DNA of 64,000 nucleotides, from positions 1-64,000 of IMG/VR virus record IMGVR_UViG_3300021964_000052; one strand, written 5' to 3'. A program made the translations under genes and the position numbers. Each line of letters begins with the position of its first letter. Positions within the stretch are counted from its first letter, which is position 1. This document shows positions 1 through 64,000 of the stretch, in pieces. The notes beneath the pieces are model-generated. The model did not search any database and was not told the DNA's origin. It worked only from the letters and a program-made list of their open reading frames with translations. Source of the DNA: a virus.

Positions 1-3
1 CTA

Positions 4-942
4 TCATGCTAAAAACGCTTGTACTTTTGAATCTATTTCTGCAGGAGTTGAATGTTTAAGCTTCTCTTGAAATAGTGGACTGAATAACATATCAGCTATA
101 CTATCTAAAACTTCTTCATTCTCTATATTTGCTTTATCTTTTCTATCTCTATATTTTTTTACAGCATCTTTTAATTTATCTGCTCCAGGACCGGCTCCTA
201 TCTTTCTATAGCTTTTTAAAAATGCAGTCTTAATAGCTTTATCTTCTGACCTACTATCTCTATCCCAGTCTATTCCCGAAGATGCTTTGTTAAATTCCTG
301 CTCTTCTTCATCTGAAATTACTAATGGTTTAAAGAAAGAAGATTTACCTGCTCCAGTTCTATTATTATACTGCTCAAGATAATCCTTTATTCCTGTTGGT
401 CCGTTTTTTGCTGCTGTATTAAATGCATTTATCTCTTTTTCAAATTTACCATCTCTCATATTAACATAGATAGATAAATTACCTTTTAACTTTTTATTAA
501 AATCTCCTATCTTTTGATAAGCATTTCTCCATGTCTCAAAAGTAGATGAAGCAGGTATGTTTCTTTTTCTTTGAAAGTTAGATATATAAGAGATCATTGG
601 GTGAGTGTAGACCATCACCATATAGACATCATACCCTAAACTAAGCATCTTAGATAAGGTCTTATCAAATCTTACTCCAGCTGCTGTTGTATCCCAAACA
701 AAGCTAGACTTATTATCAGCTGCAGCATTAACGTCTTTCTCGACTTGGCTGCTGGCTGCTCCTAGATTGTTGTAGTACGGATGATCCTGATCCTCCACGT
801 ACTTGTCCGGGTTGAACTGTTCTAGGCTGTCTAATGATAGTTGGTTTAGAAGGTACGTTTTCCCTGCTCCAGCTCCTCCCGCCATTATTACCGCTTTCGG
901 GCCTCCCGTAGCTTCTAGGATTAGTTCTGATAGTTTTATCAT
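4..942 (-). CDS. P-loop NTPase / zeta-toxin-like or polynucleotide-kinase-like protein
   Basis: A Walker A motif, GGAGAGKT, lies at about residues 22-29, right after a short N-terminal segment MIKLSELILEATGGP. The following residues (about 30-130: FNPDKYVED, WDTTAAG, VYMVMVYTHP) fit a small kinase fold of the zeta-toxin/polynucleotide-kinase type, which phosphorylates a nucleotide, sugar nucleotide or nucleic acid end. The last 150 residues are charged and helical and I do not recognise them. The N-terminus resembles that of several other small proteins here (3385, 3575, 5111), which may be a capsid-targeting tag. The first 215 bases overlap the end of the upstream lipoprotein gene in another frame. 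The ATG at 942 is the only start that keeps the P-loop intact. P-loop certain; substrate unknown. Confidence 0.75.
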   Translation of the reverse strand: MIKLSELILEATGGPKAVIMAGGAGAGKTYLLNQLSLDSLEQFNPDKYVEDQDHPYYNNLGAASSQVEKDVNAAADNKSSFVWDTTAAGVRFDKTLSKMLSLGYDVYMVMVYTHPMISYISNFQRKRNIPASSTFETWRNAYQKIGDFNKKLKGNLSIYVNMRDGKFEKEINAFNTAAKNGPTGIKDYLEQYNNRTGAGKSSFFKPLVISDEEEQEFNKASSGIDWDRDSRSEDKAIKTAFLKSYRKIGAGPGADKLKDAVKKYRDRKDKANIENEEVLDSIADMLFSPLFQEKLKHSTPAEIDSKVQAFLA

Positions 943-1603
943 TGTTAAACTTATTTAAATTATTATATTCTCTTATGTTTATATTTTTATTTCCTCTTTT
1001 AAGTAAATCAACAGAACGTCTTATCTCTACATCATTATTTTCAGGTCTATTATATACTCTTACATTAGTACTGTTATTATTATTGTAACTCCTTACCTTA
1101 TTATAGTTTCTTTGAACTATATCGTTATCATTATATTGACTTCCTCTTCTAGTTTTAGCATAAGCTATATTCTGTCTATTCCATATATAAAAGTTACTAT
1201 AGTACGGGTTCCAACTATTCCATCCCCAGTTTCTAAACCCATAAGGGTCCCAACTATTAAATCCTCTCCATCCATAGTTAAAATTCCAGTCAAACCAGAA
1301 GTCGTATCTGTTTACATATAGATCCCATGGTGAATAATTATATCTATATTTGAATAGAAAGTTTCTATTATAAAAAGAATAGTACCATCTAAGATCTTGA
1401 TCTAATGCAAACTGAGTAAAGTTCCATCTAAATTTGTTATCGTTATTAAACTTTCTATGTAATCCAAATTCACTATCAATCACATCTACATTAATACCTG
1501 AAGAGGTCACAAATGCTTTAGGAGTGTGATTAAGAGTAGCAACTTTAAAATAACCACAGCTAGTTAATAAAAATAGTACAAATAAAAATGTTATTCTTTT
1601 CAT
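728..1603 (-). CDS. aromatic- and Asn-rich lipoprotein overlapping the next gene
   Basis: The N-terminus is a lipoprotein signal: basic start, hydrophobic stretch FLFVLFLL and lipobox LTSC, so the mature protein would begin at Cys16 and be lipid-anchored in an envelope membrane. Residues about 50-150 are extremely rich in Trp, Tyr, Phe and Asn (repeats such as FDWNFNYGW and WGWNSWNPYY); residues 150-291 are Asn/Arg/Ser-rich and look disordered. No family is recognised. In a phage it could be a superinfection-exclusion or envelope-altering protein. The last 72 codons overlap the 5' end of the P-loop gene in another frame, and GC content and G/C-ending codons rise in just that stretch. The start is set by ATG at 1603 after the motif TAACTATTTATAAT. 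The signal peptide argues strongly that this is real. Confidence 0.7.
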   Translation of the reverse strand: MKRITFLFVLFLLTSCGYFKVATLNHTPKAFVTSSGINVDVIDSEFGLHRKFNNDNKFRWNFTQFALDQDLRWYYSFYNRNFLFKYRYNYSPWDLYVNRYDFWFDWNFNYGWRGFNSWDPYGFRNWGWNSWNPYYSNFYIWNRQNIAYAKTRRGSQYNDNDIVQRNYNKVRSYNNNNSTNVRVYNRPENNDVEIRRSVDLLKRGNKNINIREYNNLNKFNNDKTIRTNPRSYGRPESGNNGGRSWSRENVPSKPTIIRQPRTVQPGQVRGGSGSSVLQQSRSSQQPSRERR

Positions 1604-1614
1604 ATAAATGGTTT

Positions 1615-1628
1615 ATTATAAATAGTTA
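1615..1628 (-). promoter_or_regulatory. recurrent TAACTATTTATAAT motif (late-promoter candidate)
   Basis: Begins inside the stop codon of the nuclease gene and lies 12 bases before the lipoprotein start. Near-identical motifs lie at 6540, 36031, 38401, 41926 and 51958, always just after a stop and before a start on the minus strand. This phage carries a gp55-like late sigma factor, whose T4 counterpart reads a single TATAAATA box, so these are candidate late promoters by position and recurrence. Not proven. Confidence 0.4.
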
Positions 1629-2408
1629 CACTTTTATAGTAGTAGGGTAACTATTATAAATCGGTTCAGTATTAGGATTCTCTAACTGATATAGCTCATA
1701 TATGTTTTGAAATAATTTAAAGTTTTTCTCTATATCATCAACCTGAAGTACTTTCCATCCTTTACCTTGCATTACTCCTTTCTGTTTGCTAGGTCCTCTC
1801 GATTTTGCTTTAAGCCATATAATCCCAGTTCTTTCTATTTCTACATCTCTACTTTCTTTTAATGCTTTAGCATAAGAAGCTAATTGAAGATCGTATGATT
1901 TATGTATACTATTAGAAGTTTTAAGGTCTAATAACCATACCTCTCCGTTAATTTTACAAACAATATCTGCAGTACCAGCATACCTATACTTATCTGACCA
2001 TACAAATTGTTCTGATGATATTAGTTCTGGTTTATATTCTTTCCAAAACTCTGCAAATTTTAATATCATCTCCCATACTATTTGAGAGTATTTAGCATTA
2101 CCGTAATCATCCATCCAAGAGATTTCTTCTCCTTCTACTAACTTTTCAGCAGCTTCATGTACTTGAGTACCTTCTTTACCTGCTCGTCTCATAATGAGAT
2201 CGGCGTTATGCCCAACGTCTTTGAGCCAAGACTCAAAAAACTTATTTTTGGGCATATACTGGAGTATGGTGGTTACGGACGGGTAGTATACTCCTTCGCC
2301 TCTCTTATAAACTCTCCTATCTAGAAAGTTAATTTGTTTTAACTCTGGATTGAAATCCAGTCTCTTTTTTTCATTCTGTTTAAGAATGTTCATTCCTTGT
2401 TTGATCAT
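1626..2408 (-). CDS. PD-(D/E)XK superfamily nuclease (Cas4/RecB-like)
   Basis: The core nuclease signature is readable: GTADIVCK (active-site Asp) at about residues 147-154, LLDLKT (D-x-K) at about 159-164, and QLASYAKAL, the QhXXY-type helix of RecB/Cas4-like exonucleases. An upstream His/Glu-rich helix (GTQVHEAAEKL) is also typical. Family members degrade or trim DNA ends; in T4-like phages they act in replication, recombination or host DNA breakdown. It overlaps the stop of the primase-like gene by ATGA, so the two are translationally coupled and share the promoter at 3348-3382. No Cys cluster for an Fe-S centre is seen, unlike true Cas4. Length (260 residues) fits a single nuclease domain. 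Confidence 0.82.
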   Translation of the reverse strand: MIKQGMNILKQNEKKRLDFNPELKQINFLDRRVYKRGEGVYYPSVTTILQYMPKNKFFESWLKDVGHNADLIMRRAGKEGTQVHEAAEKLVEGEEISWMDDYGNAKYSQIVWEMILKFAEFWKEYKPELISSEQFVWSDKYRYAGTADIVCKINGEVWLLDLKTSNSIHKSYDLQLASYAKALKESRDVEIERTGIIWLKAKSRGPSKQKGVMQGKGWKVLQVDDIEKNFKLFQNIYELYQLENPNTEPIYNSYPTTIKV

Positions 2409-3328
2409 AGATCTAATTTATGCACCATTAGACTAGAAAGGTCTAATTCATGTGCTGATTGGATTAATTTTGTAAACGGTATAAAACCCATTTCGGAAGG
2501 ATCTTTATCCGGTAACTCAATTAAAAAAACTCTCTTACCTTGATTTAAAAATTGTTCTGATATTTTTAACGCTTTACTTCTAGCGTCGGTGTCTAAAGCA
2601 ATATAAATATCTTTTACATTACTTGTTATAATCTTTTTATATAATGAAGTAGAGATACTCTTTCCCAGTATAGGTATAGCATTTCTACGTATAGCAATAG
2701 CATCAAACACTCCTTCACATAGTATTATAGGAGTATCCCAGTTAATTAAATTTTCAAAAAATATTACGTCTTTGGAAGTTTCGGGATTTTTGTATTTAAA
2801 ATAGTTTCCATCATAGCTTCTCGCAACAAAAAAGTTGAGTTGATTGGATTCAGAATAACTTGGGATAATAACTCTTCCTCCAAATTCTCCAGAAGTGCAA
2901 TATCCAATCCTATATTTAATAAAATCATTATCGGTAAGTCCTCTTTCATATAAGTATTTTCTTACTAAATTAGCTATAACTGAAGTTGTTGAAGCACTGT
3001 ATAACGGTTGATACTCTTTAGGTAACTCTACTACTGATATTCCTTTGTAGTTTATTTGAGCTCCTTTAGGTAGGTATTTTAATATTTCGCTAGCTTGTTC
3101 TCTAGGAGTTTTCAACTGCCTAAGTAAAGATCTTATTGTTCTACCTTTTGTTTCACACACCCAACACTCCCAGAAGTTCTTACCTTCTTCGGTTGTATGC
3201 ATATTGATCTCTAGCTTAGGTTTACGGTGATTACAAAAAGGACAATGAAAAGCATAGTTATCTCTAGCTTTTTTATGGCTTTTGCCTAAAATATTTTCAA
3301 TTGATCCTAAAAGGAAAGTATAGTCCAT
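2405..3328 (-). CDS. DNA primase, CHC2 zinc-finger plus Toprim (T4 gp61-like)
   Basis: An N-terminal zinc ribbon has Cys29-x2-Cys32 and Cys55-x2-Cys58, as in CHC2-type primases. A Toprim domain follows: ILCEGVFDAIAI at about residues 201-212 supplies the metal-binding Glu and ALDTDAR at about 239-245 the Asp-x-Asp pair. At 307 residues it is primase only, without a helicase, as T4 gp61 is; it would make RNA primers for lagging-strand synthesis with a separate gp41-type helicase that is not in this window. It is the first gene after the strong promoter at 3348-3382 and is coupled to the nuclease by an ATGA overlap. Confidence 0.85.
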   Translation of the reverse strand: MDYTFLLGSIENILGKSHKKARDNYAFHCPFCNHRKPKLEINMHTTEEGKNFWECWVCETKGRTIRSLLRQLKTPREQASEILKYLPKGAQINYKGISVVELPKEYQPLYSASTTSVIANLVRKYLYERGLTDNDFIKYRIGYCTSGEFGGRVIIPSYSESNQLNFFVARSYDGNYFKYKNPETSKDVIFFENLINWDTPIILCEGVFDAIAIRRNAIPILGKSISTSLYKKIITSNVKDIYIALDTDARSKALKISEQFLNQGKRVFLIELPDKDPSEMGFIPFTKLIQSAHELDLSSLMVHKLDL

Positions 3329-3347
3329 AAACCAGTCCGTATCTTAA

Positions 3348-3382
3348 CTATAAGATAAGAACTTTAATTCAATTATGCAACT
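3348..3382 (-). promoter_or_regulatory. Bacteroidetes-type promoter for primase and nuclease
   Basis: Minus strand reads AGTTGC, with TTG separated by exactly 20 bases from TATCTTATAG. This is the same arrangement as the other promoters listed here and fits the known Bacteroidetes -33 TTG / -7 TAnnTTTG pattern. It sits between the stop of the 62-residue gene and the primase start, giving a short leader. Confidence 0.75.
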
Positions 3383-3384
3383 AT

Positions 3385-3573
3385 CTAAGAGATTAATTCG
3401 CCGATGGCTTCTTTTACTACTGTTTCCAGAAGTGCTTTATTCTCTATATCCAGATAGTTATCTAACTTATTAGCTATAGTTTCTGCTAAATTAGTTATAT
3501 CTTTATCAGATAAGTTTAGCTCAGCTCTATGAATAATTTTATTATTCTCTAATATGATTTTTGATAACTTCAT
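3385..3573 (-). CDS. small protein with MKLSKIILE N-terminal tag
   Basis: A 62-residue acidic, helical protein with no recognised family. Its N-terminus MKLSKIILEN closely matches those of the neighbours at 3575 and 5111. The I/L-x-E pattern at residues 7-9 would suit cleavage by a T4 gp21-type prohead protease, so it could be a small packaged capsid protein. It precedes the primase promoter. Confidence 0.6.
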   Translation of the reverse strand: MKLSKIILENNKIIHRAELNLSDKDITNLAETIANKLDNYLDIENKALLETVVKEAIGELIS

Positions 3574-3574
3574 A

Positions 3575-3847
3575 CTAATTGTTTTGTTTTATGATCCTTA
3601 CTATTTCTCCTCTATCATCATCATCTACATGGAACACTTCATAGTCACCTAATTTATGTCCATGATATTTATTACCAAAATCCAATAAATCTTGTTGAGT
3701 ACCTCTTACATCTATTCTTCTATGCTCACTACCGGGAAACTTTAAATCAAAAGATAAATTAGGAAATTTTTCTGCAAATTTATTTGCAAGATTAATTAGA
3801 TAAACATCTTCCTTGTCTTCTGATAAAATAATGTTAGATAGCTTCAT
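3575..3847 (-). CDS. small protein with MKLSNIIL N-terminal tag
   Basis: A 90-residue mixed alpha/beta protein: a short tag (MKLSNIILSE), a helix (INLANKFAEKF), strands (LSFDLKF, RIDVRG) and an acidic run VDDDDRG. I do not recognise a family. It overlaps the end of the following basic protein's gene (3834) by 14 bases and is followed by the next tagged protein after one base, so it belongs to a tightly packed group of small late or capsid-associated genes. The tag suggests capsid targeting, by inference only. Confidence 0.6.
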   Translation of the reverse strand: MKLSNIILSEDKEDVYLINLANKFAEKFPNLSFDLKFPGSEHRRIDVRGTQQDLLDFGNKYHGHKLGDYEVFHVDDDDRGEIVRIIKQNN

Positions 3848-4034
3848 TTCTTTTAAGTAGTTCTCTTATTATTAAATTCTTCTTTTTTCTAAAAGTATTA
3901 GTAGTATACATCTTTTTTAATTCTTCTGTAGATGTTCCAGAAGGAGTGTAGTGTTTCCATTTGTACTTATTAGTCATTCTACCTCTAGAATCTCTTTCGT
4001 ATTCTTTAGTGCTTGGTTTTAATTTAGCTGGCAT
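3834..4034 (-). CDS. small basic phage protein
   Basis: A 66-residue, strongly basic protein (RDSRGRMTNKYKWKHYTP, RKKKNLIIRELLKR) with no cysteine or membrane segment. Small basic proteins of this look recur in T4-like marine phages beside the genes found here, but I cannot name a function; nucleic-acid binding is plausible from charge alone. It overlaps both neighbours by about 11-14 bases, which supports real translation. Confidence 0.6.
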   Translation of the reverse strand: MPAKLKPSTKEYERDSRGRMTNKYKWKHYTPSGTSTEELKKMYTTNTFRKKKNLIIRELLKRNEAI

Positions 4035-4350
4035 TACAAGTACAGTTTTTACAGTTACATTCCATTTTTTTAATTACTTTTACTTTAAGATCACCTGTTC
4101 CTTTTATAAGCCGGTGATATGTTTGCTTTGGTATAAATAGTTCGGTTTCGGTAAGGTAGCGAGGAATATCGTTGTCCAATTGAAATTTCCAGTCTGTTTT
4201 ATGGAGAGCTTGAACTATACGGTCTTCTTTGTCTCTATGCCATACTAATTCAAATGAAGAAGTTTCTTGCGAAAACTTTCTAACTACATAACCTTTTTTC
4301 TCTGTTTCAGAGTAAGGTCTACCAGTAACCTGAGAAATTTGATCCACCAC
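4024..4350 (-). CDS. cupin-like small protein with C-terminal Cys cluster
   Basis: About 108 residues. The middle reads as a beta-rich, cupin-like domain: LVWHRDKEDRIVQAL, PRYLTETELFIPKQTYHRLIKGTG, LKVKVIKK, with a pattern of His and Gly residues like that of small RmlC-like cupins. The C-terminus MECNCKNCTCN carries four Cys and may bind a metal. No good ATG exists near the 5' end; tandem GTG codons at 4350 and 4347 inside the end of the upstream gene are the best candidates, so the start is uncertain. Function unknown. Confidence 0.55.
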   Translation of the reverse strand: MVDQISQVTGRPYSETEKKGYVVRKFSQETSSFELVWHRDKEDRIVQALHKTDWKFQLDNDIPRYLTETELFIPKQTYHRLIKGTGDLKVKVIKKMECNCKNCTCNAS

Positions 4351-5107
4351 CTAATGATTTCCAGTAACGGCCAATATTACATGACCAGTATCCTGCTTTT
4401 GTTTTATCTTTTTTCTGTGCACATTTATGACGTGCAGCAAATGATGCTCTTGCACCCTTCTTTTTAAATTTAACTGAAAGCCCAGTATCCCCAAATGAGA
4501 CCTTTTTGACATTACCTGTCTTAGGGTTTTTAACATAAACGTAGAATTTTTTAGAACCACCTCTTTTAGGTTTATTTAATTGAACCTTTTTACCCTTGTA
4601 CTCCGCTTCGGGGATGTAGTCCACTGAGGCCTTCAGCATTTCGAATCCATTGTAATCGAAATTTTCGTTATTTATACTAACTGCTTTTCTGAATTTATTC
4701 ATATTAATGTTACCGCCAATCGACTCTACTAATTCTTTTACTAGTTCAAAATCTATCATTTCGTCTATTGATGCAGCTTCATCTATCTTATTCTCGTCTT
4801 CTATCATTTCATCGATTAAACATCCAATCTCAAATATAGCATTATACTTTGGTGACACCATAGGTAAGTCTAAAGGTACTTTCATACCGTTATACTCTGC
4901 ATATTCTCCTATATCAGTTGTTTCTAATAGTTCTTTATCTTCTTCGTTTAAATCTATATCTTCGTTTCTAAGGGCTTCTCTTGCTTCAGCAAATAAGTTA
5001 ACAAAGGCATCGCTAGAATAACGGTAGACATGTTCGTGTAATGTTAGACCATTGTCTAAATGGTACTTTAAAGATGGATATCCAACTACTTCTTTAAGTT
5101 TAATCAT
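4319..5107 (-). CDS. conserved phage protein ending in Cys/Trp-rich RYWKSLGGG...FSGYW domain
   Basis: 262 residues. The N-terminal half is acidic and helical (EEDKELLETTDIGEYAEYNG, DEMIEDENKIDEAASIDEM). The C-terminal 100 residues are basic and beta-rich, with the motifs KRGGSKKFYVYVKNPKTG, SFAARHKCAQKKDKTKAGYW and NIGRYWKSLGGG. I recall this tail segment as a widely conserved but uncharacterised domain in T4-like marine phages; the two Cys and His could bind a metal. It may be a structural or head-associated protein. It lies 3 bases after the Cys-rich gene at 5111 and overlaps the cupin-like gene by 32 bases. Confidence 0.65.
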   Translation of the reverse strand: MIKLKEVVGYPSLKYHLDNGLTLHEHVYRYSSDAFVNLFAEAREALRNEDIDLNEEDKELLETTDIGEYAEYNGMKVPLDLPMVSPKYNAIFEIGCLIDEMIEDENKIDEAASIDEMIDFELVKELVESIGGNINMNKFRKAVSINNENFDYNGFEMLKASVDYIPEAEYKGKKVQLNKPKRGGSKKFYVYVKNPKTGNVKKVSFGDTGLSVKFKKKGARASFAARHKCAQKKDKTKAGYWSCNIGRYWKSLGGGSNFSGYW

Positions 5108-5110
5108 AAT

Positions 5111-5530
5111 TTATTTATTATCGTTACGTTCTTGCCATTCTAAAGATACGGAATCTTTTTCAATCGGACCACCTTTTGCCCATGTTCTGCAGCTTCTAGC
5201 TGAATGACATTTGAAGTGATGCATCCAACAGTAACCTAGTCTACCGTCTTCATCAGAGGTAACTCCAGGCATACATTCATCCATTCTAGGTGAAATATCA
5301 AATGCTACACAATTACTACAATTAGAGGCTTTAGCTGCTTCTAAAGATGTATTCCAATATTTAGCTATATCTTTCCAGTAACTACCAGGTTTATCTACAT
5401 TCAATGGTCCATACTGTACATGAGTTGCTTTAATTGAAGCATCTCTATTCTTAGTATTAAGCATTAAATCCTGTGTTGCTACAGGGCAAGATTTATTATT
5501 TTCTTTTAAGATTATATCTCTTAACTTCAT
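5111..5530 (-). CDS. Cys-rich conserved phage protein with MKLRDIIL tag
   Basis: 139 residues starting MKLRDIILKEN, the recurrent tag. The body has regularly placed cysteines: SNCSNCVAF, MDECMPG, GYCWMHHFKCH and RSCRTWAKGGP. The YGPLNVDKPGSYWKDIAKYW block and the C-x2-C...GYC...KC...RTC spacing recall a conserved uncharacterised family of T4-like marine phages that could hold a metal or Fe-S cluster. It overlaps the GIY-YIG gene by 4 bases. Function unknown; metal binding is inferred from the cysteines. Confidence 0.65.
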   Translation of the reverse strand: MKLRDIILKENNKSCPVATQDLMLNTKNRDASIKATHVQYGPLNVDKPGSYWKDIAKYWNTSLEAAKASNCSNCVAFDISPRMDECMPGVTSDEDGRLGYCWMHHFKCHSARSCRTWAKGGPIEKDSVSLEWQERNDNK

Positions 5531-5988
5531 ATATTGAAATCTTTTCTATAAAATTTAGCGAGAATGTTATCATTAATGTATTCATTATGCTCTAACACCT
5601 CTTTTATAAATAGGTATTTGCATTCAAAATATGTTAATTGCTTCTTATTCGGTACATAACAGAGTATTTCCCTAGTAAATTCACTCTGTTTACCTTCTTT
5701 GATTAATTTTAAGATATCTTTATGAGAACCGTAATAAGTCATCCAATCTGATTCTGTAATGACTTTTTGTTTAAGTGGAACTCTTCCTCCTATACCTTTT
5801 GCTCTTCTTTCTTCCCTTAAAGCTTCTAAGGCTCTTTTACCTAATCTTTTATTTCGTTCAAAATATAAAACCTTCTTTCCAATATACTTTTTACCAGAAG
5901 GTTGATGTATAGACATATAGATAAAACCATATGTATCTTTAGGCATATCCCCTATGCTCTTTATTTCTTTACCATTAAATTTCCACAT
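5527..5988 (-). CDS. GIY-YIG-like endonuclease (Seg-like)
   Basis: The GIY-YIG signature is readable as YGFIYMSI (about residues 20-27) and KKYIGKK (about 33-39), followed by a basic helix and ESDWMTYYGSHKD, the conserved W..YYGS block of phage GIY-YIG proteins. Such enzymes nick or cut DNA; relatives in T4-like phages are free-standing Seg homing nucleases or host-DNA nucleases. At 153 residues it is essentially one catalytic domain. The gene begins 1 base into the stop of the dioxygenase-like gene. It could be a homing element placed at the end of the modification cassette. Confidence 0.7.
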   Translation of the reverse strand: MWKFNGKEIKSIGDMPKDTYGFIYMSIHQPSGKKYIGKKVLYFERNKRLGKRALEALREERRAKGIGGRVPLKQKVITESDWMTYYGSHKDILKLIKEGKQSEFTREILCYVPNKKQLTYFECKYLFIKEVLEHNEYINDNILAKFYRKDFNI

Positions 5989-6536
5989 TATCCTAAATAA
6001 AACCCTGAAATTTGTAACGTATATTTATCTTTCATACCTGCATTTGCTGATAGATGTAAAGGTTTAGATGACCATAAGTAACCCTCTCCTGCTTTCCAAT
6101 TATCAGATGTTTTCCAAGCATTTAGATCATTTATGTCTTGATACTGTAGCATATGTCCTACTTTCCAATCTTCTAAATAAATGTTTGCTCTTACTTTTAA
6201 TCTTTTATCATCAGGGAATCTTTTATTAATTTGAAAAAAAGTATCTCTATGCAGAGCGATAGTATTGCCAGGTGGCTGTAAAATAGATGATATAGTTATT
6301 ACTTCCATGTTTAATTGTTTACCTAACCCGTCAAAATCAACTATAGAGTTATCATACCACAATTGCTGTATGACAGTATTTTCTGAGGTGTAAGTCTCTC
6401 CTAAACCATATTCTTTATGAATATCAGTTAGCTCATGTACCTGATGAGATAGGCATGTTCCTTTATGAACAGAGTAATCTTGGTTTGGGGGTAAGAAATA
6501 ATTTAAGTCGTAATCTATTTTTATTTTTCGTAACAT
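5988..6536 (-). CDS. putative Fe(II)/2-oxoglutarate dioxygenase-like protein (third of the cassette)
   Basis: 182 residues with a double-stranded beta-helix layout. Candidate iron ligands are His96-Arg-Asp98 (IALHRDTF) and His161 (KPLHLSAN), with the strand KYTLQISGF beyond that could hold the oxoglutarate-binding residue. The spacing suits aspartyl/prolyl hydroxylase-like enzymes that hydroxylate proteins or small molecules with O2 and 2-oxoglutarate. It sits just after the carbamoyltransferase, separated by a short TAACTATTTATAAT unit, and closes the cassette that follows the Pro-rich fibre. Substrate unknown; a role in fibre or glycan modification is inferred from context. Confidence 0.6.
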   Translation of the reverse strand: MLRKIKIDYDLNYFLPPNQDYSVHKGTCLSHQVHELTDIHKEYGLGETYTSENTVIQQLWYDNSIVDFDGLGKQLNMEVITISSILQPPGNTIALHRDTFFQINKRFPDDKRLKVRANIYLEDWKVGHMLQYQDINDLNAWKTSDNWKAGEGYLWSSKPLHLSANAGMKDKYTLQISGFYLG

Positions 6537-6539
6537 TTT

Positions 6540-6553
6540 ATTATAAATAGTTA
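6540..6553 (-). promoter_or_regulatory. recurrent TAACTATTTATAAT motif
   Basis: Starts within the stop codon of the carbamoyltransferase gene and ends 4 bases before the start of the dioxygenase-like gene. It is identical over 14 bases to the motif at 1615. If it is a promoter box, the message would be nearly leaderless. Confidence 0.4.
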
Positions 6554-8116
6554 TTTTTTAATATAATAATCTTCTAAAAGTACTCCATCTAATTTCGTGT
6601 TATTTAATATCGAGATAGCATCTTTATAAGTATTTAGAATAGGTTTACCTGCAATATTAAAAGAAGTATTAAGTAACATACCAATGCCAGTTTTCTCTTC
6701 CACCATTGATAAAAGTTCGTATAGGAACGGATTTTGCTGAGAAGTAACTGTCTGTATCCTTGCTGTTCCGTCTATATGAGTTATGGATTCTAAAGTTTCC
6801 CTATACTCCTCTTTTACTTTTGGGCAAAAAGACATATACCTAGATTCTCCATTAAATTCGAAATACTTACTCACGTCTTTTAATCTTACAACAGGAGCGA
6901 AAGGCCTATAATATTCTCTATTCTTAACTTTTTTATTTAAAGTTTCTTTCATTCCTTTAATAACCGGGTAACATACAATACTTCTATTTCCTAGAGCTCT
7001 TGGACCTATTTCACATCTTCCTTTTACTATACCGATAATTTTACCAGAGACTATATCATCCACAACCGTATTAATATTTACCTCTGCTTTATAAGTAGAA
7101 GCATATTCAGATAAAATATCTCTATCCCAGGCTTCAGGTCCTAAATAGGGACTACTAACTGCTTGAGTTGGCTTAATATGAGATAGCATAAAACCTAATG
7201 ATAAACCAGAATCGTTAGGATTAGGAGGAATAAATGTTTTTACTTTAGTATTAATGCTAGTATTATTTAAAATATTTAATGCACAACCTCCGGAAATAAT
7301 AAAGTTATTATTTATTTGTTGAAATATAGTAGAAATATTTCGTTCAAAAATATTTTCAAATACATATTGAGATGTAGCTACTAAGTCTTTTTCTAACTCT
7401 CCTGATAGTATATCTGGTAGTTTAAGTTTGAGTTTCAATTCTTTGTAGTTATTGTCTCTATTCTCCTTATCCATGTGATGACCTAAATAAAACTCCTCTA
7501 AGGCCTCAACGTAATGTTCTTGCACTTTTCCGTAACCTGCTAGCCCCATTAACTTACCAGCATAGATTAAGTAAGCATCACGCCATTCTTTAGCTTTTCG
7601 TATTGAGTTACAATAACGTCCAATTTCAGCATATTTTTCTCCTATATTATAATCAAAATTTTTACCTATAGGTTCTATACCTTTAACTCTATCTGCTTTA
7701 TAGAAATTATAACATCCGTCATTTCCTCCTCCGTCTACCGTGGCAATTATAGCAGTGTCCAATTCTGATTGATAGAACGCTCCAGCAGCATGTCCGTCTT
7801 GATGGTATACTTCTTTCAATTTATTAGCTTTAAAAAATTGAACTATTTTGTTTTTATTTCCTAATTTGGTAGTTAGTGTTCTTGTATCATCTTGATTACA
7901 GATTAAATAATCAAACTTATCAGCTCTATATTTAAAATTAAAATATTTTAATATATTCTGTATTGCTTTTAGAGGAAGGTGGGTAGGGTAGTACCACAGT
8001 AAACCAGCATTCTTTATATTGGTAAATCTTTCTATCTCTACGACTTCGAGAACTATACCATCTCTAGCTAAAGTAATAGATGCGTTATGACCACAGTATA
8101 TAGATAAATCAAACAT
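6551..8116 (-). CDS. carbamoyltransferase, NodU/TobZ family
   Basis: 521 residues. The N-terminal Kae1-like half carries the metal site His105-x3-His109 (YHQDGHAAG) and Asp128 in TVDGGGNDG. The C-terminal YrdC-like/transferase part has ISGGCALN, GRCEIGPRALGNRSI, REYYRPFAP and LLNTSFNIAGKPI, all family hallmarks. The enzyme makes carbamoyl-AMP from carbamoyl phosphate and ATP and passes the carbamoyl group to a hydroxyl of a sugar or antibiotic. Lying directly after two glycosyltransferase genes (8-base overlap with 8109), it probably decorates the sugar those enzymes add, either on the virion or on a surface glycan. Family certain; target inferred. Confidence 0.9.
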   Translation of the reverse strand: MFDLSIYCGHNASITLARDGIVLEVVEIERFTNIKNAGLLWYYPTHLPLKAIQNILKYFNFKYRADKFDYLICNQDDTRTLTTKLGNKNKIVQFFKANKLKEVYHQDGHAAGAFYQSELDTAIIATVDGGGNDGCYNFYKADRVKGIEPIGKNFDYNIGEKYAEIGRYCNSIRKAKEWRDAYLIYAGKLMGLAGYGKVQEHYVEALEEFYLGHHMDKENRDNNYKELKLKLKLPDILSGELEKDLVATSQYVFENIFERNISTIFQQINNNFIISGGCALNILNNTSINTKVKTFIPPNPNDSGLSLGFMLSHIKPTQAVSSPYLGPEAWDRDILSEYASTYKAEVNINTVVDDIVSGKIIGIVKGRCEIGPRALGNRSIVCYPVIKGMKETLNKKVKNREYYRPFAPVVRLKDVSKYFEFNGESRYMSFCPKVKEEYRETLESITHIDGTARIQTVTSQQNPFLYELLSMVEEKTGIGMLLNTSFNIAGKPILNTYKDAISILNNTKLDGVLLEDYYIKK

Positions 8117-9038
8117 AATTAACTTTTTGATTTTTTATATCTATATTAGCAAACCTTTCATATTCTTCTAGTGTTCTAATATTACCTACTCCGTATTTGC
8201 CTAAATCATCTCCCATAATTAACTTCTTTAATCTTTTCATAGCCACTCTATGGTGATTATCAGCTATAGTTTTTTCATTATTATTAAAATGTTTTTTAGG
8301 TACTTGAGGATGAGCACGGTGCCACGCTACTATTTGACTAGGAGTATAAAAGTCATATCCAAAAGTATAAGATCTAATTGCTAAAGCAAATTCTTCTCCA
8401 GTATAGTAATGCAAAGGATCTTGTTCTACTTCTTGTACCCATTTACCGGCTGTAAATATAAATCCTCCGTATATTAAGGTTATACCTTTAGGTTTAAATT
8501 CTATATCAATCTGATTATTATATCCTCCATAATCAGGCCAAAAATCCTTAGAAATAAATTTTATTTTAGGTACCTGTAAAATAGATAAATTTTCTTTTTG
8601 TTTAAATTCTAAATCTTTATTTAATTTATCGTCTCTTGTATATGCAGGAGGTAAAAAGGAAAGCAGTGGTTTTTTAATACCCTTACCTAGTAAATTATTA
8701 TAGTCTTTAATTATTATTTTATCCCAGTCTTGTATAAACCTTGTATGAGAATCTACCTGTAAGGAGTAAGTTTCATAATTATAGTTTAACTGTGCTAATT
8801 GTCTAGCCCAACACCCTCCTTTAGATTCTGTATAATGATACTTATCAACTGTAATATTATACTTCTCTACTAAATCGTCTAGACACTTCTCTGATGTTCC
8901 TATCTTATCGTCATATTGTAAGCAAACAGAAAAATATAAATTACCTGGGTTATATGATTTATTAATACAATCTAATATTGTATATTTAATTTCGTAATCA
9001 AGATAACTTGCTATTGATATGAAAATAGTTTGATTCAT
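8109..9038 (-). CDS. GlcNAc-type glycosyltransferase, PF11397/GT60-like
   Basis: 309 residues, GT-A fold. It starts TIFISIASYLDYE, has QVDSHTRF (the Asp-x-His metal/sugar-binding motif) near residue 97, and YTGEEFALAIRSYTFGYDFYTP with WHRAHP towards the end. This set matches the PF11397 family, whose eukaryotic member Gnt1 attaches GlcNAc to hydroxyproline of Skp1. It closely resembles the C-terminal domain of the adjacent 910-residue protein, so the two are probably duplicates. It overlaps that gene by 4 bases and the carbamoyltransferase by 8. Likely role: transfer of a sugar to a protein hydroxyl, perhaps on the Pro-rich fibre (inference). Confidence 0.82.
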   Translation of the reverse strand: MNQTIFISIASYLDYEIKYTILDCINKSYNPGNLYFSVCLQYDDKIGTSEKCLDDLVEKYNITVDKYHYTESKGGCWARQLAQLNYNYETYSLQVDSHTRFIQDWDKIIIKDYNNLLGKGIKKPLLSFLPPAYTRDDKLNKDLEFKQKENLSILQVPKIKFISKDFWPDYGGYNNQIDIEFKPKGITLIYGGFIFTAGKWVQEVEQDPLHYYTGEEFALAIRSYTFGYDFYTPSQIVAWHRAHPQVPKKHFNNNEKTIADNHHRVAMKRLKKLIMGDDLGKYGVGNIRTLEEYERFANIDIKNQKVNYV

Positions 9039-11767
9039 CTTCTTAACTTTATTTCAAAATACTTTTCTAAATCTTCTAAACTTCTTTCATAACCTTCTTT
9101 AAATAATTCTTCGTTTAATAACTTACTTGAAGAGTCCTTAATTAAATATTCATTATTATGTTCTCTGTAAGGGATATCAGAAGAAGTTTTAAAATTATAA
9201 TTATGCCATATACAAGCTTCAGAGCATACTTTTAAATTCCATCCTTTTAAAAAACTAATAAATGTTTGAAAATCTTCTTCACCGTTGAATCTAATATTAT
9301 CTGGTATGTTTACCTCTTTTACCCAATCGCTGTTAGTAAATAAAAATCCTGCTGCTGCCCATTTAGTATCAAATGGTTTATTATCTTTCCATGAATCAAA
9401 GTTTTCCGCTACACATCTATTATCAGTTTCAGAATCTTTTACTAAAAACCTTTTAACCTTTAGCGGTGCATTAAATGGTAAATTGAGATAATCTTCTCCT
9501 ATATCAGGTACATCAAAATTATTAGGGTACGTAGTTAAAATAGCTTTCGGATCATCTAAAGATTTATATTGACTCAGTAATATAAGGTCCCAGTTTCTTT
9601 TAAATCTAGTATGAGAATCTACTTGTAAGAAATATTTCTCATCCTGTATTTCTTTTTTAATTTTATTTCTAGCTACAACAACACCTTTTGATTGTTCCTT
9701 AGGAGTGTATAATATAGTAAGGTCATTATATTTTAACTCTAAAACCTTATTTAATTGTTCTATAGTATCCTGTAGGTTAACGCACACTACCACTTTACTA
9801 CTGTCTGAAATATTATTATAAAGGCTTTTTAATGTGTCTATAATTTGACTATCACAGTAACTTGCTATAGAAACAAATATTTTAGAGTTATCATATTCCC
9901 ATGCATCTCTATACTCTCTTGCCCAATTAGCTATAAATCCTCTATCTACTTTAAAACTAGTTTGATCTTCTTCTTTGAACTGTTCAGTATTCACTATAAA
10001 AGTTTTATCTTCTATATCGTTCATCAAACCTCTCATCCTATAAACATAGGAGGATAAAGTTGAAAGTTTATTACCGATAAATTTTATAGCTCTACTACAA
10101 ATTAACTGTTCAATTATTGGTATCCAATTATTATTAAATTCTAAATGATTAAGTTTAGATTTTAAATCATTATAGAATATAACGTTATAATGCTCTTTTA
10201 TTAATTTAAAAAACTTTTCATCTTGATGATCTGTGGCAATGTAGAGTGTGCCTTGTTTAGGTATTATATTTTGAATATTAATGAGAAGTTCTTCTGCGGT
10301 AATAAACAAGTCTTTGTACTGAAAATCATTTCTTCTTAGATGTAGCGAATAGTAATTCTTATCCCCTAGTAAATTTATAAAAGCCCATCCTATATCGAAT
10401 ATTTCATTTCTATACCTTACTGTTTTATTTATGAGTGTTTTTAAACTATCTTCATGTTTAGTAAAAAAAGTAGAATAAAAATTACCTAGTAGATTTCTAT
10501 CAAAATATAAGTACCTATCATTTTCACTTATTAAATCTTTAATATTAAGTACCTCTCTCTTTTTTGTAAAACTGGTAGGTGGTTCTAAAGGTTCAAAATT
10601 ATAAACACAATTATCAGTCTTTATATTTATTTCCTTACATTTACTTTTAATATTATCGAAACTATCAAAGATGTGTTCAATATCTCGAAACTCTTCGTAT
10701 TTAATAATTTTAATTTGTTTATTACTAAAATCAAAAAAATCATTCAATCCACAGTAATTTTCTAAAAGATAGTAAGAGCTATTTGGAGGTAAGACTAAAG
10801 TTCTATTTAATAAAAAAGCTATACATAAAGCTAATTCATACGACATTCTAATATTATTAAACCCTCCAGGCCATTCTTTATAAAGTACGTATCCTTCTTC
10901 TCCGTTATAAAACTTGAAAATATTTCCATCATCAATACCTTTATAATATCTAAAATCAGTATTTTTTTGATCTATATTAGATAGAAGAAAAGTATCCAAA
11001 GTATTTCTAGCCTTTGATATATCTATTTTCTGCTCTAAGTCAAATGTATGATCTTGTTTAAAGAAGATTTGATTACCTTCTTTATCCTCAATTTTATTAG
11101 GGTAGTGAATAATACTGGGAAGAGTTCTACTATCATTGTGTTCCCATACGCTACATATTCCTAACCTATCTAAAAATTTTATATCAATATTATTAGATTT
11201 AAAAGCATAATCTAAGCCAAACATTTCTGCTTCCCATTTTTTAGTATTAACTCTATAGTCTATACAAGCCTGTTTATAAGAATCAATAATTTTTTTAAGA
11301 GTAAAGAAATTTAAAGCAAAAGGATACATAATTCCTTTTTTACCGGTAGGATAATTATCATTAGGCCTGTTAAAATCTTTCCATCTTTGACCAATTACTT
11401 CATTATTAGATAAATTAAAATCTACTGATTGCAAAAATATCATGTCAGGGTCCAAAAAAAGTATTTTATCTGTATCTATTAAATCTAAATTTTCACATAG
11501 CCAAGAAATAGATTCGTACTTATTAGGTATTCCGCCCCACCAGTCTTTATTTTTTAATTCCCATTCTTTTGCCCAATCAGGTAGTTCTATAACTTTAGTA
11601 TTTTTACTAAAATTAAAATCTATTTTTTCGTTTTTATGATTGATATCCTCTGAGAGAAGTATAGTAAGTTGACCTGTTTGGTTTACATTCTCAAAAGATC
11701 GTTCTAGATATTCAAGTTGCCATTTTTGGTAAAGGCACTTGCTTGTACTCACTACTACATAGTCCAT
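9035..11767 (-). CDS. three-domain glycosyltransferase: GT-A, O-fucosyltransferase-like, PF11397
   Basis: 910 residues in three parts. Residues about 1-260 form a GT-A domain with KILFLDPDMIFLQ (DxD). Residues about 275-590 resemble a GDP-fucose protein O-fucosyltransferase: PGGFNNIRMSYELALCIAFL, RTLVLPP, SLHLRRNDF. Residues about 625-900 form a PF11397-type domain: KIFVSIASYCDSQI, LQVDSHTRFKRNWD, RFNGEEDFQTF and WHNYNF. Each part looks complete, so one polypeptide could build a short chain. It begins at the ATG overlapping the stop of the double dioxygenase gene (1-base overlap), so hydroxylation and glycosylation are translationally linked. Bifunctional fusions are known for Skp1 glycosylation (PgtA), though with other domains. 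Acceptor and sugars are inferred. Confidence 0.8.
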   Translation of the reverse strand: MDYVVVSTSKCLYQKWQLEYLERSFENVNQTGQLTILLSEDINHKNEKIDFNFSKNTKVIELPDWAKEWELKNKDWWGGIPNKYESISWLCENLDLIDTDKILFLDPDMIFLQSVDFNLSNNEVIGQRWKDFNRPNDNYPTGKKGIMYPFALNFFTLKKIIDSYKQACIDYRVNTKKWEAEMFGLDYAFKSNNIDIKFLDRLGICSVWEHNDSRTLPSIIHYPNKIEDKEGNQIFFKQDHTFDLEQKIDISKARNTLDTFLLSNIDQKNTDFRYYKGIDDGNIFKFYNGEEGYVLYKEWPGGFNNIRMSYELALCIAFLLNRTLVLPPNSSYYLLENYCGLNDFFDFSNKQIKIIKYEEFRDIEHIFDSFDNIKSKCKEINIKTDNCVYNFEPLEPPTSFTKKREVLNIKDLISENDRYLYFDRNLLGNFYSTFFTKHEDSLKTLINKTVRYRNEIFDIGWAFINLLGDKNYYSLHLRRNDFQYKDLFITAEELLINIQNIIPKQGTLYIATDHQDEKFFKLIKEHYNVIFYNDLKSKLNHLEFNNNWIPIIEQLICSRAIKFIGNKLSTLSSYVYRMRGLMNDIEDKTFIVNTEQFKEEDQTSFKVDRGFIANWAREYRDAWEYDNSKIFVSIASYCDSQIIDTLKSLYNNISDSSKVVVCVNLQDTIEQLNKVLELKYNDLTILYTPKEQSKGVVVARNKIKKEIQDEKYFLQVDSHTRFKRNWDLILLSQYKSLDDPKAILTTYPNNFDVPDIGEDYLNLPFNAPLKVKRFLVKDSETDNRCVAENFDSWKDNKPFDTKWAAAGFLFTNSDWVKEVNIPDNIRFNGEEDFQTFISFLKGWNLKVCSEACIWHNYNFKTSSDIPYREHNNEYLIKDSSSKLLNEELFKEGYERSLEDLEKYFEIKLRR

Positions 11768-13014
11768 TATACACTAGTAAGTTTATAGTCATTAAGTTTG
11801 TAATGTACGTAAAAGTTACGGTACCAGTTACCTTTAAACTCTTCTTGTCTACCGTGTAAACAGGTAGCAGATTCATATAAAATAATATCTCCTATTTCAG
11901 CATATATTTTATGCCACTTCCCGCTATGGTCTTGAAAGTCAAGAGGCCAGTCATTTTTTGCTCCTTTAGTATCTTTACAGTCACAATTAAGATCTTTATC
12001 TACTATTATGATACTTGAAACATGATGTGTTTCTAACCTATCGGTATGATTGATAAGCGTAGCACCTTTATTATAGGATCTTATCCCATATAACATAGTT
12101 GGTGATAAAGATTCACCTGAGAACTCTTCATGTAGCGGTTTAAGCTGATTATGTATAATTTCTCTTATAGAAGTAAGATTATCAAAACTCATAATCTCTG
12201 TTCTATTATCTCCAGGAGTTATTACATTATCTATACCTTCCCACTTTTCTTCTGCTTTGCTATTTTTTAAAAGACTGTAAGCATCCTTTATAATTTGCCA
12301 TGTATCCTCCGGGCACTTGACTATCTTATATCCTTTTTTAGTTAGTCTAGGAAAATCATCTACACCCGTAAAAGATTTACTATTTAAACTAACAACCTTA
12401 CCTTTTCCTGTGGATTTACGTTTATCTAATTCTAATTTGAGGCGAGTATCTTCAGAAGGTTTCCATTCATTTTCTCTCCACCATGAAGTTATAATATATT
12501 TTTTACCTTCTGTAACAGGTGTGCCTTCGTGCATTGATTGGTGATTAACTTTTCCGTCAATCATATTATCCCATCTCAACGCTCTTCCAGTTTTAGGTTT
12601 AAATTTTATACCTAAATTAGTAAAATCCGTCTCTCCTCCTACCATATCTTCATTTAGATAAATCATAAGGGTCTTAACTCTATTACCTGAAAAAAGGCAA
12701 TGAGTTTTATAAGCCTCGGGGGAAAAATAATCTGTATGAGGTTTAAAATACTCTCCTGGTTGGTATAACTGGCCCTGTAGAGTTTCTCCTCTTTTAATAT
12801 CTAACCCTACATACTTAGCTATTTTTTCTTTTAATGCTTTAACTTTATCATCCTCTTCTGATAGCTGAGAAGTACTAGAAGTCCTATAATCATTAATCTC
12901 AGAAAACTTATCATTAGCAGTAGTAACTGCAGATCTAGAATGTTTTTTATCTATTAAACTAATAAAGTATTCACATTCTTCTTTTGTAAGAAAATTTTCA
13001 GCGTATTTAACCAT
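11767..13014 (-). CDS. tandem 2-oxoglutarate dioxygenase: prolyl-4-hydroxylase-like plus second hydroxylase domain
   Basis: 415 residues with two oxygenase domains. Domain 1 (about 1-185) is prolyl-4-hydroxylase-like: iron ligands His93-Thr-Asp95 (KPHTDYF) and His162 (SMHEGTP), oxoglutarate Lys172 within GKKYIITSWW, and the strand GGETDF. Domain 2 (about 225-410) has His323-Thr-Asp325 (INHTDRLETHHVSS), distal His387 (CLHGRQ) and Arg399 in NWYRNFYVHY. P4H enzymes convert peptidyl proline to 4-hydroxyproline. The gene has its own promoter and directly follows a fibre gene rich in Pro-Thr-Pro-Ala and Gly-Pro-Pro repeats, both classic P4H substrates. Domain identities are strong; the link to the fibre is inferred from adjacency. 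Confidence 0.85.
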   Translation of the reverse strand: MVKYAENFLTKEECEYFISLIDKKHSRSAVTTANDKFSEINDYRTSSTSQLSEEDDKVKALKEKIAKYVGLDIKRGETLQGQLYQPGEYFKPHTDYFSPEAYKTHCLFSGNRVKTLMIYLNEDMVGGETDFTNLGIKFKPKTGRALRWDNMIDGKVNHQSMHEGTPVTEGKKYIITSWWRENEWKPSEDTRLKLELDKRKSTGKGKVVSLNSKSFTGVDDFPRLTKKGYKIVKCPEDTWQIIKDAYSLLKNSKAEEKWEGIDNVITPGDNRTEIMSFDNLTSIREIIHNQLKPLHEEFSGESLSPTMLYGIRSYNKGATLINHTDRLETHHVSSIIIVDKDLNCDCKDTKGAKNDWPLDFQDHSGKWHKIYAEIGDIILYESATCLHGRQEEFKGNWYRNFYVHYKLNDYKLTSV

Positions 13015-13025
13015 AACTTACTTTA

Positions 13026-13060
13026 GTATAATATATGAAATTAATATTTAATTTCCAACT
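13026..13060 (-). promoter_or_regulatory. Bacteroidetes-type promoter for the modification cassette
   Basis: AGTTGG with TTG, 20 bases, then TATATTATAC on the minus strand. It starts 2 bases after the stop of the Pro-rich fibre gene and ends 11 bases before the dioxygenase start. The modification cassette can therefore be transcribed apart from the fibre operon, perhaps before it. Confidence 0.7.
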
Positions 13061-13061
13061 T

Positions 13062-14618
13062 TTACGGTTCCCCAGGTACACCAGGAGGTCCAGGAGGTCC
13101 AGGAGGTCCAGGAGGTCCAATACTAGGTGCTGGAGTCGGGGCAGGTGTTGGACTAGGTGTCGGAGCAGGTGTTGGACAATTTGCTGCAGGATTAACTGGT
13201 ACAGCATCTGTTGTATTAATTCTATATTCAAATAACCTAGATTTAGAACCATCCGATAAATAGAATAGATCACCGTCTCCATAATTTAAACCTATCCATA
13301 AACCTTCTACTGTGGTTACATTAGAACTATCGAACGTAGTTGCTCCATATATAAATGTAGTGTTGTTAGTATTACCTGAACAAGCATTACCAGCTGATGT
13401 ACTATGAGCAAGTGATTGAGTTCCGCTTACTACTGGAGCTGGAGTAGGAGCAGGTGTTGGTGCCGGAGTAGGTGCTGGTGTTACTGGTGCTGGTGTAGGT
13501 GCCGGAGTTGGACTAGGTGTAGGACTAGGCGTTGGTGCCGGTGTAGGTGCTGGTGTTGGTGCAACAGGAGCAGGTGTCGGACTAGGAGTAGGTGCCGGAG
13601 TAGGAGCAGGTGTTGGACATGCTACTGCTGCTTGTTGTGGAGTTGCACCACTAGAAGCCTTTTTAAATTGTCTAGTATCAGTTCCATCAGATACCCAGAA
13701 TATAGTATTTGTAGCGTATCCTCCTATTGTTATACTATCTATCGATGTAACACTAGACCCAGCAAATGTTGTATCATCATAAATTATTGTACCGTAAGCT
13801 GTATTGTCATCTCCTCCGCTACATGCATCGTCAGCGTCACTAGTTGAGTAGTATAAATCTTCATTACCTGTTACTATAGGAGCTGGAGTAGGAGCAGGTG
13901 TTGGTGCCGGAGTAGGAGCAGGTGTTACTGGTGCCGGAGTAGGAGCAGGTGTTGGTGCTGGAGTAGGAGCAGGTGTTGGTGCCGGAGTAGGTGCCGGAGT
14001 AGGTGCCGGAGTAGGTGCTGGAGTCGGGGCAACAGGTGCCGGAGTTGGAGCAGGTGTCGGGCTAGGTGTTGGTGCCGGAGTAGGAGCAGGTGTTGGAGCA
14101 GGTGTTGGACTAGGAGTAGGACAAGTAACTGATGAAGCTTGTGGTGTACCGTACTGACTAGTTTTAGCAAATTCTCTACTATCTGTACCATCTGATACCC
14201 AGAATGTAGTACTGGCTGCATATCCTCCGGTTTTTATACTGTCTATATAAGTTACATTAGCACTAGTAAATGCTGTTGCTCCTGCTATGTAAGTACTATA
14301 TGCAAGTCCGTCGTCTCCTCCACTACAAGCATCATTTCCAGATGTAGTAGAATAGTATAAAGATTGATTATTATTAACTATAGGGGCTGGAGTAGGAGCA
14401 GGTGTTGGAGCTGGTGTTGGAGCTGGTGTTGGAGCTATTGGTGCTGGTGTAGGTGCTGGAGTTGGAGCTCCTAAACCGTAAAATTCATCCATTGAATCAG
14501 GAGAGGTCAACCCGAAAGCTAATGATGCAGAAGTAAGATTTAGTTCAGCTTGAGTACTATTTCCTAATTCATCATTAAGATCCTCGAATGATATAGGTCC
14601 TGACGACTGTATTGCCAT
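13062..14618 (-). CDS. Pro/Thr/Ala-rich tail fibre with three Cys-domains and collagen-like tip
   Basis: 518 residues. Residues 1-50 ([19 protein letters not shown]... SMDEFYGL) form an attachment module seen in phage tail proteins. Four linkers of PTPAP units (51-81, 167-248, 335-397, 481-500) separate three homologous domains (84-166, 251-334, 399-481), each with a Cys near ACSG and a second at the end in CPTP, and the motif WVSDGT/YLSDGS. The final 18 residues are six collagen triplets: GPP four times, GVP, GEP. Collagen triplets would form a trimer, and APTP repeats resemble plant arabinogalactan-protein glycomodules. The next gene is a prolyl-hydroxylase-like enzyme. Probable adhesin of the baseplate or tail tip; no homologue is named. 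Confidence 0.8.
13065..13118 (-). repeat. collagen-type Gly-X-Y repeat, six triplets
   Basis: The DNA ggaggtcca is repeated and encodes Gly-Pro-Pro four times, then Gly-Val-Pro and Gly-Glu-Pro, at the extreme C-terminus of the fibre. Gly-Pro-Pro is the most stable collagen unit before hydroxylation and becomes more stable with 4-hydroxyproline in the Y position. Confidence 0.9.
13428..13616 (-). repeat. PTPAP-coding repeat, linker 3
   Basis: Imperfect 6- and 12-base tandem units (accagcacctac-like on the coding strand) encoding about 63 residues of Pro-Thr-Pro-Ala/Ser with breaks PVAP and PVTP. Codons vary at the third position, so the peptide repeat looks selected and not simply a recent DNA expansion. 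Confidence 0.85.
13875..14120 (-). repeat. PTPAP-coding repeat, linker 2
   Basis: The longest linker, about 82 residues of PTPAP/PTPSP units between Cys-domains one and two, with internal breaks PVAP and PVTP. Near-perfect runs make this stretch prone to slippage or recombination, so its length may vary between related phages. Confidence 0.85.
14376..14468 (-). repeat. PTPAP-coding repeat, linker 1
   Basis: About 31 residues of APTPAP units joining the N-terminal attachment module to the first Cys-domain, with one IAP break. Shares the same 6- and 12-base unit as the other linkers. Confidence 0.8.
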
Positions 14619-14620
14619 AA

Positions 14621-17600
14621 CTAGTCTTTTAATTTATTCTCTAACTCTTCTACTTTACTTGATAATTCTTTTACTGCTTCAATTAATACTGCTGTTAGTT
14701 TATCATATTTAACGCCTAAATACCCTCCGTGCATTTCTCCTACAACTTCAGGAAGTACGTGTTTAACGTCTTGTGCTACAACTCCTATATCATGACCTTT
14801 AAATGTATGTACATTTTCATTTCCAGCTTTCCAATCGAAGTATACTCCTCTTAATTTATGAATTTTTTCTAAAGGACTATTAATAATTTTAATATTTTCT
14901 TTTAATCTATTATCAGATGAAGCAAATGCTGTAATATTTCCTGTTGCTGTTATCGCACCTCCTACCTCTAACTGTGCACCAGTTGTCGTAACTGGCATCT
15001 TAACATATTTAGAAGTAGCTGAGATTACCTGCATACCGCCGGCTGTTATCTCTGAAAATTCTAACGCTGTACCAGCAGCAGCTGAAACCGTTACTGCGGA
15101 ACATATTGGAGGTCTATAATCAACCGATAAAACGTTAAGTCCTCCTCCACCATTTGAAGCATAAGCTGAGATAACAATACTTTTTATAAAAGTTCTCACA
15201 CTATAAGATGCTCCTAGCTGTAGAGTTACGCCGTTGAAGTTAATATCTAGATTTCCAGTATCTAGAGTTATAACTTCATCTCCTGATCCTGAGTTACCAA
15301 AATTATATAGTTTGGTTTGTATAGTAGAAATAGAACCTTGATAATTTTTACGTAGTTCTGCTCCTACAGTTATACCTACAGTATGAGATACAGATCCATT
15401 TCCGTAAGGATCGTAGGGGCTAAATTCTGATTCAATGTAATGTGAAGTTAATTGAGGATTTATAGTAGCAGAAAAAGAAGCATTAACATTATCATAAGCA
15501 GATGTTACTGCTGATGATGAAGGAGGTGTAGTATCACTGTTATATAAAGGACCACTAAAGTTAAAAGTAACATATCCTGAAGTAGAGTTACTAAATCCAG
15601 TTCCGTTATTTGTATTACTGATAGTTCCTGTCATAGTTAAAGGAGCTCCAGTATTAGTTGCAGATAACGAAGTGTTTCTATTTATTCTAACTCTAGCATC
15701 ACTACCAGAGTAAATTGTTATAGAGGGTGCATCTCCTGCGACTATTTCTATAGAGTCGTTACCGTCAGAACCAGTAGCAACTAATTCATTTCCTGTAACT
15801 GTAAATCCTGCTATAGTACCTCCAGATGCATTAATAGTTCCTTCAATATTAGCATCTGTCGCCAGTACTGAACCATCGGCAGCAACTGCGAATTTAGGAT
15901 TTGCAGTATTCGGGACTGTTATTGTAGAACCTACGATAGAACCACTTACACTTAATGATGAACCGTCAAACTCTACAAAGTTATTTGCAGTACCTGCTTT
16001 AAAACTTCCATCAGCAAACCATTTGTTGTTTGCATTGAGGTATAATCCGTCGTCTGAGCCACTTACATTAGATCCGAAATAAAAATTATTAGCATTTAAT
16101 TTACCGGATAGATTAATATTACCTGAGAATGTACCGGCTGTTGCTGTTATATTCCCAGTTATGGTTGCACTAGTAGCAGTTAATGCTCCTGCTTTAGTAA
16201 CCTGGAATTCTGCACTACCTTGTGTAGCATGACCAATCCACATATCTCCATCTGATGCAACTCTAAATATGTCATTTCCTGAACCTATACTTAAACTACC
16301 ACCAGTAATAGAAGGAGCAGAAAAAGATCCTCCACTTAAGGTCATATTCTCAGCATTTATATTACCAGCAAAGTATCCTTCTGAAGCTGATATTATCCCG
16401 TCTACAATTAATTCTGATTCAGATGCATCCCAGGCTAAACCTCCAGTTGATCCACTTAAATAGAAATCTCCATTACTAGCCATGTAAGTTGCCCAGTGGG
16501 AGGCTGAATGGAATCCTAAATAATTACTTCCTATATATAGTCCAGGAGTAGAAGAAGGTATTGCAGCCTTTACAACACTACCTGAAACATTAGTAAATGT
16601 TCTATTATCTAAATTAGTAACATCAGTAGTTAAGTTATTAATATTACTTGTATTAGTAGAAGCACTTGCGGTAGCTTGATTTGCTGTGCTTTGTGCATCA
16701 TTTATCGCATCGTAAGTGGCACCTGAGCTAATAACTATAGAACCGGCTATATCGGCATTAGATGCTGTTAAGTTTCCTTCTGCATCTACATTAAAATTAC
16801 TTCCGATAGCTATGGTACCCCCAGTAATTGCTCCTTTAAACGTCGCTCCACTGTTGTCTATTACAAACTCTGTACTATGTATTGAACCTGCTTTTGCAAA
16901 AGTTATACCGCTAGTGGTAAACCCGCTAGTATCTTTTGCAGAACCTGAGCTAAATATGGCATCACTGTCGATATTCCATCCACCAATCGTACCGTCTGTA
17001 GCAGTAATAGTACCGTTAATAGTTGCATTAGTAGCTGTTAATGCTCCTGCTGGTGTAACTCTAAAAGGTGCTGATGTAAATGTGGCATGCCCTAGAGAGA
17101 TACCGTTGTTATTTGCTTTAAATATATTATTTGAAGTAGTTCCAATTTCAATAGTAGAACCAGAAATTAACCCTCTAAATGTAGCATCACCGTCGGAAGC
17201 TATTTTAAATTGTTTTGCTCCGATAAACCCTGCTCCTAATGTTATCTGTCCATCTGAAGAAGCAAATGTATCATCGGCAAGTTCTGTACCTCTATAAATG
17301 GCGTTTGAGTCGATTGTCCATCCTCCGACTGATCCTTTTGTTTTAACTAAAGTTTCAGGGGCGATATGAACTCTATCAACTATTATTTCGTTGGTACCTG
17401 CTCCGGTCCAATTTAGTATAATAGGAGAGGCATAAACAGCTGATTCGGTTGGTGTATAGTAAAATAAGTATTCAGTAAATGAAGTACCTAAACCAATATC
17501 ATCTAAATCTAATGCAGCTCCATTTGAAGCTGTTGCAAAGGATGAGATTTGTCTTGTATCTTCTACAACACCGTCTTCAGAGCTTCCTGCCTCATTAGAT

Positions 17601-20600
17601 ATATGTGTTTTACCGGCTGGTAGCTCACTGTCTAATTCTTGCATTCTAAAATGGAATCCGGAAGAAAGTGTAGTATCTGATTTTACTCTAAGAGAGATTA
17701 AATATCTTGCATCAGGGTTAACTTTAAAAGCTGGCCATCCGGCTCCTATGCTATTATCTGTAGAGCTATATATTTTTAACTGAGTTTTAGCAGCATCTGC
17801 ATAAGAAATATTTGATGTAGTAGAACTTCCATAAACAGCTTTAATGCCTCCTGGTCTACCATCTAAACCTGCAACTGTAAGATCTGGGTTAAAGTTTACT
17901 GCTCCAGCTCCTAGTATGTCAGCTTGATTGATTGTATTATCTTCAGTTAAATCTGTTGCACCTACTCTTACTGTACCTTTAAAAAATGCATCACTTCCTG
18001 TTACAACAAAACTTGGAGAAAATATACTACCCTGTTTAAAGTCGATAAACATACCATCATCAGAATAAATTTCTGATTCATCTGGTCCGTCATAGTTAGT
18101 GGATACTAGCGCATTCGCTGCTATAAGGTTGGTAACGATTGCTTCATTACCTATATAAGTTGTATTATTACTAGAATTTATTGCATCAATTGCAGCCATT
18201 GCTCCTAAACTACTACTTAAAGTAGCTACAGAAGCGCTAGACTCTGATTGTAATGAACCGGTTGCTACATCTAAAGCTGCTTGTGCTGTTTCTTCAGCTG
18301 CTGCTTGGGCTTGAGAAGCAGATAATGAAGCCGTTAAGGCAGTTTGATCTATACTACCTTCTAATATACTAGAAGAAGCATTTAAATTACTAGTAGCAGT
18401 ATCGATAGCACTAGAACTTGCTTCTGCTGCTGAACCGCTAAGGTCTGTATGTGATGCTACATTACCTGCTGTTACTGTTATTGAACCTCTAATTGTTAGA
18501 GATTCCTCTGAGGCATCCCATTTTAATTGATCCCCTAATGAGAAGTCTCCTGTGTTGTCTAAATAGAAGCCGGTTGAACCACTGTAGTAGTCACCATCTC
18601 CTACATATACCTTATTAGATTGGATTTGAACTCCTCCTATATCACCGGCTGTAGCTCTGATTGTTCCTTTGACATCTAGGTTTCCTGCTGCACTATCCCA
18701 CGCTAAGTAACCTCCTGTAGATCCGGTAAGGAAGAAATTACCGTTATTAGCCATGAAAGTTTTCCATTCATTATCTTTATAGAATCCTAAATTAGTAGAA
18801 CCTAAATAAAGACCATCAGATGAAGATACAGGTACTTTAACCAATCTACCTCTATCGTTTGTAAATACTCTATCATCTAATAATTGAGTAGTACTAGCAA
18901 ACGAGCCAGAGTTAGTAGCAATAGATGCAGAAGCATAATCTACTGATTCACTATAAGCATTACTTGCAGATACCGACCCTGTAGCTACTGCATTTACTCT
19001 TGCTTCTTCAGCAGCATTAGATCCTGAAGTAACTGCATCTGCTACGTTTGTAGTAGTAGCAGCATTACCTCCAATAACATTAATATCACCTGACACAGTT
19101 AATGTACTTCCATCCCAATAGATATATTGCGGTGATGCAACTCCTGTTCCTGTCCCTACTCTAAATTTACCTTCTCCATTAACATATAAACCGGTGTTAG
19201 CAGTTTCTGTTATATTAGTAGCTGTTGTACCAATTCTTATCGAACCGCTGTCGAAAGAACTAGAGATAATCATGTTATCGGTTTTTAATCCGAAATCTTC
19301 TACTCTTATTTGAAGATTACCATCATCTGCGTTATCTAAAGTTAGGTAGTTATTTTGACCGCCTACTTTAAATGCAGCGTTTGTATACCAGTAGTTATTA
19401 TTATTAATATGAATACCATCGTTAGACCCTTGAACATCTCTACCAATAGATACTTTTTGTCCTGTTTCTATTCCTCCTTGTACAGTTGCTACATGAAGTA
19501 TACCTGCTATTGAACCTGTTTGTGCAGTAATAGTTCCTCTAAAGAATCCATTTTCAGTATAAATACCAAATCCTGGTTCATCATCTCCATAAAGGTAAGG
19601 TGAAGCTAATCCGCTTAAATCACCTAATCTAGTCTTTAAAGATAGGTCGTAAACTCCTGATCCAGTTCTTTCTACTATATCTATAAACGGAGTATACAAA
19701 TCATTTGGATTTGCATTGGCTAAAATATACCCAGAAGATACATCTTGTATGTTTGATAAGAACCAAAAATCTATAGCTGAGTTAGTAGTATCGGTTGCTG
19801 CGCTTTGAGTTTGAAAAAAGTCTTGGTGTAGCTCGATAGGGAATGTATGTAGGTCTCCGTTTACAGTTGGAGTATCATTTACCTTAAATCTTACCCATTC
19901 GTCTGTTCCATCTATAAGAGCAACAATATAACTTTGTTTATCAAATAGTGATAAGAAGCTTCCTCTATCTGTTCCATTGATATCAGTATCGTAAACTTGC
20001 AGCGATGTAGAACCTGTTATGTTGGTAGTTATGTGAGTAGAGCCACTTAAGAATTTATACTCACCGTTATCATCAGGAGTCCCGGTAACATTATATTGAT
20101 AAGGGAATTTATCATTATAGTCAGTACCGGTTGCGAATTTACCAGTTGAGACAAATACTTGACCTTCGTTATAAGGTTTAGCTTCGGAAACTAATCCAGC
20201 TAAAAATTCTCTATCTAAATCTATCTTTAACACATCATCCCCCGCATTATGAGGTGCTGGTTGTGTATCGCCAAAGTCTCTAATTACATTTAAAGAAGCT
20301 GAAGCGTCTGTACCAGAGCCGGAAATTCCAGTAATCTTCATTCTTTCATCTCCGATTTTAATTACATCTTGTATAATTAAAGATCCCGTACTATCGATAG
20401 TTATAGTACCGCTTTCACCTGTTCCTGCAGTTGGCATAGCTATATCAGAGCTAAGAACTGAGATTGAGCTAGATATTGAAGACGGGCCTATTGAACCATA
20501 TTCTCTTCCTACGTAAAGCTCTCCTGCTAGACCGTCTGGGTCTATAGCTGGATTACCAGATCCTGATATTGAACCTGTAATATATGATAAAGTAGGATCT

Positions 20601-22447
20601 TCGCTAAATCTTTTAGAACCAGTCACATAAAGGTATTCAACAGAAAAGCCAGTATCATCTACTTTCTTAGCCATTAATATTTCTCCTCTAGCAAAACCAC
20701 TTGCGTTAGCAACTGACATTGTAGTATCGGTAGCGGACATAGTTACTGAACCGGCTAATACTACACTACCACTTCTTAAAGCTTGTAATGTAGTTCCATT
20801 TGATACCATTAATTGTCCACCGACAACGTTAACAGATTCTTTTTCAAATACTGTTGTTCTCAGCGTTCCTCTAACTCTTACATTTTCAAATTCAGCGGAA
20901 CCATTACCTAGAGTATCTAATCTATATCCTTTTAATCCGCTTACAAAGTCAGAGGATTCTATTCTTCCTGATGAATGTAGTACTAATCCTGTCTCACCTT
21001 CTGCATATTGTCCACCGAATCCAGAATTAGGAATAGATCTAATTTGAGTATTAGTAACCTCCCATCCTGCTATTTTATTTCCTTGTTGTCCGAACATTGC
21101 AATGGAAGAAGATATATCTGTCCCTTGTCCGTCAAATATTTTTAATCCGTATAAGTCTCCTGCAGCATTAGATATTTCTCCTAGTCTAATTATTTCTGCT
21201 GAACCTGTATCGTAAATTTGTATGCGTTGAGTACTAGAATCTATGTCGATAAAATTCGTGTCTAACTTAAATACCTCTGTCTTAATATCAACACCATTGG
21301 TTGAATCAAACCTTACGTAGTTAGTATTATCTTTAGTTAGGTCCAGGGTAGGAACTGTGTTGTTCATACCTATAATAATACCTGCAGTAGAGTCCTGGTC
21401 AAATGTTGTTTTTGATCCCATACGGATAAAGTTATCCGTTGCACCACCCTGTATTACTACTTTATTAGCTGAACCGATATCTATACGAGATATATCTCCG
21501 TACATTACAATATTACCTTCTCCAAGTGACATAGATGCTTGAGTAGAAGATAATTCTATGTTTGTAGCGTCTAATTCAAATCCACTTGTAAGAATATTAA
21601 CATTGGACCCGTCATACTTAATAAAGTTTGTTGAACCGTTACCGGCATAAAATCTAGGAGTGCCTGAGTTTTCCTGTAGCTGAATACCCTTAGAGGCAAA
21701 GGATGCACTGTGGATTGTTATACTACCGTCAGATGAGTCTATTATTAGATCATCTTTAAATATTCTAGATGAGTTAATTTCCCATCCTGCTATTTTACCT
21801 CCGGTAAATAATACAGCTGAACCAGTTATATCACCGCTTCCCTGTACTATAAAATTATTAGAGTTAATAAATGTACCAGCATTTGTTGGTGAACCACTTA
21901 TAAAGATACTAGAAGCAAATGCTCCTCCGGGTCTAGAAACTAAAACATCATCTTTAATTTCAAATCCTCCTATAAGACCGGATGATGCTGTAATAGATCC
22001 TTCTAACCTTGCTCCGGAAGCAATAAGTTGTCCACTAGAAGATACGGCATATGTAGAACCAAAATGTTGATAGAAAGGGTATCCCTTACTCTCATCTGGT
22101 TCTAAAGTAATATAGTATTCATCTGCTAAAAGTCTAGATGAAACTCCAACTGTTGATCCAGGGGCTTTATTTTTATCGTATAAGGAAGAAGAACGAAAAT
22201 CTATTACTAATGTACTTCCTGTAATTTGTCCATCTCCAAGAAAAATATCTGCTACACTACCTCCATCAGTAAGGAAGTTACCGAATGCTTCGGAACCTAC
22301 AGATATATCTTGTTCTTCACCATTAGCCTTATAAAGTACTAATATGTTATTGTTAAGTGAACTTGAGTAATAAAACGATCTAAAATTCGCATCTACCTCT
22401 TCATGAGTTAGAGGTTCACCTTTAATATCTCTAAACGTTAAAGCCAT
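14621..22447 (-). CDS. giant tail fibre with C-terminal S74 intramolecular chaperone
   Basis: 2608 residues. The N-terminus ([31 protein letters not shown]) is similar to that of the collar-domain fibre at 22471, pointing to a shared docking site. The shaft has dozens of repeats such as [25 protein letters not shown] and [11 protein letters not shown], typical of trimeric beta-helical fibres. Residues about 1450-1530 contain an Ala/Ser-rich stretch that may be a coiled coil. The last 100 residues form a Peptidase_S74 chaperone: [10 protein letters not shown] contains the catalytic Ser, followed by GVVAQDV, PEVV and [16 protein letters not shown]74 domains assemble the trimer and then cut themselves off, so the mature fibre would lose this end. 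Probably the main host-recognition fibre. Confidence 0.9.
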
Positions 22448-22470
22448 CTATTTTCTTTAAATTAAGTTAA

Positions 22471-24084
22471 CTAGGCTCCTGTATACATTATATAAGAAAG
22501 AGCAAAGTAAACTGGTATATTGTTAGCAGAACCTATAGTATGTGTATGACTACCATCTGCTGGTGTATTAGCATTTGTTGTTCCATTTCTATAATAAACC
22601 CAATCGTTGTCGTTATCTGAATCTCCACTACCTCTATAGTTAGTAGGTCCGACATAATCAGCACCTGTTATAGTTCCTGAAGAACCTTGTCCTGGGTTAG
22701 AAGATTCTATGTAATATGAATCTTTATAAGTATGGGTATGTGCAGGTATCTGTCCAGCAGTTAAAGTATGTGCACCTGTAGTGCCTCCATGATCATGAGT
22801 ATTACTACCTCCTGTACTTCCTGTCTGGTAAGTATTACCTGCTCCTATAATAAACCTATCTGTAAGGTTTGGTGTACCACTAGTACCGTCACATAAATGC
22901 CAACCTGCAGGTATAGATGAATCATTACCTGACCACATTATTATTGCTCCAACAGGAACAATTCCTGCTGATCTATATTTAACTTGATTAGATTCTAAGA
23001 CTAAAACGTCATAACTAATTCCTGCTGTTCCTTGTCCTATATTTGATAATCCAACAGTTCCATCAACGTGTAATCCTCCTGAACCAGAAAGTGCAGAGTT
23101 AACATTTAATGAACCTGTAACTGTTGCGCTTCCCCCTATATTTAAATTTCCTGAACCGGTAATACTACCGCTTACAGTTAATGTATGATCAGCTATAAAA
23201 TTATTATCTGATATAGCTACTGAACCATCTGCTCTGAAAGAAGCTACATTTATATGGTAAGCAGCATCATGACTTCCAGTTGCATATCCACTTAGTATAC
23301 TAAAGGTATCTTGTGCATTCCCTATACTTCCTGTTTCTGTTTGAATTCCAACAACAACGTGTCCGCCATTTGGTCCTTCTATAAATAAACCTCTAGAATT
23401 ACCAGGTAAGTTTTGAGTTGTTACATTATTCTCTATTCTAGTATCAGAAGAGTTAAAACTACCGATTAATGATCTGTAAGAATCAGATAAGATATTTCCT
23501 ACTGCTATACTACCGCTAAAGTTATAATTACCTGCTGAGGTATCTGTAGTATTAAATCCAATATCTCCATTACCTTTTAATCTTAATACTTCATCTGTAT
23601 TGCTAGTTTTGAAAACTATATCTGAGTTATCGTTATCTATATTGTGTCTAATAATCAGATCGTCACTTCCTTCATCTATAAAGATAGAGGAGGAAATACT
23701 TGCACTAATAAGTCTTAATTCTGATTCGTTTAATATTACACTACCGTCATAAACATTAATTCTTTCTCCTGCATTTACAGTTGCAGTACCAATACCTAGG
23801 GCATTGAAAGAGCTATCAAAAATAAAATTTGATGAAGCTCCAAAGTTTCCTGAGTTATTAAATTGGACTTGTTTATTAGCACCTGCAACGCCAGAAGTAG
23901 ATCCTGAAGCATCTAAGGGTATTGATACAGATGAAGGTCCTTGAATAGAGCTCCCTGTATAATGTAATGTAAGTGTACTGTTGGTATTAGATAAAGATGC
24001 AGAATAAAAAAATGAACTTAAGTTTACGTCCATTTCATTGTAACTTAGTGCTGCTCCTTTATTTACTCTGAGTGTTATTGCCAT
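22471..24084 (-). CDS. tail fibre/collar protein with phage tail collar domain
   Basis: 537 residues. Residues 1-35 (MAITLRVNKGAALSYNEMDVNLSSFFYSASL) match the docking segment of the giant fibre. The middle is a beta-rich shaft (GNLNIGGSATVTGSLNVNS). From about residue 375 a Tail_Collar-type domain follows: VPVGAIIMWSG, GWHLCDGTSGTPNLTDRFI, then His-rich loops GGSNTHDHGGTTGAHTLT, IPAHTHTY and DGSHTHTIG, ending NIPVYFALSYIMYTG. The His-rich loops of T4 gp12-type proteins coordinate metals in the trimer and bind surface glycan. Likely a short tail fibre. Confidence 0.85.
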   Translation of the reverse strand: MAITLRVNKGAALSYNEMDVNLSSFFYSASLSNTNSTLTLHYTGSSIQGPSSVSIPLDASGSTSGVAGANKQVQFNNSGNFGASSNFIFDSSFNALGIGTATVNAGERINVYDGSVILNESELRLISASISSSIFIDEGSDDLIIRHNIDNDNSDIVFKTSNTDEVLRLKGNGDIGFNTTDTSAGNYNFSGSIAVGNILSDSYRSLIGSFNSSDTRIENNVTTQNLPGNSRGLFIEGPNGGHVVVGIQTETGSIGNAQDTFSILSGYATGSHDAAYHINVASFRADGSVAISDNNFIADHTLTVSGSITGSGNLNIGGSATVTGSLNVNSALSGSGGLHVDGTVGLSNIGQGTAGISYDVLVLESNQVKYRSAGIVPVGAIIMWSGNDSSIPAGWHLCDGTSGTPNLTDRFIIGAGNTYQTGSTGGSNTHDHGGTTGAHTLTAGQIPAHTHTYKDSYYIESSNPGQGSSGTITGADYVGPTNYRGSGDSDNDNDWVYYRNGTTNANTPADGSHTHTIGSANNIPVYFALSYIMYTGA

Positions 24085-24086
24085 GG

Positions 24087-25130
24087 TTATATATCTAGTT
24101 TTACTACAATAGTTGTATCGTTATCAGGCGATTTAGGTACCGGTTGACCAAGCTTCGCTACTGCTATTAACTCATTAGTATCGTTATATAGCCCTACAGT
24201 TGTCATATAAGGCTTAAACATACTACCGGTTATTATATCTGCTAAAGATCCACTTGTATCTTTTAATGCAGATGGATTTTGTGTAAAATTATATTCACTT
24301 TCTTTAACTCTACAATGGTAGTTATATGTATAAATAGGTTGAGAAGATTTCCAAGACAGACTACCACTAAAGTAATTTCTGTAATAATCTCCTACTGCAG
24401 GGTTAGATATAATAACTAGTCCGTGAGAGTAAATAATATTTCCAACTACTCTTTGAGGGAGAGAAGAAGAAAGGATTAAATTTCCGTTTCCATCATCTAT
24501 AAGGTCTGTGTCATATTGATCTGGTCCGCCAACTATAAACTCTTCTTCAAGTTCATTAACATAATCTCCTTCATTATCTATATAATCTCCGTCATCAAGT
24601 ATATCGGTAGAGCCGTATAGAGTTTCTACTTCTTCAAAAAAGCTTTCAGAAACAAAGTTACCAGATGCATCAGATGCAGTAAATATATAATTAGATCCAG
24701 ATCCTTCTATGTCTGGTGATATACGTACACTACCGGGTTTAATGTGTAATCCAAATAAATTTTGAGGAATAGAGATAACGGTAAATTCTGACTGTGCTCT
24801 TCTTTGATTTTCGGTATAAGAACTTTGAAGATAATTTTCAAAAACAGATCCAGTCAGCTCTTGAGAGCTAGTAGCTGGTAGACCGTTATGAAATCCTGAG
24901 TAATATAGATGGTGAATACTATTATAAACTAATCTAGAGTAGTGTTCGTAATTCGTTCCTAAAAGTCGAACATCACTGCCGCTAGGAAGAAAATCTCCAG
25001 ACCCAGATATACCTACATATGTTTCAACACCATAGTCATCATGCTGACTTCCACTTACTATAAAGCTTTTATGAGCAGTATAGGTGGTTATAAATGCATC
25101 TTGTTTGTTGAATTTTTTGTAAGCGCTCAT
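24087..25130 (-). CDS. virion structural protein, paralogue of 25134
   Basis: 347 residues, beta-rich, no membrane segment. The C-terminus (TTVGLYNDTNELIAVAKLGQPVP...VVKLDI) is clearly related to the C-terminus of the next gene upstream (TSVGLYNENNDLLAVAKLSSP...VRIKLDY), and both contain RVKESEYNFTQNPSAL / RVRNSEFNYSSNPSNI blocks, so they arose by duplication. Such proteins are common among structural genes of marine T4-like phages. Position between baseplate and fibre genes suggests a baseplate or fibre-attachment component. Confidence 0.7.
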   Translation of the reverse strand: MSAYKKFNKQDAFITTYTAHKSFIVSGSQHDDYGVETYVGISGSGDFLPSGSDVRLLGTNYEHYSRLVYNSIHHLYYSGFHNGLPATSSQELTGSVFENYLQSSYTENQRRAQSEFTVISIPQNLFGLHIKPGSVRISPDIEGSGSNYIFTASDASGNFVSESFFEEVETLYGSTDILDDGDYIDNEGDYVNELEEEFIVGGPDQYDTDLIDDGNGNLILSSSLPQRVVGNIIYSHGLVIISNPAVGDYYRNYFSGSLSWKSSQPIYTYNYHCRVKESEYNFTQNPSALKDTSGSLADIITGSMFKPYMTTVGLYNDTNELIAVAKLGQPVPKSPDNDTTIVVKLDI

Positions 25131-25133
25131 TCA

Positions 25134-26150
25134 TTAATAGTCAAGTTTGATTCTAACTAGAGCTTCTTTAGTAAAATCTTTTAATAATGGTGAAGATAAT
25201 TTAGCTACTGCTAATAGATCATTATTTTCGTTATATAGTCCAACTGATGTGATATAGCTCTGCGGGTTATTAACCATTACATCATGTCTCAATTCTCCTG
25301 AGCCTGTAATATTAGAAGGGTTAGAAGAGTAATTAAATTCACTGTTTCTAACTCTAACGAATACGTAATTAGAAGAAATAGTTTCTTCAGAATTTAGTTT
25401 AAAAGAACTCCCACTTATTATAAGATCAGAAAAGTTTATATTGTTTCTACCGTTTTCAAAAGACGATCCTGTATTGAAAGAAAACTGTGTTAATGTTTCT
25501 GCAAATGCAGTAGGGTTTAAAACTAATATACCTACGTCAGGTAAAAACTTTCCGTATGAACCGAATGATGTACTGTATCCTGTACCTCCATCAAAAGAAG
25601 AACCGTTTGAACCGCTTATGATTTCATAAACTCTACCAGCATCGTTAAATGTTATAGAACTAACATCATTAGAATTATCAGTTAAATGTATATCGTTTGT
25701 ACCGTCGTTTAAGGTTAAGTTTAAAGTTCCTGGTAGAATTTTTTCTTTATATCTAGCTCTATCTACTGATATTACAAAAATACCTTTAGTAGAAGGTGAA
25801 CCTCCAAAGCTAAAATCACTATCTTCGTCTCCTAGTACTAGCGATCTATATTGACCGTAGATAGTAGAAGAAGGTGATTTACCTGCAACGTTACTATTAT
25901 AATCTGTTGAACCTACACCTGTTGAGTTACCGTATGCTACAGAAAACTGTATAGCTGCAGAAGCAGAAGTTGCATTAGCGGATGGATCTTGATGATATAA
26001 ATCTAAATAGTAGTCTCCTGATGTACCTGCAACTTGCGTTGATGATGTATGAAATGAAGTTAATTCATAAGTGTCAGTTGACCATACCGTTGATGATATT
26101 GAATCAGCACTTACTACTACGTCTTCGTTATCGAATCTTTTGAATGACAT
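25134..26150 (-). CDS. virion structural protein, paralogue of 24087
   Basis: 338 residues, beta-rich with Ser/Thr/Gly loops. Shares the NEFNYSSNP-type block and the GLYNENNDLLAVAKL C-terminal block with the adjacent protein; the N-terminal halves differ more. The start codon is ATG at 26150, six bases after the 26157 gene. Function beyond virion structure cannot be read from sequence; a heteromeric baseplate ring is one possibility. Confidence 0.7.
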   Translation of the reverse strand: MSFKRFDNEDVVVSADSISSTVWSTDTYELTSFHTSSTQVAGTSGDYYLDLYHQDPSANATSASAAIQFSVAYGNSTGVGSTDYNSNVAGKSPSSTIYGQYRSLVLGDEDSDFSFGGSPSTKGIFVISVDRARYKEKILPGTLNLTLNDGTNDIHLTDNSNDVSSITFNDAGRVYEIISGSNGSSFDGGTGYSTSFGSYGKFLPDVGILVLNPTAFAETLTQFSFNTGSSFENGRNNINFSDLIISGSSFKLNSEETISSNYVFVRVRNSEFNYSSNPSNITGSGELRHDVMVNNPQSYITSVGLYNENNDLLAVAKLSSPLLKDFTKEALVRIKLDY

Positions 26151-26156
26151 ATCTTA

Positions 26157-26819
26157 TTAATTGTTTACTTTAGTTACTGTTACAGGAATAGTAATTCTAG
26201 CTCCTGAATCTCTACCTATTAATGTAATAGTGGTTTGTAGTTGAGATCTAGAAGAACCGAATAATGTGTTAACTGTAGTAGCACTGAGGTTAATAGTTGT
26301 TCCGATTACTGTCTTAGATACATTAGTACCTAAAGTAGTTTGTGTATTTAATCTTTCTGCTTCTGCTGTTTGAATACCAACACCAGAAAACGATGACATA
26401 AGTCTTGCGTCTGCTATAGTTGCTGTATACCCACCTGATTCAAATGTTTGTGAAGCACCTAGATAGTTTAAAGTTTGAGGAGTAATCGCAAGAGATGCTC
26501 CTTGTTTTAATGTTATAGAAGCATATCCTGCCTCTAATATAGGAAGTTTTGCTGTACCTCTTGGCAGAGTAGCAAGCTTATATTTCATTACCTGAGTCTC
26601 ATCAGGGAAAGCTTCCAGTAGTGGCATGTTTTCAATAGCTTCGCCATAGTAAGCAGAACCTGAAGGATGAGTTGGATTATAAAGTGTATAATCTATTTCA
26701 TCATCAGCTAAAGCAAATTGTGTAATTTTAAAAGAGCCATCTCCTCTTGCTAGAAGCTCTCTTCCTTTCTTTGTTAAAATTGCGTCGACTGTTACGACGG
26801 AGTTATTTAAGTATCCCAT
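26157..26819 (-). CDS. virion structural protein
   Basis: 220 residues beginning MGYLNNSVVTVDAILTKKGRELLARGDGSFKITQFALADDEIDY. This N-terminal block (ILTKKGRELLA..FKITKFALGDDEIDY) is one I recall as recurrent in structural proteins of large marine myoviruses. The remainder is beta-rich and Thr-rich (TTINLSATTVNTLFG, TTITLIGRDSGARITIPV), perhaps an Ig-like fold. It has a 42-base AT-rich leader containing TATATTTATA, a possible weak promoter. Confidence 0.7.
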   Translation of the reverse strand: MGYLNNSVVTVDAILTKKGRELLARGDGSFKITQFALADDEIDYTLYNPTHPSGSAYYGEAIENMPLLEAFPDETQVMKYKLATLPRGTAKLPILEAGYASITLKQGASLAITPQTLNYLGASQTFESGGYTATIADARLMSSFSGVGIQTAEAERLNTQTTLGTNVSKTVIGTTINLSATTVNTLFGSSRSQLQTTITLIGRDSGARITIPVTVTKVNN

Positions 26820-26861
26820 TTGTTCTTATGTTATATTATATAAATATATGAATTTAATCTT

Positions 26862-27731
26862 TTATATACTACATTCAGTTATACTACCTGATATAAACCC
26901 TGTATTATCAACTGTTAGTACATTTCTATTATCTTTTACCCAAATTTTTCTATTGGTTAAAGGTATTACTCTATTTTCTTCTATTTGAAATATTCTACTT
27001 CCCGATACAGGGGTATCTGATATTCCGGTAAATAGGAATGTATTTAGATCTCTATCTGATAAAGATTGAGAGCAAATAAAATTATCATCTGAACCTGTTA
27101 GGTAAGAAGCTGCTTTAAAAGGTTTTCCTGCTATGGCTGGATCTATTCCACTAAAGTCTTCTGATGTAGTTTCGGTACCTCCGTATCTAGCATTCGTATG
27201 TCCTGTATGTGTGTAATTTGAATCGACTACATCTGCTAGGTCTGCTGAACCTGAAATAATAGCATTATAATTTGTAGGTCTTACTGGTGCAATACCACTA
27301 TCTGCAACAATAGTATTCCCTTCTAGTCTATCTACTTGGAATTTAAATTTAGATGTTCTGTTGATAGAAGCATTACTTATTAACGCATTATATTCGTTAT
27401 TTCTAAATTGCTCAGGTAAATAAGGGTTAATTATTACAGCACTGTTAGTACTATCCGATACTGTGTTAGCATTTATATCAATCGTATTAAAGTAGTAGTA
27501 TGTGCTCTTTTTAGAGCCTGCCTCTACTATTAGATTACGAACATCACCGGTATCAACAGGTATTTTTATTTCCTTTAATTCATTTAAAGACAAACTTATA
27601 TCTTGACCATTACTAGATGTTCTACTAACAACTATAGCTTTAATCTTCTTTACTCCATTTACAGTTCTTTGAAAGACTCTAATTTCTCCTGTTTGAGGCG
27701 CTATGTTTTTAAATTGTTCTAAATTAGGCAT
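26862..27731 (-). CDS. virion structural protein, unknown
   Basis: 289 residues, mixed, no membrane segment or catalytic motif. The N-terminus (MPNLEQFKNIAPQTGEIRVFQRTVNGVKKIKAIVVSR) and later motifs (YYYFNTIDINANTVSDS, VDRLEGNTIVADSGI) suggest a beta-sandwich protein. It is packed between the large baseplate gene (9 bases) and 26157, within the structural operon, which is the only guide to its role. Confidence 0.65.
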   Translation of the reverse strand: MPNLEQFKNIAPQTGEIRVFQRTVNGVKKIKAIVVSRTSSNGQDISLSLNELKEIKIPVDTGDVRNLIVEAGSKKSTYYYFNTIDINANTVSDSTNSAVIINPYLPEQFRNNEYNALISNASINRTSKFKFQVDRLEGNTIVADSGIAPVRPTNYNAIISGSADLADVVDSNYTHTGHTNARYGGTETTSEDFSGIDPAIAGKPFKAASYLTGSDDNFICSQSLSDRDLNTFLFTGISDTPVSGSRIFQIEENRVIPLTNRKIWVKDNRNVLTVDNTGFISGSITECSI

Positions 27732-27740
27732 ATCTTATAA

Positions 27741-30700
27741 TTATTGTTGTCCTCCATCAAATCCTGCTTGTTGAATTAACATTGTTCTTGTTATTCCTCC
27801 ACCTGTAACTGATACAATTGCTGTTCTAGCTTGTATATGTACATTTCCATCTAGAGTAATTAAACTGCTGTCGTTATTAGATCCAGATGCTGTTCCGATA
27901 CCTACCCAGTTTTCAGTACAAGATACAGACCAATTTACGTTTGAAGTTATAGTTAATGTAAAGGTATCAAAAGTACCATCACTATTTGAATACGAGGTCG
28001 GTGAAATAAATAAGTACGCACTAGTATAGGAAACTGTATCTGTAGCAGCTGCGCCAGTATTGTTCGCTAAGTCTCTTAAAGTAACAGAAGCTGTTAGTGT
28101 ACCTGAGTTAAGTCCGCTAATATCTACTCCTAGTATACTTTGAGAAGCATTGCTACCAATTAGTGCCTGACCTTGTACCTGTGTACCTCCCCCACTTGAA
28201 TTAATTGTATAGTTAATTACACCACCCGTTGTATTAGAGGTTGTAGGTATGTTAGTTAATGCAAGTGTAGCATTTGTACCTGAAGTGGATATAACTACGC
28301 TATGTCCTGCAGGTGCAGTAGCGTCTTTGATGATTGTGTCAAATACATTCGTACCTGGGTTACCTGCTGTATCTTCTAAGGATGCGCTAACCTCTATAGC
28401 ACCTTCACTAAGGCTACTCATATTAATGTTAATAGATTGAGTAGCAGCATTAGTAATAGTACCTGTTTCTTCTACTTCTATACTACCGTCTGAAGCTGTT
28501 ACATAATAAGTAGCATTTAGTTCACCGTCATATATGTAAGCAAGTGTGCTACCTACAGTACTAGCGTTGGTATAGGTTCTATTATATCCAATAACGTCTA
28601 AGGAATATCCTGTAGGAGCAGTTGTATCAAAAGCTCCACAATTAGATCCTGTTCCAACTGTTCCTTGATGTATTCCTGAACCTGAGATTTGTATTACTAT
28701 ATTAGATCCGTTTACCACTCTCCATTGAGCATTACCGTCTAAAGTGTTAATACCGTTTACATCAGTATATATTATATCACCAACAGCGGGTATAGAACCT
28801 GCTCCATCGTGGTAAAATGTTTGATAAACAGGTGTAATACCGCAAGCTAATTCGTCTGTAGATGTTGCTGTATTAGACATTTGAAAAGCTGTAAAGCTAA
28901 CATTAGATTCTGATACAAATGTTATATCGAACTGTAATGGTGGTTGATTAACTTTCTTAAATATATTAGCTATATTTAATTCTCCTGAACTAACAGTTAA
29001 GTTACTTCCGCTTAGCTCTCCGTCATATTTAGGTCTATCGTTGCTAACTATTCTAAATAATGATCCAGACTTGGTAGCTATAGATTCTGAATATGCTGTT
29101 GAATATGTTTTAGATCTATCACTAAAGATACCTCCTTCAGATCCAGTCGCTGAGCTTATTTTTATTTCAGCTTCATAACCTTGATCTGGTCTAGTACCTG
29201 TAACTGTAGGGGTCTTAGCTTTTGATCTGTTTAAAAAATTAGGTTTAATTATTATACCTGTATCGATAGATGATCTAGCAGGTGTAAAGTCTTTTATCAT
29301 TTTAAATAAGACATTATCAAAAAACTTTATTAATCTAATAAAATCATTTAATTGGTACTTATTTATACTACCTAAAATTTCATTTGCCTTTCTCTGTAAA
29401 GATTCATACTTAGTAGAGTTAAACTCTCTAGGATCTCCTAAATAGTCTCCTATATTAAAATCAGAAGATAAGGTGCTAGTAATATATTCGTTTATAGCAT
29501 CGGAAGGTGAAAAACCTATCTCTATCCTATGTATATCTTCTGTATATGTTGTTTCAGGTTTCTTAATTGAAGCAAATTGTGATAGAGTACTACCGCTAAT
29601 TATGCTACCTGAGTTTTCTATTCTTATTTTATCTAATGAGCTAGTAACATTTTTTTCATATCCAACAAACTTTTCTCCTTCTATATCTCCTCCTCCGTAA
29701 AGTTTTATATCTAATATATCAGCCGGTATACCAAAACAGTTAATCAATGCTCTCATTCCTCTTTCTGTACCTTTAGATTTAAGTAGTAGAGGTAAATTAT
29801 GATAAATACGTTTATATATTTCTCCTGTATAATTAGTTATAGCCACAGGTTGTGAACCTTGTACAGCATCTGTTACAGTTACATAGTTATTGATTATTTC
29901 TCCTTGACTTCCACTTTGGTATCCTTCTCCGGTAAATAATTTAAATATTTCACTTAAAGAGTTTTCAGAATTATATAACCTTACTCCAAAGTTTTTAAGT
30001 ACTTCTTCTACTAAGTCTTTAGATATTCCTACGTTAAGTCTATTATCATTATCGTATTTATCAGTTACAGCTTTAGTGTAAATGTATATATTATCAAAAT
30101 GCTGTCCTAGCATATGTGCGAACAGAAGAGCAGAATCATTATTAGAATCCTCTCTAATAAAAGAAGGAATAGCATTAGATAAAGCACTATAGTTAGTAGA
30201 ATCAAATGCGGAGGCACTTGCTAATTGATTGTTATACCATGATTGAGCTATATTATTAGAGCTAACATAATTAGTATGAGGTTTAGACGTCGTACTTTTA
30301 GGCCAAGAGAAGCTTCCGCTTTCATAAAATAGTTGTTTCTCGTAATGATCAAAGTTATTTACTACTCCTCTTATTAATGATTCATAATAATCTCTACTTC
30401 CTGATATACCTGTTAGGTTATATGAGCTATCGTTAATTAAAGATAAGCTATTTTCATAACTGTTTATTAGATCTAGCTTATATTTAAAGTTTCTTAATCT
30501 TTCTTCAGCAGAAGAGAATTGTATAAATGAATCATAAGAAGAATAATCTATACTTAACTGTGCTCCTTTATCGTTAAATAAGGAATATGCTTCATAATAG
30601 CTGCTAGAAATAGGGTAACTAAATAGCTCATCGTAATTTAGATATTTCGACGGGATAGAGTAGTTAGGATCTGATTCTATATTAAAGTTAGCTTCTCTTA

Positions 30701-31409
30701 ATTTAGGGTATACTACTGGCTCTTCTTCTGTTTCTGAATCTATTTCGTAAAATATAGAATCTGATACTTTATCTACAACAAAGAAGGTATCTTTAACTGT
30801 ATGAATTTGAGGAAGAGGTTCATATAATTTTATAGCTAAGGCTAAATTACCTTCATACTCTATTACATCTACATTTAATCCTATATATAAATCGTTTTTA
30901 AGAAAATTTAATCTAAATTCAGAAAAGAAGTTTTCATCTTCTAAATTAGATTTTATTAAATCTGCTTTATTAACTAATTCTTCATCTTCTAAAGCAGTAG
31001 AAATAGCAAGTATTTCTGTTCTATCAGATGATATCTCCTCTATAAAAAACTGAACTCCTTCACTAGTATCTGAGAATAAATCTCTTAGGAAGTGGTATAG
31101 AAGCTTAACGTCAGTATTTCCGAAGCCATATAAATCAGCATCTTGTATCGGGTTGATATATAGATTGGATGTACTAGAGTCACCTGGTTCAGGAGAGTCT
31201 AAGACTTTTTCTGAGTTATATTCATAGTCAGAGAATAGAAGTGCGTTACCGGGAGAGTAGAAATGTAACTCTACATTATCATTCTCAGTATCAAACAAAG
31301 AATTTACCTCATAGCTATCTATAAGCTCCTTGTCTTTATCAGAGAATTTTTCAAACTCCGGTAAGGAATTTGGATTTCTATCTATAATTATATTCTTAAC
31401 TTCTGCCAT
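27741..31409 (-). CDS. large baseplate/tail protein with Ig-like and C-terminal BACON-like domains
   Basis: 1222 residues. The N-terminal 800 residues are a large structural part I do not recognise in detail (KGTERGMRALINCFGIP and ADILDIKLYGGG near the middle). From about residue 960 come Ig-like repeats (DTTAPTGYSLDV, DATAPAGHSVVI, SATLRDLANN-like ends). Residues about 1132-1222 read as a BACON domain: SPTSYSNSDG, TLTITSNVNWSVSCTENWVGI, TAIVSVTGGGITRTMLIQQAG, with the two Trp and the terminal Gln typical of that family. BACON domains are found in Bacteroidetes proteins and in crAss-like phage tails and are thought to bind glycans or mucin. Position after gp6- and gp25-like genes suggests the baseplate periphery. 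Confidence 0.78.
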   Translation of the reverse strand: MAEVKNIIIDRNPNSLPEFEKFSDKDKELIDSYEVNSLFDTENDNVELHFYSPGNALLFSDYEYNSEKVLDSPEPGDSSTSNLYINPIQDADLYGFGNTDVKLLYHFLRDLFSDTSEGVQFFIEEISSDRTEILAISTALEDEELVNKADLIKSNLEDENFFSEFRLNFLKNDLYIGLNVDVIEYEGNLALAIKLYEPLPQIHTVKDTFFVVDKVSDSIFYEIDSETEEEPVVYPKLREANFNIESDPNYSIPSKYLNYDELFSYPISSSYYEAYSLFNDKGAQLSIDYSSYDSFIQFSSAEERLRNFKYKLDLINSYENSLSLINDSSYNLTGISGSRDYYESLIRGVVNNFDHYEKQLFYESGSFSWPKSTTSKPHTNYVSSNNIAQSWYNNQLASASAFDSTNYSALSNAIPSFIREDSNNDSALLFAHMLGQHFDNIYIYTKAVTDKYDNDNRLNVGISKDLVEEVLKNFGVRLYNSENSLSEIFKLFTGEGYQSGSQGEIINNYVTVTDAVQGSQPVAITNYTGEIYKRIYHNLPLLLKSKGTERGMRALINCFGIPADILDIKLYGGGDIEGEKFVGYEKNVTSSLDKIRIENSGSIISGSTLSQFASIKKPETTYTEDIHRIEIGFSPSDAINEYITSTLSSDFNIGDYLGDPREFNSTKYESLQRKANEILGSINKYQLNDFIRLIKFFDNVLFKMIKDFTPARSSIDTGIIIKPNFLNRSKAKTPTVTGTRPDQGYEAEIKISSATGSEGGIFSDRSKTYSTAYSESIATKSGSLFRIVSNDRPKYDGELSGSNLTVSSGELNIANIFKKVNQPPLQFDITFVSESNVSFTAFQMSNTATSTDELACGITPVYQTFYHDGAGSIPAVGDIIYTDVNGINTLDGNAQWRVVNGSNIVIQISGSGIHQGTVGTGSNCGAFDTTAPTGYSLDVIGYNRTYTNASTVGSTLAYIYDGELNATYYVTASDGSIEVEETGTITNAATQSININMSSLSEGAIEVSASLEDTAGNPGTNVFDTIIKDATAPAGHSVVISTSGTNATLALTNIPTTSNTTGGVINYTINSSGGGTQVQGQALIGSNASQSILGVDISGLNSGTLTASVTLRDLANNTGAAATDTVSYTSAYLFISPTSYSNSDGTFDTFTLTITSNVNWSVSCTENWVGIGTASGSNNDSSLITLDGNVHIQARTAIVSVTGGGITRTMLIQQAGFDGGQQ

Positions 31410-31417
31410 GCTTTATA

Positions 31418-32272
31418 TTAATAGCTTTTTAAAGGAATTAATTTAAACCTTAAAGCTTTATTTTTATCTTTTGCTAACGATCTTTTACCTAGTCCTGTAT
31501 CACTACCTACAAAAACTTCAACTCTCTGCTTTAAAGGTGATTCATTAAACCCTGTTGCAATTGTTTCAAGTTCTAAATCTTTAAATTTAGATCTAGCTCT
31601 CTTTAATAAGTCTATCATTTTATTAGTATCTCTCTTATCATCTAATCTTTTCTTCTTTCTTTTATTTCTAGCTCTTGTACTAAGTTGAATAATGTCAGTC
31701 ATTATTTCGCTATTATCGACAGATATAAACTGTACAACGCTATTGATCTGTTGACGTAGTTTGGCATCTGCTTCAGCTTTTTTAGATACTGCTTCTGCTT
31801 TAGCTGATTCTTCTTTGACGGTATCTTGAGATATTTGCTGTGTTTGTAAAGATGCTATTGTTGCGTTAGCAGCTTGCAATTGAGATTCTAAAGAAGAAAT
31901 CAGGGTTGCATTTTCGAAATCTAATTCTCCTCCACCAGCTGCTTCAGTTTCTAGCTTTAGTATGGTACTATTAGCTGTGAGGAGTTGCTGTCTTAAAGAA
32001 CTTATCTCTTCTAAAAGAGGTTGAATATCCTCAGTTTCTCTTTCTAGATTATAAACTTCTAAACTTCTTCTAACTATATATTCATGAGAGTTTCTTTCTC
32101 CATTTACTGGCATAGTAAAGTATAGTGCTTCATAAAGTCTAAAAAGCTCCTCTACTGTATCTGTGTCTATCACAGGTTCTGGCTGTGTAAACGTAGTAAA
32201 GTTTCTTTTAATAACTTTATAAAACTCGTCTTTATTAAAAACGGTTTTTTTAATTTCTACTTTCTTATCCAT
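31418..32272 (-). CDS. coiled-coil virion protein
   Basis: 284 residues. The centre is a long coiled coil (LLEEISSLRQQLLTANSTILKLE; SSLESQLQAANATIASL; KEESAKAEAVSKKAEADAKLRQQ). A basic patch RNKRKKKRLDDKRDTNK follows, and the C-terminus ends in a short basic stretch. It overlaps the DNRLRE-like gene by 8 bases. A structural linker or tail-rod protein is plausible; no family named. Confidence 0.65.
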   Translation of the reverse strand: MDKKVEIKKTVFNKDEFYKVIKRNFTTFTQPEPVIDTDTVEELFRLYEALYFTMPVNGERNSHEYIVRRSLEVYNLERETEDIQPLLEEISSLRQQLLTANSTILKLETEAAGGGELDFENATLISSLESQLQAANATIASLQTQQISQDTVKEESAKAEAVSKKAEADAKLRQQINSVVQFISVDNSEIMTDIIQLSTRARNKRKKKRLDDKRDTNKMIDLLKRARSKFKDLELETIATGFNESPLKQRVEVFVGSDTGLGKRSLAKDKNKALRFKLIPLKSY

Positions 32273-33374
32273 TTCGTACTACTTTGAATACCTGGTTATT
32301 ATCTATAACGTTTGTATTCCCGTCAATTGTAGTTTTAATTAATAGTCTATAATATCTTTCTGGCTGTAATCCATCCATATATACGTCAAAGTAATTAGAT
32401 GTACTATCAGCACTAATTTTAGTAAATGTTGTATCGTAATCTACAATCATTTCTTCTGTATTTTCATCTCGTATACCCCAGTAAGAAGAGGTTGGCAGTA
32501 AATAGTTTGTCGTATAAACTGAAGAGGTAGTAAATGTTCTTGTAGGGTATTTCGGTCTAACATGAACTCTAAATCTATTTTTACCTTCATCAGTATACCT
32601 ATCCTTAGCGTTTCTAATAGTAATAACTGCTTCTGGATCTGTAACTGTATTTAATGAACCGGTAGAGTAACTAAAATCATCCCATTTTAACTCTAAATAA
32701 GGAGGGTATGTTGTATTAGTATCTGAGCTATAAAATTTCAGCCTTATAGAAGAAGTTAGATTATTTTCTATAGTATCATCCAGCTTCACTACAAAACCAT
32801 TATTATCTAATGATTCACTATAATGTAGCTTGATAGTGTTTGTAACGTCTAAATTTAAATCGTGATTCGATGTTTTAGTGTGAGACTGTGATGCTTCTAG
32901 GTTATAGTCAACTGAAGCAGTATACCATGCTGTACCTCCTTTTGCTGCATCTAAGAAAGAAGCGGTAACGTAAGTATCGTATGACCCTGTGTTCCATATT
33001 TGAGAAACACCTGCTTGAGTATAGTTCCAGCTACATCCTGATTTATTAATTGGTAGATCTCCAAACTTACCTATTCCTTCATCCCAACTTTGTGAGATTG
33101 GATATCCGTAAATAGTATAATGTTTTGGAAGCTCATTAGCATAAGCAAGAAACATTTTTAAGCTAGCTGAGAAATCAGTACCGGTTCCTGCTTTATTATT
33201 TAATGTATCTTGTATTTCGTCACTACTGAATTGTATCAATGCACGAGAAGTTTGTCCTGCAGTTGATGTAAAATATCCAGCAACTTCTAATATTTCATCT
33301 CTACCTAAATTGGCTACCTCTTTTTCAGTGTAGATGAAAGTATCTTTTTCGGGAAAAATTCTATATATTGCCAT
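32265..33374 (-). CDS. virion protein with DNRLRE-like beta domain
   Basis: 369 residues. The first 220 residues fit a DNRLRE/CBM-like jelly roll: YRIFPEKDTFIYTEKEVANLGRDE, SRALIQFSSDEI, SWDEGIGKFGD, VDYNLEASQSHTKTSNHDL. This fold often binds carbohydrate or forms fibre knobs. The rest (TDEGKNRFRVHVRPKYPTRTF, GLQPERYYRLLIKT) looks like fibronectin-like strands. It follows the gp6-like gene by one base, in the position where T4 encodes further baseplate wedge proteins. Confidence 0.7.
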   Translation of the reverse strand: MAIYRIFPEKDTFIYTEKEVANLGRDEILEVAGYFTSTAGQTSRALIQFSSDEIQDTLNNKAGTGTDFSASLKMFLAYANELPKHYTIYGYPISQSWDEGIGKFGDLPINKSGCSWNYTQAGVSQIWNTGSYDTYVTASFLDAAKGGTAWYTASVDYNLEASQSHTKTSNHDLNLDVTNTIKLHYSESLDNNGFVVKLDDTIENNLTSSIRLKFYSSDTNTTYPPYLELKWDDFSYSTGSLNTVTDPEAVITIRNAKDRYTDEGKNRFRVHVRPKYPTRTFTTSSVYTTNYLLPTSSYWGIRDENTEEMIVDYDTTFTKISADSTSNYFDVYMDGLQPERYYRLLIKTTIDGNTNVIDNNQVFKVVRNG

Positions 33375-33375
33375 C

Positions 33376-35187
33376 TTATAATGTTGTTACTCGTCCTTGA
33401 ATATCTTGATCTAAAAACTTAACTTCAAATACCATAGGGTCATAAGAAGGGTATACTATATTTCCTTTCGTAGCTCCTTTTATGTCGTATGCGTAATGAG
33501 AATAATTACCTCCTACCTTATTAGTAATCTCTAAATTTTGTACAGTCTGTACTCCTTTTACTCTATCTAACGTTGTAGATATTTGAGCAAGATTTATAGG
33601 CTCGTTTATAGCCCAATTAGATATATTAAAGACTTCTTTTAATTTATTGGTACAGTTCAATAGTACATCTCTACCGTTATAGTTTGGTCTAGTTAAAATA
33701 TCAAACTTAATACCTATATTAACTACAAATGCATCTTTTATAGTTACTGCATCTGTTAAGATCATATACTGTGATAAGTATTTTCTTAAATTTTCCTTTA
33801 AGTTAGAGGTTGCTAAAGTAAGATTTTTATTTACATCATATGCTAAAACATACATTGATAGAGCTAATGGATTAGAGTCTAATATAGAATCAGATTTATT
33901 ATTATTAGAAACTAATTGATCTTGAGTTACATGTGCCTTAGCTATAGTACCGAAAGTTGAAGGTAAACTTAACGCTCTAACAGCATAATCCTGGAGTGTT
34001 ACTGATCTTCCTTGCTCGTTAAATGCTCTAAAAGTATTTTCTCTTATCTCTTCTACAGTGTCTCCGTCTCTACCTCCTGTAGCTGCTCTAGGATTATTAA
34101 ACGATAATGTACCTTGATAGGTAGTGTCTGAAGCAGTAGAGGTAATTGATGTTTGAGTTTGTATAGTATTAGCAGGTACATTTGCTTCGATTCCTCCTCC
34201 TACTAAGTACCTAATAGTTAAAGTTGTACTAGACGGTGCTAAACCATATGATCTTGAATATAAAAAGTTAGAAGGATCATATGCATAGTCTGTTCTAGTA
34301 ATACCTTGATTTGTACCGGCTCCTACGTTTAAAGGGTCGGGTAAGAAAGTTGAATCGTCATTACCTGATATACCGGCTCCAAATTGTATAGAAAGTTGAC
34401 CTTGAGAGTTAAACCTAGTAACGAACCTTCTAGGTACTCTCTGTAGAGAGGCTAAATAGGGTACTACATTAGCATCTGATTCTGAGTTAGAAGTTTCTAC
34501 TACTATAGTATCTTGTCCTAAAAACGGTACTTCGTACCAAGTGTTGTTACTACTATCAGTTATATCTAATACTCCTATGATATTTTCATCTTCAATAGTA
34601 ATTGTATTAAATTTTTCTGCTGTTGTATATGTTTGAGTAGATGTTTTTATCTCTCCTGAAAAAGCTTTTACTGTTTTCTTTAAAAGGAACTCAGCAGGAT
34701 TACCGTTTGATAGAGAATTAATAGTTATCTCTGTAGGATCATAAGAGCTAGAGTATGCAAAATCTATTTTTTTATCTACGATAAAATTAACATTACCGGA
34801 AGATAATTGAGCATTAGCATTAATAGTAAGTGCCTGTTCAAAGTTTGGTTCGTAGTTAGAACCGGATGCTGCTACTCTTTGAGTAACCTCTATGTCTACT
34901 TCTGATACTGTTGTAGTTTTAGGTCTATATCCTAGCATATAAGCCATGTTATATAGGTTGCCTGGGTTTTTAGCGTACTGCAAGAACGTTTCTTGTAGCT
35001 GTGTGTCTTGGTAAAATGATAATATATCACCTACATAAGCGGCCATCTCAATAAACATTACCCCTGGGGATGTTGGTGAGAAGTCGTTGTATGTATCAGG
35101 AAAGTAGTTTTTTGCAAACTCTGTTAATTGAGTTTTAAAATCACCGAAATCCCTGTTGATATATTTTATCTCTCTTTCTTCTGCCAT
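33376..35187 (-). CDS. baseplate wedge subunit, T4 gp6-like (Baseplate_J)
   Basis: 603 residues. The N-terminus carries the conserved block INRDFGDFKTQLTEFAKNYFPDTYNDFSPTSPG followed by MFIEMAAYVGDILSFYQDTQLQE and a LGYRPKTT motif, hallmarks of gp6/Baseplate_J proteins in marine T4-like phages. Later motifs include GRDGDTVEEIRENTFRAFNEQGRSVTLQDY and an LLNCTNKLKEVFN segment. gp6 dimers form the inner ring of the baseplate that changes shape on contraction. It overlaps the gp25-like gene by 1 base, the usual gp25-gp6 neighbour pair. Confidence 0.9.
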   Translation of the reverse strand: MAEEREIKYINRDFGDFKTQLTEFAKNYFPDTYNDFSPTSPGVMFIEMAAYVGDILSFYQDTQLQETFLQYAKNPGNLYNMAYMLGYRPKTTTVSEVDIEVTQRVAASGSNYEPNFEQALTINANAQLSSGNVNFIVDKKIDFAYSSSYDPTEITINSLSNGNPAEFLLKKTVKAFSGEIKTSTQTYTTAEKFNTITIEDENIIGVLDITDSSNNTWYEVPFLGQDTIVVETSNSESDANVVPYLASLQRVPRRFVTRFNSQGQLSIQFGAGISGNDDSTFLPDPLNVGAGTNQGITRTDYAYDPSNFLYSRSYGLAPSSTTLTIRYLVGGGIEANVPANTIQTQTSITSTASDTTYQGTLSFNNPRAATGGRDGDTVEEIRENTFRAFNEQGRSVTLQDYAVRALSLPSTFGTIAKAHVTQDQLVSNNNKSDSILDSNPLALSMYVLAYDVNKNLTLATSNLKENLRKYLSQYMILTDAVTIKDAFVVNIGIKFDILTRPNYNGRDVLLNCTNKLKEVFNISNWAINEPINLAQISTTLDRVKGVQTVQNLEITNKVGGNYSHYAYDIKGATKGNIVYPSYDPMVFEVKFLDQDIQGRVTTL

Positions 35188-35597
35188 TACTGTTGAAAGT
35201 TAATAATTAGTTCGTCTTCTATATTAGTTTCTGATACTGCATATTTAAGTGCTAACGTTACTGTGTTATTATCTGTATCAGATCCGATTTTTAAATCTGT
35301 TAAAATAACTTGAGGAAAATATAAATATAATCCTTCTTTTATTATGCTCTCTAATCTATCTTGTGTATCAGAATTAATTTGTTCAAAAACTACAAATCGT
35401 AACTCAGAACCAAAAGCTGGGTCGAAATACTTCTCTCCTTTACCTGTTAAAAAGTAATTAATCATATTAGCTTTTAAAGCTTCTTTAGTTTCATAAGTAG
35501 AGTTAAAAACTGCTTTACCTGTAAAAGGTAAGTTAACTCCTATAGCCTTTCTAGGCTGTAGATCTAAAGGATTAATTTTTTTAACTTCGAATGCCAT
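35187..35597 (-). CDS. baseplate wedge protein, T4 gp25-like
   Basis: 136 residues, close to the usual gp25 length. Features are GVNLPFTGKAVFNSTYETKEALKANMINYFLT, GEKYFDPAFGSELRFVVFEQ and ESIIKEGLYLYFPQVILTDL, which fit the GPW/gp25 lysozyme-like family. gp25 joins gp6 and gp53 in the wedge core and helps set sheath start. Directly upstream of and overlapping the gp6-like gene. Confidence 0.9.
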   Translation of the reverse strand: MAFEVKKINPLDLQPRKAIGVNLPFTGKAVFNSTYETKEALKANMINYFLTGKGEKYFDPAFGSELRFVVFEQINSDTQDRLESIIKEGLYLYFPQVILTDLKIGSDTDNNTVTLALKYAVSETNIEDELIINFQQ

Positions 35598-35598
35598 A

Positions 35599-36030
35599 TT
35601 ATAATGCTCCTACTTTCTTTTTATCTAATTCATTAGATTTTTTTAGAACTGCACCTGCTTTTTTAACAAAGCTTAATTGAGATATATCAATACCTGGTGC
35701 TGGTCCTGTCATCCCCATTTGGTTAGCCATAGAGCTAGCAAAATTAGGTCTTGATACCATGTCGGACGATGCGTTAACTACATTTCTGTATTCCTCGTTA
35801 GTCATGTTTTCTTTTGTCATCTTTAACATTTCATCTAAAGATGATTTACCTGTTTTAATATCAGGTGTTGTTTGCTTAACTATAGGTTTCTTTTTCTCTA
35901 TAGGTTTTGATTCACTAATGCTAGGAGCACTAGCTGTCTTAACAGCTTCTGTAAGGATGTCTTGTAACTCCTCCTTAACTGCTGCTCTTACTTCTTCTCG
36001 TATGATTTTACGTAATTGATCGAGTTTCAT
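35599..36030 (-). CDS. small helical virion protein with MKLDQLRKIIREEV start
   Basis: 143 residues. The N-terminus is an amphipathic helix (MKLDQLRKIIREEVRAAVKEELQDILTEAV), followed by a Lys/Pro/Ser-rich linker, then a short helix (SSLDEMLKMTKENMTNEEYRNVV) and a Met/Pro-rich region with GMTGPAPGIDISQ. The first helix has an I-x-E pattern like other tagged proteins here, so it may be cleaved during head maturation; alternatively it forms a coiled-coil hub contact. Function unknown. It starts at ATG directly after the motif at 36031. Confidence 0.6.
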   Translation of the reverse strand: MKLDQLRKIIREEVRAAVKEELQDILTEAVKTASAPSISESKPIEKKKPIVKQTTPDIKTGKSSLDEMLKMTKENMTNEEYRNVVNASSDMVSRPNFASSMANQMGMTGPAPGIDISQLSFVKKAGAVLKKSNELDKKKVGAL

Positions 36031-36045
36031 ATATATAAATAGTTA
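36031..36045 (-). promoter_or_regulatory. recurrent TAACTATTTATATAT motif
   Basis: Directly abuts the start codon of the 35599 gene and lies 2 bases after the stop of the 36048 gene. Matches the 1615 and 6540 motifs at TAACTATTTATA. Candidate late promoter for the gp25-gp6 group. Confidence 0.4.
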
Positions 36046-36047
36046 GG

Positions 36048-36857
36048 TTATGGAAGTTGATTTTCAATTCTAAATTTTATTTCATCTATTAGTACTTTTG
36101 TTGAGGAGCTAAAAGAGGATTCCCCTTTCAGTACTATAACTCCTGTTATATCTTTAACTGCAGCATATCTTTTTGGTGCAGGTAGGTTAGGTTGTTTATC
36201 TTCTAATATTACTATAACGTAATTATTACCGCTTTTTGATCTGTATACCGTGTCTCCTTCTTCTATTACAGGTGGTTGTTCACCTATCAATTTTAAGAAT
36301 TTATTTCTTTGTTCTGGAGGTAATTTATTAACGCAACCTTCTAAACTAACATCAATAGAATTTAGCTTTTGTTTTACTGGTTGAATAAAAACGGTAGCAT
36401 TTTGAGTCAATTCTTTAATTGCCGATTGATCTTTCTCTAGCATATCTACAAATTGACAGGATAATGAAAGCAGTTGAGCAAACTTATTAGTTACTTTGAC
36501 CGGTAATGAAAATATAACTCCTCCAGTTGGTGGTGGAACACCTACAGTAGTTAATATAGCTAGTTGCTCTAATACGGTAACCGTAACCTTTGCAGATTTG
36601 ATAGGAGGATCTAAACTTTCAGCAGTTTGCTTTATAGGTTCTATCTTGTTTTCAAAATTCTCTATAACTTGTACAAGATTATCTCTTATGGCTAATATCT
36701 TTTCTAACTCTTCTACCGGTGGGCAGACGTCTCCGCTTAACTGTTCTGTAATTTTATTTACTTGCTCCATTACTTTACCTATAACAAAAGCTCTTGCTTT
36801 TCCTACTTGCTGGGCAATCCATGCGGATAATTGAGATGCTGGTATACTACAGGGCAT
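36048..36857 (-). CDS. helical virion protein, probable baseplate/tail component
   Basis: 269 residues. The N-terminal two thirds are helical (SAWIAQQVGKARAFVIGKVMEQVNKI; VTVTVLEQLAILTTVGVPPPTGG) and the end is beta-rich (VYRSKSGNNYVIVILEDKQ, RYAAVKDITGVIVLKGESSF). Three Cys residues occur but no zinc pattern. I do not recognise a family. Its start overlaps the stop of the hub-like protein by 1 base, so it is part of the same baseplate operon. Confidence 0.6.
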   Translation of the reverse strand: MPCSIPASQLSAWIAQQVGKARAFVIGKVMEQVNKITEQLSGDVCPPVEELEKILAIRDNLVQVIENFENKIEPIKQTAESLDPPIKSAKVTVTVLEQLAILTTVGVPPPTGGVIFSLPVKVTNKFAQLLSLSCQFVDMLEKDQSAIKELTQNATVFIQPVKQKLNSIDVSLEGCVNKLPPEQRNKFLKLIGEQPPVIEEGDTVYRSKSGNNYVIVILEDKQPNLPAPKRYAAVKDITGVIVLKGESSFSSSTKVLIDEIKFRIENQLP

Positions 36858-38029
36858 TATTCAGTAAATACTTTTTTAGATTTTAAATTAGATATACCTC
36901 CAGGGTTTAACTGAGATTTAAGGTTATCTTTTATTTGCTTGAGAGCTGAAGAACCTACGTCGATAAGTCCTGGTAGGGGATCTCCTTTAATAGTTTTAGC
37001 TTTAGACATACCGGTTGTTATTTCTATTAATACATCTAATACATCAGAGAGGTAAGTTTCCATTCTATGCCCTAATACTACAGGTTGTTTAACTTTAGAA
37101 CCTGCTACTCTAGCGCCAACTCCTAGAAATATGGCTTCTCCGTCTAAACATATGTACTTGTGAGCGTCAAAATTTAAAGTGTTAGCGTTCAACCCTACTG
37201 ATTCAGCAGCTGATATAAGAGCACTTTCGTTTTTAGCATTAAAAAATAATCTTCCTCCATTAATTATAACCTGACTGCCTTTATAGTCTTGGGCTGTTGC
37301 TGGTTTTTTATCGTAAGTAACTCTTTTAAAGTTAGCCTGAACTAGTTTAGAAGAGTGATCTGAAAGTAAGTATATTGAAGATGCATCCTCGTTTACATCT
37401 TCGACTATAGGTGTAAAGCTATTATCTATTAACTTCTGACCGTTACTTATAAGTGTAAGGGGCTTTCCTTGATTAGAATCATCTGTAAATGTATTGCTCT
37501 GTGCTTTATATCCACCCATTCTAATGGACTGTCCTTGTCTACCGTCTAATATAATGTCACCGGGGAAAGGTTGAAGTGGATTAATATCAACTCCTTCTTC
37601 TATATCTTCTCCTAATTCCAAGGTATCTCCTACAGGGTAACCGCTATGGTTTGGATGATTCCACATAGATACTATAGTAGTGTAGTAGGTTCTAGAGTTA
37701 TTAGCTGAGCTACGTATTGACGGTGCTGGCGCTTTTAATAGTAGTACTATTTCGTTAACTAGGGGAAGAGTTCTAAATGTAGAGGTTAAAGGGTAAGCTT
37801 CTTTAAGAGCCTCTATACCTTTATCTGAATCATCAGTATTGTCAGAAAGCTTAGAATATTTTATTACACCGACTGCTTCTGAACTACCGTACTTAACGTA
37901 CTCTGGATCTGTATTATCCAGTATTACTTTTTTAACTCTAGCAGGTATAAAAGACCTTAAGTCGGTATTGGTAGTATCACTACTGCCCCTAGCTAAAGGT
38001 TGAGTATTTAAATTGTAGTTTGCAGGCAT
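36857..38029 (-). CDS. baseplate hub/spike-like protein (possible OB-fold, T4 gp5-like)
   Basis: 390 residues. An N-terminal region with FIPARVKKVILD and GVIKYSKL, then PLVNEIVLLLKAP, YYTTIVSMWNHPNHSGYP and FPGDIILDGRQGQSIRMGG, reads like the OB-fold region of gp5/VgrG-type hub proteins. It continues with beta-rich repeats (GSQVIINGGRLFFNAK, CLDGEAIFLG) and a C-terminal helix. No lysozyme domain is present, unlike T4 gp5. Placed next to gp25- and gp6-like genes, so a hub or spike role is likely but not certain. Confidence 0.55.
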   Translation of the reverse strand: MPANYNLNTQPLARGSSDTTNTDLRSFIPARVKKVILDNTDPEYVKYGSSEAVGVIKYSKLSDNTDDSDKGIEALKEAYPLTSTFRTLPLVNEIVLLLKAPAPSIRSSANNSRTYYTTIVSMWNHPNHSGYPVGDTLELGEDIEEGVDINPLQPFPGDIILDGRQGQSIRMGGYKAQSNTFTDDSNQGKPLTLISNGQKLIDNSFTPIVEDVNEDASSIYLLSDHSSKLVQANFKRVTYDKKPATAQDYKGSQVIINGGRLFFNAKNESALISAAESVGLNANTLNFDAHKYICLDGEAIFLGVGARVAGSKVKQPVVLGHRMETYLSDVLDVLIEITTGMSKAKTIKGDPLPGLIDVGSSALKQIKDNLKSQLNPGGISNLKSKKVFTE

Positions 38030-38394
38030 TACTCTTGTTCTTCTTCTGGTTTTTCTATCTCTTCTATTTGATTTTCTATTGCTTCTTGCTCATCTAGTAA
38101 GTCTTGAAGATCAGAAAAGTCGAATTCACCTGATTCACCTTTAGCGGCCGCTGTTTCTATACGTTGTATTACCGTCGCTAATTTAATCAAATGTTCATCA
38201 TTCTTTACTCCTATCTCCATATACTCCTTAATCATAGGTACAATAAGAGTGGCATCTCCTATATTCTCTATAAGAGGTTTTAACTCTCCAATCAATGCTT
38301 TTACTTGACCTTTCGTTTCTTTTGAATTGTCATATATCTCGCCAAATAGATCAGATAGAGTTTTACCTTTGAATATTTCTTTGTCTAAACTCAT
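38029..38394 (-). CDS. small acidic helical protein
   Basis: 121 residues, acidic and helical throughout, ending DLLDEQEAIENQIEEIEKPEEEQE. The pattern suggests a coiled coil or chaperone-like tail protein. Its stop codon overlaps the start of the hub-like gene by one base. It is the first gene after the motif at 38401 and so may be the first gene of the baseplate operon. No family recognised. Confidence 0.6.
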   Translation of the reverse strand: MSLDKEIFKGKTLSDLFGEIYDNSKETKGQVKALIGELKPLIENIGDATLIVPMIKEYMEIGVKNDEHLIKLATVIQRIETAAAKGESGEFDFSDLQDLLDEQEAIENQIEEIEKPEEEQE

Positions 38395-38400
38395 ATCTAT

Positions 38401-38416
38401 TTTATTTATAAATAGA
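38401..38416 (-). promoter_or_regulatory. TCTATTTATAAATAAA motif containing TATAAATA
   Basis: The minus strand contains an exact T4 late-promoter box TATAAATA inside the local version of the recurrent CTATTTATA motif. It lies between the late sigma factor stop and the start of the baseplate operon, which is where a late promoter would be expected. Confidence 0.45.
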
Positions 38417-38417
38417 T

Positions 38418-39122
38418 TTAAGGTAAGTTATTCTTAATAAATCCTTTTTCGTATAAAGTATTATAGTCTTTATAGAACTCTTGCTTTAATACGTTTACTA
38501 CTTTAGTTAAATGAGGAGTTTCACAGTCAGTCATTTCTCTAATGTAGATATAAAGAGCTTTCTTTTTAAATATTTCTAAATCGTGTCTGGTTTTAAATAC
38601 TGTTAAAACAGCGTCAGCTATCTTTTTTTCGCTTTCTTTTATAAAGATATCGTCTAACTTGAGATACATATCTTCTATGAATAGATCTAGAAACTGGCTT
38701 AATGTAATACCTACCTCATTATCTAGAGAGAAGTTATTTTTAAAGCTCTGAGGAGCTTCGTCCATTGAACCTATTTGTTTAAGTTTTTTATAATTTTTAT
38801 TATTATAGTTAATCAACCACCTTTTAACTATAGTACCGTAGTAAGAATATGCTTTAGCTCCATTAGTAGGATCAAATTTATCCATTTTTTCCTCATATAA
38901 CATTGACACTATTTCATGTTTTAAATCTTCAATCTTGTCAACATCGGTATAGTAGAACTTAAAAGTATGTATAATATTCTCTGCTAGCTTATAGAAAGGG
39001 TAGTAAATATGTTCAGTAAAGATGTGGTTTCTGTAGTCCTTGTCGTCTGAAAGGTTATATTTTACTATGTATTCTTCTGTTTCTTTTGTAAAGTAGTTAG
39101 CTTTACTCTTCTTTCTTGCCAT
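38418..39122 (-). CDS. late-transcription sigma factor, T4 gp55-like
   Basis: 234 residues. Motifs FTKETEEYIVKYN, FYKLAENIIHTFKFYY, DLKHEIVSMLYEEKMDKFDP and NGAKAYSYYGTIVKRWLINYNNKNYKKL form the sigma-2-like core of gp55 relatives. gp55 binds host core RNA polymerase and reads a short box (TATAAATA in T4) at late promoters, aided by gp33 and the sliding clamp. The protein is longer than T4 gp55 (185) mainly at the C-terminus. It sits directly before the baseplate operon and overlaps the 39103 membrane gene by 20 bases. Confidence 0.85.
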   Translation of the reverse strand: MARKKSKANYFTKETEEYIVKYNLSDDKDYRNHIFTEHIYYPFYKLAENIIHTFKFYYTDVDKIEDLKHEIVSMLYEEKMDKFDPTNGAKAYSYYGTIVKRWLINYNNKNYKKLKQIGSMDEAPQSFKNNFSLDNEVGITLSQFLDLFIEDMYLKLDDIFIKESEKKIADAVLTVFKTRHDLEIFKKKALYIYIREMTDCETPHLTKVVNVLKQEFYKDYNTLYEKGFIKNNLP

Positions 39123-39417
39123 AATTTTCGGGGAGCATATATCGATTTAAGTCTTTTTGTATAGTTTTAATCTCTTTAAAGAAAAAACCGACCTCGTCAT
39201 CTGATTGAAAGACCCCTCGTTCATCAAGCTTATTGAGTTTTTTGTTAGATTCTTTTATTATATTTGAAATATTTTGAAGATATTTAGTTTGATCTATAGT
39301 TACATCTTCATATTTTTCTACTTTTATCATAAGGTTTCTTACAATATAGGCTAAAAAAAGTATAATGGCAACTAATATTCCGGAAATTATGTAGAAGTAT
39401 GTGGGATTAATGTCCAT
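39103..39417 (-). CDS. small membrane protein with one TM and coiled coil
   Basis: 104 residues: an N-terminal transmembrane helix (IISGILVAIILFLAYIV, about residues 9-25) and a charged coiled-coil tail (NISNIIKESNKKLNKLDE, FFFKEIKTIQKDL). The tail would face the cytoplasm if the N-terminus is outside. It lies between the HD hydrolase and sigma genes; similar small membrane proteins sit next to gp55 in other T4-like phages as I recall. A holin role cannot be ruled out, but the long cytoplasmic tail is not typical. Confidence 0.6.
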   Translation of the reverse strand: MDINPTYFYIISGILVAIILFLAYIVRNLMIKVEKYEDVTIDQTKYLQNISNIIKESNKKLNKLDERGVFQSDDEVGFFFKEIKTIQKDLNRYMLPENYGKKEE

Positions 39418-40149
39418 TTATAGGTTTTTTAACATATTAGATAGTCCTTGCGATGATTTTACGCTTCGTCCTGTAGAAGAAGTAGTTTTTGGACGTTTAG
39501 GCTTAGTAGATCCTCCGTTTCTTTTCCACATATCGTACTCTGCTTTAGAAGCTAAGAAGTCGGCTACATGTAAAATAGAAATAATAGAGGTTTTCTGTCT
39601 AGAACTTTCAACGTTACTGAAGAAATACGCTTCATTAGCTTTATCAAACACTCCATCGTGGCATCTTATAGCTAAAAACTCGTTTTTTGATACTTTAACT
39701 CCAAATTTCTGAAGTATAAACAAGGATCTATCTGGAATTAACATAAAATCTAGATCAGGATTGTAGGTGTACATCTCTGAAAGCTTATCTTGTCTCCATT
39801 TATCCGTTTGAGGTATATAGTTTGGAGATTCTCCGTCACCAATCTTACCTAAATCATGGAAAAGAGCTGAGAATACAAGTTCCTCTTGTGTGTAGTCTAT
39901 AGTTCCACCCATTTCTTCGTAAAGTTTATGCTGTTTCACGGCATATTTAACGACTCTATTAACGTGATCTACATATCCTCCTGCAAAAGCATTGTGATAC
40001 CATGTCTTTCCACTAGCAGGTGCCATAACATACGTTTCCTCCATGTGTTTTAACATAGACATCACTGAGTCTTTACGGTCGGTAATGTAATGCTCTATAA
40101 TATTTAGGTGTTTATTATAGTTTTCTTGTATTTTTTCAGCATTTAGCAT
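39418..40149 (-). CDS. HD-domain phosphohydrolase
   Basis: 243 residues. The metal-binding set of HD hydrolases is visible: AGGYVDHVNRV, LFHDLGKIGDG, IRCHDGVFD and SILHVADFLAS. HD enzymes hydrolyse nucleotides, cyclic nucleotides or (p)ppGpp. The C-terminal 35 residues are a Lys/Ser/Thr-rich tail. Cyclic-dinucleotide or alarmone removal would counter host defence, but substrate cannot be told from sequence. The gene abuts the 57-residue gene upstream, sharing TAATATG at the junction. Confidence 0.8.
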   Translation of the reverse strand: MLNAEKIQENYNKHLNIIEHYITDRKDSVMSMLKHMEETYVMAPASGKTWYHNAFAGGYVDHVNRVVKYAVKQHKLYEEMGGTIDYTQEELVFSALFHDLGKIGDGESPNYIPQTDKWRQDKLSEMYTYNPDLDFMLIPDRSLFILQKFGVKVSKNEFLAIRCHDGVFDKANEAYFFSNVESSRQKTSIISILHVADFLASKAEYDMWKRNGGSTKPKRPKTTSSTGRSVKSSQGLSNMLKNL

Positions 40150-40150
40150 A

Positions 40151-40324
40151 TTAGTCTTGAGTTTCAGTGTTAAGTAGTGATACGATTTCAGAGTTTATCT
40201 CTTTTATCTTATCTAATTCCTTGTATGAGTTATCTCTCTCGTTTCTTCCTATATGGAAGTTTAGGCCTCTTAGGGAAGAGTCTATTTTTTCTAGCTTCGC
40301 TAATATTAAATCTTTATTTCTCAT
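40151..40324 (-). CDS. 57-residue coiled-coil protein
   Basis: Starts MRNKDLILAKLEKIDSSLRG and continues as a charged helix (RNERDNSYKELDKIKEINSEIVSLLN). Supported by its own promoter (40412-40446) and by stop/start contact with the HD gene. Unknown function; helix only. Confidence 0.6.
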   Translation of the reverse strand: MRNKDLILAKLEKIDSSLRGLNFHIGRNERDNSYKELDKIKEINSEIVSLLNTETQD

Positions 40325-40411
40325 ATATATCTATATACTTATATATTAATTATTATTATTTTTTAATTTATATTATATCTTATTAAAATATATTATATTA
40401 TATAATAATAT

Positions 40412-40446
40412 CTATAAGATAATAAAAATTTACCGGACAAGCAACT
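40412..40446 (-). promoter_or_regulatory. Bacteroidetes-type promoter
   Basis: AGTTGC; TTG then 20 bases then TATCTTATAG. The -33 box touches the TAG stop of the lipoprotein gene. A leader of about 80 AT-only bases follows before the 57-residue gene, which may matter for regulation of the HD hydrolase and late sigma genes behind it. Confidence 0.7.
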
Positions 40447-40963
40447 ATTTTACTATAAAGTTTAGTAAATAGTCCTTAACTATGTAGTTTTCACCGGCAT
40501 CCCATAGTATTTCTACATTAACATTGATAGTATCCCCTACCATCTGAGGAGTTATAGGGCCAATTAAGCGTTTTCCATATAATTTAGGTGAATCTTTACC
40601 GTGTAAGTAGATTCTACCCGGTTGAACTATATAGACATCTTCATATTCTAGCTCTAAAACGGTTTCACTACTAAAATAAGCTTCAACCACCGGTGTCTCA
40701 TTATACCACCAATACGGATCTGTCGGATCGGCCTCTACTTCTGCATAAAACCTCGGGTAATACTGCTGCGTGAAGTCTAATTCTACGTGATAATACCCAT
40801 TTGCATCTTTCGGATATGGAACTTTAAACGATGCTTCACAATCTCCATTAGAGCAAACAGAAGGTTTATCGGGTTGAGAGCAGGCGTATGTAAGAATTAT
40901 TAAAAAGCCTACGGCCGCCGCGCGAAACGCGCGAAGTTGCCACGAAAATTTTTTACTTATCAT
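40445..40963 (-). CDS. lipoprotein with GC-rich palindrome in the signal peptide
   Basis: 172 residues. Signal peptide of about 27 residues with hydrophobic run VGFLIILTYA and lipobox TYAC, then CSQPDKPSVCSNGDCEAS and a beta-rich secreted domain (YYHVELDFTQQYYPRFYAEVE, VYIVQPGRIYLHGK). Membrane-anchored, outside the cytoplasm; superinfection exclusion or host envelope change are possible roles. The codons for LRAFRAAA form a perfect hairpin CGCGCG-TTT-CGCGCG at 40925-40939, very unlike the surrounding AT-rich DNA. It overlaps the preceding GIY-YIG gene by 11 bases. Confidence 0.75.
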   Translation of the reverse strand: MISKKFSWQLRAFRAAAVGFLIILTYACSQPDKPSVCSNGDCEASFKVPYPKDANGYYHVELDFTQQYYPRFYAEVEADPTDPYWWYNETPVVEAYFSSETVLELEYEDVYIVQPGRIYLHGKDSPKLYGKRLIGPITPQMVGDTINVNVEILWDAGENYIVKDYLLNFIVK

Positions 40964-41447
40964 CTTTACCAGTATAACGTTCTCCTAATCTTTCGATTAC
41001 AGCTTTCGCTTCATCTACAGTCATCCTAAAGAACTCTCTTTTATTATTAACTCTAAAGGACTCACAGTACCTATGAACTTCTTGTTCTAATTCGATACCA
41101 TTGTAACAGCCAAAAGCCCAAGCTACCTCGAAGTCTTGTGCGACTCCGGTAGAGGCATTTATCTGCTTTACTCTCTTAGATGGAGCATTCTTAGTATAAC
41201 CTATCTTAACCATTCCAGGTATAGTGGGGTTGGTAAGTACATATACATATTGTTTAGACGTATCTGGTGTATAAGTGAGTCTATTTGAACGTGCTGTATA
41301 GTAAGTAACGTCTTCCCAACCATCTTCTGCGGTATATCTCTCTGATGTACTGGGAGTAATAGTGAAGTATTTAACAGGAGAGTCTGTGAAGTCCTCAGTG
41401 GCTTTGATTAAACCTTCAGCTTTTTCTTTAGATATTCTTTGTATCAT
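40953..41447 (-). CDS. T5orf172-type GIY-YIG protein
   Basis: 164 residues. Residues about 66-155 match the T5orf172/MUG113 subfamily of GIY-YIG nucleases: KQYVYVLTNPTIPGMVKIGYTKNA, RVKQINASTGVAQDFEVAW, LEQEVHRYCESFRVN and REFFRMTVDEAKAVI. These proteins probably nick or cut DNA; some act in defence or anti-defence. The N-terminal 60 residues are unassigned. Expressed from the promoter at 41468-41502, which lies inside the end of the upstream gene, with leader AAATAAAGGTTATATATATG. Confidence 0.75.
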   Translation of the reverse strand: MIQRISKEKAEGLIKATEDFTDSPVKYFTITPSTSERYTAEDGWEDVTYYTARSNRLTYTPDTSKQYVYVLTNPTIPGMVKIGYTKNAPSKRVKQINASTGVAQDFEVAWAFGCYNGIELEQEVHRYCESFRVNNKREFFRMTVDEAKAVIERLGERYTGKDDK

Positions 41448-41467
41448 ATATATAACCTTTATTTATA

Positions 41468-41502
41468 CCTTAATATATGAATATTCTATCAAATATCCAA
41501 CT
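41468..41502 (-). promoter_or_regulatory. promoter embedded in the 3' end of the upstream gene
   Basis: AGTTGG; TTG then 20 bases then TATATTAAGG. The -33 box and part of the spacer encode the last residues KLDI and the stop of the 41489 gene. The same stretch TTGGATATTTGATAG recurs in the promoter at 51017-51051, where it encodes QLDI-stop. Confidence 0.7.
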
Positions 41503-41923
41503 TATACGGTAGGTTTTCCAATAAAAGTTCTTGATATTCCTTTATAGTAGCACATTTTTCATAGTATTCTATGCTTTCAAAGTAATATTTTAATGATTCT
41601 AAAGAGATAAATACACGGTCACTAGCAAAAGATTCACCGATCTTATACATATCTCCTAGTTTATCGAGTTTTATTCTAGTGAGATACTTAAATAAATTAC
41701 TATAGTATTTGTATTTGATAGTACTTTTAACTTGTTTATACTGTTCTGGATATCTTTTAGTATACATCATATCCATTATATCGTAGTTTTCTAATCCTTT
41801 TAATACCATTCCCATTAGTACATAAGGATTATTCAAAGTACCTTCTACCCCGTTTTCCTTATAAACTTGCTCATCCCCTTGTTCGAAGATTGAGAATAAA
41901 GTATTTGGATCCATCTTTTGCAT
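41489..41923 (-). CDS. hypothetical helical protein ending KLDI
   Basis: 144 residues, helical, no motif: MDPNTLFSIFEQGDEQ, YVLMGMVLKGLENYDIMDMM, YYSNLFKYLTRIKLDKL. Its 3' end doubles as a promoter. Starts at ATG 41923 directly after a CTATTTATG-type motif. It is the last minus-strand gene before the divergent plus-strand pair. Confidence 0.6.
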   Translation of the reverse strand: MQKMDPNTLFSIFEQGDEQVYKENGVEGTLNNPYVLMGMVLKGLENYDIMDMMYTKRYPEQYKQVKSTIKYKYYSNLFKYLTRIKLDKLGDMYKIGESFASDRVFISLESLKYYFESIEYYEKCATIKEYQELLLENLPYKLDI

Positions 41924-41925
41924 AT

Positions 41926-41940
41926 ATCATAAATAGTTCG
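41926..41940 (-). promoter_or_regulatory. CGAACTATTTATGAT motif before 41489 gene
   Basis: A variant of the CTATTTATA motif with G for A near the end, 2 bases before the start codon. Faces the plus-strand gene at 42046 across about 100 AT-rich bases. Confidence 0.3.
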
Positions 41941-42045
41941 TATATTATAGTATATGACAGAAACACCTATATACGAAAAAATTTGCTAAAAATTTCCCCG
42001 GTATTATTAGGTTTTTAAGTAAAAAGTTCATATATTAATTATAAT

Positions 42046-42204
42046 ATGAGAGCTGAAGATATATTATATGAAGCAGAGAAGCTAGGACAGAGAGAGAAAG
42101 TATTACAAAGGGTAAGTGAATTGCGCACTAGAGTACCCAGTATTAGTACTAATGAGGCATATGATATAGTGTGGAGTACCATAAAAGAAGAGTTAAAGAC
42201 ATAA
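42046..42204 (+). CDS. 52-residue plus-strand protein
   Basis: Starts MRAEDILYEAEKLGQREKV, a helical, charged protein ending IVWSTIKEELKT. A TATATTAATT element lies 8 bases upstream, with only a partial -33 box, so promoter strength is unclear. One of only two genes on the plus strand; the opposite-strand frame across it lacks any sensible protein. A GCCT-ATA-AGGC hairpin follows 7 bases after the stop. Reads like other small helical T4-like phage proteins. Function unknown. Confidence 0.55.
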   Translation: MRAEDILYEAEKLGQREKVLQRVSELRTRVPSISTNEAYDIVWSTIKEELKT

Positions 42205-42211
42205 AAAGAGA

Positions 42212-42222
42212 GCCTATAAGGC
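42212..42222 (+). terminator. short hairpin after plus-strand gene
   Basis: GCCT-ATA-AGGC, a 4-bp stem directly behind the stop of the 52-residue gene. There is no clean T-run after it, so it is at best a weak terminator. Confidence 0.25.
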
Positions 42223-42273
42223 CATTTACATATAAAAACGTTCATTGACATATTAAGATCTATTAAACGCTTC

Positions 42274-42384
42274 ATGGATGAAGGTCATTTCTATTATAAA
42301 GATAAAAAGATAGAATATGCATGGGTTGTTGGTATAATAATATATTTTTTCCTTTCAATATACATATATACTAACATACTATAA
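42274..42384 (+). CDS. 36-residue plus-strand membrane peptide
   Basis: MDEGHFYYKDKKIEYAWVV followed by a single hydrophobic helix (GIIIYFFLSIYIYTNIL) and stop. Open reading continues upstream to 42220 but without ATG. A small single-span peptide fits the many tiny membrane proteins of T4-like early regions. Weak evidence beyond composition. Confidence 0.35.
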   Translation: MDEGHFYYKDKKIEYAWVVGIIIYFFLSIYIYTNIL

Positions 42385-42594
42385 TATATCTATATATATT
42401 TATATATAACCTATATCATGAAATCTAGCAGATTTATGCAAACTAGTATGGCAAAATCACGCAGGCTACCAACCCGTTAGGGAACTATACTGTCAGTGTT
42501 ATATCACCGTTATAGCACCATACAGGCAATCGGCCGGCCGGCTTAAAGAGTTTCCGGAAGGAGATTCAAGACAAACTAATTTCTACTTTAACAA
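42385..42594. other. convergent intergenic region with GC-rich palindrome
   Basis: Non-coding stretch between the plus-strand pair and minus-strand genes. Begins with alternating TA runs, then near 42528-42542 contains overlapping palindromes CGGCCGGCCG and GCCGGCCGGC, most unusual in this AT-rich genome. No T-run follows, so a simple intrinsic terminator is doubtful. A 20-codon plus frame at 42418 is not convincing. Confidence 0.5.
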
Positions 42595-42795
42595 CTATAT
42601 CTTTAACTTACTCGGTATGAGGAAGGATAGAGCAAGTAGGAGGGTAGAAACTACAATACTATATAGGGGGTAGGTGAGTAATAACCATAGAGTATATACC
42701 AGCACCTCTACTATATGTACTACTATAAAACCCACAAGGCCTATGACTACAATAGAGGCCATTATATATAATATATCTTTCTTATTAAGCTTCAT
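42595..42795 (-). CDS. small membrane protein, two TM helices
   Basis: 66 residues: short basic start MKLNKKD, hydrophobic helix ILYIMASIVVIGLVGFIVVHI, second hydrophobic stretch (VYTLWLLLTYPLYSIVVSTLL) and basic end PSKLKI. Small two-span proteins like this can be holins or regulators of host membrane functions; nothing decides between these. It overlaps the upstream gene by 11 bases. Confidence 0.55.
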   Translation of the reverse strand: MKLNKKDILYIMASIVVIGLVGFIVVHIVEVLVYTLWLLLTYPLYSIVVSTLLLALSFLIPSKLKI

Positions 42796-42982
42796 ATGTA
42801 GATATTATATTGTTATACTGAGATACATTAGTCAATCTATGCTCTTCTTTTAACACTCCGGCCTTATAATGCCACTCTATACATTGCAATTGGTGTAGGA
42901 AGGACATCTTATTTATAACCTTTGAAGGTATAAACTCTGTCATTTGTACGTTTAAATCGTTAACTAAGTCTATTGTATTCAT
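42785..42982 (-). CDS. hypothetical 65-residue protein
   Basis: MNTIDLVNDLNVQMTEFIPS followed by KMSFLHQLQCIEWHYKAGVL. Helical, no motif. Has a strong promoter of the 20-base spacer type (43004-43038), good evidence that it is expressed. Confidence 0.6.
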   Translation of the reverse strand: MNTIDLVNDLNVQMTEFIPSKVINKMSFLHQLQCIEWHYKAGVLKEEHRLTNVSQYNNIISTYEA

Positions 42983-43003
42983 ATCTATAACCGTTTTAAT
43001 TTA

Positions 43004-43038
43004 CCTTAATATAAGAAGAATATCTCGAATAAGCAACT
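43004..43038 (-). promoter_or_regulatory. Bacteroidetes-type promoter
   Basis: TAGTTGC; TTG then 20 bases then TATATTAAGG. Drives the 65-residue gene and the membrane protein behind it. Confidence 0.75.
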
Positions 43039-43336
43039 ATTTCACTGGTTATTTTTGTTTATATAGAGAGTTTTTTGGAAGGGGGACACACACGACTGAT
43101 GTTCCTTATACATCCTCCACACACCATCCTATCATCATTCTACACAACCTATATAATTATATAAGTATATCAATATAGCTTTATATGAATATATAAACAC
43201 TCGATATTATTAATAGGCTTCAATAGTATTAAGGGTTAGTCTCCTATGGATCTATATATGTAAGCTCTTCTCTACGGTATTATCTATTCAATTTAGTATC
43301 TATGTGTAGCCTCAGCCGTACACTACCTCTCAGACA
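43039..43336. other. non-coding stretch in the strand-switch region
   Basis: About 300 bases with no convincing gene on either strand. It holds a GGAAGGGGGACACACAC tract, AT-rich steps and scattered short inverted repeats. A replication origin or a decayed gene is possible; no iteron array or DnaA-type cluster is visible by eye. Confidence 0.4.
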
Positions 43337-43516
43337 TTATTCCATATAATCGGCAGTACTACGTAACCCGCTATAGTGGCATAAATTCTTAGGTTGAATA
43401 GGGATGGACGGATGAACGTTAGTGAAATCCGCGCGTGACAACTTCGTTGGAGAGAGATCAACCCCCCACCCCCTCAATTCTTTCTTGTACTTATTCAATC
43501 TTTGTTTATAATTCAT
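43337..43516 (-). CDS. 59-residue protein fused to GC-rich element
   Basis: Starts MNYKQRLNKYKKELRGWGVD after the good leader AATAAGGTTATG, so translation start is credible. From residue 16 on, the codons run through GC-rich element B (43425-43475), giving LSPTKLSRADFTNVHPSIPI, and end in a region unlike the rest. It may be a short original gene extended into a non-coding element or a broken gene. Confidence 0.4.
   Translation of the reverse strand: MNYKQRLNKYKKELRGWGVDLSPTKLSRADFTNVHPSIPIQPKNLCHYSGLRSTADYME
43425..43475 (-). repeat. GC-rich element, copy B
   Basis: Shares with copy A (43756-43809) a run of G residues, TCTCTC, a 4-bp hairpin with GAA loop and CACGCGCG(G/A)ATTT. In this copy the hairpin is CAAC-GAA-GTTG (43439-43449); in copy A it is CGCC-GAA-GGCG, so two base pairs differ but pairing is kept. 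Confidence 0.55.
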
Positions 43517-43543
43517 AACCTTATTTAAAATATTTTATATCTT

Positions 43544-43741
43544 TTAGCCTATAAGCTGGATTACTCCATATACTATAGAAAATAATACTGTCATAGCTAG
43601 TGATGCTGCTATTACTTTCATAGTCTCTGCTTCTTTCTTAGGACTTCTTCCTTGATTAGATCTATACTGTCGAGGCTTTACTTCACCCCATTCCTTTGTT
43701 CTACCTTGTAGAATATTAACTCTTTTACCTTTATTTTTCAT
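43544..43741 (-). CDS. small basic protein with C-terminal TM helix
   Basis: 65 residues. The first 40 are strongly basic (KNKGKRVNILQGRTKEWG, RQYRSNQGRSPKKEAE) and the last 22 form one transmembrane helix (VIAASLAMTVLFSIVYGVIQLI). A tail-anchored membrane protein with a nucleic-acid- or ribosome-binding-like cytoplasmic part. Its 5' leader is the GC-rich element A, which could control expression. Confidence 0.6.
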   Translation of the reverse strand: MKNKGKRVNILQGRTKEWGEVKPRQYRSNQGRSPKKEAETMKVIAASLAMTVLFSIVYGVIQLIG

Positions 43742-43755
43742 ATAACTATATTTAA

Positions 43756-43809
43756 ATTCGCGCGTGGCGCCTTCGGCGGACGAGAGAGAAACGCCCCCTC
43801 GCCCTCCTC
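43756..43809 (-). repeat. GC-rich element, copy A (leader of 43544 gene)
   Basis: GC content is far above the genome. Minus strand: G-rich run, TTTCTCTCTCG, hairpin CGCC-GAA-GGCG (43768-43778), then CACGCGCGAATTT and the start of the 43544 gene 15 bases on. Aligns with copy B. Could be a structured 5' leader or a mobile palindromic element. Confidence 0.55.
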
Positions 43810-43816
43810 GCCATCA

Positions 43817-44326
43817 CTAGAATAATTCTAATTGAACTGCTTGATTATCTTTTCTTTCAATCTTATAAGCATCCATAACCTTTCTAGTAGGTTCGAATCT
43901 ATTATTATCCCAATCCAATAACTCTCCATCCTTAACAGTCAAAGCATGCTTGGCAACCATCACCATAAATGATCCTTTAGGATGAGATTCCATAAAGCTT
44001 TTTAACGTTTTCTTTCTCCAAATCTCTTCTCCTTTAAGCTTATATCTATTTTTGATATCAGTTTTACCAAGCTTTGTAATACTAAACTCCTTATTATCAA
44101 TCTTAAGTCCTTTTCTTTCTGCCTTAGCAAACTTATTAGACATAGTTTGAGAGTTAGTACCTTTCTTAAATTTTCTACCTAACTCATCTTTACAATACTG
44201 ATGAGCAGATCTATAACTGATTCCTGTAGCAGAAGCAAGACTTCTTACAACACAATCATTACGTTCCGATTTAGCTAGTTCACAATCTGTAGCTGAATAA
44301 TTTGAATTTACGTTTAAATATCCCAT
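43817..44326 (-). CDS. papain/C39-like cysteine protease-like protein
   Basis: 169 residues. ERNDCVVRSLASATGISY (Cys25 at the start of a helix) with KGSFMVMVAKHALTVKDGELLDW later gives a Cys...His...Asp/Asn order like papain-fold peptidases. The fold is common among phage and host proteins that cleave peptides or ubiquitin-like tags, or act as inactive binders. Ends QLELF. Own promoter at 44355 and leader AAAATAAAGGTTATG. Early gene; host-directed protease is one possibility. Confidence 0.65.
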   Translation of the reverse strand: MGYLNVNSNYSATDCELAKSERNDCVVRSLASATGISYRSAHQYCKDELGRKFKKGTNSQTMSNKFAKAERKGLKIDNKEFSITKLGKTDIKNRYKLKGEEIWRKKTLKSFMESHPKGSFMVMVAKHALTVKDGELLDWDNNRFEPTRKVMDAYKIERKDNQAVQLELF

Positions 44327-44354
44327 AACCTTTATTTTTAATTTTTTAATTATA

Positions 44355-44389
44355 CCTTAATATATGAATAATATTCCAGAAAAGCAACT
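44355..44389 (-). promoter_or_regulatory. Bacteroidetes-type promoter
   Basis: TAGTTGC; TTG then 20 bases then TATATTAAGG, followed by GTATAATTAAAAAATTAAAAATAAAGG and the start codon. One of the best matches to the consensus of this phage. Confidence 0.78.
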
Positions 44390-44394
44390 ATTTG

Positions 44395-45288
44395 TTATAC
44401 TCTTTCCCAAGTTAATCCATTGTAGTTAGTAACGAAAGAATCAAGTATATTTTGAACTCTTACCTTAGTTAACTTTCTATCATAGATAGTATCTACATAA
44501 GCATCAGTATCATTATCCCATCTTCTACCTTTAGTTTTAACTTCTAAGTCAGCAGACTTACCTGAATATGACATTCTAGTAATCTTAGCTTCAACGATAT
44601 TACTTACTCCAAAATCAAATCTTTCTTGAATATAAGCAGTTTTATCATCTAATATCTTGATACCAGCTTTAAGATCATCGATAATAATATCATTTCTAAA
44701 AGCTTTTCTTTGTTCCTGAATATCTCTAATCTCATTATTAACTTTATTAACAGCCTCCTGAGTCTTGCTGGTAATCTCATTATGATCTTCCCATACTTTA
44801 TTCATCTCAGCAAGAATATCATCTTTATGATCTTGAATTATCATAGCATACTCACCGGATAATCTAAGTCTCTCATTATTAAAATCTGAGAAGTAATCAG
44901 AAGTAGAGTAGGTACTAATACCCATATCAGTAAATTGAGCTTCTTTAGTATCATTATCCCATCTACTATACTCTTGAACTTTAATAGTAGCTACTTCTTT
45001 AGTTCTAAAAAACTTCTTAGTAACATAGTCGTCTTTCTCTTCTGACCATACTTCTTTTTCATACTCATCACCTCTAGCAGTAATCTCCATAGATGTTCCA
45101 TAAGTAGCTTGAAATCTCATATCTTCTAAGCTAGTTTCAATAGAAGAGAAGTACGATTTAAGAACTTCATTTAAAGCTTTAGACTTATTATCACTAGCTT
45201 CGTGATTCTTATTTCTTAATTTTTCTAATTTAGCTTCTAGTTTAGACTCTTTAGCTGCAAGAGTTTCGAAAATTGATTTATTGTTCAT
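44395..45288 (-). CDS. coiled-coil early protein
   Basis: 297 residues. Helical ends (KLEAKLEKLRNKNHEASD, KTQEAVNKVNNEIRDIQEQRKAF) flank a beta-rich middle with two similar blocks: KVQEYSRWDNDTKEAQ and KGRRWDNDTDAYVD, plus MEITARGDEYEKEVW. The repeated RWDNDT block suggests an internal duplication. No known family. Strong promoter (45316) and good ribosome site AAAATAAAGGTTATG. Confidence 0.65.
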   Translation of the reverse strand: MNNKSIFETLAAKESKLEAKLEKLRNKNHEASDNKSKALNEVLKSYFSSIETSLEDMRFQATYGTSMEITARGDEYEKEVWSEEKDDYVTKKFFRTKEVATIKVQEYSRWDNDTKEAQFTDMGISTYSTSDYFSDFNNERLRLSGEYAMIIQDHKDDILAEMNKVWEDHNEITSKTQEAVNKVNNEIRDIQEQRKAFRNDIIIDDLKAGIKILDDKTAYIQERFDFGVSNIVEAKITRMSYSGKSADLEVKTKGRRWDNDTDAYVDTIYDRKLTKVRVQNILDSFVTNYNGLTWERV

Positions 45289-45315
45289 AACCTTTATTTT
45301 ATCTTTTTAATTATA

Positions 45316-45350
45316 CTTAAATATAAGAAGAAGATCTCAGACTAGCAACT
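45316..45350 (-). promoter_or_regulatory. Bacteroidetes-type promoter
   Basis: TAGTTGC; TTG then 20 bases then TATATTTAAG, close to the Bacteroidetes TAnnTTTG box. Confidence 0.75.
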
Positions 45351-45379
45351 ATTTCCATGTTTATTTTTGGAAAAAGTTA

Positions 45380-45607
45380 CTAAAAGGGGAGAGGTATATC
45401 TTTTTCACCTTTAGGTATATACTGAGTATTATCCAGTTTTCTATAATTCATAGAAGCAAAAGGCTGTTCACCTATCTCTTCTATATTAACCGAATCAGTA
45501 CTTTTAACATTTTCCATAGCTAGTTTAACTTTAGCAGCTTCTTTCTTAGCCATATAATCATTTTCAGCATATACATAAGTATCTACTTTTACAACATATC
45601 GTTTCAT
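45380..45607 (-). CDS. 75-residue hypothetical protein
   Basis: MKRYVVKVDTYVYAENDYMAKKEAAKVKLAM then a charged end. The YVYAENDYMAKKEAAK pattern (strand then helix) is seen in small phage proteins of unknown role. Leader AAATAAAGGTTATG supports the start. Co-transcribed behind the 31-residue gene. Confidence 0.6.
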   Translation of the reverse strand: MKRYVVKVDTYVYAENDYMAKKEAAKVKLAMENVKSTDSVNIEEIGEQPFASMNYRKLDNTQYIPKGEKDIPLPF

Positions 45608-45612
45608 AACCT

Positions 45613-45708
45613 TTATTTTAAATTAGTATTATATTCTTTATTGTATTCTTCTACTGTAACCCATTTATCTATTTCGTTACACCATACCATTCCATCTATA
45701 ATTTTCAT
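45613..45708 (-). CDS. 31-residue micropeptide
   Basis: MKIIDGMVWCNEIDKWVTVE and a short tail. It has the standard ribosome site (AAAATTAAGGTTATG) and its own 20-base-spacer promoter (45727). The Trp/Cys-containing beta pattern resembles a truncated zinc-ribbon-like unit but only one Cys is present. Confidence 0.5.
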   Translation of the reverse strand: MKIIDGMVWCNEIDKWVTVEEYNKEYNTNLK

Positions 45709-45726
45709 AACCTTAATTTTAATATA

Positions 45727-45761
45727 CCTAAATATATGAATAATATCTCGGACTAGCAACT
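45727..45761 (-). promoter_or_regulatory. Bacteroidetes-type promoter
   Basis: AAGTTGC; TTG then 20 bases then TATATTTAGG. The -33 box starts directly behind the stop codon of the 45762 gene. Confidence 0.75.
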
Positions 45762-45989
45762 TTAATCACATAAAGTTTCATACTTTTTTTCGTATGTTAA
45801 ATACAATTCTAAGTATAAAGTTTTACAGGTATCAGTTAAGTAAGAGTTCTGATGCTTGTTTAAGAAGTAATTTAAAAAAGACTTATTATACCTTTTAGCA
45901 GCTCTAAGCTGTGGAATATTCTTACAGCTCTCGATAATTTTAATTCCTTTGTTATAAGCTTCGGTAATGACTGGTTCTCTATTTTTCAT
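45762..45989 (-). CDS. 75-residue helical protein
   Basis: Helical, with IIESCKNIPQLRAAKRYNKSFLNYFLNK and a Cys-containing helix near the end. It overlaps 45979 by 11 bases. The IPQLRAAKRY segment resembles a short helical-hairpin unit of small phage proteins. No function. Confidence 0.55.
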   Translation of the reverse strand: MKNREPVITEAYNKGIKIIESCKNIPQLRAAKRYNKSFLNYFLNKHQNSYLTDTCKTLYLELYLTYEKKYETLCD

Positions 45990-46179
45990 ATTTCTGTTTA
46001 TAATGTTTATAAAATTTACTTCCTACTCCTAGTGCCACTATTTCACACCCTTCCGGAAGTTTAGTTCCTCTTTTAGTAATTAAATTATCAGGGCATCTAA
46101 TATCTTTGAACTCTTTAACCCAAACTTTAGAACCTGATTTCTTTCTATATGCTACTGCTATTGGTGTATATTCTCTCAT
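45979..46179 (-). CDS. 66-residue hypothetical protein
   Basis: MREYTPIAVAYRKKSGSKVW followed by strands and KLPEGCEIVALGVGSKFY. Small basic beta-rich protein, unrecognised. Begins 4 bases after the stop of the 40-residue membrane peptide. Confidence 0.55.
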   Translation of the reverse strand: MREYTPIAVAYRKKSGSKVWVKEFKDIRCPDNLITKRGTKLPEGCEIVALGVGSKFYKHYKQKYEK

Positions 46180-46183
46180 ATTA

Positions 46184-46306
46184 CTATTCGGTTACAATCT
46201 TAACAAATAGATAAACAAATAAACATCCCAACAACAATAAAGGAATCATACATCCTATAATACCTGGTGTTATTTTTTCTTCTTCTATCTGTGATTTAGT
46301 TTTCAT
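46184..46306 (-). CDS. 40-residue single-span membrane peptide
   Basis: MKTKSQIEEEKITPGIIGCM then hydrophobic IPLLLLGCLFVYLFVKIV. Short charged N-terminus and one transmembrane helix. Position in a tight run of small genes supports it; no ribosome site is outstanding. Confidence 0.5.
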   Translation of the reverse strand: MKTKSQIEEEKITPGIIGCMIPLLLLGCLFVYLFVKIVTE

Positions 46307-46329
46307 ATTACTTTTTAATAAATTTCAAA

Positions 46330-46491
46330 CTATAAGTTATATAAAAATACTGTTAATGAAATTGGCCATAAAAAGATATGGAAAAACCTTTCTTTAAAAG
46401 TCCATTGCATGTTATAAGGATATTCAAGTTCATTAGTACTAAACCACTCTAACCATCCGGTCCAACAAAGTCCTATTATGATATACCACAT
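46330..46491 (-). CDS. 53-residue Trp-rich membrane protein
   Basis: MWYIIIGLCWTGWLEWFSTN, a middle charged part and a second hydrophobic end (FFHIFLWPISLTVFLYNL): two short membrane helices rich in Trp. Overlaps the end of the SWIM gene by 16 bases. Confidence 0.5.
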   Translation of the reverse strand: MWYIIIGLCWTGWLEWFSTNELEYPYNMQWTFKERFFHIFLWPISLTVFLYNL

Positions 46492-46892
46492 AACTTTTCT
46501 ACTTCTTTAATATGTTTACATCTTTTATGAGCTATATAACCCCAACAGTCACAACTCAACTTACCATGTTTATTCTTTTTAACTGTATAAGTTTTATCCG
46601 AACTAGCACTCTCAAAAGTCCATTTTTCCGGTTCAACAAATAACTCTTCAAATGGTTTCTTTTCTACTATGATATCCTCATAAGTAGTTTCAGGATGAAC
46701 TTCCATCCAAGTAGGGGTATGAATCTTTTTCCCATCCTTGATCATAAAACCTCCTTTGCCAATATTAGAGTAAGGTACTTTATAAAAAAATCTCTGTACC
46801 TGTAAGTAAGAAGGAGGATTAGGAATACTTAACGCTCCTTCCGAGTACATTAAAACTTTTTTCTTACCGTTATAAACTTCCCAAAGTGCCAT
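46476..46892 (-). CDS. SWIM zinc-finger protein
   Basis: 138 residues. The C-terminus has a SWIM finger, Cys114-x-Cys116-x8-Cys125-x-His127, in the setting YTVKKNKHGKLSCDCWGYI then KRCKHIKEVEKLCG. SWIM fingers bind DNA or protein partners and occur in recombination and transposition factors. The N-terminal 90 residues are beta-rich and unassigned. It lies just after the tRNA-Arg gene and may share its transcript. Confidence 0.78.
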   Translation of the reverse strand: MALWEVYNGKKKVLMYSEGALSIPNPPSYLQVQRFFYKVPYSNIGKGGFMIKDGKKIHTPTWMEVHPETTYEDIIVEKKPFEELFVEPEKWTFESASSDKTYTVKKNKHGKLSCDCWGYIAHKRCKHIKEVEKLCGIS

Positions 46893-46908
46893 AAATTAAT
46901 TTTTAAAG

Positions 46909-46982
46909 TAGTCCCTGTAGGAGTCGAACCTACAACCTCCTGATTCGTAGTCAGGTGCTCTATCCAATTGAGCTAAGAGACT
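46909..46982 (-). tRNA. tRNA-Arg (anticodon ACG)
   Basis: A complete cloverleaf: acceptor AGTCTCT/AGGGACT (one G-T pair), D-arm GCTC...GAGC, anticodon arm CCTGA-CTACGAA-TCAGG giving anticodon ACG, T-arm GTAGG-TTCGACT-CCTAC, discriminator A. The CCA end is not encoded. The first two bases overlap the TAG stop of the Smr gene. A34 must be changed to inosine by host TadA to read CGC/CGA as well as CGT. Confidence 0.93.
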
Positions 46983-47208
46983 ATAAATTTGTATAAGTTA
47001 CTACTACTGTTCCTAAATTATCAGAAGGAACATAGTAATCAAAATCATTTTCTGAACATATATCAATAACTATATTTCTCATAGCTTTACTATTTCCAGT
47101 AATGACTTCTATATCAAAAGAACCTAAGGCTGAAGCTGAAAGTAAAGTCTCTTCTACTTCTTCTTTTGCCATTATATGTGATAACCCATGTAAATCTAAG
47201 CTATACAT
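46981..47208 (-). CDS. Smr-domain protein
   Basis: About 75 residues when started at ATG 47208, which overlaps the stop of the protease-like gene; a TTG two codons upstream is less likely. SLDLHGLSHIMAKEEVEE (LDLHGL...A..V) and VITGNSKAMRNIV (TGxGxHS-like) are the two Smr blocks. Smr domains bind or nick nucleic acids, including mRNA on stalled ribosomes. Here it is a stand-alone minimal domain. Its stop overlaps tRNA-Arg. Confidence 0.75.
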   Translation of the reverse strand: MYSLDLHGLSHIMAKEEVEETLLSASALGSFDIEVITGNSKAMRNIVIDICSENDFDYYVPSDNLGTVVVTYTNL

Positions 47209-47579
47209 AACCAATTCTTTTCTTCGTTATTAGCAGCAACCTCATATGGATGGTTATCATATCTATACCCCATCTGATAATATCTAGCCATCCATGTAGG
47301 AGACTGCAAGTAGTGCTGATATTCGTGAACGATTATTTCAGCTAAATGTTGTTCGTTTTCTACTTTAGGATAGTAAACTACTATAGAGTTAGTAATCCTA
47401 TCGTATTCTGCATCAGGCATCTGCTCTCCTTCCATTCCTTCTTCTCCAGATAATCTAGCATAAATAGATCTTTCGAATTCTAAATATGGAGAACATTCCT
47501 TAAATTTACTCAAGCCGTACTTATCTATACAGTTATCTAAATACTTTTGAGCTAATACTTTTATCTCTTCTAACTGCAT
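47196..47579 (-). CDS. zincin-like metalloprotease (HExxH)
   Basis: 127 residues. HEYQH at 85-89 (EIIVHEYQHYLQSP) is the zinc site, with Glu113 in PYEVAANNEE as the likely third ligand, similar to SprT- or toxin-neighbour IrrE-type small zincins. A host- or phage-protein cleaving enzyme is likely. Between the Smr gene and the 47581 gene, with tight overlaps. Confidence 0.75.
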   Translation of the reverse strand: MQLEEIKVLAQKYLDNCIDKYGLSKFKECSPYLEFERSIYARLSGEEGMEGEQMPDAEYDRITNSIVVYYPKVENEQHLAEIIVHEYQHYLQSPTWMARYYQMGYRYDNHPYEVAANNEEKNWLCIA

Positions 47580-47580
47580 A

Positions 47581-47796
47581 TTATCTAATTAAACCTTGAA
47601 TATCGTTAATCCCCATCGTTTTTCTAACCTTATCGTCACCATAAGCTATCATAGTAATACCTCCAGTTTCGATAATATACTTATCCATACCTTCATACCT
47701 AATTAACTTAGCTAATGATTCTTTTACCTTACCAGAAGGAGTTAATCCTTCCATGTAGAAAACGTCGTTTACTTTTAAATCTTTAATCTTTGTCAT
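47581..47796 (-). CDS. 71-residue beta-rich protein
   Basis: MTKIKDLKVNDVFYMEGLTPSGKVKESLAKL then IIETGGITMIAYGDDKV; the pattern of short strands resembles a small SH3- or barrel-like fold. No family. First gene of an operon: promoter 47825 and leader ATAAAAATAAAGGTTATG. Confidence 0.6.
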   Translation of the reverse strand: MTKIKDLKVNDVFYMEGLTPSGKVKESLAKLIRYEGMDKYIIETGGITMIAYGDDKVRKTMGINDIQGLIR

Positions 47797-47824
47797 AACC
47801 TTTATTTTTATCTTTTTAATTATA

Positions 47825-47859
47825 CCTTAATATAAGAAGAATATCTCGGGGAGGCAACT
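47825..47859 (-). promoter_or_regulatory. Bacteroidetes-type promoter
   Basis: AAGTTGCC; TTG then 20 bases then TATATTAAGG, directly after the stop of the 47860 gene. It heads the run Smr-tRNA-Arg-SWIM and the small genes beyond. Confidence 0.78.
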
Positions 47860-48198
47860 TTAACTTGATAAAAGATGTAATGTCCAAGCTATTATTCCAT
47901 TAAGCTGTAAAAGAACTAAGTTCCATTGTTTTCTTACTGCTGTCTGTACCATAACACATATAAATCCGCAAATATATAAAGGAGGAGAGATAGTCCATTG
48001 TGCTGCTACCAGAAAACCAGCTCCCATATAACCTATTCTAGAAGATAATCTTTCGATAGGAGTTAATCTTCTTTCTCTCACCATTAATCTCATAATACCC
48101 CTATACCATCTATACTCACATTTACGGCAAGTCTTTTTATACTTTGATTTATAAAACCAATCTGGTCGCTTTTCCTTACATACGTTACACTTTCTCAT
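47860..48198 (-). CDS. zinc-ribbon plus membrane protein
   Basis: 112 residues. The N-terminus has two CxxC pairs (RKCNVCKEKRPDWFY; KTCRKCEYRWYRG), a zinc ribbon. From about residue 52 two or three membrane helices follow (IGYMGAGFLVAAQWTI, PLYICGFICVMVQTAV, LVLLQLNGIIAWTLHLL). The order ribbon then membrane suggests an anchored regulator; the membrane part has the small-residue look of PQ-loop-like proteins but is too short for certainty. Confidence 0.6.
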   Translation of the reverse strand: MRKCNVCKEKRPDWFYKSKYKKTCRKCEYRWYRGIMRLMVRERRLTPIERLSSRIGYMGAGFLVAAQWTISPPLYICGFICVMVQTAVRKQWNLVLLQLNGIIAWTLHLLSS

Positions 48199-48199
48199 C

Positions 48200-48550
48200 T
48201 TACTTCCAGAACATTTGTATTGCTAATAATGCAAAGCAAAGTACTAAACTAATAAAAGTTTTAATATTAATACCTTCTTTAAAAAATATACCTACAAATA
48301 TAGCATAAACTGCTATACCAATAGCAAAACCTATAAATCTAGCAGGCCATAATAGCCCGTTAAAAGACTCAACAGTATTCTTAGTAGCCCAAAGGTAAAA
48401 AAAAGAAATAAATAATCCACCCGAGGCTACTAAAAGTTCATTTTTTCTAAATGATTCCCAAAGGAACTGACCGTTTAATTGAAACCAAACGAGTACATGT
48501 CCTATTATAAAAAAGAATACACCTAAAAGAAGTTGTTCGGTTTTAGACAT
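48200..48550 (-). CDS. four-helix membrane protein, DMT/SMR-like
   Basis: 116 residues and four predicted membrane helices: LLLGVFFFIIGHVLVWF, LLVASGGLFISFFYLWA, FIGFAIGIAVYAIFVGIFF and TFISLVLCFALLAIQMFW. Size and topology match the small multidrug-resistance/DMT fold. Such genes occur in several T4-like phages without known role. Next to another membrane gene and in the same operon. Confidence 0.6.
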   Translation of the reverse strand: MSKTEQLLLGVFFFIIGHVLVWFQLNGQFLWESFRKNELLVASGGLFISFFYLWATKNTVESFNGLLWPARFIGFAIGIAVYAIFVGIFFKEGINIKTFISLVLCFALLAIQMFWK

Positions 48551-48735
48551 TAAAATAAAATTAATTTCTCATCACTATTGATAGCTGAAAATCTTCTAGT
48601 TATTAATTTACCTACTGGTCTTTTAGAAACTTTTTCATAAGTATAACCATCTACGATTATATGTTGCCCATCTAATACAGTATCAGCAATTCTAGCATTT
48701 ATTTTTGTAGTATGGACGTAGTATGTATTTTTCAT
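48550..48735 (-). CDS. 61-residue hypothetical protein
   Basis: Beta-rich: KNTYYVHTTKINARIADTV, QHIIVDGYTYEKVSKRPVG, LITRRFSAINSDEKLIL. No known motif. Its stop overlaps the start of the membrane gene by one base. Confidence 0.5.
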   Translation of the reverse strand: MKNTYYVHTTKINARIADTVLDGQHIIVDGYTYEKVSKRPVGKLITRRFSAINSDEKLILF

Positions 48736-48751
48736 ATTTTAATTTTTAATT

Positions 48752-48988
48752 TTATCTTCTAACTTTATTTAAATTTGATCCCCATCCTATCCTTCTATCC
48801 ATAGATGAGATAGTTTTAGCGGTTTCAGGATCTTTTATTACTTCTGTTTCTGCATAAGTAGTCTTTCCGGAAATAATATTTCTAACATACCATCTAGAAG
48901 TACTAGAACAATTAACACAAGTCTTAGTACCTGGGAGAGCCTTAACTCTTAATGGGTTAATTTTCTCCTGACATTTAATACAAATCAT
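48752..48988 (-). CDS. DksA/TraR-type zinc-finger-like protein
   Basis: 78 residues from ATG 48988; the frame extends upstream with only a GTG. CIKCQEKINPLRVKALPGTK and CVNCSSTSRW reproduce the C4 finger of DksA/TraR proteins (CxxC...I...R..A.P...C..C). DksA-like proteins sit in the RNA polymerase secondary channel, though the coiled coil needed for that is lacking; it may act as a simple zinc protein. Overlaps the 56-residue zinc protein by 14 bases. Confidence 0.65.
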   Translation of the reverse strand: MICIKCQEKINPLRVKALPGTKTCVNCSSTSRWYVRNIISGKTTYAETEVIKDPETAKTISSMDRRIGWGSNLNKVRR

Positions 48989-49145
48989 GATCACATCCTT
49001 TTTTATGTTGAAACCATCCTCCACATTTACACTTTATATAGTGAACTGTAGCTAATACCATCGGTGAGCCGGCCATGGCAGTCCAAATGTTTGGATGCCA
49101 ATGGTCGCCACAAATACCTAATACATGTTTAATAACTTCTATCAT
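48975..49145 (-). CDS. 56-residue His/Cys-rich protein
   Basis: MIEVIKHVLGICGDHWHPNI and YIKCKCGGWFQHKKGCDHDL provide Cys/His pairs that could bind one zinc. It starts at an ATGA overlap with the DUF932 gene, good evidence of coupled translation. Related short zinc proteins are scattered through this region. Function unknown. Confidence 0.6.
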   Translation of the reverse strand: MIEVIKHVLGICGDHWHPNIWTAMAGSPMVLATVHYIKCKCGGWFQHKKGCDHDLY

Positions 49146-49969
49146 ACTAATGCTGTTGCTAATTTAAATAATTCTTTATTAACTTTAAGATCTTTTTCAA
49201 ACGATTTAATCTTTCTAACTTTTCTAACTTTAGCTCCAGTCAAAGCAGCATGAAAGTCTCCTTGAGTAATCTTCTCTTGTATTACGTTAAATACTCTCCA
49301 TAAATCATCTCCTTTATCAGCCTCTCTTTTAGGTTCTAGGATATCATCGATAGTTTCCTCATCATAATCTAAAGTATCAACTCCAGCTCTAATTAACATA
49401 GCATCTAAAGCCATCTTTCTTTTTTCATCTTCAGTTAAAATTCTATTTTTCATATCGTTCATAACCTCAACTCTTTTAGGAAGATCATTAACTGCCTGCT
49501 TTACAACGTTTCTAAGCTCTTCAAACGAATAACCTTTGTGCTTAATTTTAAAGTCACTAAACTGCTCATCAGCAACTACTAATCCATTAGAACAAACTAA
49601 TCTAAAAATACCAACGCTAAATTTAAACGCTTGCATACCGTCATGAGAGTTAGTCAATAAAATTCTAGGATAAGCATCATCACCGTCCTTAGAGGTAATC
49701 TTGATATCTGGATTCTGAAAAGCAACCATATGCTTACTAAAGATAGTACCTTCAGCTTTTCTAGATTTTCTTTGAGCTGCCTCTACTGGAAACCAGTTAA
49801 GTTTAGCTAAATCGTCAATGATAGTTTCTGTATTAACGAATAAATACTTATTAGTAACGTCAGGATTAGTAGGAGCTTTAGCGAATACTAAAGGAGCCTG
49901 AGTGTTAATTTGATCCTTTGTAAGGTAAGAATCTAAACCATTTTGGAAATTCATAAGAATGTCTGCCAT
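49142..49969 (-). CDS. DUF932 family phage/plasmid-like protein
   Basis: 275 residues. Blocks FAKAPTNPDVTNKYLFVNTE, RILLTNSHDGMQAFKFSVGI and FRLVCSNGLVVADEQF are typical of DUF932 (TIGR03299-like), found in phages and plasmids and of unknown function; some members lie near replication or anti-restriction genes. The C-terminus is helical and basic. Strong own promoter at 49999 and leader AAAAATAAAGGTTATG. Confidence 0.8.
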   Translation of the reverse strand: MADILMNFQNGLDSYLTKDQINTQAPLVFAKAPTNPDVTNKYLFVNTETIIDDLAKLNWFPVEAAQRKSRKAEGTIFSKHMVAFQNPDIKITSKDGDDAYPRILLTNSHDGMQAFKFSVGIFRLVCSNGLVVADEQFSDFKIKHKGYSFEELRNVVKQAVNDLPKRVEVMNDMKNRILTEDEKRKMALDAMLIRAGVDTLDYDEETIDDILEPKREADKGDDLWRVFNVIQEKITQGDFHAALTGAKVRKVRKIKSFEKDLKVNKELFKLATALV

Positions 49970-49998
49970 AACCTTTATTTTTTTTAAATTATTTATAC

Positions 49999-50033
49999 TA
50001 TAAATATAAGAATAATAGTTCAGTTACGCAACT
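49999..50033 (-). promoter_or_regulatory. Bacteroidetes-type promoter
   Basis: TAGTTGCG; TTG then 20 bases then TATATTTATA. Confidence 0.72.
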
Positions 50034-50039
50034 ATTTTA

Positions 50040-50234
50040 CTATATATTTTCATACTCAATATCATCTATAAACCTAACTATCAAAAACCATTCATTATGT
50101 CTCAATACATGATCACAGTGTAGATAATCTCTCCAAGCTTTTAAACCTACCATGTTACCATTAACTTGTTCTACTTTAATTTTTCTAACAAGTTGATACA
50201 TGATGCCGTTAAATTCTATTATTTGAGTGTTCAT
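50040..50234 (-). CDS. 64-residue hypothetical protein
   Basis: MNTQIIEFNGIMYQLVRKIKVE, then WRDYLHCDHVLRHNEWFLIV. The ATG at 50234 overlaps the TAA stop of the upstream gene by one base, preferred to a TTG two codons earlier. Beta-rich; no family. Confidence 0.55.
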   Translation of the reverse strand: MNTQIIEFNGIMYQLVRKIKVEQVNGNMVGLKAWRDYLHCDHVLRHNEWFLIVRFIDDIEYENI

Positions 50235-50527
50235 TACCAAACTTTAACTGCTTCTAATAGCTTCCATGTATCTATTGCTTCATCAGACATATTTAATTCA
50301 TGATAATGATCCAAACAGCTAGTTAAAGATACTTCCCATTGAGAAAAAGGAAGAGATATTTCAAAAACTCTATCAAAATCTTCAAAAGTAATTTCAAATA
50401 ATACAGCAGACTTATGTCCTCCTATCATTGCTTTTTCTATTCCGGAAACTATTTGATTAGTTACCTTAGTAGACTTATTCTTGAAAAGTTGTTCAAACTC
50501 TTTTGTACTGTTAAAATGTAGCTTCAT
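50234..50527 (-). CDS. 97-residue hypothetical protein
   Basis: Starts MKLHFNSTKEFEQLFKNKST; mostly alternating strands and helices (AVLFEITFEDFDRVFEISL, HYHELNMSDEAIDTWKLLEA). No motif recognised. Same transcript as the tRNA-like element and the 50529 gene. Confidence 0.55.
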   Translation of the reverse strand: MKLHFNSTKEFEQLFKNKSTKVTNQIVSGIEKAMIGGHKSAVLFEITFEDFDRVFEISLPFSQWEVSLTSCLDHYHELNMSDEAIDTWKLLEAVKVW

Positions 50528-50528
50528 A

Positions 50529-50855
50529 CTATTCTCTGCTTTGTGACTGTTCCATCATAGTTTCATAGTAAGGACTATTAACCATTTTTTCATTAAACGT
50601 TTTGTATACTGCCTTATTAGTCCCATACATATACAAAGGACCGTCATACTCATAAGTAATAAAAGGAATATTTTCTAAGTCAGTTTGACCTTGCTTAGGT
50701 TGATACTCAGGTTTAGAATATCTTCTTTTACTATCAAATGATCTAAACTCTCTAGAAGTTACTCTATACCATTTACCTTTGATTTCGACTTCCAATACTG
50801 CCTCAGTAGGAAAATCGTATACTAATTTTTCTAAATGTCCTTTTTTTTCTGCCAT
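50529..50855 (-). CDS. 108-residue hypothetical protein behind the tRNA-like element
   Basis: MAEKKGHLEKLVYDFPTEAV, then EIKGKWYRVTSREFRSFDS and FITYEYDGPLYMYGTN. Beta-rich, basic, unrecognised. It follows the tRNA-like element by 15 bases with leader AGAAATAAAGGTTATG, so the element lies on the 5' end of its mRNA and must be removed or tolerated. Confidence 0.6.
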   Translation of the reverse strand: MAEKKGHLEKLVYDFPTEAVLEVEIKGKWYRVTSREFRSFDSKRRYSKPEYQPKQGQTDLENIPFITYEYDGPLYMYGTNKAVYKTFNEKMVNSPYYETMMEQSQSRE

Positions 50856-50870
50856 AACCTTTATTTCTAG

Positions 50871-51010
50871 TATCGGGGGAGGGACTCGAACCCTCGACCT
50901 CTTTGACCCTTTTGCTTTTTACGATCGATTATTACAAGTAATACTTTACGTTTAAGAATTACTACGCTCCAGGTTAAGTCAAAACGAGCTACCTACTGCT
51001 CTACCCCGTT
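50871..51010 (-). ncRNA. tRNA-like element with about 70-base insertion in the anticodon arm
   Basis: The outer parts fit an initiator-like tRNA: acceptor AACGGGG with CCCCGAT (one A-A mismatch), discriminator A, D-arm GAGC-AGTAGGTA-GCTC, variable AGGTC, T-arm GAGGG-TTCGAGT-CCCTC. The anticodon stem TTTTG pairs with CAAAG, extendable to 7 bp (TTTTGAC/GTCAAAG), but the two halves are separated by about 73 bases instead of 7. The insertion can form its own hairpin AGTAAT...ATTACT. No T33-anticodon pattern can be placed, so it may be non-decoding. Far too short for a group I intron. The promoter is placed to start RNA at the 5' end of the acceptor. Confidence 0.65.
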
Positions 51011-51016
51011 ATATTA

Positions 51017-51051
51017 TCTAAATATAAGAAAATACTATCAAATATCCAACT
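51017..51051 (-). promoter_or_regulatory. promoter of the tRNA-like element, embedded in endolysin 3' end
   Basis: AGTTGG; TTG then 20 bases then TATATTTAGA. The -33 box encodes the last residues QLDI-stop of the endolysin. The expected start point, about 8 bases after the -7 box, coincides with the first base of the tRNA-like acceptor. Confidence 0.72.
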
Positions 51052-51631
51052 GATACCCATTGAATGTTTTAATGTATTCAGTTAATTTTACTCTGTTTCC
51101 ATCTTCAAACATTGTACCATTTCTAACCCATTTCTTTACGCTTCCTGGTCCTACTAGATGAGCTGCAGCTAATAATCCAGACTCAGTAACTAATATTCCG
51201 TTTACTAACTGTCTATCATATTTTTTTATTTGTCTTTTAAGAACTTTCTTATTAGCTTTAAGAAGTTTGACTATAGCTTCTTCTTGAATGTCTGGAGAGT
51301 TTAAGAATTCGGCTCTACTTATATTGTAACCTAATCCTTTAAGAGTACTACTACCAAACTGGTACTTTCCCATATACCCATATTGATTTACTACGTCATA
51401 TCTATTACTTGATTCTCTATGTCCTAAATCATTTAAAAAACTATCTAGGTTAGGAATCTCATCTATCATAACTGCTTCTATTTCTATTGGAATAGTAACT
51501 ACCTCTTTAGCTTCTATTTCAGATATCTTTTCTATATTATGGTAAGCCATATAGCCGAACGATGCAAGCATAAAACTAAATAAAACAAATGCAAAGCCCA
51601 GAACGAATTCTATGTTTTCTAATTTTTTCAT
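51038..51631 (-). CDS. membrane-anchored lysozyme/lytic transglycosylase-like endolysin
   Basis: 197 residues. A signal-anchor helix at about 8-30 (FVLGFAFVLFSFMLASFGYMAY) is followed by a periplasmic linker and a lysozyme-like domain: LNDLGHRESSNRYDVVNQ (catalytic Glu73), GYMGKYQFGSSTL, SPDIQEEAIVKLLK, ESGLLAAAHLVGPGSVKKW. The enzyme would cut peptidoglycan glycan strands after the signal anchor reaches the periplasm, as SAR-type endolysins do. It could instead be virion-linked. The 3' end overlaps the promoter of the tRNA-like element. Confidence 0.82.
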   Translation of the reverse strand: MKKLENIEFVLGFAFVLFSFMLASFGYMAYHNIEKISEIEAKEVVTIPIEIEAVMIDEIPNLDSFLNDLGHRESSNRYDVVNQYGYMGKYQFGSSTLKGLGYNISRAEFLNSPDIQEEAIVKLLKANKKVLKRQIKKYDRQLVNGILVTESGLLAAAHLVGPGSVKKWVRNGTMFEDGNRVKLTEYIKTFNGYQLDI

Positions 51632-51645
51632 ATTTAAGTTTTTGA

Positions 51646-51798
51646 TTAAAATAAATCTAAGAATGATGTGTTGATATTCTTATCTTTTAGTTTCTCATTT
51701 CTCTCATGAGTTTTAACTAATTTATCCGCTACTTGTCTTTCGAGCGGCTTTCTTTTTTTCCAAGTGGAAAATTTACCTTTAGGTTGTTTTTTAGACAT
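51646..51798 (-). CDS. 50-residue basic protein
   Basis: MSKKQPKGKFSTWKKRKPLE, then a helix (RQVADKLVKTHERNEKL) and end NTSFLDLF. Basic, perhaps nucleic-acid binding. Directly follows another small basic gene and precedes the endolysin. Confidence 0.55.
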   Translation of the reverse strand: MSKKQPKGKFSTWKKRKPLERQVADKLVKTHERNEKLKDKNINTSFLDLF

Positions 51799-51804
51799 AT
51801 ATAA

Positions 51805-51939
51805 TTATATAGTTCTATACCTTCTCTTTTTGTTAAGCTGTACCCTAGTAGCATTACCAAGAAACTTCTTTAACTGAACTCTATTATTAAAGTTATCTCT
51901 TTCAGAGTTTAGTTGAGTATTACCGTTTTGTTGTTCCAT
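51805..51939 (-). CDS. 44-residue basic protein
   Basis: MEQQNGNTQLNSERDNFNNRV, then VQLKKFLGNATRVQLNKKRRY. Two similar RVQL(K/N)K units suggest a small duplication. Preceded by the motif at 51958, which supports expression. Function unknown. Confidence 0.5.
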   Translation of the reverse strand: MEQQNGNTQLNSERDNFNNRVQLKKFLGNATRVQLNKKRRYRTI

Positions 51940-51957
51940 GTTTAAGTTAATAATTAG

Positions 51958-51971
51958 CTTATAAATAGTTA
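51958..51971 (-). promoter_or_regulatory. recurrent TAACTATTTATAAG motif
   Basis: Starts in the stop codon of the HNH-like gene and matches the motif at 1615/6540 at 13 of 14 bases. Candidate late promoter for the two basic peptides and the endolysin, which would suit a lysis gene. Confidence 0.4.
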
Positions 51972-52601
51972 TAAATGTGATATAAATTCATCTCCAGGAT
52001 TAGAATCTTCTTCGTATAATCCTAGTTCTTTTAAATGTTCAATATGATGTTCATCTAAGTCCCAATCAGGCTCATCATCTTTTGTTCTCACGTAATCTTC
52101 CATTGCCTCTGCACGTTTCTCATCTATAGGAGAAGCTGCATAAAGAAAGGAATGATTGTAGCAGAGAAACTCTAAATTTTCTAAGTGCCAATTTTTTTTA
52201 TTGCCGTCTTTAAAGTTAAGTATAACCGGTATCTTCTGGTCAGTCACTCTTCTTTCAGCAAATCCACACTTAGCACAAACTTCAACTAACTTACCTTCAC
52301 TCAGTAATCTAGCTTTTATCTTTCTAGGATCAAAATGCTCAATAGGAACCCTTCCTTCTAATAAATCTAAAAGAGGTATTTCTTTATTACCTGAAACAGC
52401 AAATTTAGGAATTCCTTCACCTGCTTGATTCATATGAACTTCTAATAAAGTAACTCCATCATCATTCTTATACATTTTAGCGTACTTCTTATAGTGGTTA
52501 TAAGAGACATGTAAGTACCTTGCAGCTGCTAAGTTTGAACGAGTTACTTTTTGAGCTCGAAGAATATCTTCTTTAGTTAATATTTTAGAGGGTCTTGCCA
52601 T
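51969..52601 (-). CDS. HNH-like endonuclease with N-terminal HTH
   Basis: 210 residues. An N-terminal helix-turn-helix-like part (TRSNLAAARYLHVSYNHYKKYA) is followed by a zinc-bound HNH-like module: CAKCGFAERRVTDQKIPVIL, LNFKDGNKKNWHLENLEFLC, YNHSF. The first catalytic His is Asn here (ILNFKDG for LxHHxDG), so catalysis is uncertain. Such genes in phages are homing endonucleases or DNA-binding proteins. Overlaps the zinc protein at 52601 by one base. Confidence 0.72.
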   Translation of the reverse strand: MARPSKILTKEDILRAQKVTRSNLAAARYLHVSYNHYKKYAKMYKNDDGVTLLEVHMNQAGEGIPKFAVSGNKEIPLLDLLEGRVPIEHFDPRKIKARLLSEGKLVEVCAKCGFAERRVTDQKIPVILNFKDGNKKNWHLENLEFLCYNHSFLYAASPIDEKRAEAMEDYVRTKDDEPDWDLDEHHIEHLKELGLYEEDSNPGDEFISHL

Positions 52602-52993
52602 TAGTAATCTATACCTTCTATACCTTCCATTTCTTTATTAGGATCAAACATATCTTGTTCAGATTCCTTAAAATCTTCACTAAGAACCTTACTTACCTCT
52701 TCCTTAACTGATTGAGAAATAGCTGCTTCATCCTTATCTAAATCTAACATTTCAATATGAACTGACTTACCTGTTAATTCAGCTTCCTTCTTTTTAATAG
52801 AAATGTATTGATCTTGTTCCATAATTATAATATCATTATAAGTATGATCACCTGTACCTTCAACAGTAGTTACTCCTACTTTAGGTTTAACAGTAGAACA
52901 GTTAACACATACGTGGTAACCTAATTCCTTTCTTAATACGGGTAAAACGTCCTCTAGACATGAAGGACAATTAGTCATCTGTAGTTTTTGCAT
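52601..52993 (-). CDS. zinc-ribbon protein with acidic tail
   Basis: 130 residues. MTNCPSCLEDVLP and YHVCVNCSTVKP form a CxxC-CxxC zinc ribbon; the rest is helical and acidic, ending DPNKEMEGIEGIDY. May bind RNA polymerase or nucleic acid. Own promoter at 53022. Confidence 0.65.
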   Translation of the reverse strand: MQKLQMTNCPSCLEDVLPVLRKELGYHVCVNCSTVKPKVGVTTVEGTGDHTYNDIIIMEQDQYISIKKKEAELTGKSVHIEMLDLDKDEAAISQSVKEEVSKVLSEDFKESEQDMFDPNKEMEGIEGIDY

Positions 52994-53021
52994 ATAATAT
53001 AACCTTTTTAATTAAACAATA

Positions 53022-53056
53022 CATAAAGATACGAATAAAAGTTCGGGGAGGCAACT
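53022..53056 (-). promoter_or_regulatory. Bacteroidetes-type promoter
   Basis: AAGTTGCC; TTG then 20 bases then TATCTTTATG. The -7 box is the closest of all to the published TAnnTTTG. Confidence 0.8.
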
Positions 53057-53057
53057 T

Positions 53058-53462
53058 TTAACTATTAAATTTAGTAATTACTTTCCATACATCATTAGAT
53101 GATTTAAAAGGTACTATCTTCTCTTTTTTATTCATTTTAATAGTAATAGTACCGTCCCATTCCTTATCAGGGTGAAGTTGATATAGGTACATCTGTATTA
53201 AATCTAATTGTTCCTTATTAAAGCAAAGTTTAAATAGATTTTCTATAATATTAAAGAATTTATCTTCGTATGCCGTAACGTCAATTCCTATTTCGCTTTG
53301 AAGGAAATCTCTTCTATCATCTATTTCCTTTAGAGCATCTATTACTTTTATAAAAATCATTCTATCCATAGATTTTCTATCTAATCCTTTAGTCGCAATT
53401 CTATAAGAGATAGGATGAATTGCGAATAAAGTCTTTCTAAGTACTTTAATTGGGTTTTTCAT
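53058..53462 (-). CDS. 134-residue helical protein
   Basis: Helical: KVLRKTLFAIHPISYRIATK, MIFIKVIDALKEIDDRRDFL, FFNIIENLFKLCFNKEQLDL, with a short strand GTITIKMNKKEKIVPF. No family recognised; early gene position. Confidence 0.55.
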   Translation of the reverse strand: MKNPIKVLRKTLFAIHPISYRIATKGLDRKSMDRMIFIKVIDALKEIDDRRDFLQSEIGIDVTAYEDKFFNIIENLFKLCFNKEQLDLIQMYLYQLHPDKEWDGTITIKMNKKEKIVPFKSSNDVWKVITKFNS

Positions 53463-53482
53463 TTGCTCTAACCTAGAGTAAA

Positions 53483-53851
53483 TTATTCGATATCGTCGCT
53501 GGGTTCAGAATTAGGATTCTGTTTTGAAAGAGCTTTTCGTATAATCCTATCAAAATATTCTATATAGATAAAAAATCCAATTATAGTTTTGTCTTTAAGA
53601 TTTCTGTCTCTTTCTACCTTTAATTCATATTCACTTAATCCAGATTCTAATCTAGATTCTAATTCGATTGCGATATCGTTTTGTTCAGTAGAAGAAATTG
53701 ATCCAAATTTTGTGGGTATAAACTGTACCTTAACACCTTTTTTCTGTGGATCCTCGTTTGTGTCTATTTTAAGTAAAAAAGTATGTCCAGCAAAGTTTAT
53801 TTTTGCTGCTTCTGATATTACTTGTTTTACTATTTCTTTAAGTTTGTCCAT
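53483..53851 (-). CDS. 122-residue protein with helical N-terminal tag
   Basis: Starts MDKLKEIVKQVISEAAKINF, similar in style to the tagged small proteins near 3.5 kb (I-x-E pattern at residues 12-14), followed by strands HTFLLKIDTNED and KGVKVQFIPTKFGSI and a helix-strand end. Unknown function. Own promoter at 53854 with a TTTG box. Confidence 0.6.
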   Translation of the reverse strand: MDKLKEIVKQVISEAAKINFAGHTFLLKIDTNEDPQKKGVKVQFIPTKFGSISSTEQNDIAIELESRLESGLSEYELKVERDRNLKDKTIIGFFIYIEYFDRIIRKALSKQNPNSEPSDDIE

Positions 53852-53853
53852 AA

Positions 53854-53888
53854 TTTAAATATACGAAATAATATTGTAGTATACAAAT
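53854..53888 (-). promoter_or_regulatory. Bacteroidetes-type promoter, TTTG variant
   Basis: TATTTG; TTG then 20 bases then TATATTTAAA. It has the canonical TTTG -33 box instead of the GTTGC box used at the other sites. Confidence 0.65.
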
Positions 53889-53894
53889 AAATAG

Positions 53895-54068
53895 CTACCC
53901 AAATAACATTTGTTTACTATTAGAAGAACCTTCACTAATAATCTTATGATCTACAATATGTCTGTTCCTACACCATTGCTCAATTGACCATTCAATTCTA
54001 TCAGTTGTAAGTTCTACTTCTTCTTTAATTCCGTTTGCGTGAGTAAACTCTATAATGTATTTTTTCAT
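53895..54068 (-). CDS. 57-residue hypothetical protein
   Basis: MKKYIIEFTHANGIKEEVEL then IEWSIEQWCRNRHIVDHKII. Alpha/beta; the first strand-turn-strand resembles small phage DUF proteins. ATGA overlap with the glycosyltransferase upstream, so it is the last gene of the glycan operon. Confidence 0.6.
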   Translation of the reverse strand: MKKYIIEFTHANGIKEEVELTTDRIEWSIEQWCRNRHIVDHKIISEGSSNSKQMLFG

Positions 54069-55228
54069 AGTTTAAGTAAATCGTTAGTATATGACTTTAA
54101 TTTTTTTATATTAATAAATAGATTTCCTAATTTGAATTCTCCTACTTCACCATTGTTATCTAGAATTTGTGATAATTGCTGAATAATATTATAGTCTTCC
54201 TTAGTAAAAGTTTTTGATTTAATTCTAATAAAAATATCTACCTGTTTAAATGTATTAAACTTATCCTTTAAAGGTACAATTGTATTAGGTTGTTCTTTAT
54301 TAATATAGTTTTCTAATATTTCGTCTGGAGTATCTGTTAAGTTAATATTATCTGCCCATGGTTCTAAAGCTTCTAAAAGTTCAGGAGTGCATTCATCTAT
54401 CCATAAACCTATATTGTACTTATTAGGTATTATAGGTTTCATAAGAGAGTCGTGTAATACAAAATGTCCCCATTTACGAATAAAGTTACGTCCGTTCTTA
54501 GTAGTAGTCTGTATCCATTCTTGGCTGTTTTTGCCAGCAGCTCCTCCTGAATGTTTATTAAATCTAGATCCTCTAGAAGTAAAGTGGTATACTAATGCAT
54601 CCCATGGTTGGATGAATTTATACCCATTAAGTTGGAATCGATTAAACAAGTCCGAGTCTTCTTTAGATTGAGGAGCAAATAATTCATCATGTCCTCCTAC
54701 AGCTAAAAAATCTTCTTTATACATACACCATGGAGCAAAAATACCTTCAGTAGTCTTATCCTCTTTTAATTTATCGCTTCCTTCATACCAAGCATCAATA
54801 TTAAATTCATCTACTTCTATACCGTAGTTACGAAGAATCTTTTCTGGTCCATCAGGATGTAATGGTGGTTCAACTCTAGTTCCGGAAACTACTTTACCTC
54901 TTTCTAAATGCTTAAGAATATTTTTATCGTAATCTCTACATACAACCATATCGGAATGGAAAGCACAAATTATATCTGTACGTGCCATTTCTATTCCTCT
55001 ATCAAACATACCAACGATTCCTATCCTATCTGGTCCTGGGTTATGAAAAGTAATAAGATCCAAATCATCTTGAGCATCAATCCAATCTTGAGTACCGTCT
55101 GTTGAGGCATCATTAAGAACTAATATTTCATGCTTAGTTTCTAAATCTCTAATGGATTTATAAGCTAGTTGTAAAAACTCTAGATTATTTCTAGAGGGTA
55201 TAACAAATGTAATTTTATTTAAATTCAT
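54065..55228 (-). CDS. family 2 glycosyltransferase
   Basis: 387 residues, GT-A fold: ITFVIPSRNNLEFLQLAYKS, ILVLNDASTDGTQDWID, HSDMVVCRDY (DxD-like), WCMYKEDFLAVGGHDELFAP, and a C-terminal 100-residue extension. GT2 enzymes add sugars from nucleotide donors to growing glycans. The region around HSGGAAGKNS is a loop unusual for the family. Last big gene of the glycan operon, overlapping the epimerase by 14 bases. Confidence 0.85.
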   Translation of the reverse strand: MNLNKITFVIPSRNNLEFLQLAYKSIRDLETKHEILVLNDASTDGTQDWIDAQDDLDLITFHNPGPDRIGIVGMFDRGIEMARTDIICAFHSDMVVCRDYDKNILKHLERGKVVSGTRVEPPLHPDGPEKILRNYGIEVDEFNIDAWYEGSDKLKEDKTTEGIFAPWCMYKEDFLAVGGHDELFAPQSKEDSDLFNRFQLNGYKFIQPWDALVYHFTSRGSRFNKHSGGAAGKNSQEWIQTTTKNGRNFIRKWGHFVLHDSLMKPIIPNKYNIGLWIDECTPELLEALEPWADNINLTDTPDEILENYINKEQPNTIVPLKDKFNTFKQVDIFIRIKSKTFTKEDYNIIQQLSQILDNNGEVGEFKLGNLFINIKKLKSYTNDLLKL

Positions 55229-56054
55229 TTTCTATATAATCTTGAATATTAATAGTTGCTTTCCATCCTAATACTTCTTCAGCAGTAGTATCTGTGTTAA
55301 GAGTATTTCTAGCTTCACCAGGTCTAGCCGGTACGTATTTAAAGTCTACTCCTATCATTCTAATTAATTCATTTATAGAATAGTTCTCTCCTCTTCCTAA
55401 CTCAAACTCATACCCCCAAGCTTTTTGCTCACCTATTTTATAGAGTGCAGAAACTATATCATCTATATGAGTAAAGTCTCTTCTTTGATTACCATCTCCT
55501 GTAACTAAAAGAGTTTTATTATCTCTAAAAGCTTTTAACCAAATACCGATAACAGTACAGTACCCTCCTACTTCTAATTGATAGGGACCATAAACGTTAT
55601 AGAATCTAGCAATAGAGGCTTTTAAACCGTAATGCTTTTGATAAAGTTCTACAATATCCTCTCCTACATCCTTAGAAAAAGTATAAGGGTTTTTAAATCT
55701 ACCACTATGTTTAGAAGACGATCCTGCGTAAACTATAGGTACGTTATTTTTTGCACACCAATCAATTAAATTTAAACTTCCGTTCGCGTTTGTAGTAAAG
55801 TAATCAATTGGATTTTTAAATGAAGGTTGAATCCTAGCAATAGCAGCCATATGAAATACTAGATTTGGTTCTAACCAGGAATAGTCTTTTATGTTTCTAA
55901 TATCATAATTAAGGTATTCACATCCTTCAATATGATTCTCTTTTAATCCAGTATGGTAGTTATCTATACTAACTACTTGATGACCTTCTCTAAGAAGTCT
56001 AATAATTAGATTTGTTCCTACAAATCCTGCTCCTCCTGTAACAATTATTTTCAT
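55215..56054 (-). CDS. NAD-dependent sugar epimerase/dehydratase
   Basis: 279 residues. GGAGFVGTNLI is the Rossmann NAD site, DNYHTG and HMAAIARI follow, AGSSSKHSG and YTFSKDVGE give the Ser and the Tyr-x3-Lys active site, and RRDFTHIDD is typical of UDP-sugar epimerases. It acts on a nucleotide sugar to provide a precursor for the glycosyltransferases alongside. Overlaps both neighbours by 4-14 bases. Confidence 0.9.
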   Translation of the reverse strand: MKIIVTGGAGFVGTNLIIRLLREGHQVVSIDNYHTGLKENHIEGCEYLNYDIRNIKDYSWLEPNLVFHMAAIARIQPSFKNPIDYFTTNANGSLNLIDWCAKNNVPIVYAGSSSKHSGRFKNPYTFSKDVGEDIVELYQKHYGLKASIARFYNVYGPYQLEVGGYCTVIGIWLKAFRDNKTLLVTGDGNQRRDFTHIDDIVSALYKIGEQKAWGYEFELGRGENYSINELIRMIGVDFKYVPARPGEARNTLNTDTTAEEVLGWKATINIQDYIENEFK

Positions 56055-56725
56055 TTTAATCTTCTGATTTTAGTTTTTTCAAACGTTGTATCGTAGTAGA
56101 GAATAGCGTTGCCATATAGCTCTTTCATACGTTTTACTTCTTCAAGATAGTAAATTTCTTGCAGAAAGTCAACTTTATTTAACTCTAATCCTGCATAAGT
56201 ATAAGGTTCGAAATGTAATGAAGGATGTTTGTTCTCTAAACATTTCTGTTTGTACTTTTCAAAATTAGTTAAATCAAATACCTCTAGGTATAATTCTGAT
56301 GTCATAAAGAATAGCTCACTACGGTAAGGTAAACTTTTATTGTCGTTGAAAATACCTTCATTATCAAAGCACCACTGTCTAGGAATTCCTCCAACTTTAC
56401 AATTAGAATTTTTAAAATCTTCAAACATATCTTTCATAAGAGATGGTTGTTCAAATATCATATCTGCATGATAATGTAAAACAAAAGGTTGAGTAATTAA
56501 ATCCCTTCCAGCTGATGCTAGATATAAGGCACCCATGTGCTTGCCTGGGTTGTTATCCAGCCAATATATTGAAAGGTTAGTCTCTTCTTTTATTTGCTTT
56601 ATCCTTTCTTTATTTTCATTATTAGTTATGTAATGAAATTTATAAGGTAGCTCTACATCTTTGAATATATGATACTGAGTGATTAACTCTTCTACGTCGT
56701 AACAGGTAACTATAACATCTAACAT
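56051..56725 (-). CDS. putative glycosyltransferase (GT-A)
   Basis: 224 residues. MLDVIVTCYDVEELITQYHI, then HYITNNENKERI, and HYHADMIFEQPS (H-A-D as DxD-like). Shorter than usual GT2; perhaps a capsule- or LPS-type transferase. Coupled by ATGA with the epimerase. Confidence 0.7.
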   Translation of the reverse strand: MLDVIVTCYDVEELITQYHIFKDVELPYKFHYITNNENKERIKQIKEETNLSIYWLDNNPGKHMGALYLASAGRDLITQPFVLHYHADMIFEQPSLMKDMFEDFKNSNCKVGGIPRQWCFDNEGIFNDNKSLPYRSELFFMTSELYLEVFDLTNFEKYKQKCLENKHPSLHFEPYTYAGLELNKVDFLQEIYYLEEVKRMKELYGNAILYYDTTFEKTKIRRLK

Positions 56726-57441
56726 TACTTACCTCTTTCTAATTCGTTTATGTAAGGACTAATAGCATAAGTATCAGCTAACCATCCTATATTTTCTGCT
56801 CCATTTAGTTTAGTCTGTTTATACCCATTTAAGTTCACACATATATTAGCCCAAAGTAAATTCCCGCTTGCACCATCGTAAGGATCTGCTAACCATTCAA
56901 AACCTTTCATTTCTCTAAAAGTTTTAGCTTTCATAGCCATAAAACTTGCTCTTAAATTTTTACAATATCCCGGTTCGGTAAAAAACTCTTTATTAACTGC
57001 AACTTCTTTCCAAGTATACTTGCTCCCAAAAGGGAAAGGTTCATCAGTATTGTTAGGAGTTATAATAGCATCAGGATCTAAATAAAAAGATGGATTACTT
57101 CCATTTCCCATTAGCTTATATCCTGAGTTTAATTTATCTATCACTATAGGTAAAAAGTTCCAATCTAAAACTTCAATGTCGTCATGAGTAAAAAAACATA
57201 TAGTATCGTCATCAGGGTCTAAATCGAAAAACCCGTCTGTATATCCTTTCCATTCTATCCCTACATTTTCATATTCAGCATAGTCAAAATTGTCTTTAAT
57301 AAATTGAGGAGGTGCTTTTTTACATACAAAGTATACCTTTATATCTATTTCAGGATTACTCTTAATTAATTCTAGCAACCCTTCCTGGTATGATTTAGGA
57401 TTATAATGCCAGCCAAGTATAATAAACTGAATCTTTAACAT
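56725..57441 (-). CDS. putative glycosyltransferase (GT-A) with HDD motif
   Basis: 238 residues. IQFIILGWHYNPKSYQEGLL, VYFVCKKAP, ICFFTHDDIEVLDWNF (HDD, metal site), then a long loop NGSNPSFYLDPDAI and SFMAMKAKTFREMKGFEWL. Unassigned acceptor. It overlaps the deacetylase by 7 bases. Confidence 0.72.
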   Translation of the reverse strand: MLKIQFIILGWHYNPKSYQEGLLELIKSNPEIDIKVYFVCKKAPPQFIKDNFDYAEYENVGIEWKGYTDGFFDLDPDDDTICFFTHDDIEVLDWNFLPIVIDKLNSGYKLMGNGSNPSFYLDPDAIITPNNTDEPFPFGSKYTWKEVAVNKEFFTEPGYCKNLRASFMAMKAKTFREMKGFEWLADPYDGASGNLLWANICVNLNGYKQTKLNGAENIGWLADTYAISPYINELERGK

Positions 57442-58118
57442 AAATCAGAAAAAGTTTTATAGTTTAAAATATGTCCTTGATCCAACAAAGCATTCAAAAC
57501 TGATCTAAAGTATTGATAGTTTTGCTCATCCCAATTATTTTGATTATACTTACCGGCTATATGAGATTGAAAATATAAATTATTTCCATCTATACTTAAT
57601 GTAGAAGCATTATGAATAGGATTTTCTCCTTTAAACACCCTTATTGAATTTAACTTTATATTATCGTTCAAGTTACCGTGAATAGCTACATAATCAAAGT
57701 ATTCAGTTACAGCATCAAAAGCACCTTGAGAAGCAACCCAGCCAGGCATTCTCCATCCCTTAGGTCTATGGTTAACTTTATCCCACTCTTCTAAACTTTG
57801 CTCTATCCTATCTTTAGCTGATTTATAATCTAGCTCAATGAATTCACATTCTCGGCAGCTAGGAGAAGGATTTACTCTGTCATGAAAATGACCATGAGCT
57901 GCTAACTCAACCCAATCAAACTGCTTCCAGTAATCTATCCAACTCTTATTTTCAGATAAAGAAAATTTACGATGATAATTAGAAGGTATAAACTGTACAA
58001 ACTTACATCCGAATTCCTGATTTAGTTTTATCAAGTAATCAGTACATTTGTCTTCTTTTACTCCCCATCCTATTTCAGGATGAGTATCGTCGATTGGAAT
58101 AACTACATCTAAATTCAT
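57435..58118 (-). CDS. polysaccharide deacetylase-like protein (DUF2334/NodB fold)
   Basis: 227 residues. VVIPIDDTHPEIGWG supplies the Asp-Asp, VELAAHGHFHDRVN the His-x3-His of the metal site, and KGWRMPGWVASQGAFDAV the Arg-x-Pro-Gly motif. NodB-fold enzymes remove N- or O-acetyl groups from glycans. In this operon it may trim the phage-directed glycan, or cleave host capsule acetyls. Context favours synthesis. Confidence 0.75.
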   Translation of the reverse strand: MNLDVVIPIDDTHPEIGWGVKEDKCTDYLIKLNQEFGCKFVQFIPSNYHRKFSLSENKSWIDYWKQFDWVELAAHGHFHDRVNPSPSCRECEFIELDYKSAKDRIEQSLEEWDKVNHRPKGWRMPGWVASQGAFDAVTEYFDYVAIHGNLNDNIKLNSIRVFKGENPIHNASTLSIDGNNLYFQSHIAGKYNQNNWDEQNYQYFRSVLNALLDQGHILNYKTFSDLC

Positions 58119-59068
58119 AGAGTATTAAAAAAATCTGTTAAGTACTTATTTACTGCTTCTTCACTATGATATTTTTTATAATTTAATTGAGCTTTTTCAC
58201 TGCATTCATTATAAAAGTCTTTATCCTCTTTTAACATATTAACTAATTCTATAGCTGTTTCTAAATCGTTCATTCCAACACAAAGATCAGGATGAATATT
58301 TTGTTGAGTATCTAATTCACCATAACCAATACATGGTATACCTAAAAATCCACAATTCATAGCAAACGTACCTGCTGCAATAGTTGGCATTAAATGTATA
58401 GCATATTTAAATTCAGCTAGTTTATATACCCAGTCTTTCCATTCCATATAAGGTAAGTGTTTAACTAGTACTTCTTCATTAGGCTGTCTCCTTCCCATAG
58501 AAGGTGCCCATATAGGAATACCAAAATGTCTAGCTGCTACAAAACTATCAAATCCTCCATACCATCTTGTAAAATTACCTCCAATAATAACTTTATCTTG
58601 CTTTTCAATATTTAATGCTTCTTCAACTAAATCTGTAATCATTAAGGAAGTTATATCACTTACTGGTATTTTAGAGTTTATTCCTTTAAAGTATTTTATA
58701 TCTGTTTTGTTTTCGGTAAGTATACCATCTACCTTAGATAGTAAGTTATAATGCCATACTTGCTGCTCTACAGTCATATCTTGAAATATCCAACTAGGAC
58801 CTTCTTGCATAAACATTACTTTTTTAGCTTTTTTTCTAGCTTCACTAACTATATCTATTCCTTCTAATCTATCTCTATCTATACCTGTCTTAGGTATCAA
58901 TAATACAGCTATATCGTATATTTTATCTATAGAATTAATAGAAAATAAGTTATAATGATCAGCTTGTAGAGTACACATTTGAGCAAACTCTACTCTCATA
59001 TTAGTATGAGTTCTAGGAACCTTACCATTAAACCCCATTTGAGAAAAAAATACGATTGACTTATCCAT
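58115..59068 (-). CDS. glycosyltransferase (GT-B-like)
   Basis: 317 residues. IVFFSQMGFNGKVPRTHTNM, then VIIGGNFTRWYGGFDSFVAA and YAIHLMPTIAAGTFAMNCGF, GIPCIGYGELDTQQNIHPDL. The second half has the donor-binding architecture of GT-B enzymes. Adjacent genes overlap by 4-8 bases. Sugar not known. Confidence 0.72.
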   Translation of the reverse strand: MDKSIVFFSQMGFNGKVPRTHTNMRVEFAQMCTLQADHYNLFSINSIDKIYDIAVLLIPKTGIDRDRLEGIDIVSEARKKAKKVMFMQEGPSWIFQDMTVEQQVWHYNLLSKVDGILTENKTDIKYFKGINSKIPVSDITSLMITDLVEEALNIEKQDKVIIGGNFTRWYGGFDSFVAARHFGIPIWAPSMGRRQPNEEVLVKHLPYMEWKDWVYKLAEFKYAIHLMPTIAAGTFAMNCGFLGIPCIGYGELDTQQNIHPDLCVGMNDLETAIELVNMLKEDKDFYNECSEKAQLNYKKYHSEEAVNKYLTDFFNTL

Positions 59069-59729
59069 GTAAAAAATTATTTAGTTTATCTAAATTCATT
59101 CTAGTATCTTTAGGTACATAAGTTGGAGCTGTAATTAATTTACCTTCTGGGTTTAAATCTTTTAAGTTTTTATCTCCTGTACCTACATTATAAACTCCAC
59201 AGGCATCATTCATTACTAACTCTATAATTAGGTTTGCTATCTTTGATACCTTATCACCAGATGTTCTTACATCCCAAACCTCAGCATGATTAAACTCTTC
59301 TGGTTTGTGGAGCTCTCTACAGATAAGATAATCATTATTATTTAACTGTATATACTCATCTGCAAGTAACTTAGTATAGGCATACCAAGTATTATCTGGG
59401 AGTGGTAGATCATCCTCTGAAGGAGGAACTAAGTTATTAGCGTAAACATACTCAGTTGAGATATGTACTAGCTTTTTATTTTTTGCGTTACAAAAATCAC
59501 TGAGCATTGCAGCAAACTTATAATTTACATTCCAGTGAGGTTGCTTATTTTTTGAATAAGAATCAGTATGAGCAATACAGTTAATAATAATATTGTAGTC
59601 GTAAGCTAAAGTTATTAGTTCTTTATAATTTTCTATATCTAGGTTACCTAACTTTCTAGAAGCTATAGTCCATCCTGTTTGATTACTTAGTTCTCTTCCA
59701 AGAATGCCATCACCTAGAATAAGTACCAT
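59061..59729 (-). CDS. RmlD-like NAD(P)-dependent sugar reductase
   Basis: 222 residues. MVLILGDGILGRELSNQTGW is a short Rossmann start, INCIAHTDSYSKN and HISTEYVYANN give the Ser/Thr, and WYAYTKLLADEYI the Tyr-x3-Lys. It resembles dTDP-4-dehydrorhamnose reductase. Together with the DegT protein and epimerase it would make a deoxy sugar. Abuts the DegT gene (1-base overlap). Confidence 0.8.
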   Translation of the reverse strand: MVLILGDGILGRELSNQTGWTIASRKLGNLDIENYKELITLAYDYNIIINCIAHTDSYSKNKQPHWNVNYKFAAMLSDFCNAKNKKLVHISTEYVYANNLVPPSEDDLPLPDNTWYAYTKLLADEYIQLNNNDYLICRELHKPEEFNHAEVWDVRTSGDKVSKIANLIIELVMNDACGVYNVGTGDKNLKDLNPEGKLITAPTYVPKDTRMNLDKLNNFLHG

Positions 59730-60871
59730 TACTTATTAAAAAATACTTTTATTAATCCACATACATGGTCTACATCTTCAATAGTCATACCATGATGAGC
59801 TCCTAGTAGGAAACCGTTCTTCATAATAATATCTGAGTTTTTAAACTCTTGAAGGTACTCTCTATAAACTGGATGTCTTGTAACGTTACCGGCAAACGTA
59901 ACTCTTGTCTGAACATTATTATCTTCTAAGAAAGAAAGTAATTCAAATCTTTTTTCTGTTTGTAGTGGAATTGCTAACCAATTAGGTTTGATACTATCAT
60001 CTGGTAGGATTAAATCTCCTACTCCATCTAATAGCTCTAAATATCTTTCAAAGTTCTCTCTTCTAATATTAGAAAACTTCTTAAATCTCTCTAACTGAAC
60101 TAATCCAAATGCAGCGTTCATCTCACAAGCCTTCATATGATAACCTAATACTGAGTATAAGAATTTATGATCGTACGCTATTCCGTCTACTGAATGATTA
60201 AATCTGTCATCCATAATTTCCGAGTCGTCTCCTAATCTACCCCAATCTCTATATTGAAGACATTTAGTAACGTGTTTTTCATCGTTATACATAACCATTC
60301 CTCCAACACCTCCTGCGGTAATAACGTGTGAAGCATAGAAACTAGTAGTAGCTACATCTGTAACTGGAGTTTTAGTAATAGTATCAGCAGAATCTTCTAT
60401 TAAGAATATATCTCCTCTACCTTTTTCTTCTAAATAAAGCTTAAGTTTATCCCAGTCTGGTTTATTACCTATTAAGTTAGGAAGCATAATAGCTTTAACA
60501 TCATCAGTAACAGCTTCTACTACTTGATCTATTTCAGCCTGATAAGTTGTCAACCCAACATCTACAAATACGGGTTCAAATCCTAATTGAATTATAGGAG
60601 CAAGTGTAGTAGCAAAAGTACAAGCAGGAGTAATAATTTTAGAACCTTTAGGTAAATCTAAAGCTGCTATTGCTAATAAACAGGCTGATGAGCCAGAGTT
60701 AACAAATACTCCGTGTTTCTTTCCAAATCTCTTTGCTATTTCTTTTTCGAATTCAACACTTTTAGGACCTTGTCCTCCAAGCCATCCACTTCGGAGTGCT
60801 TCTTCTACAGCTTTAATTTCCTCTTCGCCATAGGATTCAAATTTGTAAGGTGCGTACCAAATTTTCTTCAT
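59729..60871 (-). CDS. DegT-family sugar 3-dehydrase-like protein, His182 in place of the PLP lysine
   Basis: 380 residues. SGWLGGQGPKSVEFEKEIA, NSGSSACLLAIAAL, FLIEDSADT (Asp160 for the pyridine N) and GLVQLERF are DegT/DnrJ/EryC1 marks. At the Schiff-base position the sequence is TSFYASHVITAGG, with His182 where aminotransferases have Lys. A His here is known for RfbH (CDP-6-deoxy-hexulose 3-dehydrase, E1) and ColD, which remove the 3-hydroxyl instead of adding an amine. So it probably makes a 3-deoxy sugar. RfbH E1 needs an Fe-S cluster; I see no clear Cys set, so ColD-like is favoured. Confidence 0.8.
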   Translation of the reverse strand: MKKIWYAPYKFESYGEEEIKAVEEALRSGWLGGQGPKSVEFEKEIAKRFGKKHGVFVNSGSSACLLAIAALDLPKGSKIITPACTFATTLAPIIQLGFEPVFVDVGLTTYQAEIDQVVEAVTDDVKAIMLPNLIGNKPDWDKLKLYLEEKGRGDIFLIEDSADTITKTPVTDVATTSFYASHVITAGGVGGMVMYNDEKHVTKCLQYRDWGRLGDDSEIMDDRFNHSVDGIAYDHKFLYSVLGYHMKACEMNAAFGLVQLERFKKFSNIRRENFERYLELLDGVGDLILPDDSIKPNWLAIPLQTEKRFELLSFLEDNNVQTRVTFAGNVTRHPVYREYLQEFKNSDIIMKNGFLLGAHHGMTIEDVDHVCGLIKVFFNK

Positions 60872-60873
60872 AA

Positions 60874-61254
60874 CTATAAATTATTTTGTTTAATTATTTC
60901 TTTTAATTGCTTACTTGTAAGTGTACCGACTTTATCTTTAACATTAAAAAATATTTCATCTTCTGAAAAGTCAAACCTAGTAACAGTATATAAGTCTCTT
61001 TCTATTACAATGCTGCTTTTCTTAGAAGCTTTTAAAGTATCTTCAATAAACTGTTTAAATTGGTTTACTGATAGTTTTAATACTCCATAGGATTCCATAA
61101 ATACTCCATCTAAGTAAAACCCATCAGAGTTTCCGTTTTTAAAGTAAATAGAAGTAATGTCTTCTTTTGTAGAAATGCTAAGTCCCTCTACTCTATATGA
61201 TTGAGTATAACATATAGTTGAAAATAGGAAAAAAAGTACAGTTATTTTTTTCAT
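60874..61254 (-). CDS. secreted 126-residue protein
   Basis: Signal peptide MKKITVLFFLFSTICYTQS with cleavage near residue 19, in the style of Flavobacteria (ends ..TQ). The mature part is beta-rich (YRVEGLSISTKEDITSIYF, DGFYLDGVFMESYGVLKLS) with a helical C-terminus. No family. A secreted protein inside a glycan operon is odd; host acquisition is plausible. Confidence 0.6.
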   Translation of the reverse strand: MKKITVLFFLFSTICYTQSYRVEGLSISTKEDITSIYFKNGNSDGFYLDGVFMESYGVLKLSVNQFKQFIEDTLKASKKSSIVIERDLYTVTRFDFSEDEIFFNVKDKVGTLTSKQLKEIIKQNNL

Positions 61255-61880
61255 GTTAATGTTTCGTAATATTTATTTTGTTGTTCTTGACGTTTTATAT
61301 CTTTTGGATGGTATAAAGCTAATCCTTCCTCTTGAGGTAGAGCAGCGTATGTTTTAAATCCTTCTAATTTTTCATGTACTTTATTTACCCATTTTATTTC
61401 AGGTTTATTTTTCCATACTCTCCATTGGTAGTCAGGCCAATTAACCCAACCTTTTTCATTTACATTCCATCTCCATTTTTTAATATGCTCATCTGTTAAT
61501 CCTTCTACTGTATTAACTCTAGGGACTAAATAAACTTCATTATTAGGATTACATTCTAATATAACAGGTAGATTAATAAGTAAAGATTCATTAGGTATTT
61601 CATCTGCATCTATTTGGAATATATAATCTCCATTACAATATTCTGTAAGTTTATTCTTCCAATTAGCAAAATGATTATTAAAATCTAATCCTCTCCAAAA
61701 CTGAATATTAGGATATTTATTTTGTTTAGTAAGCCAACTAGCTATTTCTTCATTTCCATTTTTTTGGTCATAAAGTATTACTACTTCATCTTGTTGTCTT
61801 TTATTTTTTCTAAGGAAGTTAACTAATTTTTGAATTTCTATAAATTCATTACAAACAGTAACGGCATAACTTATTTTCAT
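61251..61880 (-). CDS. family 2 glycosyltransferase
   Basis: 209 residues. ISYAVTVCNEFIEIQKLVNF, VVILYDQKNGNEEI, YIFQIDADEIPNESLL (DAD) and WRVWKNKPEIKWVNKVHEKL, the latter typical of small LPS-type GT2 enzymes. Overlaps the secreted protein gene by 4 bases. Confidence 0.82.
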   Translation of the reverse strand: MKISYAVTVCNEFIEIQKLVNFLRKNKRQQDEVVILYDQKNGNEEIASWLTKQNKYPNIQFWRGLDFNNHFANWKNKLTEYCNGDYIFQIDADEIPNESLLINLPVILECNPNNEVYLVPRVNTVEGLTDEHIKKWRWNVNEKGWVNWPDYQWRVWKNKPEIKWVNKVHEKLEGFKTYAALPQEEGLALYHPKDIKRQEQQNKYYETLT

Positions 61881-62338
61881 ATTGCAAAGAATCCTATATT
61901 TTCTAAAGCATCCATAAAATCTTTTTGCTTAAAGTATTTAATATTTTTCATATCCATTTTATGAGTTTGATCAGCTGGGAACTGTTTAACTTTTCTATCC
62001 TCTTCAGTAATAGGAATTGATTTTACAGCTGCCCACTGCCATTTTTCTTTACTACTACCGTCTAAAAATACCATACCTTTTTCTGGTAATGTTATTGTAG
62101 CGGGAGCCCAAACTCTTTTATCTTTATCTGTATGTAAAAGGTCTTTATATAACTCTGGTGATGTTTCTAATAAATCTGTTACTGCTTTAGAGCCTTCTGT
62201 CATTAAAGTAGAAGTTGTAAATCCGCTTCCAAAACATAGCCAAGTTTTTATCTCTTGACCTTCTTGAGTAAATGTTTGCTCATAACAAGCATTACTTCCA
62301 AATGGACCTTCTACTAATTGGTCTTGATTATTATCCAT
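61877..62338 (-). CDS. 153-residue conserved phage-like hypothetical protein
   Basis: DQLVEGPFGSNACYEQTFTQ, TWLCFGSGFTTSTLMTEGSK, ATITLPEKGMVFLDGSS and KEKWQWAAVKSIPITEEDRK. Beta-rich; I recall similar proteins in marine T4-like phages with no assigned role. Tight overlap of 4 bases with the GT2 gene. Confidence 0.55.
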   Translation of the reverse strand: MDNNQDQLVEGPFGSNACYEQTFTQEGQEIKTWLCFGSGFTTSTLMTEGSKAVTDLLETSPELYKDLLHTDKDKRVWAPATITLPEKGMVFLDGSSKEKWQWAAVKSIPITEEDRKVKQFPADQTHKMDMKNIKYFKQKDFMDALENIGFFAI

Positions 62339-62340
62339 AA

Positions 62341-63630
62341 CTATAATTTTTCTAATTTAGGTAATTTTAAATTTGGTATATTAAGCTGTACCTGTTTAGG
62401 TAACTCAGGAATATGAGTATCAATTAACTTTCCTAATAACTTAGTCATACTATCAAAGGAAAAGTTTTTAATATTCTGACTTCCTTGTTTCTTTGCTCTA
62501 ACTAATAAATCTTTATAATTCTTATGTACTACTTTTAATCCTTGATGAGCATCATTTTCGTTAGCTGTAAACCATTTTGATTCTTCTAGTAACATATCTT
62601 TCATAACAGCACTGGGATGAAGCTTTTCTAATTTTCCACCAACCATTAAACAAAGTTCTCTATCTAAAAAATCTGTATGCCCAGACCATGCTGAGGCTAT
62701 AATAGGTTTTTTAATTAATGAAAACTCTAATAACGGTCTACCAAATCCTTCACCTCTTGTTAAGCTAATCATAGATTTAACTTTAGGATGATTATATAGC
62801 ATATTAATTTCAGCATCATCCATTTCACCGTGTATTAAATATATGTTAGGTAGTGTACCTTTTACTAACTTTCTAATGCTTTCTATCTTTTTAAGTATAG
62901 CTTCTCTATCTAATATGGAACTATTAGCAGTTTGAGTTTTTAATATTAAAGCAGGTCTTTTACCTTTAGGTTTATTTTTAAATGTTTCTAAAAACACTCT
63001 TATCATTAACCCTACATTTTTTCTATCTTGACCATAATCTCCTTGGAGCCAATGACCTACAAATAGAAAACAAAATGATTCTTTAATATAAGAAAGGTCT
63101 AAAGTATTATCTTTTTGAGATATAATTTTATACTTAGATAAATCTGCTCCTTCAAATAAAACCTCTACTGGTTTTTCTAACTTAATTTGTTTCTGTACCT
63201 GTCCTGTCTGTTTATTCTCTACTCTAAAAGCAGTAGTCTCAAATACTTTTTTGGAATGTTCTGAAGAAGTTAGTATTAGGTTCATTCTATTACAACCTTC
63301 TATCCAAGAAGAATGACACATAGTAGTTTCTATTCCGGCTGTAACGCCAATATTAAACTTACCTACCGGTTGAAATTCGTTTGGGACTGTAACCTGTATC
63401 CATATATCTGGTTTACTATTAAGGTTAGGTATTACTCTACTCTTTAGGTCATGTTCATTATGATCTTCTAAATAACCAAATCTAGTATTACCCCATCTTT
63501 GAGATAATATTTTTATATCCCATTCACTATCTTTTAACTGTATAAGACTCTTAACAAAGTCTCTAGCTCTAGCTCCGTAACCACTATACGTATCAATAGG
63601 ACAACTTACTATACATGTATTTTTACTCAT
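62341..63630 (-). CDS. glycosyltransferase family 1/4 (GT-B)
   Basis: 429 residues. CIVSCPIDTYSGYGARARDF, then WIQVTVPNEFQPVG, CHSSWIEGCNRMNLILTSSE and the donor domain: FCFLFVGHWLQGDYGQDRKN, GFGRPLLEFSLIKKPIIASA (E-x7-E motif region GEGFGRPLLE). Retaining GT4-type transferase of LPS or capsule type. Follows the truncated GT-like gene by 2 bases. Confidence 0.85.
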   Translation of the reverse strand: MSKNTCIVSCPIDTYSGYGARARDFVKSLIQLKDSEWDIKILSQRWGNTRFGYLEDHNEHDLKSRVIPNLNSKPDIWIQVTVPNEFQPVGKFNIGVTAGIETTMCHSSWIEGCNRMNLILTSSEHSKKVFETTAFRVENKQTGQVQKQIKLEKPVEVLFEGADLSKYKIISQKDNTLDLSYIKESFCFLFVGHWLQGDYGQDRKNVGLMIRVFLETFKNKPKGKRPALILKTQTANSSILDREAILKKIESIRKLVKGTLPNIYLIHGEMDDAEINMLYNHPKVKSMISLTRGEGFGRPLLEFSLIKKPIIASAWSGHTDFLDRELCLMVGGKLEKLHPSAVMKDMLLEESKWFTANENDAHQGLKVVHKNYKDLLVRAKKQGSQNIKNFSFDSMTKLLGKLIDTHIPELPKQVQLNIPNLKLPKLEKL

Positions 63631-63632
63631 AA

Positions 63633-64000
63633 CTAATAAATATATTTATGTTTAACATACTTAAGTTCAGGTTTTTCTATTTTAATAATATCAAATTTAG
63701 AACGAGGTTTGAAAGTTTTAAGAGTAGTATCAATTCCGTCAATGATATTATTACACATACTAGAAGCTGACATACCAGACTCCTCAGACGTAACCCATTC
63801 TCTTCCTTTTAGTCCTTTTTCTTTTCTTTCTTCAGAAGGCATATTGTAAACTTTCTCTATAGCCTTAGCTATATCTCTAAAATCAGATCTATCATCAAAA
63901 ATATAAGGAGTAGGAACTGAACCTACTAATGATATATTTGAAGGAAATAAAGGGACTGCCCATTCACCACACTCTTTATAAGTACCCTGGTGATTAGAAG
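63633..64000 (-). CDS. C-terminal part of a further glycosyltransferase (runs off the window)
   Basis: The frame is open to the window end without stop, so only about 122 C-terminal residues are seen. HQGTYKECGEWAVPLFPSNI, SVPTPYIFDDRSDFRDIAKA and EWVTSEESGMSASSMCNNII are a GT-B C-terminal pattern (donor region followed by the final cross-over helix). An in-frame ATG at 63842 is probably internal. It heads the glycan operon inside this window. Confidence 0.7.
   Translation of the reverse strand, partial: SNHQGTYKECGEWAVPLFPSNISLVGSVPTPYIFDDRSDFRDIAKAIEKVYNMPSEERKEKGLKGREWVTSEESGMSASSMCNNIIDGIDTTLKTFKPRSKFDIIKIEKPELKYVKHKYIY

Follow-up and report, generated by a model that had tools for sequence, protein, structure and literature searches.

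Within a stretch of viral DNA that carries the acceptor, D and T arms of a tRNA, the two halves of the anticodon stem are separated by a long structured insert, which raises the question whether the locus encodes a tRNA interrupted by an intron, a signal acting on the gene that follows it, or an RNA with a role of its own. The locus was analysed in a 64,000-nucleotide stretch of an IMG/VR virus record (hereafter the window), and its features are collected in Table 1. Read from 5' to 3', the element consists of AACGGGG TA GAGC-AGTAGGTA-GCTC G TTTTGAC TTAA CCT ... AGG GTCAAAG AGGTC GAGGG-TTCGAGT-CCCTC CCCCGAT A.

Table 1. The tRNA-like element and its immediate surroundings in the window; the element runs from 51010 to 50871 on the minus strand, with nt 1 at 51010 and nt 73 at 50871.
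Feature	Position	Strand	Evidence
Phage-type promoter GTTG-N20-TATATTTAG	51018..51050	-	Overlaps the lysozyme gene end; dispersed repeat, also before the downstream orthologue in immuto
Whole tRNA-like RNA element (nt 1-73 equivalent)	50871..51010	-	R1 covariance model, ARAGORN -i, 28 other distinct relatives
Acceptor 5' strand AACGGGG, pair 2-71 (A-A) broken	51004..51010	-	Sequence and pair counts
D arm GAGC-AGTAGGTA-GCTC	50986..51001	-	D stem covaries; D loop AGTAGGTA everywhere except L036 and L043
7-bp 'anticodon' stem, 5' strand TTTTGAC	50978..50984	-	100% paired in 25 members, two-sided changes
TTAA bulge at the place of the anticodon loop	50974..50977	-	TTAA in most members; TAAA or a 6-nt bulge in three
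Upper helix, 5' strand CCT	50971..50973	-	Covariation CTC/GAG, CCT/AGG, CCA/TGG, CCG/CGG
Optional hairpin, ACGT in loop	50937..50963	-	Present in long members, absent from short members
Apical core CGATCGTAAAAAGC with palindrome CGATCG	50914..50927	-	Near-invariant in type-1 members
Upper helix, 3' strand AGG	50908..50910	-	Pair covariation
7-bp stem, 3' strand GTCAAAG	50901..50907	-	Pair covariation
T arm GAGGG-TTCGAGT-CCCTC	50879..50895	-	Covarying stem, invariant loop
Acceptor 3' strand CCCCGAT, followed by ACTA; no encoded CCA	50868..50878	-	Sequence
108-aa gene behind AATAAAGGTTATG	50529..50855	-	Orthologue in immuto directly behind the promoter, element absent there

Default ARAGORN and a search of Rfam at the gathering threshold missed the element, their sole match in the window being a tRNA-Arg at 46908-46982. 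The initial annotation had proposed a relaxed tRNA search; with introns of up to 120 nt allowed, ARAGORN called the element, assigning it a 65-nt 'intron' and, as anticodon, an arbitrary 'tag'. Nothing else new was found in the window, and the same mode gave zero calls when the 64-kb sequence was dinucleotide-shuffled 20 times. The boundaries given in that annotation proved exact, and acceptor pairs 3-70 to 7-66, the D arm, the T arm and the TTTTG/CAAAG stem were all found again. The wide separation of the anticodon-stem halves, put at about 73 bases, also held (74 bases lie between the 5-bp halves), but the stem itself is longer than described, with 7 bp (TTTTGAC/GTCAAAG). No anticodon can be placed in the window element, in agreement with the earlier description. 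The minimum free energy of the window element alone is ordinary (z = -0.44); folding of the single sequence being unremarkable, comparison with relatives must decide.

Relatives were sought by pattern scans of IMG/VR. The first pattern, blind to the insert, combined an initiator-type D arm with a T arm 62-92 bases away and returned 12 other loci, while the same scan with a spacing of 26-56 bases returned zero. With two more patterns and a final relaxed one, and not counting the twin contig, the number of loci rose to 35, all with the insert at the identical place. The twin contig 3300021958_000054 (L002, L003, L006) is near-identical to the window and represents the same virus population, so that it does not count as independent evidence. 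The full-length members, including the window, comprise 29 distinct sequences, which are mutually related, so that counts among them are not independent. Beyond a normal 7-nt loop, the insert measures 39-41 nt in the short members and 64-71 nt in the others, giving a family range of 39-71 nt. Two types were distinguished: type 1 possesses the core CGATCGTRAAAAG, with the extra hairpin either present or absent, and type 2 (L011, L012, L046 and L047) possesses two hairpins. Because the search patterns fixed the D loop and, in one scan, the insert core, the invariance of both is partly built in; the core was also recovered by patterns blind to the insert.

The initial annotation had let the tRNA-like reading depend on the presence of the tRNA arms in close relatives, and across the 29 distinct sequences these arms are both kept and covarying. 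In the 25 type-1 members the 35 pairs are 95.6% paired, and the D stem, the T stem, the 7-bp anticodon stem and the 3-bp upper helix reach 100%. Two-sided changes were observed in 21 of the 35 pairs (shuffle mean 13.8), and the covariation score was 0.388, as compared with 0.153 for shuffled and at most 0.147 for slid alignments. Covariation is strong in the acceptor, the D and T stems, the 7-bp 'anticodon' stem and the upper helix. The covariance model R1 assigns 156.5 bits to the window element, which is itself an R1 member, and 88-92 bits to the type-2 members, which were left out of its construction and covary among themselves, also in a 7-bp upper helix. No second full-length copy was found by R1 in any of the records. 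The comparison of members thus shows a predicted fold that keeps the L-shaped tRNA body, with a 7-bp stem, a TTAA bulge, an upper helix and a conserved apical domain standing where the anticodon loop would be.

The tertiary contacts of this body (T8-A14, G15-C48, G18G19 with the T loop, and 26-44) are all kept in 29/29 members. The closest ordinary tRNA that we saw is a phage tRNA-Met with an initiator-like D arm; with phage tRNA-Met and initiator tRNA (RF00005) the element has the D loop, T loop, variable loop and tertiary contacts in common. One such gene, a normal tRNA-Met (CAT) at about 652-726 of L047, abuts the element on its upstream side, has nearly the same D and T arms and carries an A1-A72 mismatch, a broken 1-72 end that resembles the element. 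Unlike tRNA-Met, however, the element has neither an anticodon loop nor U33, possesses a 7-bp anticodon stem with the structured insert of 39-71 nt, always has a broken terminal acceptor pair, and does not conserve its acceptor and D stem as identity elements. The 7-bp acceptor stem of a canonical tRNA is absent from all 29 members: pair 1-72 is formed in 9/29 and pair 2-71 in 19/29, and both together in 0/29 against about 6 expected if independent, a deficit that is only suggestive since the members are related. The initiator-like character proposed at first applies to the broken acceptor end and, in most members, to the D stem. Initiator identity is not kept, as members differ in the acceptor, in the discriminator base and even in the D stem.

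At the other end of the molecule, a 7-nt anticodon loop with U33 and a fixed anticodon is absent, its place being taken by the 7-bp stem and the bulge. Base 33 in the normal register is C in nearly all members (U in 1/29), and the conserved pairing of 32-38 and 33-37 leaves no room for a 7-nt loop. Shifting the register by one places UAA in the loop of most members and AAA or neither in the others. A real tRNA with a new kind of mini-intron in its anticodon loop, one of the possibilities raised initially, would agree with the fit of ARAGORN once introns are allowed and with a GGCTTAA stretch that in the shifted register resembles a Leu(UAA) loop. The variable loop of only 5-6 nt nevertheless excludes tRNA-Leu, the putative anticodon (TAA, AAA or neither) is inconsistent between members and registers, and removal of the insert restores no consistent anticodon loop in either register. 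Together with the C in place of U33 (28/29), the conservation of pairs 32-38 and 33-37, which a spliced tRNA would need to open, the terminal acceptor pair broken in 29/29 and inserts that, at 39 nt, are far smaller than any self-splicing intron, these features make a mini-intron very improbable. A group I or other catalytic intron was rejected on account of the insert size (39-71 nt) and the lack of a spliced anticodon, and Rfam returned no intron match. A bulge-helix-bulge splice motif, considered for the flanking fold, was dropped as the bulge sizes do not fit and bacteria are not known to possess the endonuclease that it requires. A conserved reading frame in the insert was likewise rejected, since the stops differ among members.

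With the tertiary contacts kept but the acceptor end broken, U33 missing and no anticodon present, the view that the element is a tRNA-derived RNA, as opposed to a translating tRNA, is strongly supported by the comparison; it probably serves something other than translation, and the simplest reading is that the insert belongs to the mature RNA.

The predicted conserved RNA matches no known RNA family beyond tRNA itself. In Rfam, tRNA was just reached by the short member L027 (33.7 bits), and tmRNA, known riboswitches and ribozymes gave no match of note even at E values up to 5-10; a likeness to hatchet or preQ1 RNAs, also considered, found no support. Searches of 50,697 GenBank phage records with three members (blastn) yielded short matches only, for example to bare tRNA arms, and nothing credible was obtained with the isolated insert. 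Neither an insert pattern nor a D-arm/bulge pattern matched anything in 84,980 prokaryote genomes, and no description of such an RNA was found in a literature search. With tmRNA (RF00023) the element shares a tRNA-like end and an altered anticodon region; in contrast to tmRNA, it keeps a full D stem, has no conserved tag reading frame and carries too short an insert, and an alignment of 17-18 nt of the T arm, far below the cut-off, is all that can be made. Bacterial Y RNAs (the tRNA-mimicking YrlA) are, like the element, non-coding with a tRNA-like domain; reports of them exist for mycobacteriophages, and their presence has been proposed for a Listeria phage (PMC12282133). Identity with Y RNAs was rejected because a Ro60/TROVE gene was found in 0 of 34 records, all of which are possibly fragments; the predicted ends of the element also differ from those of Y RNAs in sitting at the acceptor, in the fashion of a tRNA.

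The phage-encoded GOLLD and ROOL RNAs, whose function is unknown, often lie near tRNA islands and form homo-oligomers partly via kissing loops (PMC12286853). Unlike the element, they are hundreds of nucleotides long and adopt other folds, and their Rfam models gave no match to it; a similarity may lie in the loops, which in both insert types of the element are palindromic, with one double change between members. The self-complementary apical hexamer reads CGAUCG in type 1. Three of the type-2 members have AUGCAU and the remaining one has GUGCAC, in which both sides at the rim of the palindrome have changed and self-complementarity is kept. A palindrome switch of this kind supported kissing loops in OLE and GOLLD (Kretsch et al., PMC12286853). 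For the element, a kissing dimer is suggested by two loop types and one double change for which an intramolecular pair could also account, which is weaker than the evidence for OLE and GOLLD, and predictions of how accessible the palindrome is are mixed, with mean probabilities of being unpaired of 0.26-0.99.

The carriers of the family are Immutovirus-like phages, viruses of Flavobacterium-like marine bacteria. The members found here all come from metagenome contigs. A relative of the window phage, the isolate Flavobacterium phage immuto (160 kb, Immutovirus), lacks the element; 10 of 15 tested neighbouring proteins match immuto at 40-67% identity in conserved order, an eleventh match being weak (29%). 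The order in the window is lysozyme gene, promoter, element and then AATAAAGGTTATG, with the element placed cleanly between the promoter and the ribosome-binding site. In immuto a GTTG...TATATTTAG promoter is followed directly by the orthologue of the 108-aa gene and the corresponding site is empty, which marks the element as a discrete unit. The lysozyme-like gene (51038-51631), related to Tenacibaculum phage proteins, is missing from the syntenic place in immuto and was apparently gained here or lost there. The promoter that, in the initial annotation, starts the RNA at the acceptor 5' end is supported, with a predicted start site, by the dispersed phage repeat GTTG-N20-TATATTTAG, which ends 8 bases before nt 1 and also precedes other genes in the window. 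Between 41456 and 50050 on the minus strand, dispersed intergenic repeats of 50-80 bp have the form AGTTGC-N~19-TATATTWAGGTATAAT...AATAAAGGTTATG, which recurs in immuto, and they look like the phage's own promoters. Immuto also carries an annotated tRNA-Cys (2247-2332 of L045; 20246-20331 of MW353175) of 86 nt, with an extra hairpin CAGCATAATGCTG, which was not called by ARAGORN and is possibly another altered tRNA; the spacers between the tRNAs neighbouring it look structured.

The element leads into an mRNA, as the initial annotation had it, the AATAAAGGTTATG start region lying at most 15 bases downstream. A leader or processing signal acting in cis, in which the tRNA fold is cut by RNase P or RNase Z ('tRNA punctuation') or regulates the next gene, would fit the position of the window element between promoter and ribosome-binding site, and in most loci the next start codon follows 4-17 bases past the element. 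Such tight packing is, however, general among phage genes, a plain tRNA would suffice and leave the conserved apical core superfluous, and the terminal acceptor pairs are not kept. Moreover, about 10 different, unrelated gene families follow the element in different phages, so that it is the RNA and not its neighbour that is conserved; a purely cis role is less likely on this account, and we consider the leader reading unlikely. On the upstream side, the element is found at other loci behind tRNA-Gln, queC or other genes.

The neighbourhood of queC, which the element adjoins at 14 loci, suggests a further reading, namely that the RNA is a partner or substrate of the phage 7-deazaguanine system through DpdA. 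DpdA belongs to the TGT family, classical members of which bind tRNA, and the homologue of the DpdA-like gene in immuto is annotated as DpdA. A preQ0 set of folE, queD, queE and queC with a DpdA-like transglycosylase surrounds the element in L013, L014, L022, L023, L025 and others; among the 34 records, all possibly fragments, queC was found in 16 and a DpdA-like gene in 13. Campylobacter phages such as CP220 also have members of the DpdA-like family. Against such a partnership, many loci of the element lie elsewhere, immuto has the whole 7-deazaguanine pathway but no R1 match better than 13.9 bits, and the association may merely mirror shared ancestry; it appears very improbable.

The explanation that we somewhat favour is that the element is a tRNA-derived non-coding RNA gene of the phage, acting in trans as an RNA in its own right and not in decoding. 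In the window the RNA would start near nt 1 from the phage promoter, and elsewhere it would be cut from tRNA or mRNA transcripts; the insert would be retained in the mature molecule, and the open acceptor end would block charging and use in translation. The tRNA body may confer stability and recognition by tRNA-binding factors, with the extended arm displaying the apical loop, whose self-complementary hexamer would most likely join two copies in a kissing dimer, or else bind a partner. During infection such an RNA may serve in trans to mimic a tRNA, or as a scaffold or a decoy. The last of these, a special case of the trans-acting RNA in which the body attracts host tRNA enzymes or anticodon nucleases and the altered loop is uncuttable or traps them, agrees with a full tRNA body devoid of an anticodon loop and, for anticodon nucleases, with the phage setting (PMC10264068); the conserved apical core exceeds what a decoy requires, and we hold this specific role to be rather unlikely. 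More tentatively, the family may represent a new class of RNA, built on the L-fold of tRNA as a chassis, unable to be charged or to decode, self-associating via palindromic apical loops and acting in trans, possibly on host tRNA enzymes, the ribosome or the phage DNA modification enzyme of the TGT family.

It has long been asked why phages carry tRNAs. A conserved family that keeps all of a tRNA except its decoding parts would separate the tRNA body from translation and make a non-translational role testable. Default tRNA annotation fails to see the element, so that others like it may go unnoticed elsewhere. The palindromic loops of the element provide a small and tractable candidate for RNA self-assembly in phages.
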